A stretch of 64,000 nucleotides of DNA from Rhodopirellula baltica SH 1. GTDB taxonomy: Bacteria > Planctomycetota > Planctomycetia > Pirellulales > Pirellulaceae. Both the position numbers and the translations under genes were made by a program. The notes under the pieces were generated by a model, which made no database searches, was not told the DNA's origin, and saw only the letters and a program-made list of their open reading frames with translations. Positions 1 through 64,000 of this stretch are shown in pieces. Within the stretch, counting starts at the first letter, position 1. The number at the start of each line of letters is the position of its first letter. The DNA is taken from assembly GCF_000196115.1 (NCBI RefSeq), contig NC_005027.1, forward strand, positions 4,774,001-4,838,000, given 5' to 3'.

Positions 1-183
1 TTTGTGTTCCTCGGCGTGACCAGCATGGTTTGGCATTCGACTCAAGCGATCGATGCCGTTTGGCCTTGGTGGGCGTTTGGAATCACAACGGGACTGCTAC
101 TGCTGACGGGGTTGGCGATGATCGAGAAGCATCGACCGCGACTGAACCAATGGGCGAACCAACTGGCGAGTTGGGAAAGTTAG
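1..183 (+). CDS. C-terminal end of a membrane protein (partial)
   Basis: Reading frame 1 is open from the window edge to a TAG at 181-183, giving about 60 residues, so only the C-terminus is visible. It contains a hydrophobic segment rich in Trp, Leu and Gly (WPWWAFGITTGLLLLTGLAM) followed by a basic, amphipathic tail (EKHRPRLNQWANQLASWES). This looks like a last transmembrane helix with a short cytoplasmic tail. The start and the family lie outside the window and I cannot name it. The shorter ORF at 30-236 in another frame is a shadow of this gene. Confidence 0.6.
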   Translation, partial: FVFLGVTSMVWHSTQAIDAVWPWWAFGITTGLLLLTGLAMIEKHRPRLNQWANQLASWES

Positions 184-287
184 TCCAATCAGGCAAAACA
201 GGTCTCTCGTCTGGCGAGTCAAGTTCGCTAGACTAGCGGCGCGCTCGAACGAGTGAAAAAAACCTGCTCAAACACGGAGGATCAACG

Positions 288-1019
288 ATGGCAAAATCAG
301 AACAACAAAAGCAAAAGAAGCTGGCCAAACAGAAAGCCAAAGAGCAACGCAAAAAGAAGGAACTCGCTCGCCAGCAGCAGATGATGGCGTCGATGGCAGG
401 CAAAATGCGAGCCGCCGCCACCGGGACAATCAAGGACTGCATGATCAGCGGTAACCTGCTGATGCAAAACCCAACCACTCCCGCGATTGGGCACGTGATG
501 CTTTCGCGAATTGCCCCCGGCAGCCAAATCGCCACGGCGTTCTTCCTGGTGGACCTGGGCTGCATGGGCGTTAAAGACGTGGCCGGGAACTACCGCACCC
601 TGACCGAATACAGCGATGTGATCACGGACATGCAGTCGCGTCAGATGCTGCAACCGTGCGAGCCTGAATTCGCTCGCGGGGTGGTGGAAGCCGCGATCGC
701 GTACGCCGAATCATGCGGTCTGCAACCGCACCCCGACTACAGCAAGTACGCGCCACTTTGGCACAACATCGAACCCGCATCGGTGGGAGATGCAATCTCC
801 TTTGGCATGGACGGGAAACCGACCTACATCGCGGGCCCGTACGACGACATGGGCCGGCAAACTCAGATCTACAACCGCATGCTCAACACCCTCGGCGAAG
901 GCAACTTTGAGTTCGCAATGGCCACGTCGGGGGCCCAGAGCTTCGATGACTTCGAGCTGGATGAAGAGATCGAGCTCGATGAAGAAAGCTCGATCGTGCG
1001 GCTCGATTCCGCCGAGTGA
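288..1019 (+). CDS. Hypothetical protein with lysine-rich N-terminal helix
   Basis: A protein of 243 residues with a good ribosome-binding site (GGAGG at 276-280, ahead of ATG 288). The first 35 residues are almost only Lys, Gln, Glu, Ala and Arg, and should form a basic coiled coil. The rest is a globular domain with no motif I can name, and the last 25 residues are very acidic (repeated ELDEE). The basic N-terminus and acidic C-terminus could pair within or between chains. No signal peptide or membrane segment is seen, so it is probably cytoplasmic. I do not recognise the family; it may be planctomycete-specific. Confidence 0.75.
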   Translation: MAKSEQQKQKKLAKQKAKEQRKKKELARQQQMMASMAGKMRAAATGTIKDCMISGNLLMQNPTTPAIGHVMLSRIAPGSQIATAFFLVDLGCMGVKDVAGNYRTLTEYSDVITDMQSRQMLQPCEPEFARGVVEAAIAYAESCGLQPHPDYSKYAPLWHNIEPASVGDAISFGMDGKPTYIAGPYDDMGRQTQIYNRMLNTLGEGNFEFAMATSGAQSFDDFELDEEIELDEESSIVRLDSAE

Positions 1020-1132
1020 ATCTCTGATCTGATTGCCAAAACCAAACCAAACTTCACATTCGCTGGTCGATTGATTCGCAAGCGAATGATCCGGTTTGCA
1101 CCATCAACAAACCAGACCATCGCATCGGACGA

Positions 1133-3121
1133 TCAGCGATCCAGCGCGTGCCAACCCGACTCTTGATGCTGAGTAGCTTTTGGCTTAGCAGGCTGCTGAA
1201 CTCGGGGTGCTGCGTTGACTGGCGCCATGGCAGGTCGACGTGTTTGAACGCGAGTAGGGCGTTCCTGCGTCGGTTGACGGACGGGCTGACGAACAGGTTG
1301 ATAGTCACCAACAGTTTCTGTCAAAGCAGCGGTCTTTGGCATCGATGGTCGACGCTCGGTCAACGAAGCTTCGCGAACTTTGTATCCCCACTGGACCGGC
1401 CCTTCGTCTTCCATCGAAGAATCCAGCCGCGATTGGGCCTGTTCGTAGGCTCCGCCACCAGTGCGTGGCGGCGGTGGCAAAGCTGGCAACAAATCTGGTG
1501 CTCGCAACTGCCCCGTTTCCGAAGTCGATGGTGGCGACAGCGATGGGATCGAACGAACCGGTGCGGTGCTCGGACGAGCAACCGGTGCAGCGGAATCCAT
1601 GCTGCGGTCATCGAATGCGTGACGGTAACCTTCCGGTGCTGGGATCGGACGCACGCGTGGTGCGGCGGATGGATCTGCGGAAACGTTTCCAGACGTCAAT
1701 CGACGCAGATCTTCGCGATCGCGAAGAACCTCTTGTCGGCTTCGGCTGAGGTAGTCATCCAGCGAATTTTGTTCGCTCTCTTCAGCATCGCCCTGCTCTT
1801 CTGGCTCAGGCTGATAGCGATAACTGTCGTAGACATCGTTTGGATAGTTGTCTTCGGCTTGGCTTGGTTCATCCGCCTGATTATTGGACCGAGCGGGCGG
1901 TTCAATGCTGTAACGATACTGCGTTGCCGGAGGCTGATCCGATGGCGAAGACTGGGACTCCGATGGAGCTTCGCTTGCATAGGGCGAACCCGTCAATGGA
2001 GAAAGCGTTTGTTGCTGAGCATCGAATGGTTGCAAGTTCGATGGAGTCGAAACCGGCGGTGCCATTGGTTGCAAGTCGCTGGTTTGTGCCACTCCGCCGT
2101 AGCCACCCGGATCGATCGAACTCGGAATCGAAGAAGCGGAGGGACTGCCCCAACTTGGCTGTGCCGCGTAAGAATCGATAGGTGCCGACTGCGTGTATGG
2201 CGAAGCAGCATAAGGCGATGCGCCATAGGGGCTGGTCACCGGTGCAGCCGAAGTTGCGACACCACACGAATCGACTGTGGTCATGCACGGATCAATCGTG
2301 GTGGACGGCACCATGGCGGGTTGCGATGCCAAGCCTTGGAAGGTTGTGTACGGCGTTCGTTGCAATTGCTGAACCGTCGACTCACAAGCACGCTGGACAG
2401 TGACGGTAGTCCCGGTGACGGGGTCCAAAGTCGTGGCGGGCCGGTAGTAAGTGATCGGTGCGGTGTAATACGAACTGCGGTAGCCGGTGCCGAGCAACGA
2501 ATTGAAGAATCGAGACAAACCGCTTCGGATCGGAGTCGGATAGCCGGTTGTCGCTGGATAGCCGGCTGCTGGTCGGTAGGCCGTGACAGGCTGGACACCA
2601 GCGACATTCGTCGCGTAGCTGCTGTTTGGATACACATTGCCCGTTCCCAAGAACGGACTTCCGGTCGAGACCGCACCGCGATAGCCGGCGACGACTGGCG
2701 AGCTCACTGTCGGCAGTCCCGTGTACACCGAGGGGTTGTCCAGCGGAACAGCTCCGTAGGCAGGTCGCTGCAATGAATAAGGCTGAGACGGCGCGTAGAT
2801 GCTGGCAGGATTCAGCGGTAACACCGAAGAATTGGGTGCGGCAGTCATCAGAGGCGTGTAACCGGCGGTGTAGCCCGGGTAGTTGGCCGCGTAACCCGGA
2901 GGCGGCGCAATCGCGGGAGCCCCCGTGGTGATTCCGGGTGTGGTCGTGATCGTCGTGACAGGCGCACCCACAACCGGTGCGTAGCCGGCGACGTAAGCGG
3001 GTTGTTTGCCATACAGCCAATCCGTCAAACAACAAGCGTTGACAGAGGGCGTGGCAAACGAGCCCACAAACTGGCTCAGGACGACAAACGGGAGGACATA
3101 TCGGCGATGACACCAACGCAT
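1133..3121 (-). CDS. Secreted Pro/Tyr/Ser-rich protein, unknown function
   Basis: About 662 residues from the ATG at 3121. The frame also opens at a TTG at 3133, which I consider less likely. The N-terminus (MRWCHRRYVLPFVVLSQFVG...) is a signal peptide. The next 350 residues are low-complexity, with repeats of the type PxYxAGY, GYPATTGYP and SPYAASPY, rich in Pro, Tyr, Ala, Thr and Ser. The C-terminal third is more charged, with PVRQPVRQP near the end. Such composition suits an extended, secreted or cell-surface protein. There are few Cys residues and no catalytic motif. It is transcribed away from the groEL block. The long ORF on the opposite strand (1148-2776) mirrors the repetitive composition and is not real. 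Confidence 0.7.
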   Translation of the reverse strand: MRWCHRRYVLPFVVLSQFVGSFATPSVNACCLTDWLYGKQPAYVAGYAPVVGAPVTTITTTPGITTGAPAIAPPPGYAANYPGYTAGYTPLMTAAPNSSVLPLNPASIYAPSQPYSLQRPAYGAVPLDNPSVYTGLPTVSSPVVAGYRGAVSTGSPFLGTGNVYPNSSYATNVAGVQPVTAYRPAAGYPATTGYPTPIRSGLSRFFNSLLGTGYRSSYYTAPITYYRPATTLDPVTGTTVTVQRACESTVQQLQRTPYTTFQGLASQPAMVPSTTIDPCMTTVDSCGVATSAAPVTSPYGASPYAASPYTQSAPIDSYAAQPSWGSPSASSIPSSIDPGGYGGVAQTSDLQPMAPPVSTPSNLQPFDAQQQTLSPLTGSPYASEAPSESQSSPSDQPPATQYRYSIEPPARSNNQADEPSQAEDNYPNDVYDSYRYQPEPEEQGDAEESEQNSLDDYLSRSRQEVLRDREDLRRLTSGNVSADPSAAPRVRPIPAPEGYRHAFDDRSMDSAAPVARPSTAPVRSIPSLSPPSTSETGQLRAPDLLPALPPPPRTGGGAYEQAQSRLDSSMEDEGPVQWGYKVREASLTERRPSMPKTAALTETVGDYQPVRQPVRQPTQERPTRVQTRRPAMAPVNAAPRVQQPAKPKATQHQESGWHALDR

Positions 3122-5475
<2,354 letters not shown>

Positions 5476-5553
5476 GCCGCTTTCCGCGTCCCTCTTTCAA
5501 TCCTTTTCCCACACCCAATTTCAAATCAACTTTCAACTCACAGGAATCAACTC

Positions 5554-5859
5554 ATGGCCACTGCCAAAAAAATCAACCTGCGTCCTCTCGATGATCGCGT
5601 TGTGGTTCAACCCAGCGAAGCCGAAGAAACCACCGCTGGCGGCATCGTGCTTCCCGACTCGGCAAAAGAAAAGCCACAACGCGGCACCGTCGTCGCTGTT
5701 GGACCTGGCAAATTGCTCGATAGCGGCAACCGCGGTGAACTGAGCGTTTCGGTCGGCGACGTCGTGATCTACGGCAAGTACGGCGGAAGCGAAATCGAAG
5801 TCGACGGACACGAAATGAAGATTCTTCGTGAAAGTGACATTTTGGCCAAGATCGGCTGA
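5554..5859 (+). CDS. groES: Co-chaperonin GroES
   Basis: A protein of 101 residues, normal GroES size, with the family features in order: [18 protein letters not shown] at the N-terminus, a mobile loop around [17 protein letters not shown], and [18 protein letters not shown] before the C-terminal [12 protein letters not shown]. It caps GroEL rings as a heptamer. AGGA precedes the ATG by a normal distance. The gene lies between two groEL genes, 78 bases after the first and 45 bases before the second, so all three are probably cotranscribed and one GroES may serve both chaperonins. Confidence 0.97.
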
Positions 5860-5904
5860 TCCGGTTCGTTCTTTCACCCCAAAACATCTACGAGGAATTC
5901 AGTC

Positions 5905-7527
<1,623 letters not shown>

Positions 7528-7562
7528 TCGCTGAACCTAACTTCGCACGACATATTTTTAAT

Positions 7563-7594
7563 GGGCCGTTCGCCTTCGGTGAGCGGCCCGTTTT
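7563..7594 (+). terminator. Intrinsic terminator after groEL2
   Basis: An 11-base stem (GGGCCGTTCGC with GTGAGCGGCCC, two G-T wobbles) closes a CTTCG loop and is followed by GTTTT. It lies 35 bases after the groEL2 stop and about 100 bases before dnaJ, so the chaperonin and dnaJ-grpE parts are probably separate transcripts or joined by readthrough. Confidence 0.7.
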
Positions 7595-7696
7595 CATGAC
7601 CCTCCAAGCGTCCGTTCGCCAGGTCCCAAATGGACCGGCGAAACAACCGACGCCGAGGCGATCACTGACCACGAACACTCCACTGTTTGATTTCTC

Positions 7697-8872
7697 ATGG
7701 CCACCAAAACCTGCTACTACGAAGTGCTGAAGGTCGAACGAACGGCCACGAAGCAGCAGGTCGATCGCGCGTATCGCAAACTTGCTATCAAGTATCACCC
7801 CGATAGCAATCGAGACGACGGATCCGCGACGGCGAAATTCAAAGAAGCAACCGAAGCCTACGAAGTCCTCAGCGATGCGAACAAACGAGCTCGCTATGAC
7901 CAATACGGTCATGCCGGGGTCGAAGGCGCCACACAACAATACGGCGACGTCGAAGACATCTTCGAAGCTTTCGGCGATCTGTTCGGCGGCGGCTTTGGTG
8001 ACTTCTTTGGCGGAGGCTCCCGTCGTGGCGGCGGACGACGTCGCGTTCGACGCGGTGCCGATGTTCGATGCGACGTCACACTGACGCTGGAAGAAGCCGC
8101 CCGCGGATGCCACAAAGACATCGTGTTCCGTCGCCGCGTTTCGTGCGATACCTGTGACGGCAGCGGTGCCGCCGCGGGCAGCGAACCGGTCACCTGCACC
8201 ATGTGCGGCGGACAAGGACAAGTCATCCAGTCAGCGGGCATCTTGCGTGTCCAAACGACTTGCCCAACCTGCAAAGGTGCCGGCAAACAAATCGGCGAAC
8301 CGTGTGGTAAATGCCGCGGCACTGGAACGCAAAACGAAAAAGCCGAGATGAACGTCGAGATCCCTGCCGGGGTCGACGACGGCATGCGAGTCCGCTTGCA
8401 GGGCGAAGGCGAACCCAGCCCCGATGGCGGCCCCAATGGCGACTGCTACTGCTTCATCTCCGTCAAAGAACACAACCTGTTCAAACGCGAAGGCCAGCAT
8501 CTGATTTTGCAGATGCCCATTTCGTACGCCCAAGCCGCGCTCGGGGCAACAATCAACGTGCCGACTCTTGATGGGCCGCACGAATTAACCGTTCCCGCCG
8601 GCACACAAACCGGTCACGTCTTCACCGTTCGCGGGCAAGGCATCGTTGATCCTCGCAGTGGACGCACCGGCGACTTGCTGGTTCAGATTTTCATCGAAGT
8701 CCCCAAAAAGCTCAGCGACAAACAACAAAAACTGCTTCGCGAACTGGCCGAACTCGATCACGATTCGGTGCTTCCCGAACGCACCTCGTTTCTCGACAAA
8801 CTTCGTCACTTTTTTGACCCCGAACCGGAAGAAGCCGGCACCGGCTCGACCGACACGGAGAAAGACTCATGA
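7697..8872 (+). CDS. dnaJ: Chaperone DnaJ (Hsp40)
   Basis: A 391-residue type I J-protein. The N-terminal J domain has YHPDSN with the HPD triad at residues 34-36, needed to stimulate the DnaK ATPase. A Gly/Phe-rich linker follows (FGDLFGGGFGDFFGGGS). The zinc-binding region has four CxxCxGxG motifs (CDTCDGSG, CTMCGGQG, CPTCKGAG, CGKCRGTG). The C-terminal substrate-binding domain is complete. The gene overlaps grpE by four bases (ATGA), so the two are translationally coupled. No dnaK is present nearby, so these co-chaperones must serve a DnaK encoded elsewhere. Confidence 0.96.
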   Translation: MATKTCYYEVLKVERTATKQQVDRAYRKLAIKYHPDSNRDDGSATAKFKEATEAYEVLSDANKRARYDQYGHAGVEGATQQYGDVEDIFEAFGDLFGGGFGDFFGGGSRRGGGRRRVRRGADVRCDVTLTLEEAARGCHKDIVFRRRVSCDTCDGSGAAAGSEPVTCTMCGGQGQVIQSAGILRVQTTCPTCKGAGKQIGEPCGKCRGTGTQNEKAEMNVEIPAGVDDGMRVRLQGEGEPSPDGGPNGDCYCFISVKEHNLFKREGQHLILQMPISYAQAALGATINVPTLDGPHELTVPAGTQTGHVFTVRGQGIVDPRSGRTGDLLVQIFIEVPKKLSDKQQKLLRELAELDHDSVLPERTSFLDKLRHFFDPEPEEAGTGSTDTEKDS

Positions 8873-9471
8873 ACGAACAACCCAACGAAGAACTTCAATC
8901 CGAAGACGAACAATTCGACCCGCAGGAAACCGTTTCCTTTGAAGGCGAAACGGCGGCTAACGACGAAGCGTTCGCGGAAGCCGGCGAAGAAACTCGCGAC
9001 GAAGAAATGACGCGTCTGCGTGGTGAAGTCGAAGAAGCCAGCAAACGCGTTTTGCAAGCGCAAGCCGAAGCGGAGAACTTTCGCAAACGCCTGCGCCGCG
9101 ACACCGAAGCACAATTGAAGTTCGCTGGAATGCCACTGGTTACCGATATCCTGCAAGTCCGCGACAACTTGCTGCGGGCGATCGAGGCGGCAACCACCGC
9201 CGGTGACGGCGAATCGGCGGCCGGATTGGTCGAAGGCGTTTCGATGGTTCGCAAACAGCTCGATGACGTGTTGGCCAAACACGCGATCAAAGAGATCCCC
9301 GCCGAAGGCGAACTGTTCGACCCGAACTTCCACGAAGCCATTTCGCAGATGCCTCACCCCGAGATTGCATCGGGCATGGTCGCTCACGTGGCGACGCCTG
9401 GATTCCAAATGCACGACCGCGTTGTGCGTCCGGCTCAAGTCGTCGTCAGCACCGGCGATGGCTCGGCGTAA
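8869..9471 (+). CDS. grpE: Nucleotide exchange factor GrpE
   Basis: A 200-residue GrpE, the exchange factor for DnaK. The N-terminal third is acidic and disordered. A long helix follows (residues 45-80, with the hallmark AEAENFRKRLRRD). The C-terminal beta domain ends in the family signature around GELFDPNFHEAISQMPHPE and GFQMHDRVVRPAQVVVS. The start overlaps the dnaJ stop (ATGA at 8869-8872). The order dnaJ-grpE without dnaK or hrcA differs from the common hrcA-grpE-dnaK-dnaJ operon. Confidence 0.96.
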   Translation: MNEQPNEELQSEDEQFDPQETVSFEGETAANDEAFAEAGEETRDEEMTRLRGEVEEASKRVLQAQAEAENFRKRLRRDTEAQLKFAGMPLVTDILQVRDNLLRAIEAATTAGDGESAAGLVEGVSMVRKQLDDVLAKHAIKEIPAEGELFDPNFHEAISQMPHPEIASGMVAHVATPGFQMHDRVVRPAQVVVSTGDGSA

Positions 9472-9567
9472 CCCACCACCTCAGTCGACGGCCTTAATCA
9501 ATCGACGGACCCCACCTGAATCGTCTTTCGTTTTTCACCTCCACCTTTCTTCTTTTCATCCTTTCCT

Positions 9568-9846
9568 ATGCCGACTTACGATTATTTGTGTGAAGCTTGT
9601 GGTCACGAGTTGGAAGTGTTCCAAGGCATCAACGACGAAGTGCTGAAGAAGTGCCCGGAATGCAAAAAGAACAAACTGCAACGTCAGTTTGGAACCGGGG
9701 CTGCGATCGTCTTCAAAGGCAGCGGCTTCTACCAAACCGACTATCGCAGCGAGAGCTACAAAAAGGGACAGAGCGCCGACAAACCCAAGTCGGAACCCAA
9801 GAGCGATAGCAAAGCGAAAAAGTCGAAGCCAAAGTCCAAGGACTGA
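9568..9846 (+). CDS. FmdB-type zinc-ribbon protein
   Basis: A small protein of 92 residues with the FmdB/CxxC-CxxC putative regulatory fold at the N-terminus: MPTYDYLCEACGHELEV, then KKCPECKKNKLQRQF. Cys 8, 11, 29 and 32 form a likely zinc site. The family is widespread and its function is poorly known; it was first noted near formamidase and methylotrophy genes. The second half is a Lys/Ser/Pro-rich tail, probably disordered and possibly nucleic-acid binding. It lies about 100 bases after grpE on the same strand. Confidence 0.85.
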   Translation: MPTYDYLCEACGHELEVFQGINDEVLKKCPECKKNKLQRQFGTGAAIVFKGSGFYQTDYRSESYKKGQSADKPKSEPKSDSKAKKSKPKSKD

Positions 9847-9976
9847 CGAAAGTTCGCCACAATCACCGGCGGTGCGGCAACGAACCACGGCCCGTTAAAA
9901 CCACTCGGTTGATTTTGACCGTGGTGGCAACAAACAGCGCTCCTGCGTCGCTTGAGAACCTGTTACGATTGCTCGC

Positions 9977-10783
9977 ATGGATGTTCTGTGTTTGCAATCA
10001 GGAAGCAGCGGCAACTGTGTCTTCGTCGACACGGGCTCGGAGTGCGTGCTCTTTGACGCGGGAATCAGTTTCCGAAAAGTGCAAACTCGGCTGAACGAAG
10101 CCGGACGCGACGCATCAGAAATTGACGCCATCGTGATCTCCCACGATCACCGCGACCACATCGGCTGTTTAGGCGTCCTGAATCGCAAGCTCAACGTGCC
10201 GATTCACATCAGCCGCCGAACCTTGCGATCAACTGAGCGTCGCGTTCCACTCGGCCCCGTTCACGACATCCAACATTTCGTTCCTGGCGAAACGTTCACG
10301 ATCGGTGAGACCGCGATCGAGACGATGCCGACGCCACACGATGGTGTCGACGGGGCCGCCTTCACGCTCGACAACGGGTGCTCTCGGTTTGGATTGTGGA
10401 CGGACTTGGGATGCGTCTTTGATGACATGCTCGCCAGCGTCAACACGCTCGATGCCTTGTTCATTGAAAGCAACTACGACGAAAACATGTTGGCCACTTC
10501 GGGCTACCCTGAATTTCTTCGCGACCGCATCTCGGGATCCGGCGGGCACATCTCCAACCGCGAAGCCGCCGAAGTGATCTCGCACGCGAGCGACCATCTG
10601 CAGTGGGCCTGTTTGGCTCACCTGTCTGATGAAAACAATGATCCGGACGTCGCCCTGCGAACCCACCGCCAGTGTCTGGGCGATCGACTGCACCTGATCT
10701 GTGCCGACCGCCATCTAGCGACGCAACCACTTCGGGTCTCCCCTTCGAAGAACCAGAAACTCACCCAGCAGATGTTCTTCTAG
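9977..10783 (+). CDS. Metallo-beta-lactamase-fold hydrolase, YycJ/WalJ-like
   Basis: A 268-residue MBL-fold protein. It starts MDVLCLQSGSSGNCVFVDTG, typical of the YycJ/WalJ branch, and has the metal motif HDHRDH at residues 56-61. Further ligands of the fold are expected at TPHDG, the Asp near WTDLG, and the C-terminal CLAHLSDENN. YycJ-type proteins are 5'-exonuclease-like hydrolases linked to DNA repair and cell-wall signalling in Firmicutes; the role in planctomycetes is not established. No signal peptide is seen, so it is cytoplasmic. It has its own short leader after the zinc-ribbon gene. Confidence 0.85.
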   Translation: MDVLCLQSGSSGNCVFVDTGSECVLFDAGISFRKVQTRLNEAGRDASEIDAIVISHDHRDHIGCLGVLNRKLNVPIHISRRTLRSTERRVPLGPVHDIQHFVPGETFTIGETAIETMPTPHDGVDGAAFTLDNGCSRFGLWTDLGCVFDDMLASVNTLDALFIESNYDENMLATSGYPEFLRDRISGSGGHISNREAAEVISHASDHLQWACLAHLSDENNDPDVALRTHRQCLGDRLHLICADRHLATQPLRVSPSKNQKLTQQMFF

Positions 10784-11033
10784 AGCGGCCGGGGCATTTT
10801 TCGCACAAATCATCGGTTTGCGTGACATCTCGACGAAATGGCATTTCCGCCGCTTCAATTGGCTTTGCGTGCGAGAACCAAACGCACAACGCCGACGACT
10901 CCCGAATCAATCCGTTAGGGCGAACAAGCTTCCTTCCGCATTCGGTTTTCCATGATTAATTTGACGCAGCAAGTCAATTGAGTCAGAGTCACCGCTTCCT
11001 CCTTTTCACTTCTTGCTGCATTTGAGCGATCCC

Positions 11034-12671
11034 ATGACCGTCAGCATCTTCAATGACGTCATCGGCCCAGTGATGCGTGGTCCCAGCAGTTCGCACTGCG
11101 CAGCGGCTCTGCGAATCGGACGTCTGGCCCGCGACTTGGTGGGTGGCGACCTGCAACATGTGCTGATTCAGTTCGATGAATCGGGATCGCTTCCCGCGAC
11201 CCACACTAGCCAAGGGTCCGACATGGGATTGTTCGGCGGGCTGCTCGGATGGGAAGCCCACGACGAACGCTTACCAAATTCGCGACAGCATCTGATCGAC
11301 AATGGGATCGCGTTTGAATTCGAATACGGCGACTACGGTGACGCTCACCCGAATACGTATCGCCTGACCGTTTGCGGCGAACAAGAATCACACACGCTGA
11401 TTGCGATCTCCACCGGCGGCGGCATGATCGAAGTCACCTCGATCGACGACTTTGATGTCTCCATGGACGGTGGCTTCGACGAGACCCTGGTTCGTCTCAA
11501 TGAACCCGCCTCGGACGATACGATCCAAACCCTGGATTGCGAATCGCTCGCGAAAGAACTGCTGGCAGATCATGTCCATGTCCGGACATCCGATCAAAAC
11601 GTGATGCTGCAGATTCAATCCAGTCAACGACTGGAACCCTCGACGCTACAAAGAGCACTTCCATGGGACAGCCCTGAGCCAATTGTTCGTCTGGCACCAG
11701 TTCTGCCCATCCGCTCGCGTCCCAACGCAGACATTCCATTCCAAGATTGCAACACACTGACATCGCAAGCGGACGTCGATTCCAAGCCACTCTGGAAGTG
11801 GGCGGTTGAATACGAAATGCAGAGAGGCGGACTGACCGAGCGAGAAGTTTTGGACCGCATGATCGAGATCGTCCAAATCGCTCGCACCAGCATTGAGTCT
11901 GGTTTGAACGGAACCGAGTATGCCGACCGAGTGCTCGGATACCAGTCCGGCGGCTTCCGAGACAAGCTGCAATCGGGACAATTGCTTGATGCGGGTGCAC
12001 TCAATCAAATCGTGCTTTACACGACCGCGATGATGGAAGTGAAAAGTTCGATGGGCGTGATCATCGCCGCACCCACTGCGGGAGCCTGCGCCGCGTTGCC
12101 AGCAACTTGCTTGGCGATGGGCGAAACGCTGTCACTCTCCGATGAAGAGATCGCCAAAGCGTTTCTCGCAGCTGGATTGATCGGCGTGTTCATCGCGACC
12201 GCCTGGAGCTTTGCTGCCGAAGTCGGTGGATGCCAAGCCGAAGGTGGTTCAGCCGCGGCGATGTCCGCAGCCGCCTTGGTCACGATGGCAGGAGGGACGA
12301 CCACGCAAGCCACCGGCGCCGCATCGATGGCACTGCAAAACATGCTGGGTCTGATTTGCGACCCGGTTGCCAATCGTGTGGAAGTCCCATGCTTGGGCAA
12401 GAACGTGATCGCCGCCAGCAACGCGATTTCATGTGCCAACATGTGTTTGGCAGGATTTGATCCCGTCATTCCACTGGACGAAACCATCGACGCGGCACGC
12501 CGAGTCTCCGAGCGAATGCCGCGAGAACATCGCTGCACGGCATTGGGCGGTTTGGCCACCACGCCGACATCGCTGCAAATCGAAAAACGACTGCAACAAT
12601 GCGGCAGTGGATGCGGATGCAGTGCGGCACAGCCGGTGGCGCTAAATGCCAAGGCGACTGTGTCGACCTAG
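11034..12671 (+). CDS. sdaA: L-serine ammonia-lyase, iron-sulfur type, single chain
   Basis: Converts L-serine to pyruvate and ammonia using a 4Fe-4S cluster. About 545 residues from the ATG at 11034 (MTVSIFNDVIGPVMRGPSSS); a TTG at 11013 in frame is less likely. The N-terminal part is the beta domain, with HTSQGSDMGLFGGLLGW. The C-terminal part is the alpha domain, with APTAGACAALPAT, CQAEGGSAAAMSAAAL and GLICDPVANRVEVPC, and conserved Cys residues suited to the cluster. Beta and alpha domains are fused in one chain, as in E. coli SdaA. A dispersed palindromic repeat begins directly at its stop codon. Confidence 0.93.
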   Translation: MTVSIFNDVIGPVMRGPSSSHCAAALRIGRLARDLVGGDLQHVLIQFDESGSLPATHTSQGSDMGLFGGLLGWEAHDERLPNSRQHLIDNGIAFEFEYGDYGDAHPNTYRLTVCGEQESHTLIAISTGGGMIEVTSIDDFDVSMDGGFDETLVRLNEPASDDTIQTLDCESLAKELLADHVHVRTSDQNVMLQIQSSQRLEPSTLQRALPWDSPEPIVRLAPVLPIRSRPNADIPFQDCNTLTSQADVDSKPLWKWAVEYEMQRGGLTEREVLDRMIEIVQIARTSIESGLNGTEYADRVLGYQSGGFRDKLQSGQLLDAGALNQIVLYTTAMMEVKSSMGVIIAAPTAGACAALPATCLAMGETLSLSDEEIAKAFLAAGLIGVFIATAWSFAAEVGGCQAEGGSAAAMSAAALVTMAGGTTTQATGAASMALQNMLGLICDPVANRVEVPCLGKNVIAASNAISCANMCLAGFDPVIPLDETIDAARRVSERMPREHRCTALGGLATTPTSLQIEKRLQQCGSGCGCSAAQPVALNAKATVST

Positions 12672-12790
12672 CAGCCTGTTGATTCAGTCGCATACCGAAT
12701 GACAACAATAAGCCGATGGACGTTAGCCTCGGACGGCTTCTGACTAACCGCCGCTAACGTGGTACGGCTCATTGAATCAGCAGACCGCTA
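12672..12790. repeat. Dispersed nested palindrome, copy 1 (GCCGATGGACGTTAGC family)
   Basis: Two nested inverted repeats. The outer arms are 12676-12686 and 12773-12783 (CTGTTGATTCA with TGAATCAGCAG, one mismatch). The inner arms are 12711-12727 and 12753-12769 (AGCCGATGGACGTTAGC with GCTAACGTGGTACGGCT, imperfect). A better-preserved copy of the same design lies at 31046-31160. The element begins at the sdaA stop codon and sits between convergent genes, so it may also act as a transcript end. Confidence 0.7.
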
Positions 12791-12832
12791 GGCGACATCT
12801 AAAGAGGCGGCAAAGCAAGCGAATACAATCCG

Positions 12833-14662
12833 CTATGGGATGTCCACCGGTTCCTTGCCGGCTCTTGTCAGCAACTTTCTAAAAAGCTGAGGGTCGATGT
12901 TCTCGGTGATGAACTTCACCGCACCATCTCCCATCCCGACATGGAACCCGCCGGTCCGAGCATGCCCCAATCCGTTCAACGGGTTGTTCAGATCGATGGT
13001 GATGTCTGTTGGTTGCGTCCAAAAGACCGCTTCGTCTGCATCTGCTTCCAAGACGAGAATCGAGTTGGATAACCCATCCAAAAAGTCGCGAAATTTTGTC
13101 TCCTGCATTGGTCTCATGCCAATGTCTTCACCGACCACGGCCTGGTAGATCGTGTGGCCAGGCTGCACTTGCAGCCCGATTGATTCGTAGACGGCGGGAA
13201 TTTGCTGGGCGACCTGGAGATTGTGTTCGCTGTCCCACGGTTCGTCCAAATGAAACTGCTGATAGAGCTCCATCTCGTCGAGAAACGGCAGCAACTTCAC
13301 CCGCCAGCTCAGCAAAGGGTTGCCCTCATCATCGCCGATCGCCGAGAGTGGCAGCTGATTGTATGCGGCATGATGGTTGTGAATCGCCAACATGATTTGC
13401 TTGACGTTGTTGGACGACTGCATCCGGCGAGCGGCTTGGCGGCCCGCTTGAACAGCCGGCAACAAAAGCCCGACCAGGACTCCTGTCGAGGCGACACTCA
13501 ATTCTGATTCCGTTTGAATGGTGACATCGCGTTCGATCCGCAATGGCTGAACAGACTGCAACACCATCGCGGAGATCCGAGCGGCATAAGACTGCACCGC
13601 CTCCCGCATCGCGGGCGACATGTCCGATTGCTCAAGATTTTGTTGGATCGAAGTCATCGCCAAAGTTTGAGCTTCGATCAACGAATCTTTCATAATTCCT
13701 TCGATCTGTTCAGCAGCGGACTCGTCGATACCCACGAGAGTCAAGTCCAATGAGACTGCTTCTCCCTTCAGATCCACATGCAAAAGAACCGCGTCGGTCA
13801 GTCCGGGGATTTGCCCGAGGGGTTGCAGACGGTGCGGCAGTTGAGTCGCGGCATTCATTGCAAAGCCGCTGACGATTGGACGAATCGTTTTCATTTCCAC
13901 CACCGCCGAGATCCCGTCGCGTTTCGGCAGCGATGCCAATCGAATCGGCAAAGGACCACGCTCTGACTCATCAACCTTGGCCTGAGCAGCAGCGGTTTCG
14001 ATCAGCCAATCCGGCGACCCGATGTACCAAATCTCGCCTTCTTCACCATCGCCAAATTTCGCGTTCGATTCCAGTCGGCTCAGCACCATCGGAACGGAGC
14101 CATTCACTCGCACAGCCGTGTGTTCACCGACCTTGATCGGACGCGGATCCAAATCCAACGCCTCCTTCAATACTTTTCCGTCGACCTTTCCTGCGAGCTG
14201 GACAACGGCGGAGAACAATGGTTGACCGGTTTCGAACGACAATCCAAACGTGGCCTGAACGTCTCGTATGTCGTCCGGATCGATTCCAATGGTTTCTTTT
14301 GCCTGCACACGAAGAATTTCGGTGGGATACAACCGGAACATATCGTTGTCCCACCAATGCGATGGCGACAAAGACACGAACCCAATCGAGTCATCGTGAA
14401 CGTATCGCCCCCCAATGTCACTTGGCGCCTCCGATGGTGCCAACAAATCCTTCGCTCCGCCTAACGGAATCAGTTGATCCTGTGCAATGGCGTTGTGTCC
14501 GCCACTGATTGTCAGCAACACAATCATTGCCATTACGACCACAATCGAGCGTCGACGGCCCAAACCAAACTGTTTGAGCGTTCGGCAGCGGATTGCCCAA
14601 TTCGATGGACAAGGCGTTCGAGTGGTGAACGAACGACTGGCAGATTGAGGAGTGTCCCACAT
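12833..14662 (-). CDS. Membrane-anchored DUF1559 (SBP_bac_10) protein
   Basis: About 609 residues from the ATG at 14662, which has CGGAGA at a good distance; an ATG at 14689 would add nine residues. A single membrane segment or uncleaved signal lies at residues 39-53. The first 380 or so residues are an unnamed domain with phrases such as [20 protein letters not shown]. From about residue 398 the DUF1559 domain is recognisable: [31 protein letters not shown] and, near the end, [23 protein letters not shown]1559 proteins are greatly expanded in planctomycetes, usually with a type IV pilin-like N-terminus. Here the domain is instead appended to a large extracytoplasmic domain. Function unknown. 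Confidence 0.85.
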
Positions 14663-14959
14663 CACAGCGAATCTCCGGATGAAAATCATGGTGGTTTCGA
14701 AGGCAGTTTCATAAAGGTTTCATCAGCTAGCCTATCGAATTCCAGCGACCACTGTGTGCCGTTCAACCGCCTAAAAGCGAAGTGTTTTTGGAGTTTCATC
14801 GAATTCCCTTTTTTGAACCACGTCCCAAATGAGGTGATTCGCGCGGCATCAATTACTGACGCTGAACCTATAAAAGTTGACTGCGATCTTTGCGGCGGCA
14901 CCTCTTGGGCGGTTATAGTATCCCGCTGGCTTGTACAAAGTTCACGACAGGAAATTCAG

Positions 14960-16000
14960 ATGTCGCAATCGGTGGTGTCCAACAACTCATCCGCTTCCAC
15001 GGTGACCGAACCATCGCTGAGCGATGACGACGTCCAAGCAGTCGACCGACTCGGACGATTGACGCAGCAACTTCGAGACGAACTGGCTCGCGTGATCGTT
15101 GGCCAACGCGAAACGGTGGACCTGTTGTTGGTCTGCCTGTTCGCTCGACGGCACGCTTTGTTGATGGGAGTTCCTGGACTAGCCAAGACTCTGCTGGTCA
15201 GCAAGCTCGCCGAAACGATGTCTTTGAAATTCAATCGCATTCAGTTCACTCCGGACTTGATGCCCATGGACATCACGGGCACCGACATCCTGCAAGACAA
15301 CGGCGACGGACGTCGTGAATTCCAGTTCGCTCATGGGCCAGTGTTTGCGAACATCGTGTTGGCCGATGAAATCAACCGGGCACCACCCAAGACCCAAGCC
15401 GCGATGCTGGAAGCAATGCAGGAACAACGCATCACCGTTGTTGGCAAAGGCTTTGACCTGCCCCCACCGTTCATGGTTTTGGCAACACAAAACCCAGTCG
15501 AACAAGAAGGTACGTACCCGTTGCCGGAAGCTCAACTGGATCGCTTCATGGCGTTGATCGAACTGGACTACCCATCCGAAGAAGAAGAAATCGCGATCGC
15601 TCGCACGACGACGGGTGGACGCTTGCCAGAGCTTCAACACTTGATGACGGCCGAGAACATCATCGCCAATCAGGACTTGGTGCGGCGGATCCCGGTGCCC
15701 GATCACATCTACACGGAAGCCGCCCAACTGGTCCGCAAAACTCGCCCGGCCGGCGGAACCGCTCCCTCATGGTTGCTGCCGTTGGTGTCCTGGGGTGCTG
15801 GTCCGCGAGCGGTCCAGGATTTGATCTTGGGTGCCAAGTCACGAGCCGCACTGGAAGGTTCCTACATGGTTCGCACCGAGGACGTTCGTGCGGTGGCTCA
15901 GCCCGTTCTGACACACCGACTGATCACCACCTTCGCCGCCCAAGCCGAAGGCATGACCGCCCGAGACATCGTCGCAAGATTGCTGGAGGAGGAAGGCTAG
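14960..16000 (+). CDS. moxR: MoxR-family AAA+ ATPase
   Basis: A 346-residue AAA+ ATPase from ATG 14960 (MSQSVVSNNSSAS), preceded by CAGGAA. Walker A is GVPGLAKT at residues 70-77, and Walker B with the MoxR signature (LADEINRAPPKTQAAMLEAM) starts at about 134. The sensor region VLATQNPVEQEGTYPLPEAQ is also intact. MoxR proteins act as chaperones with VWA-domain partners, and genes for such partners follow downstream. Normally moxR and the DUF58 gene are close together; here 885 bases of repeats and a DUF559 gene lie between them. The frame is open upstream to 14474, but that part has no MoxR similarity and overlaps the divergent DUF1559 gene. Confidence 0.95.
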   Translation: MSQSVVSNNSSASTVTEPSLSDDDVQAVDRLGRLTQQLRDELARVIVGQRETVDLLLVCLFARRHALLMGVPGLAKTLLVSKLAETMSLKFNRIQFTPDLMPMDITGTDILQDNGDGRREFQFAHGPVFANIVLADEINRAPPKTQAAMLEAMQEQRITVVGKGFDLPPPFMVLATQNPVEQEGTYPLPEAQLDRFMALIELDYPSEEEEIAIARTTTGGRLPELQHLMTAENIIANQDLVRRIPVPDHIYTEAAQLVRKTRPAGGTAPSWLLPLVSWGAGPRAVQDLILGAKSRAALEGSYMVRTEDVRAVAQPVLTHRLITTFAAQAEGMTARDIVARLLEEEG

Positions 16001-16004
16001 GTAG

Positions 16005-16032
16005 TAGCTGCTTGCTACTAGCTGTTAGCTGT
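16005..16032 (+). repeat. Left heptamer repeats (4 units)
   Basis: Four consecutive 7-base units TAGCTGC, TTGCTAC, TAGCTGT, TAGCTGT begin four bases after the moxR stop. They fit the same T-N-G-C-N-N pattern as the 37-unit array on the other side of the DUF559 gene. Confidence 0.7.
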
Positions 16033-16034
16033 TA

Positions 16035-16111
16035 GGAAAAACAAGGAGCGTCAGCGACGCGATGTCCCCTCTCCCCCGGCTTCCGGGGGAGAGGGCAAGG
16101 GTGAGGGGGAC
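16035..16111. repeat. Left inverted repeat with 13-base GC-rich palindrome
   Basis: The core is a perfect 13-base stem (CCCTCTCCCCCGG at 16067-16079 with its complement at 16083-16095) and a 3-base loop. Together with flanking sequence to about 16035 and 16111 it matches the segment 16539-16611 in inverted orientation. Translated, both copies read PLPRLPGERARVRG. Confidence 0.8.
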
Positions 16112-16155
16112 ACGGATCAACAGGAATCCAAACCAATTCTCAAAGCCAACCAACC

Positions 16156-16524
16156 ATGCCAATCCGCCAACCACCTCAACTCACCCAAAACACACGCGAA
16201 CTCCGAACCAACCAAACCAAGCCCGAATCACTCGTCTGGACACTCCTCCGCAACCGCCGACTCAACGGACACAAGTTTCGACGCCAGTTCCCCATTCCAC
16301 CTTTCATTGCCGACTTTGCCTGTGTCGAGAAACGTTTGATCGTTGAACTCGATGGCGACTACCACGAACAGCAAGAGCAACAAGACATGAGCCGAACTGC
16401 TCGATTGAACCGCGACGGATGGATCGTTTTGCGGTTTTGCAACGCGGATGTCTTGGAGAACACCGAGGCGGTTGGTGTGGCGATATTGCGGGCGATGGGA
16501 GAGGAATGGCGAGGTGGTGAATGA
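16156..16524 (+). CDS. DUF559 (Vsr/PD-(D/E)XK-like) endonuclease-domain protein
   Basis: A 122-residue protein with a full DUF559 domain: SLVWTLLRNRRLNGHKFRRQ, then IADFACVEKRLIVELDGDYH, then GWIVLRFCNADVLENTE. The likely catalytic cluster is Asp53, Glu64, Asp66 and His70, in the pattern of very-short-patch-repair-like nucleases. DUF559 proteins are common and mostly uncharacterised. The gene lies between two inverted palindromic repeats and has no operon partner. Its first 20 residues are unstructured and rich in Gln, Thr and Pro. It looks like cargo, or the enzyme, of the surrounding cassette. Activity is not shown, but no key residue of the motif is missing. Confidence 0.85.
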   Translation: MPIRQPPQLTQNTRELRTNQTKPESLVWTLLRNRRLNGHKFRRQFPIPPFIADFACVEKRLIVELDGDYHEQQEQQDMSRTARLNRDGWIVLRFCNADVLENTEAVGVAILRAMGEEWRGGE

Positions 16525-16538
16525 TGGTTCTTGAAGAT

Positions 16539-16611
16539 GCCCCCTCACCCTAGCCCTCTCCCCCGGAAGCCGGGGGAGAGGGAACGACGTGTCGCTTCGC
16601 TCCTTCGGGAA
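16539..16611. repeat. Right inverted repeat with 13-base GC-rich palindrome
   Basis: An inverted partner of 16035-16111. The same perfect 13-base arms lie at 16554-16566 and 16570-16582 with an AAG loop. Similarity continues outward on both sides (CCCCCTCACCC before, GTCGCTTCGCTCCTT after, compared with GTCGCTGACGCTCCTT in the left copy), ending next to the heptamer array. Confidence 0.8.
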
Positions 16612-16612
16612 A

Positions 16613-16871
16613 TAGCCACTAGCCACTAGCCACTAGCTCCTAGCTCCTAGCTCCTAGCTCCTAGCTCCTAGCTCCTCGCTCCTCGCTCCTCGCTCCTAGC
16701 TCCTAGCTCCTAGCTCCTAGCTCCTCGCTCCTCGCTCCTCGCTCCTCGCTCCTCGCTCCTCGCTCCTCGCTCCTCGCTCCTCGCTCCTCGCTCCTCGCAA
16801 CTCGCAACTCGCAACTCGCAACTCGCAACTCGCAACTCGCAACTCGCAACTCGCAACTCGCAACTCGCAAC
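16613..16871. repeat. 37-unit heptanucleotide tandem array (STRR-like)
   Basis: Exactly 259 bases made of 37 heptamers without interruption, in blocks: TAGCCAC x3, TAGCTCC x6, TCGCTCC x3, TAGCTCC x4, TCGCTCC x10, TCGCAAC x11. All share T-(A/C)-G-C-N-N-C. Because 7 is not a multiple of 3, each block reads through all frames; on the minus strand it gives ELRVASC and ARSEERG repeats that appear as false proteins. Uninterrupted heptamer arrays resemble the short tandemly repeated repetitive (STRR) sequences described in cyanobacteria. It ends 14 bases before the DUF58 start. Confidence 0.95.
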
Positions 16872-16885
16872 TCACGTTTAGCACT

Positions 16886-17797
16886 TTGTCCGAACAACAC
16901 ACTCCTCGCGAATTTTTGGAACCGGCTGTCTTGGCAGGATTGTCGGGGCTGCCTTTGTTTGCGCGCAGGCCGATGCGAGGAAATGTTTCTGGTCGGCACA
17001 CCAGTCCCATGCGGGGCGCGAGTGTGGAGTTCGCCGAGTACCGGAAATACGTCCCCGGCGATGACCTCAGGCGGTTGGATTGGCGAGCCCATGGCCGCAG
17101 CGATCGCTACTACGTCAAAGAATTTGAAGCGGACACCAACCTGCGATTGCAACTGGTTTTGGACACCAGCGGATCAATGGAATATGGCTCCGGCGAACTC
17201 AACAAATTGCAATACGCTCGTCGCATCGCTGCCGCCATCGGCTACTTGGCCGTGCAACAAGGTGACGCTGTGGGATTGTCGTGTGTCAGCAATGGCATCA
17301 CCGGTCACCTGCCTCCACGCCGAAACCCGGCTCACCTCAAAACCATCTTTGATGCTCTGGAAGAAACACGCGGCCAGGGCGAAACCCATCTGGCCGATGT
17401 CTTGCATGAACTTGCCGAAACAACCCGCCAAGCCGCGATGGTGATTGTGATCTCCGACTTCTTCGTCGATCCCGATCAACTGCGAAGCTGTTTTGAACAC
17501 TTGCGTTTCCGCAAACACGACTTGTCGCTGTTCCATCTGCTCGATCCGATGGAACTGAACTTTGAGTTCTCTCGGCCCACACGTTTTCTCGACATGGAAG
17601 GTGGCACGGCCATCTTCGCCGAACCAAGCGAAATCGCAGATCGTTACCAAGACGCCTTGCGAGGTTACCTGGATCAACTCCAGCAAATCGTGGTGTCCTC
17701 CGGTGTCGACTATCACCGCGTCAGTATTGATCAACCTTATCCCGAAGTGCTCACCAACTTCTTGACACGTCGCGCGATGGCAAAGGGGGGACGATGA
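16886..17797 (+). CDS. DUF58 domain protein (MoxR partner)
   Basis: A 303-residue cytoplasmic DUF58 protein. It begins EQHTPREFLEPAVLAGLSGL and has the family signature EYRKYVPGDDLRRLDWRAHG and YYVKEFEAD near residues 50-80, then a VWA-like core with the metal site LDTSGSMEY. DUF58 proteins accompany MoxR ATPases. The start is a TTG immediately after the heptamer array; the frame is open back into the array to about 16725 but contains no ATG or GTG. The N-terminus aligns by eye with family N-termini, so little or nothing was lost. The gene overlaps the next by four bases (ATGA). Confidence 0.92.
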   Translation: MSEQHTPREFLEPAVLAGLSGLPLFARRPMRGNVSGRHTSPMRGASVEFAEYRKYVPGDDLRRLDWRAHGRSDRYYVKEFEADTNLRLQLVLDTSGSMEYGSGELNKLQYARRIAAAIGYLAVQQGDAVGLSCVSNGITGHLPPRRNPAHLKTIFDALEETRGQGETHLADVLHELAETTRQAAMVIVISDFFVDPDQLRSCFEHLRFRKHDLSLFHLLDPMELNFEFSRPTRFLDMEGGTAIFAEPSEIADRYQDALRGYLDQLQQIVVSSGVDYHRVSIDQPYPEVLTNFLTRRAMAKGGR

Positions 17798-19851
17798 GCT
17801 TTCTTCAACCCTGGATGCTGTTCGCTCTGCCGATCGCTCTGCTGCCAATCCTGATCCACTTGATCAACCAACGTCGTTATCAAACGACGCAGTGGGCCGC
17901 GATGATGTTCCTGCTGGCCGCGAACCGTATGAATCGCGGTTACGCTCGCATTCGCCAGTGGGCCATCCTGGCTCTGCGAACGCTGGTTCTGTTGGCCTTG
18001 ATCATTGCCATCGGACGACCACTCGCCAGCGGTTCACTCGGCGGCGGATTGGTCGGATCGCTCTCGGGAGGTTCGTCCGCGAACACGATTGTGTTGCTCG
18101 ATCGTTCGCCTTCGATGAACGTCAATGCGGCGGGTGACTCAAGAACCAAACTGGAAGCCGGCGTCGCCCAAATCGCTGAAACACTGCAGACACTCGGTGC
18201 CGGTCGAGTTCTGCTGATCGACAGCAACACGGTCGCGGCGTCCGAGTCCTCTCCCGCACGAGAACTGGCGTCTCCTGAGGAACTGCTGGACCTTCCGCAA
18301 ACCGGACCTTCGGATGCATCGGCTGACATTCCCGCGATGATGTTGGCGGCACTGGACACCATCCAAGCCAACTCGATGGGACAAACCGACGTTTGGATTT
18401 GCTCGGACGCTCGCGAACACGATTGGCAATCACGAGACGGACGTTGGCCCACGCTTCGCGAAGCCCTCGCCCAATTCGGACGCCGAGTCCGGTTCCGTCT
18501 GTTGACCGTCGCGGGAACGGACCAGCCCAACCGATCGATCCGCATCGACGACATCGTCCTGCGATCCGAAGGCGATGAGCGAGTGTTGATGCTGTCGGGC
18601 AAACTTCAAAGTGATTCTGAAAACGGCGACACAGCGAACGCACCCGCGCCATCGATCCGCATGGATCTGGATGGAGCTGAATCGATTGTCGAACTGCCAC
18701 TCGATTCGGGGTCGGGTGAATTCACGGACTTGCGAGTCCCCTTGGATCGCGAACAAGTGAGCGGGCTGGGTCACGTGTCGTTGCCCGCCGATGGCAACAA
18801 CGCCGACAACACGTACTATTTTGTCTTTGACGAGCCACCGCCACGAAAGAGTGTGGTGGTGTCCGCGAACGAGGACGTTGCCAATGTGCTGCGATTGGCC
18901 GCCGAGATCACTCCCGATCCAAACATCGAGGCTTCCGCTGAAGTCCTGCTTCCCGCCGAAGTGCCATCGATCGCGTGGGATGAAACCGCACTCTTGCTGT
19001 GGCAAGCCCCGTTGCCCACGGGCGCGTCCAACGCAGAAATTCGCAAACGATTGGAATCGTTCCTGGACCGCGGCGGCCGAGTGATCTTCTTCCCGCCCGA
19101 CAATCCTGATCCCAACGCGGAACTGTTTGGCGTCTCGTATGCCGCATGGACGGACTTGAAAGACGACGTGTCGATTGCGACCTGGCGAGGTGAAGCGGAC
19201 TTGCTGGGCAAGACACTGGCGGGAGCGTCGCTGCCGGTTGGAAAGCTGAAGGTGCATCGCCTGGCGGCCCTGTTCGGTGAAACCACTCCGCTTGCCAAGT
19301 TGTCCAACGACGAACCAGTCATGGTCCGAGTCCCCACGCCTCGCGGCGGAGTTTACTTTTGTGGCACGACTCCAGCGGCAAAGGATTCGACCCTCTCATC
19401 CGACGGCGTTGTGCTTTACGTGATGATCCAGCGAGCCTTGGTCGCCGGTGCTGCGTCCCTGGCCAACACAGGTCGCTTGGATGCGGGAACGGTCGATGCA
19501 GAAGTAGCCGCGACGTGGAAACGATTGCAAGGGCCCGACGATTCGATCTCGACAGAACACGCTTTCACGGCAGGTGTCTACGCCGACGGCGACCGCTTCA
19601 ACGCGATCAATCGATCCGCCGGAGAAGACGCCACCGACACGCTGCAAGACTCTCAGATCGACGATCTCTTTCAAGGCTTGGTGTTGGAACGCGTCAATCA
19701 AACGGCGGGCGAATCCAATTCCTTGGTCGATGAAGTCTGGCGAGCGTTCCTGATCCTGATGCTGATCGCCATGATCGGTGAAGCCATCTTGTGTCTGCCG
19801 CGGCAATCCGCCCAAGCGGCCTCCCCATCCGTCGGAGGTGCCACGGCATGA
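17794..19851 (+). CDS. BatA-like membrane protein with VWA domain
   Basis: A 685-residue protein. The N-terminus is the BatA/aerotolerance-type membrane domain (MSFLQPWMLFALPIALLPIL, then a second helix at about 56-76). A periplasmic VWA domain follows with the MIDAS-like LLDRSPSMN at 101-109, then a beta-rich region and a last transmembrane helix near residues 660-675. BatA-type proteins are substrates or partners of MoxR/DUF58 systems and may sense or respond to envelope stress. It overlaps both neighbours by four bases (ATGA), so it is part of one translationally coupled operon. Confidence 0.9.
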   Translation: MSFLQPWMLFALPIALLPILIHLINQRRYQTTQWAAMMFLLAANRMNRGYARIRQWAILALRTLVLLALIIAIGRPLASGSLGGGLVGSLSGGSSANTIVLLDRSPSMNVNAAGDSRTKLEAGVAQIAETLQTLGAGRVLLIDSNTVAASESSPARELASPEELLDLPQTGPSDASADIPAMMLAALDTIQANSMGQTDVWICSDAREHDWQSRDGRWPTLREALAQFGRRVRFRLLTVAGTDQPNRSIRIDDIVLRSEGDERVLMLSGKLQSDSENGDTANAPAPSIRMDLDGAESIVELPLDSGSGEFTDLRVPLDREQVSGLGHVSLPADGNNADNTYYFVFDEPPPRKSVVVSANEDVANVLRLAAEITPDPNIEASAEVLLPAEVPSIAWDETALLLWQAPLPTGASNAEIRKRLESFLDRGGRVIFFPPDNPDPNAELFGVSYAAWTDLKDDVSIATWRGEADLLGKTLAGASLPVGKLKVHRLAALFGETTPLAKLSNDEPVMVRVPTPRGGVYFCGTTPAAKDSTLSSDGVVLYVMIQRALVAGAASLANTGRLDAGTVDAEVAATWKRLQGPDDSISTEHAFTAGVYADGDRFNAINRSAGEDATDTLQDSQIDDLFQGLVLERVNQTAGESNSLVDEVWRAFLILMLIAMIGEAILCLPRQSAQAASPSVGGATA

Positions 19852-22112
19852 TCGAAACTCATTCGCTTTCGTTTGCCTGGACGCCTTGGACCATCGCGAT
19901 CGCGGTGGTGGCCATTGCGTTGACGCTCGTGTTTGGATTCCTCGCGTGCTGGCGAAACCACTTCCGCAAAGCGACCGTGTTGCTGGAAGCGTTGCGTTTG
20001 ATTGTCGTCGTGATTGCCGCAACCTTGCTCGGCGGTCCTGAATGGGTTGAACAATACGTCCCCGATGACAAACCCGTCGTCGCGGTTCTGTACGACAATT
20101 CCGGCAGCATGCAAACGCGGGATGTGGTGCAATCCGAACCTCAAACCCGCGAAGAAGCAATCGCGTCGCTGACGCAAATGGAGGCTTGGAAATCACTCGA
20201 GTCACGAGCCGAAGTGGTCATCGAACCATTCGCGGAAACCAAACCAGAGCCCCACAATCCCAACCGCATCAACCCGATCTCCAACCCCGCCGGAATCGCT
20301 CCTGGTGAGACCGCTGAGTTCGTCGAAGAGAAAGGCACGGACCTTTCCAGCCCACTGCTGGATGTCGTCCGCAAGCACCCACATTTGCTCGGCGTCGTGT
20401 TGGCGTCGGATGGAGACTGGAACCAAGGTGACGCGCCCGTGCGTGCGGCAGGCCGGTTGCGATCGATGGGCGTTCCCGTGTTCACCGTTCCCGTTGGCAG
20501 CGAAGAACGTTTGCCCGATGTCGAATTGCTCAGTTTCGATGTACCAACCTTTGCGATCGGTGGCAAAAAGGTTCGCATCCCATTTTCGGTTGAAAGCTCG
20601 CTACCACGAGACCACGCCGCGACGGTCACCATGACCACGTCCAAAGGTGAAACGATCACCAAGGACATCCGCATCGCCGCGATGGGCCGCACGAACGATT
20701 CAGTCGATTGGGAACCGGAAGAACTCGGCGATGAAACGCTGACACTGACGATCAGCAAACATCCCAACGAACTGCTCGACGACAACAATGAGATTGCCGC
20801 CCCGATCTCCATTCGAGAAGAAAAGCTTCGAGTGCTCGTGATCGAATCGGTGCCCCGCTGGGAATACCGCTATCTACGAAACGCGTTGTCTCGTGATCCG
20901 GGCGTGGAGGTTTCGTGCTTGCTGTTTCACCCGGGCCTCGACGCTCGCGGTGGAGGCAACGCCGATTACATCGCGACCTTCCCCGACACAAAGGAAGAAC
21001 TTTCAAAGTACGACGTCGTCTTCCTTGGCGACGTCGGTTTGGACGACGATCAACTGACGATGGAACAATGCGAATGGCTGCATGGTTTGGTCGAACAACA
21101 AGCCAGCGGTTTGGTCTTCATCCCCGGTTGGGAAGGCCGACAATTCAGTTTGCAGGAAACGCCACTGAAGGATCTGTTGCCAGTCACGCTCGACGAAGGC
21201 CAACCGGGCGGTTGGGGTTCACGCACCGCCCAACACTTTGAACTCACACAGCTCGGTCGCCGCAGCTTGCTGACCAAACTCGCCGACACCGCCGACGAGA
21301 ACCTGGAAGTCTGGGGCAACCTGCCTGGCTTCCAGTGGTACGCACCGGTGCTGGCCGCGAAACCTGGTTCGGAAACGTTGCTGGTTCATCAAGAGGTCAG
21401 CAATCGATTCGGTCGTTTACCATTGCTGGTCACGCGAACATATGGAGCGGGCAAAGTTCTGTTCATGGGAACCGACGGTGCTTGGCGTTGGCGCAAAGGC
21501 GTCGAAGACCTTTACCACTATCGGTTCTGGGGCCAAGTCGTTCGTTGGATGGCGTATCGCCGGAACATGGCCCAAGGCGAAACGATGCGTTTGTATTACT
21601 CGCCCGAACAACCACAAGTCCGCCAAACGGTCAGCGTCAACGCAAACGTGATGGAAGCCAGCGGCGAACCGCTCTCCGGTGGCGACGTGACGTTGCAAAT
21701 CGTTGCTCCGTCCGGCCGTTCGCAAACGATTCAACTGCAATCCTCGGGTGAAGCCTGGGGTGCGTTCGCAGGCCGCTTCACACCGGAAGAACCCGGCGAA
21801 CACAAGTTGACTTTGTTTTGCAAACAAACCGGTGACTCGTTGCAGACCACGGTGTTTGCTCAGGGAGTCGCTTTGGAACAAATTGGAAAACCGGCTCGCC
21901 CGGACGTGATGCAAGAGATCGCTCGCGTCACCAATGGGCAAGTCTTCACCGTCGATCGAGTGGAAGACGTGATCGCGTGGCTGTCGGCCATGCCTGATCG
22001 TCCACCTTCGATTCGTCGCATCGCACTTTGGAGTCACCCGGCAATCGTCGGTGGATTCATCGCTCTGTTGGCATTGTTTTGGATCGGTCGCAAGGGAGTC
22101 GGATTGATATGA
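19848..22112 (+). CDS. VWA/glutamine-amidotransferase-like membrane protein
   Basis: About 754 residues from ATG 19848, which overlaps the BatA-like stop. Two N-terminal membrane helices (residues 13-35 and 45-62), then a VWA domain with the MIDAS motif YDNSGSMQ (residues 82-89). A region beginning RVLVIESVPRWEYRYLRNAL resembles the class-I amidotransferase-like fold found in such proteins, but I see no catalytic Cys-His-Glu triad. A single C-terminal helix lies close to the end (IALLALFWIGRKGVGLI). It probably forms a membrane complex with the BatA-like protein. Confidence 0.88.
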   Translation: MIETHSLSFAWTPWTIAIAVVAIALTLVFGFLACWRNHFRKATVLLEALRLIVVVIAATLLGGPEWVEQYVPDDKPVVAVLYDNSGSMQTRDVVQSEPQTREEAIASLTQMEAWKSLESRAEVVIEPFAETKPEPHNPNRINPISNPAGIAPGETAEFVEEKGTDLSSPLLDVVRKHPHLLGVVLASDGDWNQGDAPVRAAGRLRSMGVPVFTVPVGSEERLPDVELLSFDVPTFAIGGKKVRIPFSVESSLPRDHAATVTMTTSKGETITKDIRIAAMGRTNDSVDWEPEELGDETLTLTISKHPNELLDDNNEIAAPISIREEKLRVLVIESVPRWEYRYLRNALSRDPGVEVSCLLFHPGLDARGGGNADYIATFPDTKEELSKYDVVFLGDVGLDDDQLTMEQCEWLHGLVEQQASGLVFIPGWEGRQFSLQETPLKDLLPVTLDEGQPGGWGSRTAQHFELTQLGRRSLLTKLADTADENLEVWGNLPGFQWYAPVLAAKPGSETLLVHQEVSNRFGRLPLLVTRTYGAGKVLFMGTDGAWRWRKGVEDLYHYRFWGQVVRWMAYRRNMAQGETMRLYYSPEQPQVRQTVSVNANVMEASGEPLSGGDVTLQIVAPSGRSQTIQLQSSGEAWGAFAGRFTPEEPGEHKLTLFCKQTGDSLQTTVFAQGVALEQIGKPARPDVMQEIARVTNGQVFTVDRVEDVIAWLSAMPDRPPSIRRIALWSHPAIVGGFIALLALFWIGRKGVGLI

Positions 22113-25100
22113 AGATTGCAGACAACCATTCACCCGCGCAAACAAACTTGCGCATTCCCGATTCGCTCAAGCAGCAATTGCTGGCGTACCGGCGTCGCGT
22201 TTGGCAAATCAAGCTGACCGAAGCCGTCGCGATCGTGGTCGCGGGAATCGGGCTGGCGTTCCTGCTCGTCTACGGGATGGACCGCTTCACCGACACGCCG
22301 GCGATTCTTCGAGGCCTGCTTTGGATTGGCGGATTCGCTTTGATGGCCATCGTGCCCTGGGCGATCTACAAATGGGTTTACAAGCATCAAGCTCTCGAAC
22401 CGCTCGCGAAATTGTTGAGCCAAAAGATGCCTTCGATCGGCGACCGATTGTTGGGCGTGATCGAGCTGACTCACAACGCGTCCGAACAAGCCCGCTCGCC
22501 CGAACTTTGCCAAGCTGCGATGACGCAAGTCGCCGACGATGCGGCCGGCAAAGACTTTCGCAGCGCCGCCCCGAACTCTCGATACAAAGCCTGGACCGGC
22601 TTGGCCGCCGCAACCGTGCTGGCCATCGGAGCCTTGGCGGTGACCTATCCCGCGGCAACGGGCAATGCGATGACGCGATTGCTGGCACCGTGGGGATCCA
22701 CGCCGCGTTACACGTTCACACGAATCGATGCTCTGGCGAACGACGTCTACATCCCACACGGGGAACCGGTTGTCTTGCCGGTTGCCTTGAGCGCCGATTC
22801 TCGCTGGCAACCCGAGTCCGCAGAACTGCACATTGGGCAACAGAAACCAATCCAAGCCACCCTTCGCGATGGGCAGTACGCCTTTGCCGTGCCACCTCAA
22901 CTCAGCGAACATCCAATGTCGCTCACCGTTGGCGATGTGAAGCAATCGGTGAAGCTGAAACCCACGCTGCGTCCTGAGCTTTCCAAGATCGTCGCGGACG
23001 TGAACTTGCCCGAATACCTCGGCCAACCTGAACCCAAACAAATTGACACACGAGGCGGCTCCTTGACCGTCGTTCGCGGAAGCCAAGCCGTCGTGACCGC
23101 GATCGCCAATCGCGAATTGGCCGATGGCAAAGTCAACGAAAAATCGCGTCCGGTCGACGGGCCGCAGTTGGCAAGCGATTTCGTGAAAGCCATCGAAACC
23201 GAAACCCTGCAATTCCAGTGGCGTGACCAGATGGGACTGACGGGACGCGAACCGTTCACGTTGTCGATCGAGGCGATTGACGACGAAGCCCCCACGTTGA
23301 TTTGCGACGGCCTGGAACGCCAAGCCGTCGTGTTGGATTCGGAAACATTGACTTTCCAAGTCCGTGCCAACGATGACTTTGGCATCCGCCGCGTCGGCAT
23401 CCAGTGGAAAGGCATGGACGTCGGTGCGGTCGAAGAACCAGCCGAAGGCGAGCGAGCTCTCGCGGCGGGTGATCCGACCGCGGCCAGCTTGGAAGCGATG
23501 GGAACGTTCTCGGCCAAGTCGCTGGGGATTCCCGCTCAACCGATCGAGCTGCAAGTCTGGGCGGAGGACTACCTGCCCGAGCGGGCCCGCGTGTTGTCGC
23601 CGCCGTTTTTGCTTTACGTCCTCACCCCGGACCAACATGCAATTTGGATGACGGAACAATTGAGCAAGTGGCACCGCCAAGCTCTCGACGTTCGAGACCG
23701 CGAACGCCAACTGCACGAGAAGAACAAACAACTTCGCGAACTGTCTGCTGATGAAGTCGAAATGGACCAGCATCAACGCGAAATCGAGCGGCAAGCTTCC
23801 GCCGAACGATCCAACGGTCGTCGATTGGAACGGCTCGGCCAGATGGGCGACCAATTGGTTTTGGCGGCATCGAAGAATCCCGAAATCGGGGTTGGCCACC
23901 TGGAACGTTGGGCGGAGATGCTGCAGGTCTTGCAGGACCTCTCCGACAACCGGATGCCCAGCGTCGCGAATTTGCTGGACGACGCGGCACAAGAAGCACC
24001 GAAGATCGCATCCAAACCTGGCCCCCAAAGCCCCGGCGGTCCCAAAGCGGGACAAAGCCGTGCGAACTCCTCAGGCCCAGGTTCTGAAATGTCCAAGCAC
24101 CCTGGCCCCAAACCACGTGCGGCACCACAGTTGGTCGACATGGAATCCTCCGCCAACTCACCCGACGAAGGCAAAGGTTCCCCCGGTGGTCCCAAGAAAC
24201 CCAGCAATCCTGCGTTGCGTTTGCCAACGACGACGGTGATGGGCAAGAGCCAACCTTCGGATGACAAACCGAAGAAGGACGAGCCTTTGAAGATGACGCA
24301 AGCGATCACCGAGCAGAAAGAATTGCTCGACGAATTCGACAAGATCGCCGACGAACTGAACCTTGTCTTGGCGAACTTGGAAGGCAGCACGTTGGTCAAG
24401 CGATTGAAAGCCGCCTCGCGTAAACAAAACCTGGTTGCCAAACAGCTGACCAATCACCTCGAACCCGCATTCGGTCAAAGTGCCCCGCGCATCGACAAAA
24501 CCGCATGGGAACTTTTCGGTGAATTACAAACCACCGAGGACGAGAGCACCGAACAAGTCTCTTACATCATGGATGACATGGAGGCTTACTTTGAACGACG
24601 ACGCTTCACGCAGTTCAAAGTCACTCTGGACGAAATGAAATCCAGCGATGTGATTGGCGGTTTGCGTCAACTCTCGGCTGCAATCAAGAAACAGCAGGGT
24701 ATCTCCGTCGCGCAGTGTGAGTTCTGGTCGGACTCACTGGATCGTTGGGCTGAAAACTTGGTCGACCCCGCTTGCAACGGCAGTTGTCCCGGCGGCAAGT
24801 CACCGGAAAGCCTGCCACCATCGATCGTTCGCGATGTGATGCAAGTTTTGGAATCCGAAGTCAATTTGCGCGACGAAACTCGAGTGGCCGAACAAGCCAA
24901 AACGGCCGTTGAATCCAAGGAGCACAAAGCCACCGCCGAGACGCTGGCCAAAACTCAAACGGAGATCAACGAACGCGTCGTGGACGTCATCGAACGCATC
25001 CGCGAATTGCCGGAGGCGACCAAGCACTTTGGGAAAGAGCTCAAGATGCTGGCCGCTGTCGACTCAGTGATGACCGATGCCACTTCGATCCTGAAGCAAC

Positions 25101-25393
25101 CCAACACGGGTTCCCAAGCCATCGCGGCCGAGACCGAAGCCATTGAGTTGATTCTGCGTTCCAAACGCATCAACCCGAAAGGTGGCGGAGGAGGCGGCAG
25201 TTCGCCTGGTGGCGGATCCGGAGGTGGCAACAGCACTGATTCCGCTTTGGCATTGCTAGGAAAAAGCAAGAACGAAAAGGAAGTGCGTGAGAACAAGAAC
25301 ATCACGCAATCGACCGGCGAAACCGGAGCAGAACTGCCCGAAGAATTCCGCCGCGGACTGGATCAATACTTCAGCCGATTGGGAGGAACCTGA
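22109..25393 (+). CDS. Large membrane protein with coiled coils (DUF4175-like layout)
   Basis: 1094 residues from ATG 22109, overlapping the previous stop by four bases. Three N-terminal membrane segments (about 35-57, 68-90 and 168-187), a beta-rich periplasmic region, then long charged helices (around DRERQLHEKNKQLRELSADE). Next is a Pro/Gly/Ser-rich linker, further helices, and a Gly-rich stretch (GGGGGGSSPGGGSGGG) before the C-terminus. The layout resembles DUF4175-type proteins found next to Bat genes. The coiled coils suggest a structural or scaffold role in the envelope. The last base of its stop codon is the first base of the next start codon. Confidence 0.8.
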   Translation: MKIADNHSPAQTNLRIPDSLKQQLLAYRRRVWQIKLTEAVAIVVAGIGLAFLLVYGMDRFTDTPAILRGLLWIGGFALMAIVPWAIYKWVYKHQALEPLAKLLSQKMPSIGDRLLGVIELTHNASEQARSPELCQAAMTQVADDAAGKDFRSAAPNSRYKAWTGLAAATVLAIGALAVTYPAATGNAMTRLLAPWGSTPRYTFTRIDALANDVYIPHGEPVVLPVALSADSRWQPESAELHIGQQKPIQATLRDGQYAFAVPPQLSEHPMSLTVGDVKQSVKLKPTLRPELSKIVADVNLPEYLGQPEPKQIDTRGGSLTVVRGSQAVVTAIANRELADGKVNEKSRPVDGPQLASDFVKAIETETLQFQWRDQMGLTGREPFTLSIEAIDDEAPTLICDGLERQAVVLDSETLTFQVRANDDFGIRRVGIQWKGMDVGAVEEPAEGERALAAGDPTAASLEAMGTFSAKSLGIPAQPIELQVWAEDYLPERARVLSPPFLLYVLTPDQHAIWMTEQLSKWHRQALDVRDRERQLHEKNKQLRELSADEVEMDQHQREIERQASAERSNGRRLERLGQMGDQLVLAASKNPEIGVGHLERWAEMLQVLQDLSDNRMPSVANLLDDAAQEAPKIASKPGPQSPGGPKAGQSRANSSGPGSEMSKHPGPKPRAAPQLVDMESSANSPDEGKGSPGGPKKPSNPALRLPTTTVMGKSQPSDDKPKKDEPLKMTQAITEQKELLDEFDKIADELNLVLANLEGSTLVKRLKAASRKQNLVAKQLTNHLEPAFGQSAPRIDKTAWELFGELQTTEDESTEQVSYIMDDMEAYFERRRFTQFKVTLDEMKSSDVIGGLRQLSAAIKKQQGISVAQCEFWSDSLDRWAENLVDPACNGSCPGGKSPESLPPSIVRDVMQVLESEVNLRDETRVAEQAKTAVESKEHKATAETLAKTQTEINERVVDVIERIRELPEATKHFGKELKMLAAVDSVMTDATSILKQPNTGSQAIAAETEAIELILRSKRINPKGGGGGGSSPGGGSGGGNSTDSALALLGKSKNEKEVRENKNITQSTGETGAELPEEFRRGLDQYFSRLGGT

Positions 25394-26166
25394 TGGTCAC
25401 CCGCCGTTGGAGTTTCCTGTTGCTTGGACTGTTGGCATTGACGACTCGTCCGGTCTCGTCGCAGGAACTGAGAGTGCAAGCAGTACAAGAATTCAATGCT
25501 CTCAATCGATTGGTAGCCAAAGGCGAAAAACTATTGGCGAAGAAACCCAAACCGCCTGAGTTTCTCAAACCGCTGGTGAATGCGGAACTGTCATTTGTTC
25601 ATCGAGTCTGCAAGCCGACTGACGAACAAATGGAGACCATCGTGGAATCAGCTGAAGAAGCACTCAAAGGGATGGTGGACCTTCTCGACCAAAGAGTCCG
25701 AGGACGGACAGCCTCTACTATTCAATACAGGGGACTGAATGGGCAAATGCTCAACCAGAATCCAGTGCAACGTATTCGCGAAGACACCATGGATTACCTC
25801 CCTCTGCTTTTGACGGAGGAGCAATACCAAAAATACAAACAGGAATCCTCGCAACGCGAACGGATTGAGCGGGAGGCGGCTTCGGATTACCTGGTCGCAT
25901 TGTTGGGCGAGAAATTGATTCTCACCAAAATCCAACAAAGACAGCTTCGAGAAGCCTTTCTAGAAGAATGGTCTGACCTGGATGTCGAGTGGGTCGTGAC
26001 CTATATCAGCAACCAACGATTTGTCCCCATCATTCCCAGCAATCTGCTGCGAAAGGTTTTGACCACGGAGCAACAAACTGCATGGGCGTCATTCCAACAA
26101 GTCAACATCAATGTGATGCTTGGCCAGAACGCTGAACTGTTTCTCGAAAAGGAATGGCTGCCATGA
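25393..26166 (+). CDS. Secreted helical protein, unknown
   Basis: A 257-residue protein with a signal peptide (RRWSFLLLGLLALTTRPVSSQ, cleavage likely after SSQ or nearby). The mature part is almost all helical, with many Gln, Glu and Leu, and resembles the next gene product in size and style. Its start overlaps the previous stop by one base, so it is part of the operon. No catalytic motif is seen and I do not recognise the family. Confidence 0.75.
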   Translation: MVTRRWSFLLLGLLALTTRPVSSQELRVQAVQEFNALNRLVAKGEKLLAKKPKPPEFLKPLVNAELSFVHRVCKPTDEQMETIVESAEEALKGMVDLLDQRVRGRTASTIQYRGLNGQMLNQNPVQRIREDTMDYLPLLLTEEQYQKYKQESSQRERIEREAASDYLVALLGEKLILTKIQQRQLREAFLEEWSDLDVEWVVTYISNQRFVPIIPSNLLRKVLTTEQQTAWASFQQVNINVMLGQNAELFLEKEWLP

Positions 26167-26963
26167 ACATAAGAAGATTGGTGGCTTGGTACATCGCAGC
26201 TTTGTTGGGAACATTCATCGCGATATCGCCACAGCAATGCGAGGCACAGAACCGAATCAGCCTTGCACAATTCGACAATTGGATCTTCCAAACTGCCGGC
26301 CGCGATGAGGCGCAGTGCCGAAAAGGATTGGAGAAAAAGATCGAATTGCAATTCGTCCGAATCGAACAATCCACTCCTTTAACAGAAAACCAAAAAGACT
26401 CCCTTCGTTTGGCTGGCCAAGGTGACATCAAGCGTTTTTTTGATCGAGTCAATCAAGCTCGCGAGAAGTTTCTTCGGATGGAGCAAAAGGATAACAACCT
26501 CCACATCAACGAAGCCTACCAATTGGCGTCGCCACTTCAACAGGAGTTGTCGATGGGCATTTTTGGAAAGGATTCTCTCATGGCGAAAGCGACGCGACAT
26601 GTCATGACCGACGACCAAGCGACGCAGATCCAGGAACGCGTCCTTGAACAATCCAGAGCCATGATGGAGATGCAAGGCAAAGTTTTCATTGCCACCATCA
26701 GCCGCGGCATGGCGATGACAGCAAAACAACAGCGGGAACTTCAAGAACGCTTCCAAAAGAAAATTCAACAACTAGCGAAACTCCCCGACGAAGAGGAACG
26801 CGGTTTCGTGAGCCGGTCGTTGTTCATTCTTTGGCTTGTCGAAATTATCGGCGAAGAAGACTTCCCTCATTTCGATGCAGAACAGATGGTCGTAGTCAAA
26901 CGACTCGAGAACCGAGCGAATGATGCCAAGCCAATGTTAAAGTTACGAGGGCTGCTGAAATGA
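26163..26963 (+). CDS. Secreted helical protein, possible paralogue of the preceding gene
   Basis: About 266 residues. I chose the ATG at 26163 because it overlaps the previous stop as ATGA and lies ten bases after AAAAGGA; an ATG at 26154 is too close to that site. There is a signal peptide (NIRRLVAWYIAALLGTFIAI) and a helical mature part rich in Gln, Glu and Arg. The shared order of features with the preceding gene (signal, Gln-rich helices, a WLVEI/WVVTY-type segment near the end) suggests old duplication, which needs an alignment. Function unknown. Confidence 0.75.
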   Translation: MNIRRLVAWYIAALLGTFIAISPQQCEAQNRISLAQFDNWIFQTAGRDEAQCRKGLEKKIELQFVRIEQSTPLTENQKDSLRLAGQGDIKRFFDRVNQAREKFLRMEQKDNNLHINEAYQLASPLQQELSMGIFGKDSLMAKATRHVMTDDQATQIQERVLEQSRAMMEMQGKVFIATISRGMAMTAKQQRELQERFQKKIQQLAKLPDEEERGFVSRSLFILWLVEIIGEEDFPHFDAEQMVVVKRLENRANDAKPMLKLRGLLK

Positions 26964-28027
26964 AAACCGTGACACCCAAGCAGCCATTACGACTGCTAGC
27001 TTTGATAGTGATCAGCACGTTCTGTTCGACGCCGGCCAGTGCCCAATTCCCAACCGCCCAACTCGGCGACGTGGTACCGCGTGACGTGCGTGAGATTTAC
27101 GAAAAGGGCATTCAGTACCTCGCGAAGGCACAAAGCGAAGAGGGAAATTGGTCCGATGGTGCCTACGCAGGCCCCGGCGTGACCGGCATGGCCGTGATGA
27201 CTTTCTTGGCCTCGGGCGAAGACCCCAACTACGGCATCTACAGCAGCAACATTCGTCGCGGGCTGCGGAGCATTGTCAATTCCCAGGATCCCAACTCGGG
27301 AATTCTCGGTGGCAACAGTGGTCACGCCAGCATGTACAACCACGGTTTCGCGACCTTGGCACTCGCCGAAGCTTACGGCGTGGTCAACGAACGTCTGCTC
27401 ACCACCGGCGGTAAGAAACTGGATCGATCACTCGGCGAAGCCCTGGAACTCGCCGTTCGCGGTGCGGTGACGTCGCAGAAAAAGAACTCTTACGGTGGGT
27501 GGCGATATGGCGCCGATGCAAAAGACGCCGACACCTCCGTCAGCGGCGCCGTCATGGTGGGCTTATTGGCGGCCCGCAACGCAGGTGTCAAGGTTCCCGA
27601 CGAAGCGATCGACCGCGGTGTGGCCTACTTTAAATCCATGACCAGCTCGTCCGGGCAAGTCGCTTACGCGGGACTAGGTGGGTTTGACAATTCGACGCCG
27701 CGAATCTCGATTGGGTGTTTGGTCTACGCCGTGTCGCGTCGAAAAGACATGCCCGAATTCAAAGCCACGCTCGCGGCACTTACCAATCAAATGGACACCT
27801 CCGGCGGGGCTTACATGAGCTATGGAAATTACTACCAGGCTCAAGCGTTGTTTCAGGGCGATGTCGAAGCCTGGGAAAAATGGAACAAGGAACTGATCCG
27901 TCAACTGAAGGCCAAACAGAACGACGACGGAAGTTTTTCAGGCAACTATGGCACCACCGTCGAAACCTCTTTGTCGCTGCTGGCGATGGCGCTCAACTTC
28001 CGTTTCTTGCCGATCTACGAACGATGA
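26960..28027 (+). CDS. Secreted prenyltransferase/squalene-cyclase-fold protein
   Basis: A 355-residue protein with a signal peptide ending near ASAQ. The mature part is an alpha/alpha-toroid with repeated motifs of the type GIQYLAKAQSEEGNW, GFATLALAEAYG, SYGGWRYGADAKDADTSVSG and QNDDGSFSGNYGT. The fold is shared by prenyltransferases, squalene cyclases and alpha-2-macroglobulin thioester domains. The catalytic DxDD of cyclases is not seen, so it is more likely a binding or structural protein. It overlaps both neighbours by four bases (ATGA). Confidence 0.88.
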   Translation: MKTVTPKQPLRLLALIVISTFCSTPASAQFPTAQLGDVVPRDVREIYEKGIQYLAKAQSEEGNWSDGAYAGPGVTGMAVMTFLASGEDPNYGIYSSNIRRGLRSIVNSQDPNSGILGGNSGHASMYNHGFATLALAEAYGVVNERLLTTGGKKLDRSLGEALELAVRGAVTSQKKNSYGGWRYGADAKDADTSVSGAVMVGLLAARNAGVKVPDEAIDRGVAYFKSMTSSSGQVAYAGLGGFDNSTPRISIGCLVYAVSRRKDMPEFKATLAALTNQMDTSGGAYMSYGNYYQAQALFQGDVEAWEKWNKELIRQLKAKQNDDGSFSGNYGTTVETSLSLLAMALNFRFLPIYER

Positions 28028-30966
28028 AAACAATTGAGAATCACGATCGCATGAAACGACGAAACACCGCGGTGCTGATGTCCACACCTCTCCTTGGATG
28101 CCTTTTCAGCTTCCTGACCGCAACGCTATTCGCTTCCGGTCTGTTCGCAGATGAATTGCCTGGAATTTTGCGACTAAACAATGGCGATCATGTCCAAGGA
28201 CAATTTTCGGCGTCAGACGTTAACGGTGATGACCAGGCTCCCGTGGTGAATTGGCAACACCACGATTTCGCGACGCCGTTTTCATTTCCATTTGCTTCTT
28301 TGGCGTCGGCCACCTTCCCGGCTCCATCGGCAATTGAAGCTACTAAAGGGCAATTCGCATTCGAACTGCTCAACGGCGACCGACTGTTTGGCAACATCAT
28401 CGAAGTTGGCGACCCGTTGATTGTCACTCTCGCGGGAGATGAACCGTCGGAACTACCACTCGCGATGGTCCGACAGATCTTTCGATGGGACGACAGCCGC
28501 GCCGTGGTTTTCCAGGGTCCCGGCAGCCGCGATAATTGGGAATCAAGTGGCCAGCTCGAGAGCTGGACCGATGCGAATGGCACGCTGGAAACCAGCGCCA
28601 CGATGGCAACCCTTTTTCGCGATTTGAACCTACCGCGAGTAGCCCGGGTTGAGCTGGACATCGCTTGGGAAGGAAAGCCCAACTTCGTGATCGCAGTGGG
28701 CGTCGACCCTCAATCCGCCGAGAACACTTGGGCGGATGCCTTTCATATCGAAGTTTGGGACGAAGACGTCGTCGCCGTTTGGGAAGACGGTTCGCTCGCA
28801 GGCGTTCAGTCAATCGCCAAACTGAAAGAACTCGGCAATCGATTGCAGGTGACATTGAAGATGGACCAAGCCAACCGACATGTGATGATCGAATCGATGC
28901 GTGGCGAAACGCTGACTCAGTACACCCTGCCGATCAAGCAACCACGCGTTGCTCGCACCGGGATTTACTTCCGGAACATTGACGGCGTCCTTCGCATTCG
29001 TTCCTTACAAGTCCTGCATGCAACCGACCTGAACCCCAACTCCCGTGATCGCGCGCAAGCAACCGAAGACTCGGAACGTTCCGGCATTGATACAGCGGTG
29101 CACTTGGTCAATGGTGATGCATTTCGAGGACGCTGGAAGGCGATCCAAGACAACCAGTGGTTGTTTGATGACGGCGAAGAAGAACGATTCGTTCCAGCCG
29201 ACGAAATCTTGGTGATGGATTTTTTAAAGATAATTCCGAAAGGTGGTTTCGAACCACAGCAAACCAACGCTGATCACTTGCAAATCAGAACATTCGATGG
29301 AATGCGATTGAGCGGTCGCTTGCAACGAATCGACAAACTGGCCTTGCATGTCATCGCTGAAGCAACGCAAAGCGAAATGACAATTCCGATTCCAAGCATC
29401 GACACGATCGATTTTGAGCCATCAGAAACGGTCGTGCCATCACTTCGCGGGCAAATGCGGTTGGAACTAGAAGGAACGCGGCTCCATGGACGGTTGCTCG
29501 ACGCAGAACCTGACAGTCATCCGACGCCGCTTCGGTTTGGACCATCCGACATCGCCGCGTCGACGATGCTTCCCAGTCTGCAAGGCAAATTGATACTGCG
29601 TCCAACCATCGAAACCACCAAATCGGCAACGGAACTGCGTATCGAGCGGCTAGCGAGACTTCGCGAAGCCGCACAACAACGAAATGGCTTGCCGGTCATT
29701 CGAAACCAAGTAATCGCTATCCAGCCCGTCGCGAAGCCTGGGGTTTGGAATGTGTTCAACAAAGCATTCAACCCAGCTGCAATCCAGAGGGCTGCCGTTG
29801 GAAAACCAATCTATTTGAAGACCGGTGAAGTCATTCCTGGCAAAGTGATTTCAATCGATGAAAACGAGGTCACTTTTGAATCTGGTATGACGCAGAAAAC
29901 CAAGCTGCCTCGTGAACAGATCCGTGCTCTCCATCTGAATGGTGGCAATGCGAATTCGGTCGTTGACGAACAGGAACGCGAACGACTTCTGACCGTTCCC
30001 CGCAATCGAAAGAACAGTCCGCCAACCCATCTCCTGATTGCTCGCAACGGCGACATGATGCGTTGCCGACTAATCAGCCTGACTGAAGAAACTGCCGAAG
30101 TGGAATCGCGTTTGGAAACAATCACAATTCCTCGCAACGTCGTGTCGCAGATTATTTGGTTGAAACCGCCTATCAGAACAGAAGATGGAAACAACGCCGA
30201 CACGGATGATGCCCCGGAAGTGCCGAACGCCGACGACGCAACGGGCGATGCCACCGTGCTGACCGTGCAAGGCAAGATGCACGATGGCAACCGATTATCC
30301 TTGGTCCCCGAGAGCGTCATCAACCAAACGTTGATCGGTGAAAACTTTTTCCTCGGACCCATCCGCCTGCCGCTGGCCAACTGCGAAGAATTGTATTTTG
30401 GCAAAATCGACGACCGCGATAACACCGATGATCCCCACGCGATTTGGCAGCTCGTCGATGCTCCTGAACCCATCATTGGCGACTCGGGTGGTGGCGACGA
30501 CTCGCTGGCGGGCACGCGGTCTCCCTTGGTGGGCAACCCTGCTCCAGACTTCAAACTCAAAACACTCGACGGAGAACCGTTCCAAATCGCGGATCAAACC
30601 GGTCGCACGCTAGTCCTGGACTTCTGGGCGACCTGGTGTGGCCCGTGCCTGCAAGCCATGCCGGTGATCGAAGAAGCGGTTGCCGAATTTGATCCCGAAC
30701 AAGTCCGCCTGGTCGCGGTCAACTTGCAGGAGAACGCGGAAGACATTCGCAACACACTCGACCGAATCGGCGTCAGCCCGGAAGTCGTGCTGGACATCGA
30801 CGGTGTCGCGGCGGGACGCTACCAAGCCAACGCGATTCCTCAGACGGTCGTGATTGACGCGGAAGGCACCGTGACGCGAGTCTTCGTCGGCGGAGGATCG
30901 AAGCTGGGCGAACAATTGGCCGACGCGATTCGCGAAACACTGGGTGAACCGACGAAACAAAACTGA
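28024..30966 (+). CDS. Secreted multi-repeat protein with C-terminal TlpA-like thioredoxin domain
   Basis: About 980 residues from ATG 28024 (a second ATG at 28051 is possible). A signal peptide ends near residue 43. The long middle part carries repeated short motifs of the type LxNGDxxxGxΦ, at about residues 50, 115, 359, 422, 598, 673 and 749, suggesting several small beta-barrel modules. The C-terminal 140 residues are a TlpA/ResA-like thioredoxin fold (GNPAPDFKLKTLDGEPFQ, then FWATWCGPC with Cys872 and Cys875, then NAIPQTVVIDAEG). It is probably a periplasmic disulfide reductase or redox-linked scaffold, and is the last gene of the operon. Confidence 0.87.
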   Translation: MKTIENHDRMKRRNTAVLMSTPLLGCLFSFLTATLFASGLFADELPGILRLNNGDHVQGQFSASDVNGDDQAPVVNWQHHDFATPFSFPFASLASATFPAPSAIEATKGQFAFELLNGDRLFGNIIEVGDPLIVTLAGDEPSELPLAMVRQIFRWDDSRAVVFQGPGSRDNWESSGQLESWTDANGTLETSATMATLFRDLNLPRVARVELDIAWEGKPNFVIAVGVDPQSAENTWADAFHIEVWDEDVVAVWEDGSLAGVQSIAKLKELGNRLQVTLKMDQANRHVMIESMRGETLTQYTLPIKQPRVARTGIYFRNIDGVLRIRSLQVLHATDLNPNSRDRAQATEDSERSGIDTAVHLVNGDAFRGRWKAIQDNQWLFDDGEEERFVPADEILVMDFLKIIPKGGFEPQQTNADHLQIRTFDGMRLSGRLQRIDKLALHVIAEATQSEMTIPIPSIDTIDFEPSETVVPSLRGQMRLELEGTRLHGRLLDAEPDSHPTPLRFGPSDIAASTMLPSLQGKLILRPTIETTKSATELRIERLARLREAAQQRNGLPVIRNQVIAIQPVAKPGVWNVFNKAFNPAAIQRAAVGKPIYLKTGEVIPGKVISIDENEVTFESGMTQKTKLPREQIRALHLNGGNANSVVDEQERERLLTVPRNRKNSPPTHLLIARNGDMMRCRLISLTEETAEVESRLETITIPRNVVSQIIWLKPPIRTEDGNNADTDDAPEVPNADDATGDATVLTVQGKMHDGNRLSLVPESVINQTLIGENFFLGPIRLPLANCEELYFGKIDDRDNTDDPHAIWQLVDAPEPIIGDSGGGDDSLAGTRSPLVGNPAPDFKLKTLDGEPFQIADQTGRTLVLDFWATWCGPCLQAMPVIEEAVAEFDPEQVRLVAVNLQENAEDIRNTLDRIGVSPEVVLDIDGVAAGRYQANAIPQTVVIDAEGTVTRVFVGGGSKLGEQLADAIRETLGEPTKQN

Positions 30967-31045
30967 GTTCGCAAAAAACTTTTTCGACAGGCGTGAGATT
31001 CGCGGTCGGTGGAGGACTGTTCTTTTTAGGAACGGTCTTATCACA

Positions 31046-31160
31046 GAACTTATCAACAGCTTGTCGATTTAGTCGCGTTTCAGCAGTGAGCCGATGGGCG
31101 TTAGCCCCGGTTCGAGATACAGAAACCGGGGCTAACGCCCATCGGCTTGATCAACCAACG
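31046..31160. repeat. Dispersed nested palindrome, copy 2 (perfect 24-base arms)
   Basis: The arms 31089-31112 and 31124-31147 are perfect 24-base complements (core GCCGATGGGCGTTAGCC) around an 11-base loop. Upstream it shares CAGCTTGTCGATTTAGTCGC with the copy after sdaA (CAGCCTGTTGATTCAGTCGC). It lies between the end of the thioredoxin-tailed gene and the sigma-factor gene and may stop or protect the transcript. There is no T-run, so it is not a classical terminator. Confidence 0.85.
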
Positions 31161-31224
31161 CGCCGCTCAGAGTGTTCGTGAATCGTCAATCAGCAGCGGC
31201 TTTTCTTTTCGGCGGTCCCCAGCC

Positions 31225-31806
31225 ATGCACTCACCCGAAACACGACCGAGCCTGATCGTTCGATTGGGCGGTGCGGAAGACCAATCGGCTTGGTGGTCGT
31301 TTGTGGAAACGTACGAGCCCTTTCTCAAGCACCTGGTTGCCCGGCATGGAACGCCGCCATCGCACGTCGCCGACGTCACCCAGCAAGTCCTGATCTCGAT
31401 CGCTCGCAGCATTGACGGATTTGCAGACGACGGCAAAGACGCCTCGTTCCGGCGTTGGGTCCACCGTGTCTCTCGCAACGTCGTCATCAAATACATGGCT
31501 CGCCAGCGGAAACAAATCACTGGGCAAGGCGGCACGGACGCACTGTTGCAACTCGACCAACAACCCGCCGTGGATGATCCCGTGTTGGAAGATCAATACC
31601 AACATGAATTGATTGTCTGGGCGGCCGAGAAAGTCCGCTCCGAATTTGCCCCCACTAGCTGGAAAGCGTTTTGGGCAACGATGATCGAAGGCCGACCGGT
31701 TGCGGAGATCGCTGGAGAGCTCGACGTCTCCGCCGGAAGCATTTACATGTCGCGTTCCCGCATCCTGCGTCGCATTCGTGTGGTTCTCGATGAGGTGGTG
31801 CAGTGA
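31225..31806 (+). CDS. ECF-type RNA polymerase sigma factor
   Basis: About 193 residues from ATG 31225 (MHSPETRPSLIVRLGGAEDQ); the frame is open upstream but the extension overlaps the palindrome. Region 2 is seen as SAWWSFVETYEPFLKHLVAR and DVTQQVLISIARSIDGF, and region 4 as AFWATMIEGRPVAEIAGELDVSAGSIYMSRSRILRRIR. Planctomycetes have expanded ECF families paired with kinases. The stop overlaps the start of the kinase gene (GTGA), so sigma factor and kinase are made together and probably form one signalling unit. Confidence 0.92.
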   Translation: MHSPETRPSLIVRLGGAEDQSAWWSFVETYEPFLKHLVARHGTPPSHVADVTQQVLISIARSIDGFADDGKDASFRRWVHRVSRNVVIKYMARQRKQITGQGGTDALLQLDQQPAVDDPVLEDQYQHELIVWAAEKVRSEFAPTSWKAFWATMIEGRPVAEIAGELDVSAGSIYMSRSRILRRIRVVLDEVVQ

Positions 31807-33269
31807 AAACCCAACACCCCAGCGACGACGTCTTGCGATTGGTGCTCGACGAACACGCCGACGCACAGACCGATGAAGACGTCACCTCGCACCTCGATGA
31901 TTGCGAACTCTGTCAGAGCCGGATCGAGCGGTTTGCCGAGTCCTCCCACGCCATTCGTGAATCGCTAAGGCGTGAAACCATGTCGGGCAGCCTCGCGCTC
32001 GACACACCCAAGCTGGCCGAACCCACCGAGACCGCTTGGCTGGCCGATTTCGCGGTTTCGTTCCTGCAGCCAACCGACCAACCTGACGCCATTGGCAAAC
32101 TCGGTGAGTTCGAAGTCCAGTCCGTGATCGGGCATGGCGGGATGGGGATTGTGCTGAAGGGTTTTCAGCCAGAACTGAATCGCCCGGTGGCCATCAAAGT
32201 CATGTCGCCGCACTTGGCCTCGATCGGAACGGCTCGCAAGCGTTTTCTTCGTGAGGCACAAGCGACCGCGGCGATCGTGCATCCCAACGTGATGCCCATT
32301 TTGTCTGTTAGTGAATCCGCCACCCTGCCCTACTTAGTGATGCCGTTTGTGGCGTGCCGGACACTGCAACAACGCATCGACACCGAGGGTCCGCTGCCGA
32401 TCACCGATGTGCTGCGGATCGGTATCCAGGTCGCCGCAGCACTCGCTGCCGCCCATCGTCAAGGATTGGTGCATCGCGACGTAAAGCCCGCCAACATTCT
32501 GATCGAACCCGCCGTCGACCGAACGATGTTGACCGACTTTGGTTTGGCCCGGGCCGCCGATGATGTAACCGTCACACGCTCCGGCGTGATCGCTGGAACG
32601 CCGCAGTACATGTCACCTGAACAAGCACGTGGTGAATCGGTCGATGCTCGCAGCGATCTGTTTGCACTCGGGTGTGTTCTGTACGCGATGGCAACGGGAC
32701 GTCCGCCCTTTCGTTCGGAAACCAGCTACGGAATCCTGCGCCGGATCACGGATCATCCTCATCGCCCGATGCGAGAAACCCAGGCGAGCGTTCCGATCTG
32801 GATGGAGCACTTGGTCGATCAATTGCTTCGCAAGGACGCACGAAATCGAATCAGCAGCGCCGAAGAAACGCAGCGTCTGCTGGAAGCCTGCTTGGCCCAC
32901 GTGCAACAACCCAGCATCCCTCTTCCGAGCGAAGTGATGGCATCAAAAAGACCCCACATCCGTCTCGCGATTTTACTGACGGTTCTCGTCGCGGCTTCCA
33001 TCCCGTTGGCGGCGATCAACCTTTGGGACCGATCGAGAACAACGAAACCGCCCGTCATTGTCACACGCCCCGCCAGTCATCCGTCCTCGACTCCGTCCAA
33101 AGCGGTTGGCCCCGACTTTGCTCTTGCGGCTCCGATTACTGAATCGGTGTGGACCGAACCGACGAAGAACGAATCCTCCTCGCTGACCGAGATCGATTCC
33201 CAACTGGAACTTATACAGAAGCAGATCGAATCGCTGCAACGAAGCCTCGAGGTCAAGGAATCACCTTAG
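31803..33269 (+). CDS. Membrane Ser/Thr protein kinase with zinc-finger N-terminus
   Basis: 488 residues from GTG 31803. Residues 30-37 (HLDDCELC) form the HxxxCxxC of an anti-sigma zinc-finger-like domain. The kinase domain (about 103-365) has the Gly-rich loop GHGGMG, Lys132, Glu151, HRD (224-226), DFG (245-247) and SPEQ in the activation segment, so it should be active. One transmembrane helix follows (about 388-406), then an external tail with a short Gln/Glu helix. The likely path is external signal to kinase to the sigma factor encoded just upstream, with the zinc finger as the sigma-binding part (inference from coupling). Confidence 0.95.
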   Translation: MKTQHPSDDVLRLVLDEHADAQTDEDVTSHLDDCELCQSRIERFAESSHAIRESLRRETMSGSLALDTPKLAEPTETAWLADFAVSFLQPTDQPDAIGKLGEFEVQSVIGHGGMGIVLKGFQPELNRPVAIKVMSPHLASIGTARKRFLREAQATAAIVHPNVMPILSVSESATLPYLVMPFVACRTLQQRIDTEGPLPITDVLRIGIQVAAALAAAHRQGLVHRDVKPANILIEPAVDRTMLTDFGLARAADDVTVTRSGVIAGTPQYMSPEQARGESVDARSDLFALGCVLYAMATGRPPFRSETSYGILRRITDHPHRPMRETQASVPIWMEHLVDQLLRKDARNRISSAEETQRLLEACLAHVQQPSIPLPSEVMASKRPHIRLAILLTVLVAASIPLAAINLWDRSRTTKPPVIVTRPASHPSSTPSKAVGPDFALAAPITESVWTEPTKNESSSLTEIDSQLELIQKQIESLQRSLEVKESP

Positions 33270-33334
33270 GAGCTGTCCGAAACAAATTGCTGGATTCATT
33301 GGCCCAGCATCCGTTGATCGGTAGCGCAAGAGTC

Positions 33335-33356
33335 GAACAGTTACGCCCAACTGTTC
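33335..33356. repeat. 22-base palindrome of the GAACAGTTG family
   Basis: Arms of nine bases around four (GAACAGTTA-CGCC-CAACTGTTC, one mismatch). Three further copies with the same 9-4-9 plan lie at 48901, 48938 and 49051. Confidence 0.65.
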
Positions 33357-33450
33357 CGTCGGACATTTCTCCACCGCCAAGTCTCGTCGTCCCCTATTCC
33401 ATATTAGACCATTCGCATCTCGCTGCTCGAAGACACAAACTCATCACCAT

Positions 33451-33472
33451 CGCCAGGTGAGACCTGGCCTAC
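33451..33472. repeat. Single REP-like palindrome (GCCAGGTGAGACCTGGC)
   Basis: A solitary copy of the palindrome that ends the REPIN-like elements at 34658-35274. It lies 13 bases before the ATG at 33486 and next to the ribosome-binding site CGGAGA (33474-33479), so its hairpin could influence translation of that gene. Confidence 0.75.
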
Positions 33473-33485
33473 TCGGAGAATTCTT

Positions 33486-34631
33486 ATGTGCACACGACTG
33501 AGTCTGCTGTTTGCAGTTGTCTTCTCATTGATGTCTGGCATCGCCAAGCCCACTCGATCGCTGCAGGCGCAAGGAGACATGGGGATGGGGATGGACATGG
33601 ACATGGGAATGGGCATGGGGATGGACATGTATGGAGGAATGGACGGCAGGCCTAGACCCGCTCCGTCACCTTCCAACCTCCCTCTCAAGGTCACAATTCT
33701 TCTCGGTCCCGACTATGACTTTGAGACCAAACCCTTCATGACGGTCCAGGATGTCCTGAAGTGTTTCTCACCCCAACACCACGGCATGATGGGTGGTGGA
33801 ATGGGAGGCGGCTCAGCCTCCGCCGTTCAGTATCGAAAACCCACTTCTGGTTTGATCGACTTGGACATGAAGCTCTCGATCCCCGACCAGCCCGAGCGGC
33901 ACGTTATCGCTCGCATGCCGGAGGAATTGAAAGAAGAAGACGTCGATTCTTGGAAACGAAAGATCCGACTGAAAGCACTCCGGTTCGGTTTGAACCGCGT
34001 GACGTTCCTGCCCAGTGACTTCAGCATTCCCAAAGACCAAAGCAGCATTTGGTTGCAAGTCCCGGTTGGAAGTCAGACGACCTTGAAATCCAACATGGAA
34101 CAACACGTCGCGATCGCGTTGGATTTGGCCGAGTCGTCCGAGACCAGCGGCCGACGCCCACGCATCGACCTGTTCTTCTCGCAAGAGCTGATGAACCGCA
34201 ACCCGTTTGACCATCCTAACGGCGATCCGTTTGCCAGGGCCCCTTCTCCCGGCGCTCAACCTGATCCGTTCAGTGCTCCCCCCATCATCGATCCGTTTGC
34301 CGCTCCACCGGCCAACAAACCTGCTTCGATCCCAAAGGTTGTCGAAAAGACTCAGAGAATTCGCCAGCAGATCGCGAAAGAGTTCGAGAGTTTGAGCGAC
34401 GCGGGCTTGGAGGAAGCATCCAGCGAAGATCAAACAAAAGCCAAAGAGCGAATCAAGAACATGTTCATCCAGTTGGAAGTCGAACAAATCCGAATGAAAC
34501 AATTGCACATCCAGCAACTGGAAAAACAACTGCAACAGATCAGTGAATCCATCAAAGAACTCAGCCGTCCCGAAGCAGTCGAGCAGCGTATACAAAAGCA
34601 GTTGGAACTATTGGAGAACAAGCTGGAATAA
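33486..34631 (+). CDS. Secreted Met/Gly/Asp-rich protein with C-terminal coiled coil
   Basis: A 381-residue protein with a signal peptide (LSLLFAVVFSLMSGIAKP). Directly after it comes a run of Met, Gly and Asp (GDMGMGMDMDMGMGMGMDMY). A globular domain with beta-rich segments follows, then a Pro-rich linker (DPFSAPPIIDPFAAPP), and the last 90 residues are a Gln/Glu/Lys coiled coil. Met-rich extracytoplasmic stretches can bind soft metals such as Cu(I), but no other evidence supports that here. CGGAGA precedes the ATG. I do not recognise the family. Confidence 0.75.
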   Translation: MCTRLSLLFAVVFSLMSGIAKPTRSLQAQGDMGMGMDMDMGMGMGMDMYGGMDGRPRPAPSPSNLPLKVTILLGPDYDFETKPFMTVQDVLKCFSPQHHGMMGGGMGGGSASAVQYRKPTSGLIDLDMKLSIPDQPERHVIARMPEELKEEDVDSWKRKIRLKALRFGLNRVTFLPSDFSIPKDQSSIWLQVPVGSQTTLKSNMEQHVAIALDLAESSETSGRRPRIDLFFSQELMNRNPFDHPNGDPFARAPSPGAQPDPFSAPPIIDPFAAPPANKPASIPKVVEKTQRIRQQIAKEFESLSDAGLEEASSEDQTKAKERIKNMFIQLEVEQIRMKQLHIQQLEKQLQQISESIKELSRPEAVEQRIQKQLELLENKLE

Positions 34632-34657
34632 AAGGGTTTTCAACCGACCATTCACTT

Positions 34658-34783
34658 GTAGGCCAGGTTGTACCTGGCGACCGCAATCGATCCTTTGGAA
34701 CAAAGCGAGACGTGTGATTCAACGTCGCTCGCGAGCGTATCGTGGGCTAGCGTATCACCATCGCCAGGTGGAACCTGGCCTAC
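34658..34783. repeat. REPIN-like element 1
   Basis: About 126 bases bounded by inverted palindromes: GTAGGCCAGGTTGTACCTGG at the left end and its relative CGCCAGGTGGAACCTGGCC at the right end. The middle contains CTTTGGAACAAAGCGAG. The same layout occurs at 34843, 35146 and 60788. Confidence 0.8.
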
Positions 34784-34842
34784 GCTCTGAATGCACAACA
34801 ACCGACGTCAACATGCTCTCGCCGCAACGTTCCAATCACGCC

Positions 34843-34971
34843 GTAGGCCATGTTCCACATGGCGCCCCGCCCGATGCTTTGGAACAAAGCGAGGCGTGAT
34901 CGCCGCAGGTCATTCCAACGGCATGGTGAACGCCGCGGCCAGCGACCAGCGCCAGGTGGAACCTGGCCTAC
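34843..34971. repeat. REPIN-like element 2
   Basis: Left palindrome GTAGGCCATGTTCCACATGG (a variant with AT in place of AG) and right palindrome CGCCAGGTGGAACCTGGCC, with GATGCTTTGGAACAAAGCGA between. It belongs to unit 1 of the tandem duplication. Confidence 0.8.
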
Positions 34972-34983
34972 GCACAGGCATAA

Positions 34984-35054
34984 CGTAGCCGGATTCGCCA
35001 AGAATTCGGTGGGCGACTTCGCGGTGACTCCGAATTCTGGCGAATCCGGCTACG
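34984..35054. repeat. Large hairpin, GTAGCCGGATTCGCCA family
   Basis: The arms 34984-35009 and 35030-35054 are complementary over 25 bases with one bulged A (CGTAGCCGGATTCGCCA / TGGCGAATCCGGCTACG). The loop is 20 bases. An identical hairpin lies 303 bases downstream. Confidence 0.88.
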
Positions 35055-35059
35055 ACGTT

Positions 35060-35106
35060 TTACGGCGTGGGTAATTTCCATGGGACACGGTTTTCGTAGC
35101 GCAACC
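35060..35106 (-). pseudogene. Duplicated 3' end of the Gfo/Idh/MocA gene (relic)
   Basis: On the minus strand this reads LRYENRVPWKLPTP then a stop, matching the true C-terminus LHYEYRAPWKLPTV of the gene at 35363-36715. It lies exactly 303 bases away. It is only about 15 codons and has no start; it shows that the tandem duplication included the gene end. Confidence 0.85.
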
Positions 35107-35145
35107 GACGTCATCATGCTCTCGCCGCAACGCTCCAATCACGCC

Positions 35146-35274
35146 GTAGGCCATGTTCCACATGGCGCCCCGTCCGATGCTTTGGTACAAAGCGAGGCGG
35201 GATCGCGGCAGGTCATGCCAACGGCATGGTGAACGCCGCAGCCAGCGACCAGCGCCAGGTGGAACCTGGCCTAC
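35146..35274. repeat. REPIN-like element 3
   Basis: Counterpart of element 2 shifted by 303 bases, with the same end palindromes and the middle GATGCTTTGGTACAAAGCGA. Confidence 0.8.
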
Positions 35275-35286
35275 GCACAGGAATCA

Positions 35287-35357
35287 CGTAGCCGGATTCG
35301 CCAAGAATTCGGTGGGCGACTTCGCGGTGACTCCGAATTCTGGCGAATCCGGCTACG
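35287..35357. repeat. Large hairpin, second copy
   Basis: Same sequence as 34984-35054, shifted by 303 bases. It lies six bases after the stop codon of the minus-strand oxidoreductase gene, where a transcript-end hairpin would be expected. Confidence 0.85.
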
Positions 35358-35362
35358 ATGTT

Positions 35363-36715
35363 TTACACCGTGGGCAATTTCCATGGGGCACGGTATTCGT
35401 AATGCAACATCTCGTTGGCGGCTTCGTCGTTGGTGAACCGCTCCGCCTTTGCATCCCAATCCAATCGCTTGCCCAACGTTTGCGAAATGTTCGCCAGGTG
35501 ACAAAACGTGGTGCTGCGATGACCGATCTCAATGTCAGCATGACAACGTTCACGCGACACCATGCAGTCCAAGAAGTTGCGAGCGTGATTGACGGTCAAC
35601 ACATGATTGTTGGAAACCTCCGAACGTGTCTCTGGCTTGGCAAAGTCTTCTTGCTTTGAAAACTGACCGCGTCGTTCAGGAAGGATCTCGTACTGACGCT
35701 CGGAAACGTATGCGGTTCCCTTGGTCCCGCGCAGTTCGATTTCGCCTGACGCGAGCGTTGGGTTCATGCTCGTTTCGTATTGTCCAAAAACCGCCAAACG
35801 TCCCGATGCGAATTGGAACGTCACTTCCATCGTGTCCGGGATCGTTCGGTCGTCGTCGACTCCAAAACGTCCGCCCATCGCACAAACACTCGACGGTGCC
35901 TCTTCGCCCAGGCACCAACGAATCGCGTCGAGGTAGTGCACTCCCCAGTTCCCCATTTGCGAACTGTAATCCTGCCACCAACGAAATTTGTACGGAGCGA
36001 TGTTGTCTTGATAGGGTTGTTCGGCACGCGGGCCCACCCACATGTCCCAGTTCAGATGCGCAGGCGGCTTGGACGTGGGAAGTTTGCCGATGCCAGCGGG
36101 AGCCATGTTGCTGAGTCGATAGGCACGTGAGACGCAGACTTTTCCCAGCAAATCGTCCTGCACCCGCCCAGCCAATTCGTGATACAGCGGGCTGCTGCGG
36201 CGATGCGTGCCGACTTGCGTGACCCGGTTGAACTTGCGAGCGGCGTTGACCATCGCTCGTCCTTCGACGATCGTCGCCGACAATGGCTTTTCGACGTAAA
36301 CGTCCTTGCCCGCTTGGCAGGCCTCAATCATTTGCAAGGCGTGCCAATGATCGGGACTGGCGATGACCACGGCATCCACGTCGGATCGTTCCAACAATTC
36401 ACGATAGTCCCCGGTTTGAAAGACGCTGGCCCCCGCCGTTTCACTGGCCTTTTTCGCGGCCGCCGCCATCGCATTGGAATCCACATCGCACACGGCGACG
36501 GGTTGGCAATCCTCGTGCTCGGCGAAGGCTTTCATCAGTTGGCTGCCGCGGTTCGCGACTCCGATGAATCCCAGACCAACGCGATCGTTGGCTCCCGCCG
36601 CCCGAGCACGTGACAAGGCCGTTCCGGCCGAAAGCACGAATGTGGTCGCGGCAGTTTTCTGGAATCGACGACGAGAGACCGATTGCGACTCGGGCGTGGG
36701 GTGGGACTTTGGCAT
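35363..36715 (-). CDS. Gfo/Idh/MocA-family oxidoreductase, exported by Tat
   Basis: 450 residues from the ATG at 36715, with GAGGA at a good distance; an upstream ORF start at 36784 has no support. The N-terminus has a twin-arginine signal (SRRRFQKTAATTFVLSAGTA). The NAD(P)-binding fold begins VGLGFIGVANRG, with DVDAVVIASPDHWHA and the family lysine motif YVEKPLSA. It probably oxidises or rearranges a sugar or polyol in the periplasm, as proposed for the many Tat-exported members in planctomycetes. The substrate cannot be told. Its 3' end was copied by the tandem duplication next door. Confidence 0.92.
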   Translation of the reverse strand: MPKSHPTPESQSVSRRRFQKTAATTFVLSAGTALSRARAAGANDRVGLGFIGVANRGSQLMKAFAEHEDCQPVAVCDVDSNAMAAAAKKASETAGASVFQTGDYRELLERSDVDAVVIASPDHWHALQMIEACQAGKDVYVEKPLSATIVEGRAMVNAARKFNRVTQVGTHRRSSPLYHELAGRVQDDLLGKVCVSRAYRLSNMAPAGIGKLPTSKPPAHLNWDMWVGPRAEQPYQDNIAPYKFRWWQDYSSQMGNWGVHYLDAIRWCLGEEAPSSVCAMGGRFGVDDDRTIPDTMEVTFQFASGRLAVFGQYETSMNPTLASGEIELRGTKGTAYVSERQYEILPERRGQFSKQEDFAKPETRSEVSNNHVLTVNHARNFLDCMVSRERCHADIEIGHRSTTFCHLANISQTLGKRLDWDAKAERFTNDEAANEMLHYEYRAPWKLPTV

Positions 36716-36954
36716 GATATCCTCGCAGAACAACGAAAGGCGGGAGAACAGGGGGGTCAGACATCTTACCCGGCCAAGGTGCACCAGTGTCGTATTTCGG
36801 CACCTGACACCAACCTAGTTTTGTGGGACGATGCCCCCGGAGACCAACCTCACGAACTGGCACTTTGCTGGAATCGTATTGGTCGTTTCTCCGCAGACTT
36901 CGCACCATCTCATTGATTCCCTTCAATCGACTCGTTTCGACAAAAGGATTGCTC

Positions 36955-39102
36955 GTGACCATTCGTTTGCTTCAACCAACTTCTCGCCGAGTTTCTCGGT
37001 GGAATCGCCTGCAGGGCTGCTTTGGAAATGCCCTGGCCGGTTTGCCCTCGCTCCGCATTCCTGCTGCGGGTTTGATCCTAATTGGCACCACATTGACGCC
37101 ATCCTTTGTCTCAGCGGAGGCTCCCAGCAAAGCCAGCAAGCCCGAGGCCACCAAAGTTTCCGGCATCGATCAGTCTCTGTTCAGCACCACCGTCGAACCG
37201 GGCCAAAATTTCTACCTTCACGCCAACGAAGAGTGGCTCGAGAACACACCGATTCCGTCGGACAAATCCAACTATGGAATCTTCACGGTTTTGGATGACG
37301 CAACGCGGACGCAAGTCCGGACATTGATCGAGCAATCAGCCGAAGAGAAAGCCGAGAAGGGTACTCCGGCTCAAAAAGTCGGCGATCTGTATCGCAGCGT
37401 ACTGGATCTCGAAAAACGCAACTCGATGGGACTCAAACCCATCCAACCCGTTTTGGACGTCGTCGAAGGGTTGAATTCAAAGGACGAACTGGGTGCCACG
37501 ATCGGACAACTGTCACGCGTGGGAGTGGATACCCCCTTTGGTGCCTACGTCAGTGTCGATGCAAAGGCCAGCGACACCTACACGGTTTACTTGTCGCAAT
37601 CCGGACTGACGCTCCCCGACCGAGACTATTACCTCGAAGACGACCCGCAATATGTTTCGGCTCGTGAAGCGTTGCAGGTCTATATCAAAGACATGCTGAA
37701 CGCTTTGTCGGTCGAATCCGCCAAGGAGTTGGCCGAACAAGTCGTCGCCATCGAAACGGAACTGGCAAAGAACCAATGGACCAAGACCGAAAATCGTGAT
37801 CCAGAAAAGACCTACAACAAGCTCACCTTGGGTGAAGTCGACGCAACCATCGAAGACTTCAACGTCCCCGCGATGACCAAGGCGATCGGCTTAGCCGACC
37901 AAGACGCGTTTGTCGTGCGTCAGCCCAGTTACATGGAATCGCTCAGCGATATTTTCGCGAACCACGATCTCGCGGCATGGAAGGCTTATTTCCAGTTTCA
38001 CTCCATCGACGCTTACGCGTCGGTTTTGACCGAAGACCTGGAGCGACGCCACTTCGAATTTCACGACAAAACCATTTCGGGGATCGATGAGCAACAACCG
38101 ATGTGGAAACGCGCGGTCGACTTGACCGGCAGCGTCTTGGGTGAAGTCGTCGGCCAGTTGTACGTCGAGAAGCACTTCGCCCCCGAGGCCAAACGTCGCA
38201 TGAACGAATTGGTCGAAAACCTCAAACGTGCCTTCGCTGAACGCATTGAATCTCGCGAATGGATGAGTGAGGGAACCAAGAAGCAAGCCCTCACGAAGCT
38301 TGGCAAGTTCCACACCAAAATCGGATACCCCGATGAGTGGAAGGACTACACCAAACTCGAGATCACCGATGAATCACCCGCGACCAATCTGATCGCAGCA
38401 TCGATTTTCGAAACCGAGCGTCAACTCGCCAAATTGGGTGGACCGATTGATCGCAATGAATGGCACATGACGCCTCAGACGATCAACGCTTACTACAACC
38501 CGACGATGAACGAGATCGTTTTTCCGGCTGCGATCCTGCAACCACCGTTTTTCAATCTGGCCGCCGACGATGCGGTCAACTACGGCGGGATTGGTGCGGT
38601 CATCGGCCACGAACTTTCGCACGGCTTTGATGACAAAGGCAGCAAGTACGATGGCGACGGAAACCTCGTGAACTGGTGGACGCCGAAAGATCGCGAAGAA
38701 TTTGAGAAGCGAGCTTCGGGGTTGGTCGACCAATACAACGAGTTCAAACCGTTCGAAGACATGAACGTCAACGGCGAACTGACGCTGGGTGAAAACATCG
38801 GCGACCTGGGCGGCTTGAGTGTCGCTTACGAAGCTTATCGTTTGTCACTCGAAGGCGAATCGGCCAAGGTCATCGATAATTTGACTGGCGATCAGCGATT
38901 CTTCCTCGGATGGGCCCAGATTTGGCGTCGTTTGTATCGGGAACCAGAACTGCGGAAACGTTTGATCACCGATCCACACAGCCCCAGCGAGTACCGAGTC
39001 AACGGAATTGTCCGAAACATGGACGCTTGGTACACGGCATTTCGAATCGACGAAACCGATCCGCTGTACATCGCACCAGACGAACGCATTCGGATCTGGT
39101 AG
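36955..39102 (+). CDS. M13-family zinc metallopeptidase (neprilysin/PepO-like)
   Basis: About 715 residues from the GTG at 36955, which follows AAAAGGA; the frame is open upstream but without support. A signal or membrane anchor lies at residues 29-50. All M13 hallmarks are present: NAYYNPTMNEIVFPAAIL (Asn511 region), the zinc motif HELSH at 552-556, and GENIGDLGG with the third zinc ligand Glu613. Family members cleave small peptides outside the cytoplasm. The N-terminal M13 domain is normal (FYLHANEEWLENTPIPSDKS). The gene is divergent from the oxidoreductase gene and appears monocistronic. Confidence 0.95.
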   Translation: MTIRLLQPTSRRVSRWNRLQGCFGNALAGLPSLRIPAAGLILIGTTLTPSFVSAEAPSKASKPEATKVSGIDQSLFSTTVEPGQNFYLHANEEWLENTPIPSDKSNYGIFTVLDDATRTQVRTLIEQSAEEKAEKGTPAQKVGDLYRSVLDLEKRNSMGLKPIQPVLDVVEGLNSKDELGATIGQLSRVGVDTPFGAYVSVDAKASDTYTVYLSQSGLTLPDRDYYLEDDPQYVSAREALQVYIKDMLNALSVESAKELAEQVVAIETELAKNQWTKTENRDPEKTYNKLTLGEVDATIEDFNVPAMTKAIGLADQDAFVVRQPSYMESLSDIFANHDLAAWKAYFQFHSIDAYASVLTEDLERRHFEFHDKTISGIDEQQPMWKRAVDLTGSVLGEVVGQLYVEKHFAPEAKRRMNELVENLKRAFAERIESREWMSEGTKKQALTKLGKFHTKIGYPDEWKDYTKLEITDESPATNLIAASIFETERQLAKLGGPIDRNEWHMTPQTINAYYNPTMNEIVFPAAILQPPFFNLAADDAVNYGGIGAVIGHELSHGFDDKGSKYDGDGNLVNWWTPKDREEFEKRASGLVDQYNEFKPFEDMNVNGELTLGENIGDLGGLSVAYEAYRLSLEGESAKVIDNLTGDQRFFLGWAQIWRRLYREPELRKRLITDPHSPSEYRVNGIVRNMDAWYTAFRIDETDPLYIAPDERIRIW

Positions 39103-39343
39103 AGAATTTGCCCCGCGGTTGGCTCGCACATGATCGTTGCGAGCCACCGCCTGAGGGTGACGAACCAGCCAGACTGCTTCGTCCTCCCATCTTAACAATC
39201 CTTTTGAGCAATCGGCCACCGATTCGCCACGGGGTGCTTGCCCCATGGGTGAGCTCTCGATTCAACTCACCTTGACCAGTAAATTCCCGTGGGGATACCC
39301 TCTGCGGTTTGAATTGCAACCATTTTGTTTTTTGGACCCAACG

Positions 39344-41728
39344 ATGAGCAGCAGCCCGTTCGAGATTTTTCGACGCAACCTTAAGCCACTGATGGTCTTG
39401 TTGACTTTGTTGGCATTGTTCGCGTTCGTCGTCTTGCCTGCGCTGGACACTTACCTGCGACGCGGAGGCGGATCCAATTCGGACCCGGTCGTCGCTGAAT
39501 ATGACGGCGTCACGCTGACACAAAGCCGGGTCGCTCGCACGACCCAGCAGCACCGTGCCGTTGTCGGGTTCTTGAGCGATTTAGGCCAAGAAACCATCCG
39601 TCGCGGCGGTGTGCCTCAGGTCCCTGGTTTCCAATACGACCAAGAATCGGGCCAAATTCAATCGATCGGCATCGACGCCAATCCGAGCGAAGAAGCCACC
39701 ATCAACACGATGCGGTTCTACAGCGAAGCCAAAAAGGCTGGCTTCCAGCTGGACGACACGATGGTTCGTACCTGGCTCAGCCGTTACACCGATGGATTGC
39801 TCAGCGACAACGAAATCGGTTCGATGCTGATGCAATTCACGAAGAATCAAATGGGTCCCATTCAACTATACGAACAGTTGCGAATGCACTTGTTGGCGGA
39901 TTTGTACCAACGAAGTGCCATGGTTGGATTGATGAACGGTCGTCTGCCCGTTTCGACGCCGCTGGCTCAATGGCGCAACTTCCTGAAAACCAACCAATCG
40001 GCAACCATCAACGCATACGGCGTATTGGTCGAAGAATACATCGATCAAACCGATGAATCGCCCTCGAAGTCACAAATCACCGAGGTCTATGAAGCCGGCA
40101 AAGACTTGTTGGCCTACCCGAACGACCAAGACCCGGAACCAAAATTCCGCCGCCCTGATTCGGCCAAGATCGAATACCTCGTTGCGGACTTGAATGAGTT
40201 CGTCGAACGCGAAAAAGCGAAGCTGAGCGACGAACAGATCCGCGCCGAATACGAGCGTCGATTGGCTGGCGGTGATTTCCAATTGCCCGTCGAAGAAGCA
40301 GAGGAAGCCGCGAACGAACTCGAAGCGATGGAAACCGAAGCCGCTGCGGAAGAAAACGCCGAGCCCGCGGAAGAGGCTCCCGCTGCCGAAACGGAAGAAC
40401 CAGCCGCGGAAGAAATGACGGAGGAAGCCGCTGAAGCGGAAACCGAAACCGAGCCCGCTAGCGAAGAGACCAGCGAGCCATCGACTGAGGAAACGCCGGC
40501 TGAGGAAACTTCCACCGAAGAAACCTCCACAGAAGATTCTCCTTCCGAGGAAAACGCCGAAGAACCTGCGGCCGAAGACAGCTCGATGATTCGTTCTCGT
40601 GACGAAGCCGTTCAATTGGTCGCGTTGCAAGAAGACGACGATGCCGACAACGAAGCGGCTGACGCGGAAGAAACCAACGCGGAAGCCGCCGATGATGACA
40701 TGGAACTCGGCGACGGATTGGATCTGGGCGATGAACCAGCCGAAACCAAACCACAACCATTCGAAGACGTGCGTGATCAGATCGCGACCGAAATGGTTTC
40801 CGAAACTGCCCGCCAGAAACTCGACCAAACCATCACTGAGGTGTACGGTTTGATGCGAGACTACTTCAGCGAAATGGCTGTTCACGAAGGCAATGTTGCC
40901 GTCGGTGTGTCGGATGAAAGCGACGCTCCCAAACGCCCCGACTTGAAAGCGATCGCAGATCAAAAAGGCTTGGGTTACGGCACGACCGGCTTGGTCAATC
41001 GTGTTTCCATCGGCGATGATCCGATCGGTGAATCCTACGGATTGGGACAATCACTTCAACGTCGTGGTGCACCTTACTACGCGATGATGTTTGGTGCCGC
41101 GATGCAAGATGGCTCGAGTATCCCATCTCAACCCGAGTTCTCACCTCAGCGTTCGGTCGACTTGGAAAACGCTAAGAGCTACGTCTCTTGGAAGACTGAA
41201 GACATCGAAGCTTACACACCAGAACTGGAAGAAGTTCGCGACGAAGTCATCCTGGCGATCCGAACTCAAGAAGCTCGGAACTTGGCACAGAAAGCCGCGG
41301 AAGGCATCGCAGAAGCGATTGGCCAAGGCAAGAAGCTTGCCGACGCGATTCCAAAGGGGAAAGAAGCCAACTTGCACACCGACTTGGGTCCATTCACTTG
41401 GCTCAACATGGTTGGCATGATGCAAACCTCCCTGGGCAACGTCCCAGAACTAAACGCGGTCGGAAACGAGTTCATGCAATCGGTGTTCAGCACCGAAGTG
41501 GGCAGCGTCAAAGTCGCCCCCAATGCACCACAGTCGGTTTACTACGTCGTGCAACCCATCGAATTCCAACCCGAAGTGGAACAGCTCCGTGAGCAATTCA
41601 GCCAGCCGCAACAGCGGTTCATGGCTCAGCTCATCGGTGACGACGGAGCGACCAACATCATTCGCGGATTCTTCGAAACGGTGAATGAGCGAACCGGTTT
41701 CGAGATGAAAGTCGGCGACGATCGCTGA
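39344..41728 (+). CDS. SurA/PpiD-like membrane-anchored protein with acidic insert
   Basis: About 794 residues from ATG 39344 (MSSSPFEIFRRNLKPLMVLL). The N-terminal membrane anchor (about 14-34), followed by a SurA-N-like helical region, matches the build of PpiD-type periplasmic folding factors. At about residues 325-420 there is a long acidic insert of Glu, Ala, Thr and Ser, then another Asp/Glu stretch near 440-470. The last 250 residues resemble a degraded rotamase region with helices (EVRDEVILAIRTQEARNLAQ). I cannot confirm an active prolyl isomerase. It probably helps folding or transport across the cytoplasmic membrane. Confidence 0.75.
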   Translation: MSSSPFEIFRRNLKPLMVLLTLLALFAFVVLPALDTYLRRGGGSNSDPVVAEYDGVTLTQSRVARTTQQHRAVVGFLSDLGQETIRRGGVPQVPGFQYDQESGQIQSIGIDANPSEEATINTMRFYSEAKKAGFQLDDTMVRTWLSRYTDGLLSDNEIGSMLMQFTKNQMGPIQLYEQLRMHLLADLYQRSAMVGLMNGRLPVSTPLAQWRNFLKTNQSATINAYGVLVEEYIDQTDESPSKSQITEVYEAGKDLLAYPNDQDPEPKFRRPDSAKIEYLVADLNEFVEREKAKLSDEQIRAEYERRLAGGDFQLPVEEAEEAANELEAMETEAAAEENAEPAEEAPAAETEEPAAEEMTEEAAEAETETEPASEETSEPSTEETPAEETSTEETSTEDSPSEENAEEPAAEDSSMIRSRDEAVQLVALQEDDDADNEAADAEETNAEAADDDMELGDGLDLGDEPAETKPQPFEDVRDQIATEMVSETARQKLDQTITEVYGLMRDYFSEMAVHEGNVAVGVSDESDAPKRPDLKAIADQKGLGYGTTGLVNRVSIGDDPIGESYGLGQSLQRRGAPYYAMMFGAAMQDGSSIPSQPEFSPQRSVDLENAKSYVSWKTEDIEAYTPELEEVRDEVILAIRTQEARNLAQKAAEGIAEAIGQGKKLADAIPKGKEANLHTDLGPFTWLNMVGMMQTSLGNVPELNAVGNEFMQSVFSTEVGSVKVAPNAPQSVYYVVQPIEFQPEVEQLREQFSQPQQRFMAQLIGDDGATNIIRGFFETVNERTGFEMKVGDDR

Positions 41729-41823
41729 ACTGGGTTCTGACATCCGGTGCATCAACCAACGCAGGACAGTCCACCGACTGTTCTGTGTTGAAAAACCAAG
41801 GGCAACGCACTCGAGGCAACGCG

Positions 41824-44274
41824 TCACACTCGTTGCCGACGAGCCAATCGGTCACCACGTCGATTGGACCATGCAAACGCGAGTGCTCCCAAGATTGCTG
41901 CGATGACTCCGACTGCAGCGAACGTTCCGATCCAACTGACGCCGATGGGGTCCTTTGATGTGGGCGTCCGATCCGACCAGCGTCCCGCAATCAACAATGG
42001 TGCGAATTGCTTTCCACCATGCGAAGCCATGAAGTCGGATTCGTAGCTCCACAAACGGTAGAAAAAGCCCTCCACTTGGACGGGCTTGGAAACAGTTCGT
42101 GACAGAGCGTTCTCGTCCGCGAGAAATGCCGGCAATTCGGCGGCCACCAATGTCACGGGATATCGATTTTCCATCATGACGGAACCGCCACCTTCCGTCG
42201 CAATTTTCAATTGCACGTTGCCAAGATCTCCTATCGCGTCGATTTGGTAGTAGTGATCGCTGCCTACCTGCTGGGCTCGCTCGTCCAGCTCCACTGAAAC
42301 GCGAGTCCAGCGAACGGTCTCGACATCGATTGTGATCCATTGCCCCATCCACTTCTCGGGCTCCTTCAACAGATCGGTTGGGCTGACTTCCACCGCTGCT
42401 GCTCGCATGGCCGCAGCGATCGGCCCGAGCGGTTCACTATCAGCGGAAATAGAACCAGCCTGATTGGCAGCACCAATCATCGAAAAGAAGACCTGTGAAT
42501 CGATATCCATCAGGGGTCGCCGACTGAGTGCCACGATGTCCGGCAACCGAGTGATATCAACATCCAACTCACCGAGAACTTGCCAACCGAGCGATGCGGG
42601 TTGCTTGGGTCGCCAGCGAAGGTTTCCCGCGACCGCGATGGATGTGCCCTGATCATCGCCATCGAGCAATGCCACTCCGACACCTGACAATTGGTCGCCG
42701 ATTGCGACTTGCTTTGGCAATGGAGCGGCAATGACCCTGATCTGCATGCCATCATCATTCACCAGTACCAACTGCACCAATTGACGCAAACTTAGGAACT
42801 CAATCAGTTCCTCGGGCACAGCCACGTACTGAAGCGATTCGATCGTTCCGTTGATCTCGATCGCGTCGCCAACCGACGCTGCTTTCCCGCTCAACTGCTG
42901 CGCAAGGGTGGCATCTGACAGACGCTTCAGACGAAACACGAGTTTGGCTTGTTCGTCTCTGGCCGCGTTGCCGTTACTTCCTACTCGCATTCGATCGCCG
43001 AGTCGCCGCAACCGCTCGACATCAAACCCTGACAACAAATCCAATAACGAAGCATCATTGGAAACGGCCCCCGTCTTCTCCTTTTGCTCAACCGTGTTCG
43101 TCTGTTGAGCGAAGACGACCGGATCGTTCATCGTCATGAACGAGAACCCCAACGTCAAACATGCCAACATCGGAAGCGTGACATGCTCACGTTGACGTTT
43201 TGCTCGCAGACGCCGATGCGACACGGAAGAACGCCACATCACCAGACCTCCGATTGCGACGCCAATCAATGTCGATATCACGACGATCATCCCAAGCGAA
43301 AGGGAACGCTTTTGTGTCACCGTGGGCGTGCCCGATGCCTTTGCGTTTGCCGACTGCAGTGCGGCACCGACGATCGCATTGCCATTGGACCGCACCGCTT
43401 GCACATGACCGACCACGACGGGCGTGAGTTCCGCGCCATCGGCTGACTGATAGGACAGCCGCTTTAAAAATTCGCCTTCGACCACGATCGTCGGCAACGG
43501 TGAAGCAACGTCGACCGAATCAGTGGACTCCAGATCGTCTACCGGTTCCGGCACCAATTCACGAATGCCCCGTGGCAAGTGAGGAACGATGATCAACCAT
43601 GGCCGCTGGCTTCCGTCTTCCGGCTGCAACCAGCAATCCCAGTAGCGATCGATTCCCCAAGGGTTCGTACTTGCTTGAACGGAAACAACTCTCACCAATT
43701 TTCCGGTCGCTCGAACCGTTCGGCCGCGATAAACATCCGGTTGCTGCAGCAAAGGCAACAATCCCGTTTCGAGCACCGATTCAAACGGTGGCTCCGCCGA
43801 CCAAGACTCGGGCGATCGGTGCAATGCCAACGTGACGCACAGAGCCGGCTGATCCGCCGCCCGCCAGACCGTTCCGTCGTCCACCTGAGCGATGAGCGAC
43901 TCCTGTTCCATTCGGGTGGGAGTACGTTGAGCTTTCTCGAGCGTTTGATCTTCTGACAGGATCTGCTCCGCAACTGCAGCTTGAACAGTTTCCCACTCCG
44001 ATCGCAACTGATCCCCGGACAATTCGCCGACGGTAGGCTCATTCGAGACGGGTTCCGACGTCGATTGCGATGCGGGCTCAGATTGGACCGGGACCATCGT
44101 TTCAGGAAAGAAAATCGCGTACACCCCAGGACGCGCCGCTTGCCTCATCACCATCAGAACCAGTGCTAACGCCAGCATCAACCGAAACAGCCGCCGGTAA
44201 GTTTGGGTGGGAGTACCACCACGCCCGCGTCGACGGTAGAGATTGTCGCGATTGATTTCGTTCGGGATACGCAT
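41824..44274 (-). CDS. Multi-pass membrane protein with large external regions, unknown
   Basis: About 816 residues from the ATG at 44274 (MRIPNEINRDNLYRRRG). Membrane segments are visible at about residues 32-48 (LFRLMLALALVLMVM), in the middle (IVVISTLIGVAIGGLVMW, then a second hydrophobic stretch) and near the C-terminus (IGTFAAVGVIAAILGALAFA). Two large extracytoplasmic regions lie between them. They show internal similarity (RGRTVRATGKLVRV compared with GQWITIDVETVRWTRV), suggesting duplicated OB-like beta domains. No catalytic motif is seen. It is divergent from the next gene, 80 bases away. Confidence 0.7.
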   Translation of the reverse strand: MRIPNEINRDNLYRRRGRGGTPTQTYRRLFRLMLALALVLMVMRQAARPGVYAIFFPETMVPVQSEPASQSTSEPVSNEPTVGELSGDQLRSEWETVQAAVAEQILSEDQTLEKAQRTPTRMEQESLIAQVDDGTVWRAADQPALCVTLALHRSPESWSAEPPFESVLETGLLPLLQQPDVYRGRTVRATGKLVRVVSVQASTNPWGIDRYWDCWLQPEDGSQRPWLIIVPHLPRGIRELVPEPVDDLESTDSVDVASPLPTIVVEGEFLKRLSYQSADGAELTPVVVGHVQAVRSNGNAIVGAALQSANAKASGTPTVTQKRSLSLGMIVVISTLIGVAIGGLVMWRSSVSHRRLRAKRQREHVTLPMLACLTLGFSFMTMNDPVVFAQQTNTVEQKEKTGAVSNDASLLDLLSGFDVERLRRLGDRMRVGSNGNAARDEQAKLVFRLKRLSDATLAQQLSGKAASVGDAIEINGTIESLQYVAVPEELIEFLSLRQLVQLVLVNDDGMQIRVIAAPLPKQVAIGDQLSGVGVALLDGDDQGTSIAVAGNLRWRPKQPASLGWQVLGELDVDITRLPDIVALSRRPLMDIDSQVFFSMIGAANQAGSISADSEPLGPIAAAMRAAAVEVSPTDLLKEPEKWMGQWITIDVETVRWTRVSVELDERAQQVGSDHYYQIDAIGDLGNVQLKIATEGGGSVMMENRYPVTLVAAELPAFLADENALSRTVSKPVQVEGFFYRLWSYESDFMASHGGKQFAPLLIAGRWSDRTPTSKDPIGVSWIGTFAAVGVIAAILGALAFAWSNRRGDRLARRQRV

Positions 44275-44354
44275 GGTCACGCGTTGGATTCGTGGACACA
44301 TCGGCCGCAAAAGGTTGCTACCGGTACTTCCGCACTTTAATCTAGTCCTTTGCG

Positions 44355-47300
44355 ATGCAACACAACCGCACGGGTCGCGGCAACACCATCCGAAGCTCTT
44401 CTCCCACCTCGTCTGCACCCACTATGCCAGCACAGACTCCATCGTCTCGTCGTCAAACTCGACTAGCCACCTGGGTCGCCGCGACGATGACGATCAGTAC
44501 TTTTCTGTACTCATCGACCAACGTCGTTGCGGAAGGTGAACCTGCTGAAGAATTTTTGAAGCGTCTTCGTGCGGCGGGATATTACGATCTGGCCAACGCG
44601 TACTTGGATCGATTGCCCAACCTTCCTGGCGTTGACCAAGGCATTCTTTCGGCGATCCCGCTGGAAAAGGCCCAGACATCGATCGATGCCGCCATCGCGT
44701 CCCGCAGCAACAGCCAACGAGATCAAGCGTTCGAGCAGGCCGAATCCGAACTGCAAGCTTATGTGGACGCGAACTCGTCCCACGAAAGGGCAAGCGAAGC
44801 CCGATCAATGCTTGGAAAATTGCAGATGGTCCGGGCCGCACAGCATATGAGCGGTGAGTTGGATGCGGGAAAGCGATCCAAAGCGAGGGAAGCATATGCG
44901 AAGGCCGCAATGACATTCGAGAACATCCAGTCGGATCTCAAGACCAAGCTGGAAGGCATGCAGGGCGCCAAAATTGACCCTCTGAAAGATCCCGAGAAGG
45001 CAACGCTGCGAGATCAGTTTCGGTTTGAGTATTTGATGGCTCGCCAAAACACTGGCGAAGCACAGTTGATGGCAGCGAAGACTTATGAGAACCCATCGAA
45101 AGACGGCAAAGCGTTGCTTGAAAAAGCACTCGCTGAAATGGTGGAACTGAGCGAAAAGTATGACAACTACATCATCGGTGCTTCCGCTTTTCACAAACGA
45201 GGTGACATCGAACGTTTGCTTGGTCAAAAAGACAAGGCAATCGAGAGCTACACGCGGATGCTGGAACAGGGAGAAGCTGATTCGCTTCGCGAGCCACAGA
45301 TTGGTGCCACGATCGGCCTGATCAAACTCGCCCTCGAAGAAGACCCACCGAAATACCAAGACGCCATCAAACAGGGCGAGGAATTCGAAAAGTCGCTGAG
45401 GCCGGATGAGAAACGATTGGCTATCTCGCAGGAACTGCGAATCGAATTGGCCAAAGCGTTCATTGCCAAAAGCAAAGACGAGAAAAACACCAAACCGAAC
45501 GAGCGGAAGCGAGCCACCAGCGACGCACGACAACTTCTGCTGTCGGCGAGAAAGGTGGATGGTCCACACTCCGCGGAAACGAAAACACTTCTCGCCGACC
45601 TTGGGGTGCAATCCAGCGATGAAACGGTGGAACTGCCCACCGCCGACGATCCAGCCAGCTTCGACGAAGCGTTTCTTTCAGCGAACCAACTGGTTCAAAC
45701 CAGTCAGTTGCTCAGCGATCAGCTGGAAAGACTTCGAGCGGACAAGGCGTCTGAAGATCAAATCAAAGAAGTCGAAGAGTCACTCGTCGAGGCTCGTCAA
45801 ACCGGAGTGATCATCCTGCGGCGTGGGCTGTCGATGATCAATTCCGAATCGGACACCATGCAGGTCAACGAAGCCCGCAAGTTCCTAACCTATTTGTTGC
45901 AGCAAGAAGAAAACTTCCGGGATAGCTTTGTGACCGGTCGTTTCCTCGCGCAGAACGCCCCGGGAACCGACTCGGGATTGGTGGGCGGCGTTTTGGCACT
46001 TGGCTCCGCTCAGAAATTGATCGCGCAAGCCGGCGATCGTGAAGCAGAGTACTGGCTCAATGAACTTCAATCCGTTGGCGACTATCTTGTTCGCATCTGG
46101 CCCGACGACCCCAAGGCCGCCGCGGCGCAAGACATCATGGTGCGTTTAGCACTGAGCAACGATGACTTCGATGGCAGCCGGAAACTCATCGATGAGATGC
46201 CTGAAGGGCCGCAGAAGTTCATGCTGGCTCGTTTGCTTGGCCAATCGCTCTGGAACGATTCCATCCGTTTGCTCTCCGAAGAAAAAGCGGAGGAGTCGCA
46301 AACACAGATGAAGGCTGCGGCCAAGGAACTTCAAAAAGGCCTCAACGGAATCTCCGGCGGATTGGTTTCGATGGAAGCATTCCAAGCGGCCCTGACACTT
46401 GCCAAAATTCAAGTTCGAACCGACGCTCCCGACAAAGCGGTCAAGACGCTCGACAATCCGAAGTACGGCCCCATCGCGAATCGATCCAAGATGGATCAGC
46501 CGTCCGCGTCCTTGATTTCCGATCTGTATCGAACAGAACTGCAAGCGGTCGTTGGGTTGATGACAACCAGCGACAAAGGCACCGACAAACTGCTCGATCG
46601 TGCCGCCGGCGCGATCGATGAACTTCGCTCCAACGCACAAGGAGCCGACGGCGAGAAACGCTTGGTCAGCACATTCGTGTCCCTGGCAAACGACATCCGC
46701 CAACAGCTCGACACAGCTCCTCCGGCCAAAAAAGCGAAACTCATCGACGCGTTTCAAGTCTTCTTGACCCGGATCGCCGATTCGACGGATGACAAAGCGA
46801 CCCTGCAGTGGGTTGGCCAGACACTGATGGAACTGGGCGAGGCGAGCATGCCCGCTGGTAAAACGAAAGCCGAAGGCCAATCCGCCGCGCTGCTCAAAGC
46901 AGCCGCTGACACCTTCACCGATTTGAAAGATCCATCGGAAGCCGGCCTCGCCAATCGATTCTTGCTCGGCAAGACACAACGTCTGCGCGGCGAGTACTCC
47001 AGCGCTCTGAACGAACTCGAAAGCGTCCTGAAGCAGAAGGCCATGATGCTGGACGCCCAGAAAGAGGCAGCTCTCACCTACGAACAATGGGCGGGCGAAT
47101 TAGAACCAAAATTCGCGGGTCGTGCGTACAAGTCAGCACTCAGTGGCGGCCGCCCCGGACCGGATAAAAAGAACACCATCTGGGGTTGGGGGCGTATCAG
47201 TCAGCTCACTCAACGCAACGAACAGTTCCGCGATATTTTCTTTGAGTCTCGCTATCACGTTGCTCTTTGCCGATACCTCCAAGGCAAAGCGATGAACAAC

Positions 47301-47450
47301 AACGCCATCATCGAACAATCGATTCGGGACATCACCGGGTTGGTTGTGCTGTATCCAGAAATGGGTGGAGAAGAGCAAAGGCGAAAGTTTGATGCGTTGC
47401 TCAAACAAATTCAACGAGCCGCGGGGCAACCCGTCGTTGGACTGAAGTAA
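44355..47450 (+). CDS. Large secreted TPR-like helical protein
   Basis: 1031 residues (or about 1008 from the ATG at 44424). A signal or anchor lies at about residues 38-58, and the mature protein starts near VVAEGEPAEEFLKRLRAAGY. It is almost entirely helical with degenerate TPR-like repeats such as DIERLLGQKDKAIESYTRML and LRGEYSSALNELESVLKQKA. It probably acts as a periplasmic scaffold. The following gene also encodes a secreted TPR protein, and the two are only 86 bases apart, so they are likely one transcript and may interact. Confidence 0.78.
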   Translation: MQHNRTGRGNTIRSSSPTSSAPTMPAQTPSSRRQTRLATWVAATMTISTFLYSSTNVVAEGEPAEEFLKRLRAAGYYDLANAYLDRLPNLPGVDQGILSAIPLEKAQTSIDAAIASRSNSQRDQAFEQAESELQAYVDANSSHERASEARSMLGKLQMVRAAQHMSGELDAGKRSKAREAYAKAAMTFENIQSDLKTKLEGMQGAKIDPLKDPEKATLRDQFRFEYLMARQNTGEAQLMAAKTYENPSKDGKALLEKALAEMVELSEKYDNYIIGASAFHKRGDIERLLGQKDKAIESYTRMLEQGEADSLREPQIGATIGLIKLALEEDPPKYQDAIKQGEEFEKSLRPDEKRLAISQELRIELAKAFIAKSKDEKNTKPNERKRATSDARQLLLSARKVDGPHSAETKTLLADLGVQSSDETVELPTADDPASFDEAFLSANQLVQTSQLLSDQLERLRADKASEDQIKEVEESLVEARQTGVIILRRGLSMINSESDTMQVNEARKFLTYLLQQEENFRDSFVTGRFLAQNAPGTDSGLVGGVLALGSAQKLIAQAGDREAEYWLNELQSVGDYLVRIWPDDPKAAAAQDIMVRLALSNDDFDGSRKLIDEMPEGPQKFMLARLLGQSLWNDSIRLLSEEKAEESQTQMKAAAKELQKGLNGISGGLVSMEAFQAALTLAKIQVRTDAPDKAVKTLDNPKYGPIANRSKMDQPSASLISDLYRTELQAVVGLMTTSDKGTDKLLDRAAGAIDELRSNAQGADGEKRLVSTFVSLANDIRQQLDTAPPAKKAKLIDAFQVFLTRIADSTDDKATLQWVGQTLMELGEASMPAGKTKAEGQSAALLKAAADTFTDLKDPSEAGLANRFLLGKTQRLRGEYSSALNELESVLKQKAMMLDAQKEAALTYEQWAGELEPKFAGRAYKSALSGGRPGPDKKNTIWGWGRISQLTQRNEQFRDIFFESRYHVALCRYLQGKAMNNNAIIEQSIRDITGLVVLYPEMGGEEQRRKFDALLKQIQRAAGQPVVGLK

Positions 47451-47536
47451 CCCCGCCTCCCAACCGTTCGCGAAACATCATTCGTGATCTCCCACCGCGT
47501 TCACAACCTGCATTCACTTTTCAAGCACTGACATTC

Positions 47537-48571
47537 ATGTTCGCCATCGCTCGTCTTTCGATTCGCTGTAGTGCCGTTTTGCTCGGATTGCTGCTTGCGT
47601 CCCCTGTCATGGCTCAAACCGACCGCCTCTACCCTCATGGTGGTGAGGTTGTCCTCGGCAAGATCAAATCGATCAGCAAGAACGGCATTGTGATGACGGT
47701 GTCGGGCAAAGACCAAACGTTCAACGCGGGCACGATCGAAAAGGTTCTTTTCCAAGGTGACCCCGGTGAACTGACACAAGGACGAGAGTTTGCGATCGAC
47801 AACCAATTTGACCAAGCGATCGCAGAACTCAAAACCGTCGATGCGAGCAAACTGAACCGCGAGCCTCAAAAAGCGGACTTCGCCTACTACGTGATGTATT
47901 GCCAAGCACAACAAGCATTGTCCGGCAATGGCGATTTGCGATCCGCGGCATCAACTGCACTCGGCTTCATCCAACAGAACACTGACTCCTGGCACTTTTA
48001 TGACACCGCCAAATTGCTCGGTGACCTGGCGGTCAAATTGGGATCCTATGACCAGGCTTCGAAGTACTATGGTTCGCTTCGCAGTGCGCCGTCCACCGAG
48101 ACAAAGATCGAATCGCTGTACTTGAACGCACTGGTAAAGCTGGCTCAGAACAAAGATTCCGAGGCTGCCAGTGACTTGCAAAAGATCGTCGGCCTGGGCG
48201 TTCAATCATCCGAAGGTGCTCGTCTTCAAACGCTCGCCAAAGCAGCCCTCGCGATCGCCACGGCAAAACAAGGCAAAGGCAAAGAAGCACTCGAGATGGT
48301 CAATGAACTGATTGCCAAGTTGAATCCGACCGACACTGAAACGGCCGCAGAGATCTACAACGCCCAAGGAGCCAGCTACGTTGCCATGGGCGACACTGAG
48401 GGTGCCCTGCTGGCCTACCTGCATACCCAGTTGATGTTCTCTACTCACCCCGGCCCGCACTCGGAAGCTTTGAAACAGCTTGCGGAACTGTGGACGAAAG
48501 TCGGCAAACCAGATCGTGCCGCCGAAGCCCGCTCCGAACTACAACAACGCTACCCCGGCCTAAGCGGCTGA
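47537..48571 (+). CDS. Secreted TPR protein
   Basis: A 344-residue protein with a clear signal peptide (AVLLGLLLASPVMAQ). The mature N-terminus has a small beta module (GGEVVLGKIKSISKNGIVMT) similar in style to the NGD motifs of the thioredoxin-tailed protein at 28024. TPR-like helical repeats follow (FDQAIAELKTVDASKLN, SYDQASKYYGSLRSAP, DTEGALLAYLHTQLMF). It probably binds protein partners in the periplasm, perhaps the large TPR-like protein encoded just upstream. Confidence 0.82.
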   Translation: MFAIARLSIRCSAVLLGLLLASPVMAQTDRLYPHGGEVVLGKIKSISKNGIVMTVSGKDQTFNAGTIEKVLFQGDPGELTQGREFAIDNQFDQAIAELKTVDASKLNREPQKADFAYYVMYCQAQQALSGNGDLRSAASTALGFIQQNTDSWHFYDTAKLLGDLAVKLGSYDQASKYYGSLRSAPSTETKIESLYLNALVKLAQNKDSEAASDLQKIVGLGVQSSEGARLQTLAKAALAIATAKQGKGKEALEMVNELIAKLNPTDTETAAEIYNAQGASYVAMGDTEGALLAYLHTQLMFSTHPGPHSEALKQLAELWTKVGKPDRAAEARSELQQRYPGLSG

Positions 48572-48613
48572 TTTCAGTCGACCGATTGGTTTGCCTTGAA
48601 GACGGTTGCGAGG

Positions 48614-48705
48614 CTTCCACCCCGAGCTAGCGATGACGGCCCTATCCAGGGCGAATTCGCATCCAAGGCTCCGGAGGATTCCTCCTGAATCGCTCGGGGT
48701 GGAAG
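48614..48705. repeat. Long-range hairpin with nested palindrome
   Basis: The arms CTTCCACCCCGAGC (48614-48627) and GCTCGGGGTGGAAG (48692-48705) are perfect complements over 14 bases. Inside lies a second palindrome, GGAGGATTCCTCC (48673-48685). It follows the TPR gene by about 40 bases and may stabilise or end its transcript. Confidence 0.7.
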
Positions 48706-48900
48706 GCCCGAGATTGCAGGCCAAGTGGCTCACGGTGCCGCCCCGGTAGGGGCCGTCGAAACGGAATGAGATGAGTTTCCCAAACGGTACCACCCGCCTT
48801 TGAGAAACCCGCATGATTCAACCACCATGCCCCGGTTCGAAGCGGTGATTGGGAATGGCCTGGGTTGCAACCTGGCTCGACACTTGAGGGTTGCCCGACG

Positions 48901-48922
48901 GAACAGTTGAGGACAACTGTTC
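48901..48922. repeat. 22-base palindrome, GAACAGTTG family
   Basis: GAACAGTTG-AGGA-CAACTGTTC; perfect nine-base arms. Confidence 0.75.
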
Positions 48923-48937
48923 TACACTTCCAGAGTC

Positions 48938-48959
48938 GAACAATTGTCCCCAATTGTTC
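48938..48959. repeat. 22-base palindrome, GAACAATTG variant
   Basis: GAACAATTG-TCCC-CAATTGTTC. Both arms differ from the other copies at the same position, so the change was compensated and pairing kept. Confidence 0.75.
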
Positions 48960-49050
48960 CGGGTGCGAACCCCAACAATCCAGCGTCGGCACCACCCATT
49001 CCAAGCTCAAACAGTTCGAAACTGACCTCGCGTCGGCACCTTGCGAGACG

Positions 49051-49072
49051 GAACAGTTGGGGACAACTGTTC
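49051..49072. repeat. 22-base palindrome, GAACAGTTG family
   Basis: GAACAGTTG-GGGA-CAACTGTTC; perfect nine-base arms, followed by CTACTCTGACC, similar to CTACACTTCC after the first copy. Confidence 0.75.
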
Positions 49073-49137
49073 TACTCTGACCTTGCTCCGTCACCTCTCC
49101 CAAAACGAAGTATTCGGAAGAGGTCGAGCGACGCCGT

Positions 49138-50610
49138 TCAGGCGAACATGTCCGTCACGATTCGTGAGGGCTGGGTCACGTTGGACAATCGTTGCGGCAA
49201 GCCTTGGCTCATGTAAGTCAACTTGTGATGATCGATGCCCAGCAGATGCTGAAGCGTTGCGTGCAAGTCGTGGGGCGAAACCTTGTTCTCCACCGCTTCA
49301 TAACCAATGTCATCGGTGTGCCCGATCGAAACGCCGGGTTTGATTCCGCCGCCCGCAAACCACATCGTGAACGCGCCGGGATTGTGGTCGCGACCGATCA
49401 ACTTCATCTCGCGACCGCCACGATTCTCTCGCATCGGCGTTCGTCCAAACTCACCGCCCCAGACAACCAACGTGTCTTCCAATAGGCCACGTTGATCCAA
49501 ATCTTTCAGCAGCGCCGTCATTGGCTGGTCGACTTCACGGCAACGATCGTGGAACCCTTTGTTGATCGCTTCGTTGGCACCAGCACCGTGGGAGTCCCAT
49601 CCCCAGTGGAACAGTTGAATGAAACGCACGTCGCGCTCGGCCAACCGGCGAGCGAGCAAACAATTGTTCGCAAACGATTCTTCGCCGGGGTTGGTGCCGT
49701 ACATCGCATGAACGTCGGCGGTTTCCTGAGTCAGATCAAACGCTTCGGTCGCACTGGTCTGCATCCGGAACGCCATTTCATACTGAGAAATTCGCGTGAG
49801 CACTTCGGCGTCGCCGGTTTGCTCAAACATTTCTCGATTGAGTTTGGCCAGGGTATCCAAAGCGCGGCGTCGCTGAATGCGGCTGACGCCTTCCGGATTG
49901 GAAAGGTACAAAACCGGATCACCTTTGCTGCGGCACTGGACGCCTTGATGCACGGAAGGCAGAAAGCCCGATCCCCAAACGCTCTTCCCGGCAGACGGTG
50001 TTTTGCCGCCGGAGACGAGAACAACAAATCCGGGCAGGTTCTGGTTCTCACTGCCGAGGCCGTACATCGTCCACGCACCAAAGGACGCCGAGCCAAGATT
50101 CTGACTGCCAGTGTGCAACAGCAACTGTGCCGGTGCGTGATTGAACTGGGTCGTGTGCATCGATTTGACGAAGCAGACTTTGTCGACGACCGACTGAAAG
50201 TGCGGCAAACGATCGGAAACCCAAGCCCCACTTTCACCATGTTGGGCGAATGGAAATTGCGGTCCCAGCATTTTGGGCACGCCTTGGATGAACGCGAAAC
50301 GCTTTCCTTCCAAGAAGCTGGCCGGCGTGTCTTTCCCATCGAGTTGCTGCAAGTCGGGTTTGTAGTCAAACAATTCCAACTGGCTCGGTCCGCCCGCCAT
50401 GTGCAGGAAGATCACACGTTTGGCTTTGGGTGGAAAATGGGGTGCCAACATCGGTGCCGGATCGCCGGCTTGCGCGGTCTCACCGTGGACCGGGTTGGCT
50501 TGACTGCCCAACCACATCCCGGCCAAACCAAGCGAACAATTTTGCAAAAAGTGGCGCCGCGTTTGCCATTGCAACAAGCCAAGACGCACGGAGTCGTTAA
50601 GAGGATTCAT
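49138..50610 (-). CDS. DUF1501 protein, Tat-exported
   Basis: A 490-residue protein with a twin-arginine-type signal (TRRHFLQNCSLGLAG) and the DUF1501 features: KAKRVIFLHMAGGPSQLELF, HWGWDSHG, DTLVVWGGEFGRTP and GRDHNPGAFTMWFAGGG. The fold is related to the alkaline phosphatase/sulfatase superfamily, but the function is unknown. In planctomycetes it nearly always accompanies a DUF1549/DUF1553 cytochrome-like gene, as here. Its start overlaps the stop of that gene by four bases (ATGA on the minus strand). Confidence 0.95.
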   Translation of the reverse strand: MNPLNDSVRLGLLQWQTRRHFLQNCSLGLAGMWLGSQANPVHGETAQAGDPAPMLAPHFPPKAKRVIFLHMAGGPSQLELFDYKPDLQQLDGKDTPASFLEGKRFAFIQGVPKMLGPQFPFAQHGESGAWVSDRLPHFQSVVDKVCFVKSMHTTQFNHAPAQLLLHTGSQNLGSASFGAWTMYGLGSENQNLPGFVVLVSGGKTPSAGKSVWGSGFLPSVHQGVQCRSKGDPVLYLSNPEGVSRIQRRRALDTLAKLNREMFEQTGDAEVLTRISQYEMAFRMQTSATEAFDLTQETADVHAMYGTNPGEESFANNCLLARRLAERDVRFIQLFHWGWDSHGAGANEAINKGFHDRCREVDQPMTALLKDLDQRGLLEDTLVVWGGEFGRTPMRENRGGREMKLIGRDHNPGAFTMWFAGGGIKPGVSIGHTDDIGYEAVENKVSPHDLHATLQHLLGIDHHKLTYMSQGLPQRLSNVTQPSRIVTDMFA

Positions 50611-53600
50611 TTGGTCAGTGCTTTGTCGAGGTTCAAAATGGTGCTGGCCACAATCGCGAGCGCGTTCTGGTCCACGTCAAGTTTGCCGTCGCCTTGGGGG
50701 ACGCCGCTGGTTTCGTCCAAGTCGTCGTAGAGGACCTTCAGTTCATGAAGTTCCCATTCCGTCGGTTGGCTTTGTGTCACCAGCACAAACATGCGAGCGA
50801 TTTGTGATTCGATCGAATTGTTGGCGTCCTCGGTTTCGACTGCGGCGGCTTGTTTGACCAAAGCCTTGCTACATTCGGCGTAGACAGGATCGTTCAGCGT
50901 CACCAGAGCCTGCAGCGGCGTGTTGGTCGCGATTCGCCGTGGTGCACACAGGTCTCGCGTGGGTGAATCGAAGGTCAAGAAACTCGGGTAGGGACTCGTC
51001 CGTCGCCAGTACGTGTAGAGCGCCCGTCGATAACGCTCGGGACCGGTCGCGGTTTTCCAAGACGCACCGCTGTAAACGGTCTGCCAAACGCCATCGGGTT
51101 GAGGCGGCATGACGGACGGGCCACCGATTTGCTCGGTCAACAATCCTGACACAGCCAACGCTTGATCACGAACCATTTCGGCAGTCAATCGCGTTCGCGG
51201 CCCGCGAGCCAACCACTGATTTCGCGGATCGGCCTGCTGCAGTTCTTTGCTGACGTGATGCGTTTGACGATAAGTCGATGACAACGCCAACTCACGCAAG
51301 AAAGGTTTCAAATGCCAATGGTGTTCGTCTCGCAGTCGCAAAGCGAGGTGATCGAGCAACTGCGGATGGGTCGGCTGCAGACCGCTGGATCCAAAGTCCT
51401 CTTGTGTTTCCACCAATCCGATTCCAAACAACTGAGCCCAGACTCGGTTGGCCCAAACTCGCGGGGTCAGCGGGTTGTCATCGGAAACCAACCATTGAGC
51501 CAGTTCCAAACGACTGTTCACGTCCGAGGGACGCACCGACGTGCCTTGGGTGAAGGCCACTGGAATGGCCGGATCAACCTTCTCGCCGCGTTCCATCCAG
51601 TTGCCACGCACGAACACGCGTGTTTCTCGTGCTGCCTCAGTCGGACGATTGAAAACGATCGGCAACTTGGGACCTTTGACCTGGGACGCTTCCTTGCGGG
51701 CTTGCGCGAGCGAATCGGTGAGCTGCTTCCACTGGTCGCTTTCGAGCAACTGATTGGCTTCCTCATCCGTGGTCGCAAACCATTCCAATCGACGGATCGG
51801 TGTGGCCACATTTCCGGATGTCGAGTGGGACTGACGCATGGTCAATCGCAGCGTCTTGATGGACTTCTCATTCAGCGATTCCCAGGAACTCGGATCTCGC
51901 ATCACCAACACGGTTTGCCGCGGTCCGGTCAGCTTTGGGTATTCGCCAGCACCCGACGCGTTGCCGCGAAGGACATCGTCTGGATCGGTGCTGCCGGTGA
52001 TCGCATCGGCGATGACGCCCGCCCACTCGACCGGAGTGGCGTTGCCGTCGGCGTCGATCCATTCGGCGGTGAGTTCGCTGAGCACGGAACCTTGCTCGGG
52101 CCACTGCGCCGGATCATCGCTGAGCGGCAAGATGTCCAACTTCATCGCCGACAACGGTTGCTCACCCAATTGAGTTTGTAAACCTTCAAGATCCAGTTCG
52201 ACGGTGTACTTCGTTCCGGGCGGAAAGGTACCGCCATCGGTCACGATTTGATTGTCGACCTGCTTCAGTTTGCCGTCGGTGGTTTGGAACGATGCCGGAG
52301 CCAGCGACTGCCAGTTTGCTGTGTGAGCGACATTCCATCCGACCGCGTTGCGTTGATGACGCAGTTCTTCGACTTGTCGCTGCACATCGATCGCGTGTTC
52401 CAATTGAGACGGGTCATTGGGGACACGAATCGTCGGATACTCGTCTTGCAGGTCGGCATCCAACGTGTCGTTGAACATCGCCAACGACGCGTAGTACTCG
52501 TTGTGTTCGATCGGGTCGTATGGATGCGAGTGACACTGGACGCATCCAAAGGTGCTGGCCTGCCACACCGTCCAAGTCGTGTTGACGCGGTCGATCAATG
52601 CGGCGATGCGGAACTCTTCGTCGTCGGTCCCGCCCTCGGTGTTGGTTTGCGTGTTGCGATGAAACGCGGTTGCGATCCAGTCTTCCGCGGTTGCGTCTTC
52701 GAGCAAATCTCCAGCCAATTGCTTGATCGTGAATGCGTCGTAGGGCATGTCGGCATTGAAGGCCTGGATCAACCAATCTCGGTAAGGCCACATGTCGCGG
52801 TGGGGATCTTTTTCAAAGCCCATTGAGTCGGCGTAGCGAGCAAGGTCCATCCACACGGATGCCCAACGTTCGCCAAAATGAGACTTGGCCAACATCGTGT
52901 CGACCTCCGCTGCGTAAACCGTTTCTTTCTCACTGGGTGATGAGACGGAATCGAGCTTGGCAAGAAAGTCGGTGAGCTGTTCTTCCGACGGCGGCAATCC
53001 AATCAAATCAAACGAAGCTCGCCGCAGCCATTGTTCAGCGGGTGCTTCCTCGCTCGGGGCGAGATCTTTGGCTTCCAAGTTTGCCAACACGATTTGATCA
53101 AGCGGACGCGTTCTCCAATGGCTTTCACCCGAGCCCTCTGGCTTCGAATCGGCGGACGATGATTCCGGAACCAGCGGCGTGAGCGCCCACATGTTTTGCC
53201 ACTGTGCTCCTTCCGCGATCCAGCGACGCAAAAGCTCAATGTCTTCCGGCGATAGCGGATCGGGATGCTCGTCCGGGGGCGGCATGCGGATGTCGGCATC
53301 GTCCGTCGTGATGCGTTCGATCAAGATCGATGCATCCGGGTCGCCTGGTTCCACTATCCATCCATCCGGCGGCAACACCTGCTCGGGATAGATGAACGAG
53401 ACGTCGCCAGCTTGCTTCACCCCGCCATGACACGATGTGCAATTCGCGACGAGGATTGGGCGGATCTGTGAATTGAAATCGACCGGAGCTTCGTCACCGA
53501 GTGATTGACCATCGGGGTCGGCTGGCTCGGCAGCGTACGCTGACTGGTCCACGAAAAACCTTGGACAAAAACAGCTGAGCAGCACCACGGCAGTGATCCG

Positions 53601-53714
53601 AACGGTGCGTTCCAGGTCAAGCGGCGGGCGAAGCCCAATCCTAGGATTGGACAACAGACGAGCCAGTGCATTCCCGCCGGCTGGCGAAGGAAAGCGGGAG
53701 GAGAGAGATGGCAT
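50607..53714 (-). CDS. Planctomycete cytochrome C / DUF1549 / DUF1553 protein
   Basis: A 1035-residue secreted protein. After a signal region (about residues 40-62) comes the PSC1 cytochrome-like domain with the haem motif CTSCH. The DUF1549 domain includes QWLRRASFDLIGLPPSEEQ and a second CxxCH (CVQCHSHPYDPIEHNEYYAS). A beta-rich middle region follows, then DUF1553 (NPLTPRVWANRVWAQLFG, ATNTPLQALVTLNDP). It is probably a periplasmic redox protein acting with the DUF1501 partner. A plausible promoter and operator lie upstream. Confidence 0.95.
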   Translation of the reverse strand: MPSLSSRFPSPAGGNALARLLSNPRIGLRPPLDLERTVRITAVVLLSCFCPRFFVDQSAYAAEPADPDGQSLGDEAPVDFNSQIRPILVANCTSCHGGVKQAGDVSFIYPEQVLPPDGWIVEPGDPDASILIERITTDDADIRMPPPDEHPDPLSPEDIELLRRWIAEGAQWQNMWALTPLVPESSSADSKPEGSGESHWRTRPLDQIVLANLEAKDLAPSEEAPAEQWLRRASFDLIGLPPSEEQLTDFLAKLDSVSSPSEKETVYAAEVDTMLAKSHFGERWASVWMDLARYADSMGFEKDPHRDMWPYRDWLIQAFNADMPYDAFTIKQLAGDLLEDATAEDWIATAFHRNTQTNTEGGTDDEEFRIAALIDRVNTTWTVWQASTFGCVQCHSHPYDPIEHNEYYASLAMFNDTLDADLQDEYPTIRVPNDPSQLEHAIDVQRQVEELRHQRNAVGWNVAHTANWQSLAPASFQTTDGKLKQVDNQIVTDGGTFPPGTKYTVELDLEGLQTQLGEQPLSAMKLDILPLSDDPAQWPEQGSVLSELTAEWIDADGNATPVEWAGVIADAITGSTDPDDVLRGNASGAGEYPKLTGPRQTVLVMRDPSSWESLNEKSIKTLRLTMRQSHSTSGNVATPIRRLEWFATTDEEANQLLESDQWKQLTDSLAQARKEASQVKGPKLPIVFNRPTEAARETRVFVRGNWMERGEKVDPAIPVAFTQGTSVRPSDVNSRLELAQWLVSDDNPLTPRVWANRVWAQLFGIGLVETQEDFGSSGLQPTHPQLLDHLALRLRDEHHWHLKPFLRELALSSTYRQTHHVSKELQQADPRNQWLARGPRTRLTAEMVRDQALAVSGLLTEQIGGPSVMPPQPDGVWQTVYSGASWKTATGPERYRRALYTYWRRTSPYPSFLTFDSPTRDLCAPRRIATNTPLQALVTLNDPVYAECSKALVKQAAAVETEDANNSIESQIARMFVLVTQSQPTEWELHELKVLYDDLDETSGVPQGDGKLDVDQNALAIVASTILNLDKALTK

Positions 53715-54071
53715 GGAGGGAGTTGAGGTGGGTTTCTGGGTTGGATCAGAACTTCTGTATTATAACGGCGTCAGAAGTTCTTTCAGTGGACTATGCGTGT
53801 TTCACACAAACACCTGTGAAACAGTATCTCAGCTCCCACCATCACAAAACACGCAAGCCTGGCAAAACAGGAAGCAACGAGCAAGTTTTCCGAAAGCGTT
53901 GCGTGTAACGATTTTTCTGATTTTGACGTTTTTGGATGCAGGATCTCAACAATCCGGGTCGATACGAGTGGTGAGCCGGTGATTCTCGACCGACGGCGCG
54001 ACGTGACATGCACTTGTCCGTCTGCCCAACGGGGTCGAGCCTCACCTCCCCCCCGACTCCAGCATTGATGG
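53715..54071. other. Divergent control region
   Basis: 357 bases between the DUF1549/1553 gene (minus) and the first BBP7 gene (plus). It holds the promoter/operator described separately and a second palindrome (GTTTCACA at 53799-53806 with TGTGAAAC at 53815-53822). The rest has no clear signal. Confidence 0.6.
53748..53786 (-). promoter_or_regulatory. Putative sigma-70 promoter with overlapping operator
   Basis: On the minus strand CTGAAA (53781-53786) and a perfect TATAAT (53759-53764) are 16 bases apart, with the expected transcript start about 38 bases before the DUF1549/1553 ATG. The inverted repeat AGAACTTCTG (53748-53757) / CAGAAGTTCT (53772-53781) spans the start point and the spacer, as an operator would. 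Confidence 0.5.
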
Positions 54072-55721
54072 GTGACGCCCGTGTCAAAACGTCTGTTTTA
54101 CTTTTGTGTCTTTGGGACGCTTGCCGTGATGGCAGCCCCTTTGCATGCACAAACCAACTCAACTCGGTCGAGCCAATCCGGTTCGGTTCGCAACGCGAGC
54201 TATATAGAGCAGAACGCTCGAGCATCGTGGCAGCCTGTCCGAGACCTCTCGCAAAAAACGGCTTCGCAGTCGACCAATGCGAATCGCCCCAAATCGGCGA
54301 ATGTTCGCTTGGTGGACCACACGTCATCCTTGCCTTCTCCGCCCATGCCGCCTTCGATCAACCCGATCATTGAAGAAGGCCCGATCACTCATTCCATGCC
54401 ACTGGACGGCCAGGTCATCTACGACCCAATGCTGGACGGCGGTTGCGACTCCATGCCCATGGGAAGCTGCGGTTGCGGCGACCACGGATGCGACGGTGGT
54501 TGCGGTGCGGTCAGCTACGGCGGATGCGATGGCATTGGTTGCGGCGGTGGCGTTTGTCACAACGGCGACCCGATGTGTGGCGAATACAACGACTGCGACG
54601 TGATGCGACCCTGCATGACACTCTGCTTCCCTCAGGATGGTTGGTTCTCAGCCGAGTACCTGCTGTGGTGGCAAGACGGCATGGCGTTGCCACCATTGGT
54701 GTCCACTGATGTGCTTCCTTCGCAACGTTTCCCAAATGATCCGGGTCGCGTGTTATACGGTGGACAAGATGTCTTGACCGACAACATGGACGGATTGCGT
54801 CTGAAGTTTGGATTTTGGTTGGACAAGTGCCACACTTGGGGCATCGGAGCCGAAGGTTTCGGAATCGGGGAAGAAACCGACAGCTATCGTGCCAGTGGTG
54901 CTGACTCACAATTCTTGGGTCGCCCGTTCATCAATGTGGCCAATGGCAGCGTCGAAGACCAACAACAAGTCGCTTTCCCAAACCAATTGGCAGGAACAGT
55001 GGCCGTCGATGTTGACAGCCGCTTGCGAGGATGGGGAATCAACCTACGTCACCTCCGCCGCAGCGAAACCAGCTGCAGCCAAGGCGTCTTCTGCGGTTGT
55101 CCCGAACACACCTGCGAACGATTTGAATACCTGGTCGGATTCCGGCAAGTCGAACTGCGTGAAGGCGTTCGAATCACGGAAAACCTGGCCAGCATCCCAA
55201 CGGCTCCCGACACCACCGTGTTGCAGTACGACATCTTTGATGACTTCCGCACTCGCAACCAGTTCAACGGACTGGACTTGGGCTGGATGTACAAACGAAC
55301 CCGTGGTTACTGGACCTTCGATGCTCTGATTCGCTTGGGCGTTGGTAACACTCGTCAACGAGTCACGATCGACGGTGAAACATCGATCGATGGCGGAGCG
55401 GCTGAAAAAGGTGGTTTGTTGGCTCAAAATTCCAACATCGGCGAGTACAGCCGGGACGAATTCTCTGTCCTGCCACAACTCGACCTGACACTGGGTTACC
55501 AAGTCACTGAACAACTTCGAGCCACCTTCGGATACACGTTCCTTTACTGGTCCAACGTTGTGCGACCTGGCGACCACATCGACCGCCGCGTCGACACGGC
55601 TCAACTGCCCAACGGCACGACTCCAGCAACACCCGTTCTGGCTGACTACCCCGCCTTCGAGTTCGACAACACCGACTACTGGGCCCAAGGCATCAGCTTC
55701 GGCGGCGAGTATCGCTGGTAG
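54072..55721 (+). CDS. BBP7-family outer-membrane beta-barrel protein, copy 1
   Basis: About 549 residues from GTG 54072 (or GTG 54081). A signal peptide ends near PLHAQ. A Gly/Cys/Asp-rich segment (GSCGCGDHGCDGGCG) may bind metal or form disulfides. The BBP7 barrel follows, with WFSAEYLLWWQDGMALPPLV, FEYLVGFRQVELREGV, YTFLYWSNVVRPGDHIDR and the C-terminal GISFGGEYRW. This family is typical of planctomycete outer membranes. A second member lies at 61065, lacking the Gly/Cys region. Confidence 0.9.
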   Translation: MTPVSKRLFYFCVFGTLAVMAAPLHAQTNSTRSSQSGSVRNASYIEQNARASWQPVRDLSQKTASQSTNANRPKSANVRLVDHTSSLPSPPMPPSINPIIEEGPITHSMPLDGQVIYDPMLDGGCDSMPMGSCGCGDHGCDGGCGAVSYGGCDGIGCGGGVCHNGDPMCGEYNDCDVMRPCMTLCFPQDGWFSAEYLLWWQDGMALPPLVSTDVLPSQRFPNDPGRVLYGGQDVLTDNMDGLRLKFGFWLDKCHTWGIGAEGFGIGEETDSYRASGADSQFLGRPFINVANGSVEDQQQVAFPNQLAGTVAVDVDSRLRGWGINLRHLRRSETSCSQGVFCGCPEHTCERFEYLVGFRQVELREGVRITENLASIPTAPDTTVLQYDIFDDFRTRNQFNGLDLGWMYKRTRGYWTFDALIRLGVGNTRQRVTIDGETSIDGGAAEKGGLLAQNSNIGEYSRDEFSVLPQLDLTLGYQVTEQLRATFGYTFLYWSNVVRPGDHIDRRVDTAQLPNGTTPATPVLADYPAFEFDNTDYWAQGISFGGEYRW

Positions 55722-56026
55722 TGAAAAACATCGAGAGGTTTGGCAAGGCCTGCTGATTTGACCGGGAATCCTGAATGGGTTGCCGGGAGGAACAATTCGA
55801 AAATTTCAGCTGACTCGCAATGAATCAGCTGACGCGAATGAAGCAAACATGCCGATTACACCGAAACCGAGGGATTCGGAGCGGTGAAGGATGAAACCAT
55901 TCTCCGGTGAGAACATCCAACCATCACCCAGCAACGAGCCGGTCGCGTCATCCCCATGATTTCGCGTGACGGGCTCCGGAGACGCACGCTCCCCCAACTA
56001 AGACAACAGTTTCCAGGGAATTGGAC
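55722..56026. other. Leader region of the giant surface protein gene
   Basis: 305 bases without a credible ORF. It has a direct repeat CAGCTGAC and GC-rich short inverted repeats around GGGCTCCGGAG near 55973. It could form a structured leader, but I recognise no known riboswitch. Confidence 0.4.
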
Positions 56027-59000
56027 ATGATCTTCCAACGCATGATCGACCGTCTGACCGGTCAAAGCCGTCGCACCCAAAAATCTGATCAAGCGAAATC
56101 CAGCCGTCGTGGTCGCCGAGGACAACGGCGTCTTCGACTGGAATCCCTGCAAAAACGGGAATTGATGGCGAGCGATTTGGCCGCCATCAGCGGCATCGCC
56201 TACATCGACAGCGATGGCAACGGAACCATGGATGGTGGAGAACCTGCCATCGAAGGTGCGTTGATCACTTTGTACCGTGACTCCAACTCCAACGGCACGC
56301 TCGAAATCGGAACCGACGTTGTCGAAGGCACCGTCACCACGGTTGCCGATGGTGCCTATCGTTTCACCAACCTGGACGGTTCCGATGCGACCGGCGTGAC
56401 CGCCACCGGTGTCTACTTCCTGACGCAAGAAGACGCTCCCGGTGGGGCCGACCTCAGCGGATTGGTGTTCCCTGATACCGCCACGTTGACCATCACCGAT
56501 GACACCGGGGTCACCGCCGCCACGATCGATGCGTTCTCGATTGATCAACCCTCACAACCAATCACCGAAACCGTAGCCGGCAGCACCACCACCAGCAGCA
56601 GTGGTGCGTTGACCTCCGGCGGCGATGTCATCGGTGACGAACGAGATGTGGAAATTTTTCTCGCTGCGAGAACGAGTGGTGACAGCCAATTTGAGATTGT
56701 CACGGGTTCCAGCGAATTGGTCTTCAGCAACGGTGGCGACGTTACGGCGACGCTGCTTGTGCAATACGACGGTGTCGATGCTGATGGTGGCGGACTTGCC
56801 CTGGATGCGACCGGTCTAGGCGGCGAGGACTTGTCGAACTCCGATTCAGCCGCCGGAATCGTTCTGTCTGTTCGAAGCGACCAAGTCGTGACCGACGGAG
56901 TTGAAGTCCGCGTCTACACCGATGCGGCCAACTTCTCGACCGCAACGCTGAGCTTGCCCAGCAACATCGGCGGTCCTGCTCAAGAACTGTTCGTGCCTTT
57001 CAGTTCGTTCTCCGATGTCGGCACCGGTGCTGATTTTGGTAACGTTGGTGCCATCGAAGTTTTTGTCGATGCAGTCACCAGCAACGGTGGTGCGGGTGCA
57101 TCTAGTTTGGACCTGTTCGTTTCTGTTTTGGAATCGCAAAGCAGTAACGAAAACGTTCTGAACCTGGCCAGCATCCAACCGATGGAATTGGGTGGTGAAA
57201 TCTTCATCGATGATGGCGGCGGAACCAACCAAACCAACCAAAATAACGGCACGCGTGATGCCGGCGAGCCCGATTTCCCAAACCCCGGTGCGGGTAATGA
57301 AATCGTGGTGGAACTTTATGCCTTGAGCGGACCAACTGATACGGTCGACGCCGGCGACACTCCGATCGCGACAACCACGGTCACCGGTGGAGCCACCTCA
57401 GGTGCCTACACCTTCACCACGCTGACCAGCGGCGATCCACTTGGCCCCGGCACCTACGCTGTTGTGATTCCTGAATCTGAATTCGCAACCGGCCAACCGC
57501 TCTTTGGACACTCCGGCAGTGGCACCGCCGCCGCGGACACCGACCTGAATGCCAATGACGACAACGACGGCACCTACGTCGATGGAATCGGCTTGGTCAG
57601 CGGTGCGATCACCTTGGAAGTCAACGGCGAACCCACCACGGACGGAACCGACAACAACACCAACTCAACCGTTGACTTTGGTGTGGTTCCCAACACCGAC
57701 TTGCGAATCACCAAATCATTGGTGACCGCATCATCGAACTTGATCGCCGGCGGTACCGCGGTCTTCGACTTGGTGATCGAAAACTTGGGTCCGTTGGATG
57801 CAACCGATGTCAGCGTGGATGACTTCATTCCCGACGGACTGACCTTCGATCGAATCGAAGACAGTGGCGGTGGGGCTGTTGCCACAACCACGACAACGGA
57901 AGTTGGTGGTGCGGGCCGTGAAATCCGAACGTTCAGCGTCGGAGCCTTGGCGGCATCTGGATCAGTCACCTACCGAGTCTTCACCGACATCGACACCGAT
58001 GTTTCTGCAGACCCTGAGAATGAAGCTCACGTAAGCGGATTCCAGGTAGAAGTCGACAACGACCCGACCAACCCGGATGACTCCGATCCACTATTGAATA
58101 ACGTTTCGCTGGCGAACGCGGATGTTCCCATCGCGACTTTGAGCGTGACCAAAACGGACAACTTGGCAACCGTCACGGCGGGCAACCAACTGACCTATCA
58201 AATCACGGTCACCAACACCAGCACCGACAACGCAATCAACGTGACCGCACTGGACACGCTGCCAACCGGAGTGACGTTTGTTTCGGCAAGCTTCACCGAC
58301 GGCTCGGGTTCGGTCAGCGAAGTGACGGCAGGTCCTGACGCCGGCAAAATCCAAATGGTGCTGGGTGATCTGGCCGCCGGTGAAGACGAAACCATCGAGA
58401 TCATTGTCACCGTCGATCCAACCATCGCCGACGGTGATTCGCCACTGGACAACTCGGTTACCGCAACGGCCGACAACGCGCCAGATGTCACAACCAATGA
58501 CACTACCGACGTCGTCCGCGAAGTCGACGTGACGGTCGCGAAGACAGTCATCGAAACTCGGATCCCCGATGATCGCACCGATGGCGATGACGCCGACGAC
58601 ATCATCGATAGCACCTCGCCATTCCAAGTGGTGGCGGGCGGCTTTGTGACCTATCAGGTCGTCGTCAGCAACTCTGGACCATCCGAAGCTCGCGGCGTTG
58701 AAGTCGTCGACATCTTGGACGATGGACTGTCATTGGTCGCCGGCAGCTTTGATGCGGGAACATCAGGGGTGACCGTGGTCCAAACGGGTCAAACACTGAC
58801 CTTTACAGTTCCCGATTTGGACCCAAGCGAATCCTTGACTTTCCAATTCGAAGTCGGCATCGCCTCGGATGAATTCGATGTGATCGCCAACACGGCTACG
58901 GTCAGCACGACCGATCCCGAATCGGACTCCAACAACAACACTTCCACCGTCAACATCGATCCGGACGCCCGAATCGACTTGATTTTGGAGAAAACGGCGG

Positions 59001-60586
59001 CAGAAACCACCGTGGTTCCGGGTGCGGATACCGTCACCTACACCTTCACGGTTTCGCACGACGACGACAGCATCTCTGACGCGATCAACTCTCGGATCAC
59101 CGACACGTTGCCCGCCGGATTGTCCAACGTCGTGATTACAGCGGCTGGTTCATCGACCTCCAACTTCAACACCACGACTCGTTTGTTGGAAGTCGAATAC
59201 GCTTCGATTCCGGTTGGCACGACACGGACCTTCACGGTCACCGCCGATGTGGATCCGACCGTGACAACGGACCTGGTCAACTCCGCGAGCGTTGCCGTCC
59301 CTGGCGTGACCGAATTGGACAGCACCAACAACACCGACACCGTTACCGTGGGTGTGACTCCCGAGTTCGACCTGACAATCGCGAAAACTGTTCAGGGCGG
59401 TGCCACAACGTTCGGCCCCGATGACACGGTGACGTTCAACATTGTCGTTTCGCATGACACCAACGACGATGGAACCGAAGCTGACAACGGTGAGAGCCCA
59501 TCGACGGCAACCGGTGCGATCGTGACTGACACGCTACCCGCTGGTTTAACATTCGCTTCGGCCACCTCCGGCGGTGCCGCCGTGACTCCGACCAGCACCA
59601 CCAACGGTGTGATTGTCTTCCCTGAGTTCGACCTTGCTCCTGGCACCACTCGAACGCTGACGATCACCGCGACGGTTGATGATGATGCATCCGGAGCCAT
59701 CACGAACAATGTTTCGATTGCAACGGACGCTGGTGAAACCCAAACCGACAACAACTCGGCATCCGTCCCGGTCACGGTTGTTCCTGAAGCCAACGTCCGA
59801 GTCACCAAAACGGTTGACGTGACCACTGCTCAAACCGGTGCGGAACTGACTTACACCGTGATCGTGTTCAACGATGGCCCTTCGCCAGCAGCCGCCGTGA
59901 CCGCGGTCGATACGCTGCCAGCAGGATTGACCTTCGTTAGCGGTACGGGACCAAGCGGAGCCTTGTCAGCAACAGGGCAAACGGTCACCGTTAATGGCGG
60001 CACCATTGCATCAGGCAGTTCGTTCCAGTTCACCATTGTTGCTTCTGTCAACGATGGAGTGACGGCTGACCAGGTCAACAGCGTGACGGTCTCCACCACC
60101 ACGGCGGAAACCAACACCACTGACAACACGGCTTCGGCAACCACAGCCATTGATCAAGCAATCAATGAGATCTCCGGCAATGTCTACCGCGATGCCAACC
60201 GAAATGGTGTTCGGGACGCGGGTGAAGTGGGCTACGAAGGTGTCCAGCTGCAACTGACCGGAACGTTGTCAGACGGAAGCACGTTCACTCCTGTGACCGT
60301 GACCACCGACGCCAATGGCGAGTACCTGTTCGAAGACTTGTTGCCGGGCAAATACCAAGTGACTCGATTGTCATTGCCAAGCGGCACGAGCGACGGACCT
60401 GAATTCCCGAGCTCCGCAGAAGGAGCTTTGGGCAACGGTGAAAGCATCGACGACATTGATGTCGGTGGTACCAACCCGACCGTTGTTCCGTTGACCGACT
60501 TCACGGTCGTCGACAACAGCAAACGCAGCTTCCTGGCATCGTTCATGCAAACGCCAGGCATTCAGAACCGTCCGACGGATCGCTGA
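56027..60586 (+). CDS. Giant surface protein with DUF11 and SdrD-B repeats
   Basis: About 1519 residues from ATG 56027 (a TTG at 56021 is in frame). The basic N-terminus ends in RRLRLESLQKRELMASDL, the LEPRxLL-like motif of large exported planctomycete proteins. An SdrD-B-like domain follows (about 52-130, DSDGNGTMDGGEP, a likely calcium loop). A second lies near 385-450. Six DUF11 domains start at about 558, 704, 833, 982, 1113 and 1255, with DTLPAGL-type motifs. A last SdrD-B domain lies at about 1382-1450 (DANRNGVRDAGE). It is probably an adhesin or S-layer-like filament. No sorting signal is seen at the C-terminus. Confidence 0.93.
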   Translation: MIFQRMIDRLTGQSRRTQKSDQAKSSRRGRRGQRRLRLESLQKRELMASDLAAISGIAYIDSDGNGTMDGGEPAIEGALITLYRDSNSNGTLEIGTDVVEGTVTTVADGAYRFTNLDGSDATGVTATGVYFLTQEDAPGGADLSGLVFPDTATLTITDDTGVTAATIDAFSIDQPSQPITETVAGSTTTSSSGALTSGGDVIGDERDVEIFLAARTSGDSQFEIVTGSSELVFSNGGDVTATLLVQYDGVDADGGGLALDATGLGGEDLSNSDSAAGIVLSVRSDQVVTDGVEVRVYTDAANFSTATLSLPSNIGGPAQELFVPFSSFSDVGTGADFGNVGAIEVFVDAVTSNGGAGASSLDLFVSVLESQSSNENVLNLASIQPMELGGEIFIDDGGGTNQTNQNNGTRDAGEPDFPNPGAGNEIVVELYALSGPTDTVDAGDTPIATTTVTGGATSGAYTFTTLTSGDPLGPGTYAVVIPESEFATGQPLFGHSGSGTAAADTDLNANDDNDGTYVDGIGLVSGAITLEVNGEPTTDGTDNNTNSTVDFGVVPNTDLRITKSLVTASSNLIAGGTAVFDLVIENLGPLDATDVSVDDFIPDGLTFDRIEDSGGGAVATTTTTEVGGAGREIRTFSVGALAASGSVTYRVFTDIDTDVSADPENEAHVSGFQVEVDNDPTNPDDSDPLLNNVSLANADVPIATLSVTKTDNLATVTAGNQLTYQITVTNTSTDNAINVTALDTLPTGVTFVSASFTDGSGSVSEVTAGPDAGKIQMVLGDLAAGEDETIEIIVTVDPTIADGDSPLDNSVTATADNAPDVTTNDTTDVVREVDVTVAKTVIETRIPDDRTDGDDADDIIDSTSPFQVVAGGFVTYQVVVSNSGPSEARGVEVVDILDDGLSLVAGSFDAGTSGVTVVQTGQTLTFTVPDLDPSESLTFQFEVGIASDEFDVIANTATVSTTDPESDSNNNTSTVNIDPDARIDLILEKTAAETTVVPGADTVTYTFTVSHDDDSISDAINSRITDTLPAGLSNVVITAAGSSTSNFNTTTRLLEVEYASIPVGTTRTFTVTADVDPTVTTDLVNSASVAVPGVTELDSTNNTDTVTVGVTPEFDLTIAKTVQGGATTFGPDDTVTFNIVVSHDTNDDGTEADNGESPSTATGAIVTDTLPAGLTFASATSGGAAVTPTSTTNGVIVFPEFDLAPGTTRTLTITATVDDDASGAITNNVSIATDAGETQTDNNSASVPVTVVPEANVRVTKTVDVTTAQTGAELTYTVIVFNDGPSPAAAVTAVDTLPAGLTFVSGTGPSGALSATGQTVTVNGGTIASGSSFQFTIVASVNDGVTADQVNSVTVSTTTAETNTTDNTASATTAIDQAINEISGNVYRDANRNGVRDAGEVGYEGVQLQLTGTLSDGSTFTPVTVTTDANGEYLFEDLLPGKYQVTRLSLPSGTSDGPEFPSSAEGALGNGESIDDIDVGGTNPTVVPLTDFTVVDNSKRSFLASFMQTPGIQNRPTDR

Positions 60587-60673
60587 TCCTTAGGACTGAA
60601 GAAAACTCGCGACAACAAATCGATGCCGGGCAACGGGGAGCCGGTGGAACGCTCGGATCGATTTCGTGAGTCA

Positions 60674-60711
60674 AGCCCGGCCTTTTTCGGGGGGAAAAGG
60701 TCGGGCTTTTT
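60674..60711 (+). terminator. Intrinsic terminator after the giant surface protein gene
   Basis: Arms AGCCCGGCCTTTT (60674-60686) and AAAAGGTCGGGCT (60695-60707) pair over 13 bases with one wobble, loop of eight, followed by TTTT. This is the clearest terminator in the window. Confidence 0.88.
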
Positions 60712-60787
60712 CATGCGCTGACAGCTAGCTGGAAGGAATGTCGCCGGAGCGAGTTCCCAGGTCGAGTCGATGTATCGCCGCTCGCCC

Positions 60788-60917
60788 GTAGGCCAGGTCC
60801 CAACCTGGCACTCGAGCCAATGCTTTGGCACAAAGCGAGGCCTTACCACGTCTCAACGTTCGATCCACGTCGCCGTTCATCTGACCGCCCGCATTCGTCA
60901 GATGGAACCTGCACCGC
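60788..60917. repeat. REPIN-like element 4 (degraded)
   Basis: Left palindrome GTAGGCCAGGTCCCAACCTGG, middle CAATGCTTTGGCACAAAGCGA, right end CGTCAGATGGAACCTGCACC, which no longer pairs well. It is the same size and order as elements 1-3 but 26 kb away. Confidence 0.65.
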
Positions 60918-61064
60918 ATCAACGCGAACCGGTTTCACGCGTCGCGACCAAGCCACATGGCGACTTGGCCCGCGTTTGGTCTTGACGCCAAGGACGTGGA
61001 TTGACGATCCGTTCGGTTGGACACGCCAAAATCTTGAGCGAATCCGATCTAGAACGGAAAAAAA

Positions 61065-62423
61065 ATGCCAGCCCCGACCAACCAACCAATCGCAACGCAC
61101 CTTTCGCGGTTCTGCAGCCACCACCTGTTTTGCAATTCACTCATCGCAACATTGATTTTGTTGTTGAGTTTATTTTGTGAAACACAAAGCGCGCACGCTC
61201 AGCAATATGCGGTTGTCCCGGTCAATGGAAACGCACTCGATCCGTACGCCACCGCGGCCTACAACAGCGGAACGCAAGGCGGAGGTTTCTTGGCTGGATT
61301 TCCAAATCAATCCTTTCCGCCCACGTTGTTCACAACCAATGCGGCGACCCAAGATCGATTTTGGTTGCGAACGGACTACATCCGATGGATGGCCGATGGC
61401 ATAGAGACGCCGGCATTGGTGACCACCAGCCCCGACGGAACGGCCCAGAGCGATGCTGGTGTTTTGGGACTGGCAACCACCACGACTCTGTACGGTGGCG
61501 AGATCAATGACGAGAGCACCAACGGAATTCGATTCCGCGGTGGTTTCTTCGTCACCCCTGCCTCGGCGTTCGGAATTGAAGGGGAGTACTTTCGAATCGG
61601 ATCCAACGATTCCGGATTCAGTCGCAATGGTGGAACGCAAATCCTGGCTCGTCCATTCTACCGAACTGACACCGACATCGAGACAGCTCAGCTGATCAAC
61701 TACCCCACCGTGGTCGATGGCAATTTGTCGATCGGTGCCAGCTCCAAACTCAATTCTTACTTAGTCAATGGCCGCGTTGCGCTTTGCCCTACTTGCGGCG
61801 GCAACTGCGTGACTTGCCGCAATACCGATCGCGTCGATTGGCTGGTCGGGTATCGGCGTATCGAACTGGATGAAGCCCTGACGTTTTCCGAAACACTGGA
61901 ATCGCAACTGACCGCAGCCCCGGGAACGATCGTTTTGAACGAAGCGTTTCGGACCAGCAACGAATTTGACGGATTGCAATTGGGAGTGGTCTACCAAGCC
62001 AATTTGAAACGGATCTGGCTCGAGAGTCTCTTGCGAGTTGCGGTCGGCTCCACCAAGCAAACTGTTTCAATCAACGGGAACACGTCGATCACTGAGTCGG
62101 GTGTGACAGACAACTACGCCGGTGGACTTTACGCCCAACGCGATAACTCAGGAACCTTCAGTCGCGACGAGTTCACGATGGTTCCCGAAATCGGATTCAC
62201 CCTCGGCGTTCACTTGACGAGTTGCTTAGACGCGACCGTTGGATACTCATTGCTGTACCTACCCAACGTCGTACGACCAGGCGACCAAATTGATCGCGAT
62301 GTGGATCCGGACCTGCTAGCTCCACCGGGGATCGTGACGTCTCCTTCCCGGCCCGAATTTCGATTCATCCAAAATGATTATGTGGCTCACGGGTTGAGCT
62401 TCGGCGGTCAGTTGCGATTTTAA
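61065..62423 (+). CDS. BBP7-family outer-membrane beta-barrel protein, copy 2
   Basis: A 452-residue protein with a signal peptide ending near QSAHAQ and a BBP7 barrel parallel to copy 1: RFWLRTDYIRWMADGIETPA, VDWLVGYRRIELDEALTFSE, VGYSLLYLPNVVRPGDQIDR and the C-terminal GLSFGGQLRF. Two CxxC pairs (CPTCGGNCVTC) replace the Gly/Cys-rich region of copy 1. It lies just after the giant surface protein gene, so all three could build one surface structure. The terminator at 60674 suggests it has its own transcript. Confidence 0.9.
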   Translation: MPAPTNQPIATHLSRFCSHHLFCNSLIATLILLLSLFCETQSAHAQQYAVVPVNGNALDPYATAAYNSGTQGGGFLAGFPNQSFPPTLFTTNAATQDRFWLRTDYIRWMADGIETPALVTTSPDGTAQSDAGVLGLATTTTLYGGEINDESTNGIRFRGGFFVTPASAFGIEGEYFRIGSNDSGFSRNGGTQILARPFYRTDTDIETAQLINYPTVVDGNLSIGASSKLNSYLVNGRVALCPTCGGNCVTCRNTDRVDWLVGYRRIELDEALTFSETLESQLTAAPGTIVLNEAFRTSNEFDGLQLGVVYQANLKRIWLESLLRVAVGSTKQTVSINGNTSITESGVTDNYAGGLYAQRDNSGTFSRDEFTMVPEIGFTLGVHLTSCLDATVGYSLLYLPNVVRPGDQIDRDVDPDLLAPPGIVTSPSRPEFRFIQNDYVAHGLSFGGQLRF

Positions 62424-62500
62424 CACACCGGATTGTAAAGGCTGGTCGGCTACACTGAATGGAATCCACCACAACGATTTCATATCAGCAGTGATGATCC

Positions 62501-64000
62501 ATGCCCCACCGGAACGAATCGGTCGCCTTCGTCTCTGCTAGCATCGCAGCCCTCCTGCTGCTCGGAATCTCTGGTTGCAACAAGACAGATCTTCCCGACC
62601 AACGGCCAACCGAGCGGTCGCGTCCAACCGCAGCGACCACTGATTCGGAAGCGAATGCCGAAGTCTCAGAAGACATCCATTCAGCCGCCGATTCGCAACC
62701 TTCGCTGCAACATGCTCAGCAACTTCTTGCATTGGGAAAATCACCCGAGGCCTTGCGAGAACTTCATTCACTGCTGCTGAAAGACCCCGATCAACTGGAT
62801 GTGATCGCGCTGACAGCTCAAACCGAACGATCGCTCGGTAACATGGAATCCGCAATCGCGTTGCTGGACGAATTCGCAGCACGTTTGCCTGAACATGAAC
62901 GAACGTTGCTTTCCAATTCGGCGGCGTGGTCAGCCGAAACTGGTAACTACCACGCTGCCATCAAACATTATCAAAGACTATTGAAAGCCGACCCCGCCGA
63001 CGTCATGTCGTTGCGATCAATCGCGGCACTGCAAAACGAAATCGGGCATCGATTCGAAGCGAACGAACACCTTCGTCGTCTGATGCAACTTTCCCCCATG
63101 ACGACGGTCGAATTGCTGTGCTTGGTGAATCCAGGGCAACAGATTCACGACAGCCAACAATCCAGAGCCAAGCCGAGTCAAAAAGCACTCGCGATGGCTT
63201 ATGAACACTTGGATGAAAACCAATTCCAACGTGCACTTGGGACTCTGGAAGACTCACCCAGTTTCATCGCTCGCGTTCCGGCGCTGCTGACGCTGCGAAC
63301 TAGAATTTTGGCCGAGATGGGCCGATTGGACGAAGTGGCCATTGCCTTGGCAGATGCACCCAAACAATGCCAAGCATTTCCCGACTACTGGATTGGAGTG
63401 GGCATCTGGCACCAAACCAATCGCGATTTGGATAATGCCATCCAAGCGTTTCAGAAAGCGGTTGAGCTCGAACCTCTTCACCAAACAGCGCTCCGACGAC
63501 TCGCCACAGCTCTTCAAAGCGATGGTTCCAATCAAGTGGCATCACGAGTGAATGAACGGGCTCAACTAGCAAAGGATCTTTCTGAACTGGCAGCTTCCAC
63601 CGTGAACAGACAAGGCAACGTGGGTCGATCATGCCAAATCTTGTCCCAGCAACTGCAACGAATTGGTTTGCCGTTTCAATCTTTGGCCTGGCAATTCAAT
63701 GCCATCGCCTACACCACGCCGCAGCAAGCTCGGGTGGATCAACATCTCGCTTCGTTGAAACATCTCAAACAGTCTCTCAACTATTCGGAGACGCAACTCG
63801 CACAACGCATCGGATTGCCTCTCGCCAATCCATCCGAAACCGACTGGGATTCGCTGGTCGCATCTCGCGAATTGGCGATCGAACCGAATCGAATTGCCGA
63901 ACAAGAAACCCAGCCTTCGCAACAATCGATTCAACCTCACTTCGAAAGCATCGCCTCTCGAGTTGGCTTGATTTTTCAATATCGCAACGCGTCACCACCT
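62501..64000 (+). CDS. TPR lipoprotein, 3' end beyond the window (possible CRTAC1 fusion)
   Basis: The frame from ATG 62501 is open to the last base (500 codons), so the gene is cut. The N-terminus is a lipoprotein signal (SIAALLLLGISGCNKTD, lipobox ISGC). TPR-like repeats follow, for example NYHAAIKHYQRLLKADPADV and NRDLDNAIQAFQKAVELEPL. The last visible residues (ESIASRVGLIFQYRNASPP) resemble the start of the CRTAC1/ASPIC-UnbV type beta-propeller, where a phrase like GLDFVHRNG is common. If so, it belongs to the TPR-CRTAC1 fusions frequent in planctomycetes. The propeller itself is not visible. Confidence 0.85.
   Translation, partial: MPHRNESVAFVSASIAALLLLGISGCNKTDLPDQRPTERSRPTAATTDSEANAEVSEDIHSAADSQPSLQHAQQLLALGKSPEALRELHSLLLKDPDQLDVIALTAQTERSLGNMESAIALLDEFAARLPEHERTLLSNSAAWSAETGNYHAAIKHYQRLLKADPADVMSLRSIAALQNEIGHRFEANEHLRRLMQLSPMTTVELLCLVNPGQQIHDSQQSRAKPSQKALAMAYEHLDENQFQRALGTLEDSPSFIARVPALLTLRTRILAEMGRLDEVAIALADAPKQCQAFPDYWIGVGIWHQTNRDLDNAIQAFQKAVELEPLHQTALRRLATALQSDGSNQVASRVNERAQLAKDLSELAASTVNRQGNVGRSCQILSQQLQRIGLPFQSLAWQFNAIAYTTPQQARVDQHLASLKHLKQSLNYSETQLAQRIGLPLANPSETDWDSLVASRELAIEPNRIAEQETQPSQQSIQPHFESIASRVGLIFQYRNASPP

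Follow-up and report, generated by a model that had tools for sequence, protein, structure and literature searches.

Bacterial genomes contain an intrastrand triplex motif, TM_ECO or the PIT element, which has been reported from more than 260 genomes (Holder et al. 2015, PMC4666352). E. coli MG1655 has 23 copies, with five inverted doublets, and the loci carrying them are more variable. The parts of that paper available to us report that triplexes form in vitro and say that earlier work found neither promoter nor terminator activity in the motif. They describe no mobility gene beside it, and they leave its origin and the mechanism of its instability open. Proteins with a DUF559 domain have been described separately. 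YcjD has been placed among the PD-(D/E)XK members, and a search with its profile retrieves Vsr (PMC1189080, in excerpt), while another source, also available in part, assigns a DUF559 gene to the EDxHD homing endonucleases (PMC9403480). In Caulobacter, a methyltransferase mutant depends on VsrA, a protein with a DUF559 domain, for its SOS response, and VsrA has been proposed as a Vsr-type repair protein, according to the available portion of PMC12907096; a DUF559-type protein can therefore act on DNA in cells. No link between DUF559 and the triplex motif was found among the matches listed in a search of open-licence PMC papers, which did not cover preprints.

We analysed a window of 64,000 nucleotides from Rhodopirellula baltica SH 1 in which a DUF559 gene and two such motifs stand together. 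We consider it fairly probable that this unit belongs, as a single copy, to a mobile (selfish) system that is widespread, similar to REP/RAYT and run by a Vsr-fold nuclease, and that solitary motifs are its non-autonomous copies. No nuclease or transposition assay supports this as yet.

The unit lies between a gene for a moxR-type AAA ATPase of 346 amino acids (14960-16000, + strand), identified from the ORF list and by site comparison, and a DUF58 gene (16886-17797, + strand). Inverted-repeat and motif scans place the left arm at 16053-16109 (+ strand), with a hairpin at 16067-16095 and a third strand, GGGTGAGGGGG, at 16099-16109 towards the gene. The order within the arm is CCCTCTCCCCC, loop, GGGGGAGAGGG, CAA, GGGTGAGGGGG, that is, a hairpin, 3 bases and a purine run mirroring the purine strand of the hairpin. 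The right arm (16540-16596, - strand) mirrors the left, its third strand, CCCCCTCACCC, at 16540-16550 preceding the hairpin at 16554-16582. The inverted arms are 57 nt each and 91% complementary, each contains a perfect 13-bp hairpin, and both score in the motif scanner with the mirror third strand on the gene side. Between them the DUF559 gene (16156-16524, + strand) encodes 122 amino acids that match PF04480 (E 2e-37) and, weakly, the Pfam family REase_MTES_1575. The element core extends over approximately 16039-16610. The initial annotation had proposed a DUF559 gene inside mirrored inverted repeats between moxR and DUF58, and the arms, hairpins, ORF and Pfam match were all found. It had also proposed that the unit splits two normally adjacent genes; moxR and DUF58 indeed adjoin in five species of the same genus, and the ORFs downstream of DUF58 in the operon overlap.

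The genome is a single contig of 7,145,576 bases. It contains no second DUF559 match at E<=1e-3, and a search of its 7.1 Mb for the cassette palindrome with up to 3 mismatches found nothing beyond the two arms (control 0). The shorter core pattern of the motif occurs six times: in the two arms, in a pair at 1.288 Mb and in a pair at 1.312 Mb. The 1.288 Mb pair (1287829-1288004) is a tandemly duplicated 155-bp stretch with one motif, and the counterpart of this stretch in the sister species G002 is a single copy without the hairpin part. No known transposase was found in the cassette, where DUF559 was the only ORF of at least 80 amino acids for which a Pfam match was sought and overlapping frames lay outside the scan; nor did the cassette match any PADLOC defence family.

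The heptamers on either side had been counted as part of the unit. A heptamer-like stretch on the left (16003-16037) can be read from the sequence, and the arrays on the right (16613-16873) are real, with a repeat unit and copy number that vary between sister species. Yet period-7 arrays lie within 500 bp of DUF559 at only 6 of 139 loci, every one of them the moxR–DUF58 site in this genome or its sisters, and we therefore exclude them from the element as local sequence. Elsewhere in the window, the tandem repeat finder identified a 303-bp unit that occurs twice (34799-35408, 94%).

By its layout and sequence, and without a biophysical test, the cassette repeat is of the same kind as the TM/PIT triplex motif. 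In single-strand folding the hairpins come out as stable, and the third strand also takes part in alternative pairing; this is not itself a demonstration of a triplex. The enzyme is predicted to have a fold of the Vsr/EDxHD homing-endonuclease type. Its PDB relative is 3hrl, and a structure model built on five sequences (pLDDT 79, pTM 0.73) matches both 3hrl (E 5e-6) and the homing endonuclease I-Bth0305I (3r3p_B; E 5e-4, TMt 0.76), with a weaker match to Vsr (E 4e-3 and 8e-3). Residues D44, E55, D57, H61 and D68 (domain numbering) are present in 122-126 of 126 domains; we take E55, D57, H61 and D68 to be the EDxHD residues, without an alignment.

The moxR–DUF58 site was compared in 13 genomes of the genus (G000-G012, G000 being our own), where it is filled in six, empty in five and was not found in two. 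The filled sites are those of G000, G002, G004, G009, G011 and G006, the last of which spans two contigs, with moxR, the left arm and the gene at the end of one and the right arm and DUF58 at the beginning of another. In G003, G005, G007, G008 and G012 moxR adjoins DUF58, so that the empty sites named beforehand as a check are present in close relatives. The two genomes in which the site was not found are G001, whose DUF58 match reached just 38%, and G010, which gave no match at E<=1e-60. No target-site duplication was evident by eye at the moxR site. The initial annotation would have been refuted by an insertion shared by all relatives at one place with no copies elsewhere; the empty sites, and the units at other places described below, show that this is not the case.

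The arms of G000 and G011 share 94-96% identity and their DUF559 genes 92-93%, while the flanking moxR and DUF58 are only 76-85% identical. Fourfold sites differ at 8 of 54 positions in DUF559 against 80 of 129 in DUF58 (p 2.4e-9), a contrast that is absent between G000 and G002 (13/52 v 40/147) and between G000 and G009 (18/53 v 55/148). Most simply, the cassette would have been exchanged between the G000 and G011 lineages after their split, at an unchanged site. A tree of the cassette gene agrees with this but is not decisive: it pairs G000 with G011 at 89/90, a pairing of G000 with G002 is rejected only at the margin (p 0.0504), and the tree omits G009, for which no right anchor was found, and has G006 without its right end. 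DUF559 evolves under constraint (dN/dS 0.08-0.20), which counts in favour of the mobile-system reading, but at this site its constraint is weaker than that on the neighbouring DUF58 (dN/dS 0.09-0.20 vs 0.02-0.04), and the G004 copy has a frame change near its end. A second locus of the clade was rejected as a clean empty site because our own genome retains both bracketing repeats there, with other sequence between them.

The association of enzyme and repeat was measured on 139 DUF559 domains, mostly from Planctomycetota. The set is part of the places found, made up of loci and 60 fetched stretches, as a rule the strongest first, with 4 loci from a related-locus search and 10 of 44 plasmid-collection records; duplicates (L002, L003, L009, L033, L038-L042, L080, L134) were removed before loci were counted. 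The related-locus search of genome contigs gave only 5 loci. Outside the Planctomycetota there were single loci from an uncultured deltaproteobacterium, Desulfobulbus, Rhodanobacter, Klebsiella, Neisseria, Azospirillum, Sinorhizobium and Deinococcus, together with two from E. coli, where the gene is ycjD, and two from cyanobacteria. Phages were considered as carriers and rejected, with 2 records.

The motif scanner found the strict motif within 450 bp of the domain at 82 of the 139 loci, and on both sides at 61, against 3 of 695 simulated flanks and 0 of 100 blocks from DUF58 loci. Blocks of the same loci more than 900 bp from DUF559, which include neighbouring copies in tandem arrays, had it in 49 of 292. 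When 31 loci without the strict motif were examined by eye, many had the cassette layout with a longer loop or spacer. An alignment that makes no use of the motif gave an inverted repeat straddling DUF559 at 106 of 135 loci (4 of the 139 were dropped for flanks shorter than 150 bp), against 2 of 149 displaced windows and 0 of 135 simulations; here, as above, simulated flanks are first-order Markov simulations. Direct repeats were also frequent (65 of 135, against 5 of 149 controls) because both hairpins and doublets can align in either orientation; the inverted repeat scored higher in 72 of 135 loci and the direct one in 58. If either a strict motif no further than 450 bp away or an inverted repeat across the gene is counted, 119 of 128 domains scoring at least 85 bits qualify, against 4 of 11 weaker domains, which include long helicase-like proteins; the nine misses among the 128 include the Sinorhizobium locus and one of the cyanobacterial loci. 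The third strand of the nearest motif points towards the gene in 55 of 69 cases upstream and 52 of 74 downstream. The similarity of the arms tracks that of the proteins (94 loci with arms scoring at least 34; Mantel rho 0.29, and 0.22 for pairs of less than 60% identity; p 0.002, the lowest value that 500 permutations allow), a correlation that shared ancestry alone could also give. The initial annotation had stated that DUF559 genes in other bacteria often have PLPRLPGERARVRG-like sequence beside them, and on the sequence evidence of these loci this is borne out, with DUF559 genes of several phyla flanked by such repeats.

The link is also seen between genomes. Among 392 Planctomycetota genomes the core motif is present in 40 of 63 with DUF559 and 44 of 329 without (OR 11.3, p 8e-16), and within 15 families the odds ratio is 4.4 (p 0.004), leaving out families that had one class only or were partly read. 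The reversed control pattern occurred once each in 5 genomes. A DUF559 match at E<=1e-15 is missing from 44 of the 84 motif-bearing Planctomycetota, some of which have 37-214 motifs, and searches of the 63 DUF559 genomes left 23 without an exact motif. In repeat-rich genomes the repeats far outnumber the DUF559 genes, by 346 to 1 in G143. Such an excess of repeats over enzyme genes is usual for REPs and RAYTs. The initial annotation would have been refuted by repeats that occur mostly without a DUF559 gene, and this is partly what we see, in the 44 genomes and in the ratio of G143. The motif-rich genomes without DUF559 do require that genes were lost or that another enzyme is at work.

Those 44 genomes are a reason to ask whether a different enzyme, such as a Y1 transposase/RAYT, moves the motifs, with DUF559 a passenger inside motif doublets. 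Y1_Tnp does correlate with the motifs (OR 2.7), including in genomes without DUF559 (OR 2.6, p 0.005). However, the DUF559 link is stronger, not only overall but both in genomes with Y1_Tnp (OR 4.5) and in those without (OR 65), although other shared genes were not systematically compared. Among the DUF559 genomes the link between Y1 and the motif reverses (OR 0.18), and the oriented bracketing of the DUF559 gene would not be expected for a passenger. We regard this explanation as unlikely.

Units and motifs are found at many places, several of them inside reading frames. A unit in G327, with a two-motif doublet on each side, splits an HMG-CoA lyase gene in frame that is uninterrupted in eight relatives. 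Genomes of families f63 and f82 have units that lie in frame within HsdM and, at more than one position, within HsdR. For the HsdM, one HsdR and the HMG-CoA lyase, Pfam recognises the domains of the host protein and DUF559 within a single frame. In-frame DUF559 domains recur in type I restriction genes (hsdR, hsdM) at L096, L099, L101, L103, L209 and L216. In our own genome the 1.312 Mb pair (1312058-1312187) lies in frame in rmlB; its product aligns to a solved RmlB (1g1a) except for residues 283-332, approximately 50 residues added at one point, and the rmlB of G002 has three motif units. Such copies encode peptides such as MGERARVRG. Near-identical copies also occur: G033 (contig C5, 326000-343000) has five tandem DUF559 units of approximately 1.54 kb each, and G010 has two copies (99.8% identical over 459 bp), one with an internal deletion. 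One of the G033 units is interrupted by an apparent IS element, judged by reading, with two transposase-like ORFs.

Four genomes without DUF559 at E<=1e-15 (G437, G262, G418 and G203) yielded 28 distinct motif loci, of which 16 are doublets without a gene and 12 are single motifs. Two of the four stretches had been chosen as already listed pairs, which raised the share of doublets. All 16 doublets have the orientation of the cassette.

A narrower explanation is that the system only homes, the nuclease cutting empty sites of the moxR-DUF58 type while the motifs merely help recombination and solitary motifs are decayed remnants. Homing would fit the predicted homing-endonuclease fold, and also a cassette that is younger than the sequence around it while its site has stayed the same. 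We nevertheless find homing alone quite doubtful, as the units stand at many unrelated sites and inside different genes, and all 16 gene-less doublets keep one orientation. That the repeats terminate transcription in both directions or, as hairpins, stabilise mRNA, and could be carried by any small gene, with DUF559 an ordinary Vsr-like repair nuclease, is very improbable: the hairpins are GC-rich, Caulobacter VsrA has been proposed as such a repair protein (PMC12907096) and a paper on Enterobacter 638 presumes a termination role (PMC2869309), each as far as the available text goes, but a terminator needs no mirror third strand, motifs lie inside reading frames, the 100 DUF58-locus blocks have none, and the excerpt of PMC4666352 tells of earlier work that found no promoter or terminator activity.

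Sites in E. coli were also compared. Some pstB-pstA spacers contain the motif and others do not; the difference is a unit of 92 bp accompanied by an 8-bp repeat, AACCGTGT, of which an empty site has one copy; 30 spread rows comprised 12 full spacers, 17 short ones and one stray match. This pattern reflects either insertion with duplication or deletion between repeats. In the tkt-ypfG and cpxA-yiiM spacers (L297, L298, L299) the motif is swapped for an allele that we take to be REP-like, the flanks being near-identical between strains; it is as if two repeat systems share sites. These two were rejected as clean insertions, as REP-like sequence stands where the motif is missing. Nor could two other sites be used as empty sites: at sapF-fabI strains without ycjD hold efflux genes (eef) instead, and zntA-tusA was not clean.

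The mechanism that we favour starts from a gene for a Vsr-fold nuclease (DUF559, in E. coli YcjD) bracketed by two mirrored triplex motifs. The nuclease would recognise the motif and break the DNA there or at the target, and host repair would then copy the unit. Copies without the gene, whether single motifs or inverted doublets, would be mobilised in trans, in the way supposed for REPINs and RAYTs. The sequence data support the association, the layout, the many different sites, the in-frame insertion, the exchange between lineages and a putative catalytic site that is conserved; recognition, cutting and repair-driven copying by DUF559 are inferred. The earlier suggestion of a self-spreading element comparable to RAYT/REP is to that extent upheld, by the flanking repeats in several phyla, the empty sites, the gene-less doublets and the in-frame copies, with copying and nicking unproven. 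We lean, by a little, towards a more general proposal: the triplex (PIT/TM) repeats may be the non-autonomous part of a mobile system whose driver is the DUF559/YcjD nuclease. Such a system would spread through breaks and their repair and could insert into genes in frame, so that host enzymes gain peptides and even nuclease domains. An enzyme is thus proposed for a class of motif whose origin Holder et al. left open, and it is present in many E. coli as ycjD. The system would be REP-like with an unrelated enzyme, and a source of natural in-frame domain insertions.

How does the cassette compare with known systems? With the TM/PIT motif it shares the kind of repeat, a hairpin followed by a mirror purine third strand as in both arms, and also doublets and unstable loci; no gene is linked to the motif in the available part of PMC4666352, whereas the present data tie it to DUF559. 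Insertion into conserved genes with the frame kept, an RPE-like feature, is shown by the units and motifs in HsdR, HsdM, HMG-CoA lyase and rmlB. The Rickettsia palindromic elements are likewise palindromic repeats in frame in many genes, but the accessible text of PMC10969869 mentions no nuclease gene. Vsr and Caulobacter VsrA, the latter with a DUF559 domain, resemble the cassette enzyme in fold; the role proposed for VsrA is mismatch repair, and repeats are not mentioned in what is available of PMC12907096. The EDxHD homing endonucleases (I-Bth0305I, 3r3p) share the fold and the E-x-D...H...D residues. However, the units read show no evident intron or intein and are carried between repeats, and the cassette DUF559, at only 122 amino acids, lacks the long DNA-binding part described for I-Bth0305I (PMC3943268, in excerpt). 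The likeness to REP/RAYT lies in a single small nuclease gene flanked by palindromes and in dispersed inverted doublets without a gene (PMC3116915, in excerpt). Inverted palindromes of one family bracket the gene at the window's arms and at other loci, and dispersed gene-less doublets make up 16 of the 28 loci in G437, G262, G203 and G418. The differences are that the repeat, a hairpin with a mirror third strand, is unlike REP, that the GTAG tag of REPs is absent from both strands of both window arms, and that the RAYT enzyme is a Y1 tyrosine transposase while DUF559 is predicted to have a PD-(D/E)XK/Vsr-type fold. Because its enzyme is of another fold, the cassette system is not a member of REP/RAYT; it works like REP/RAYT, and partly like the homing endonucleases.
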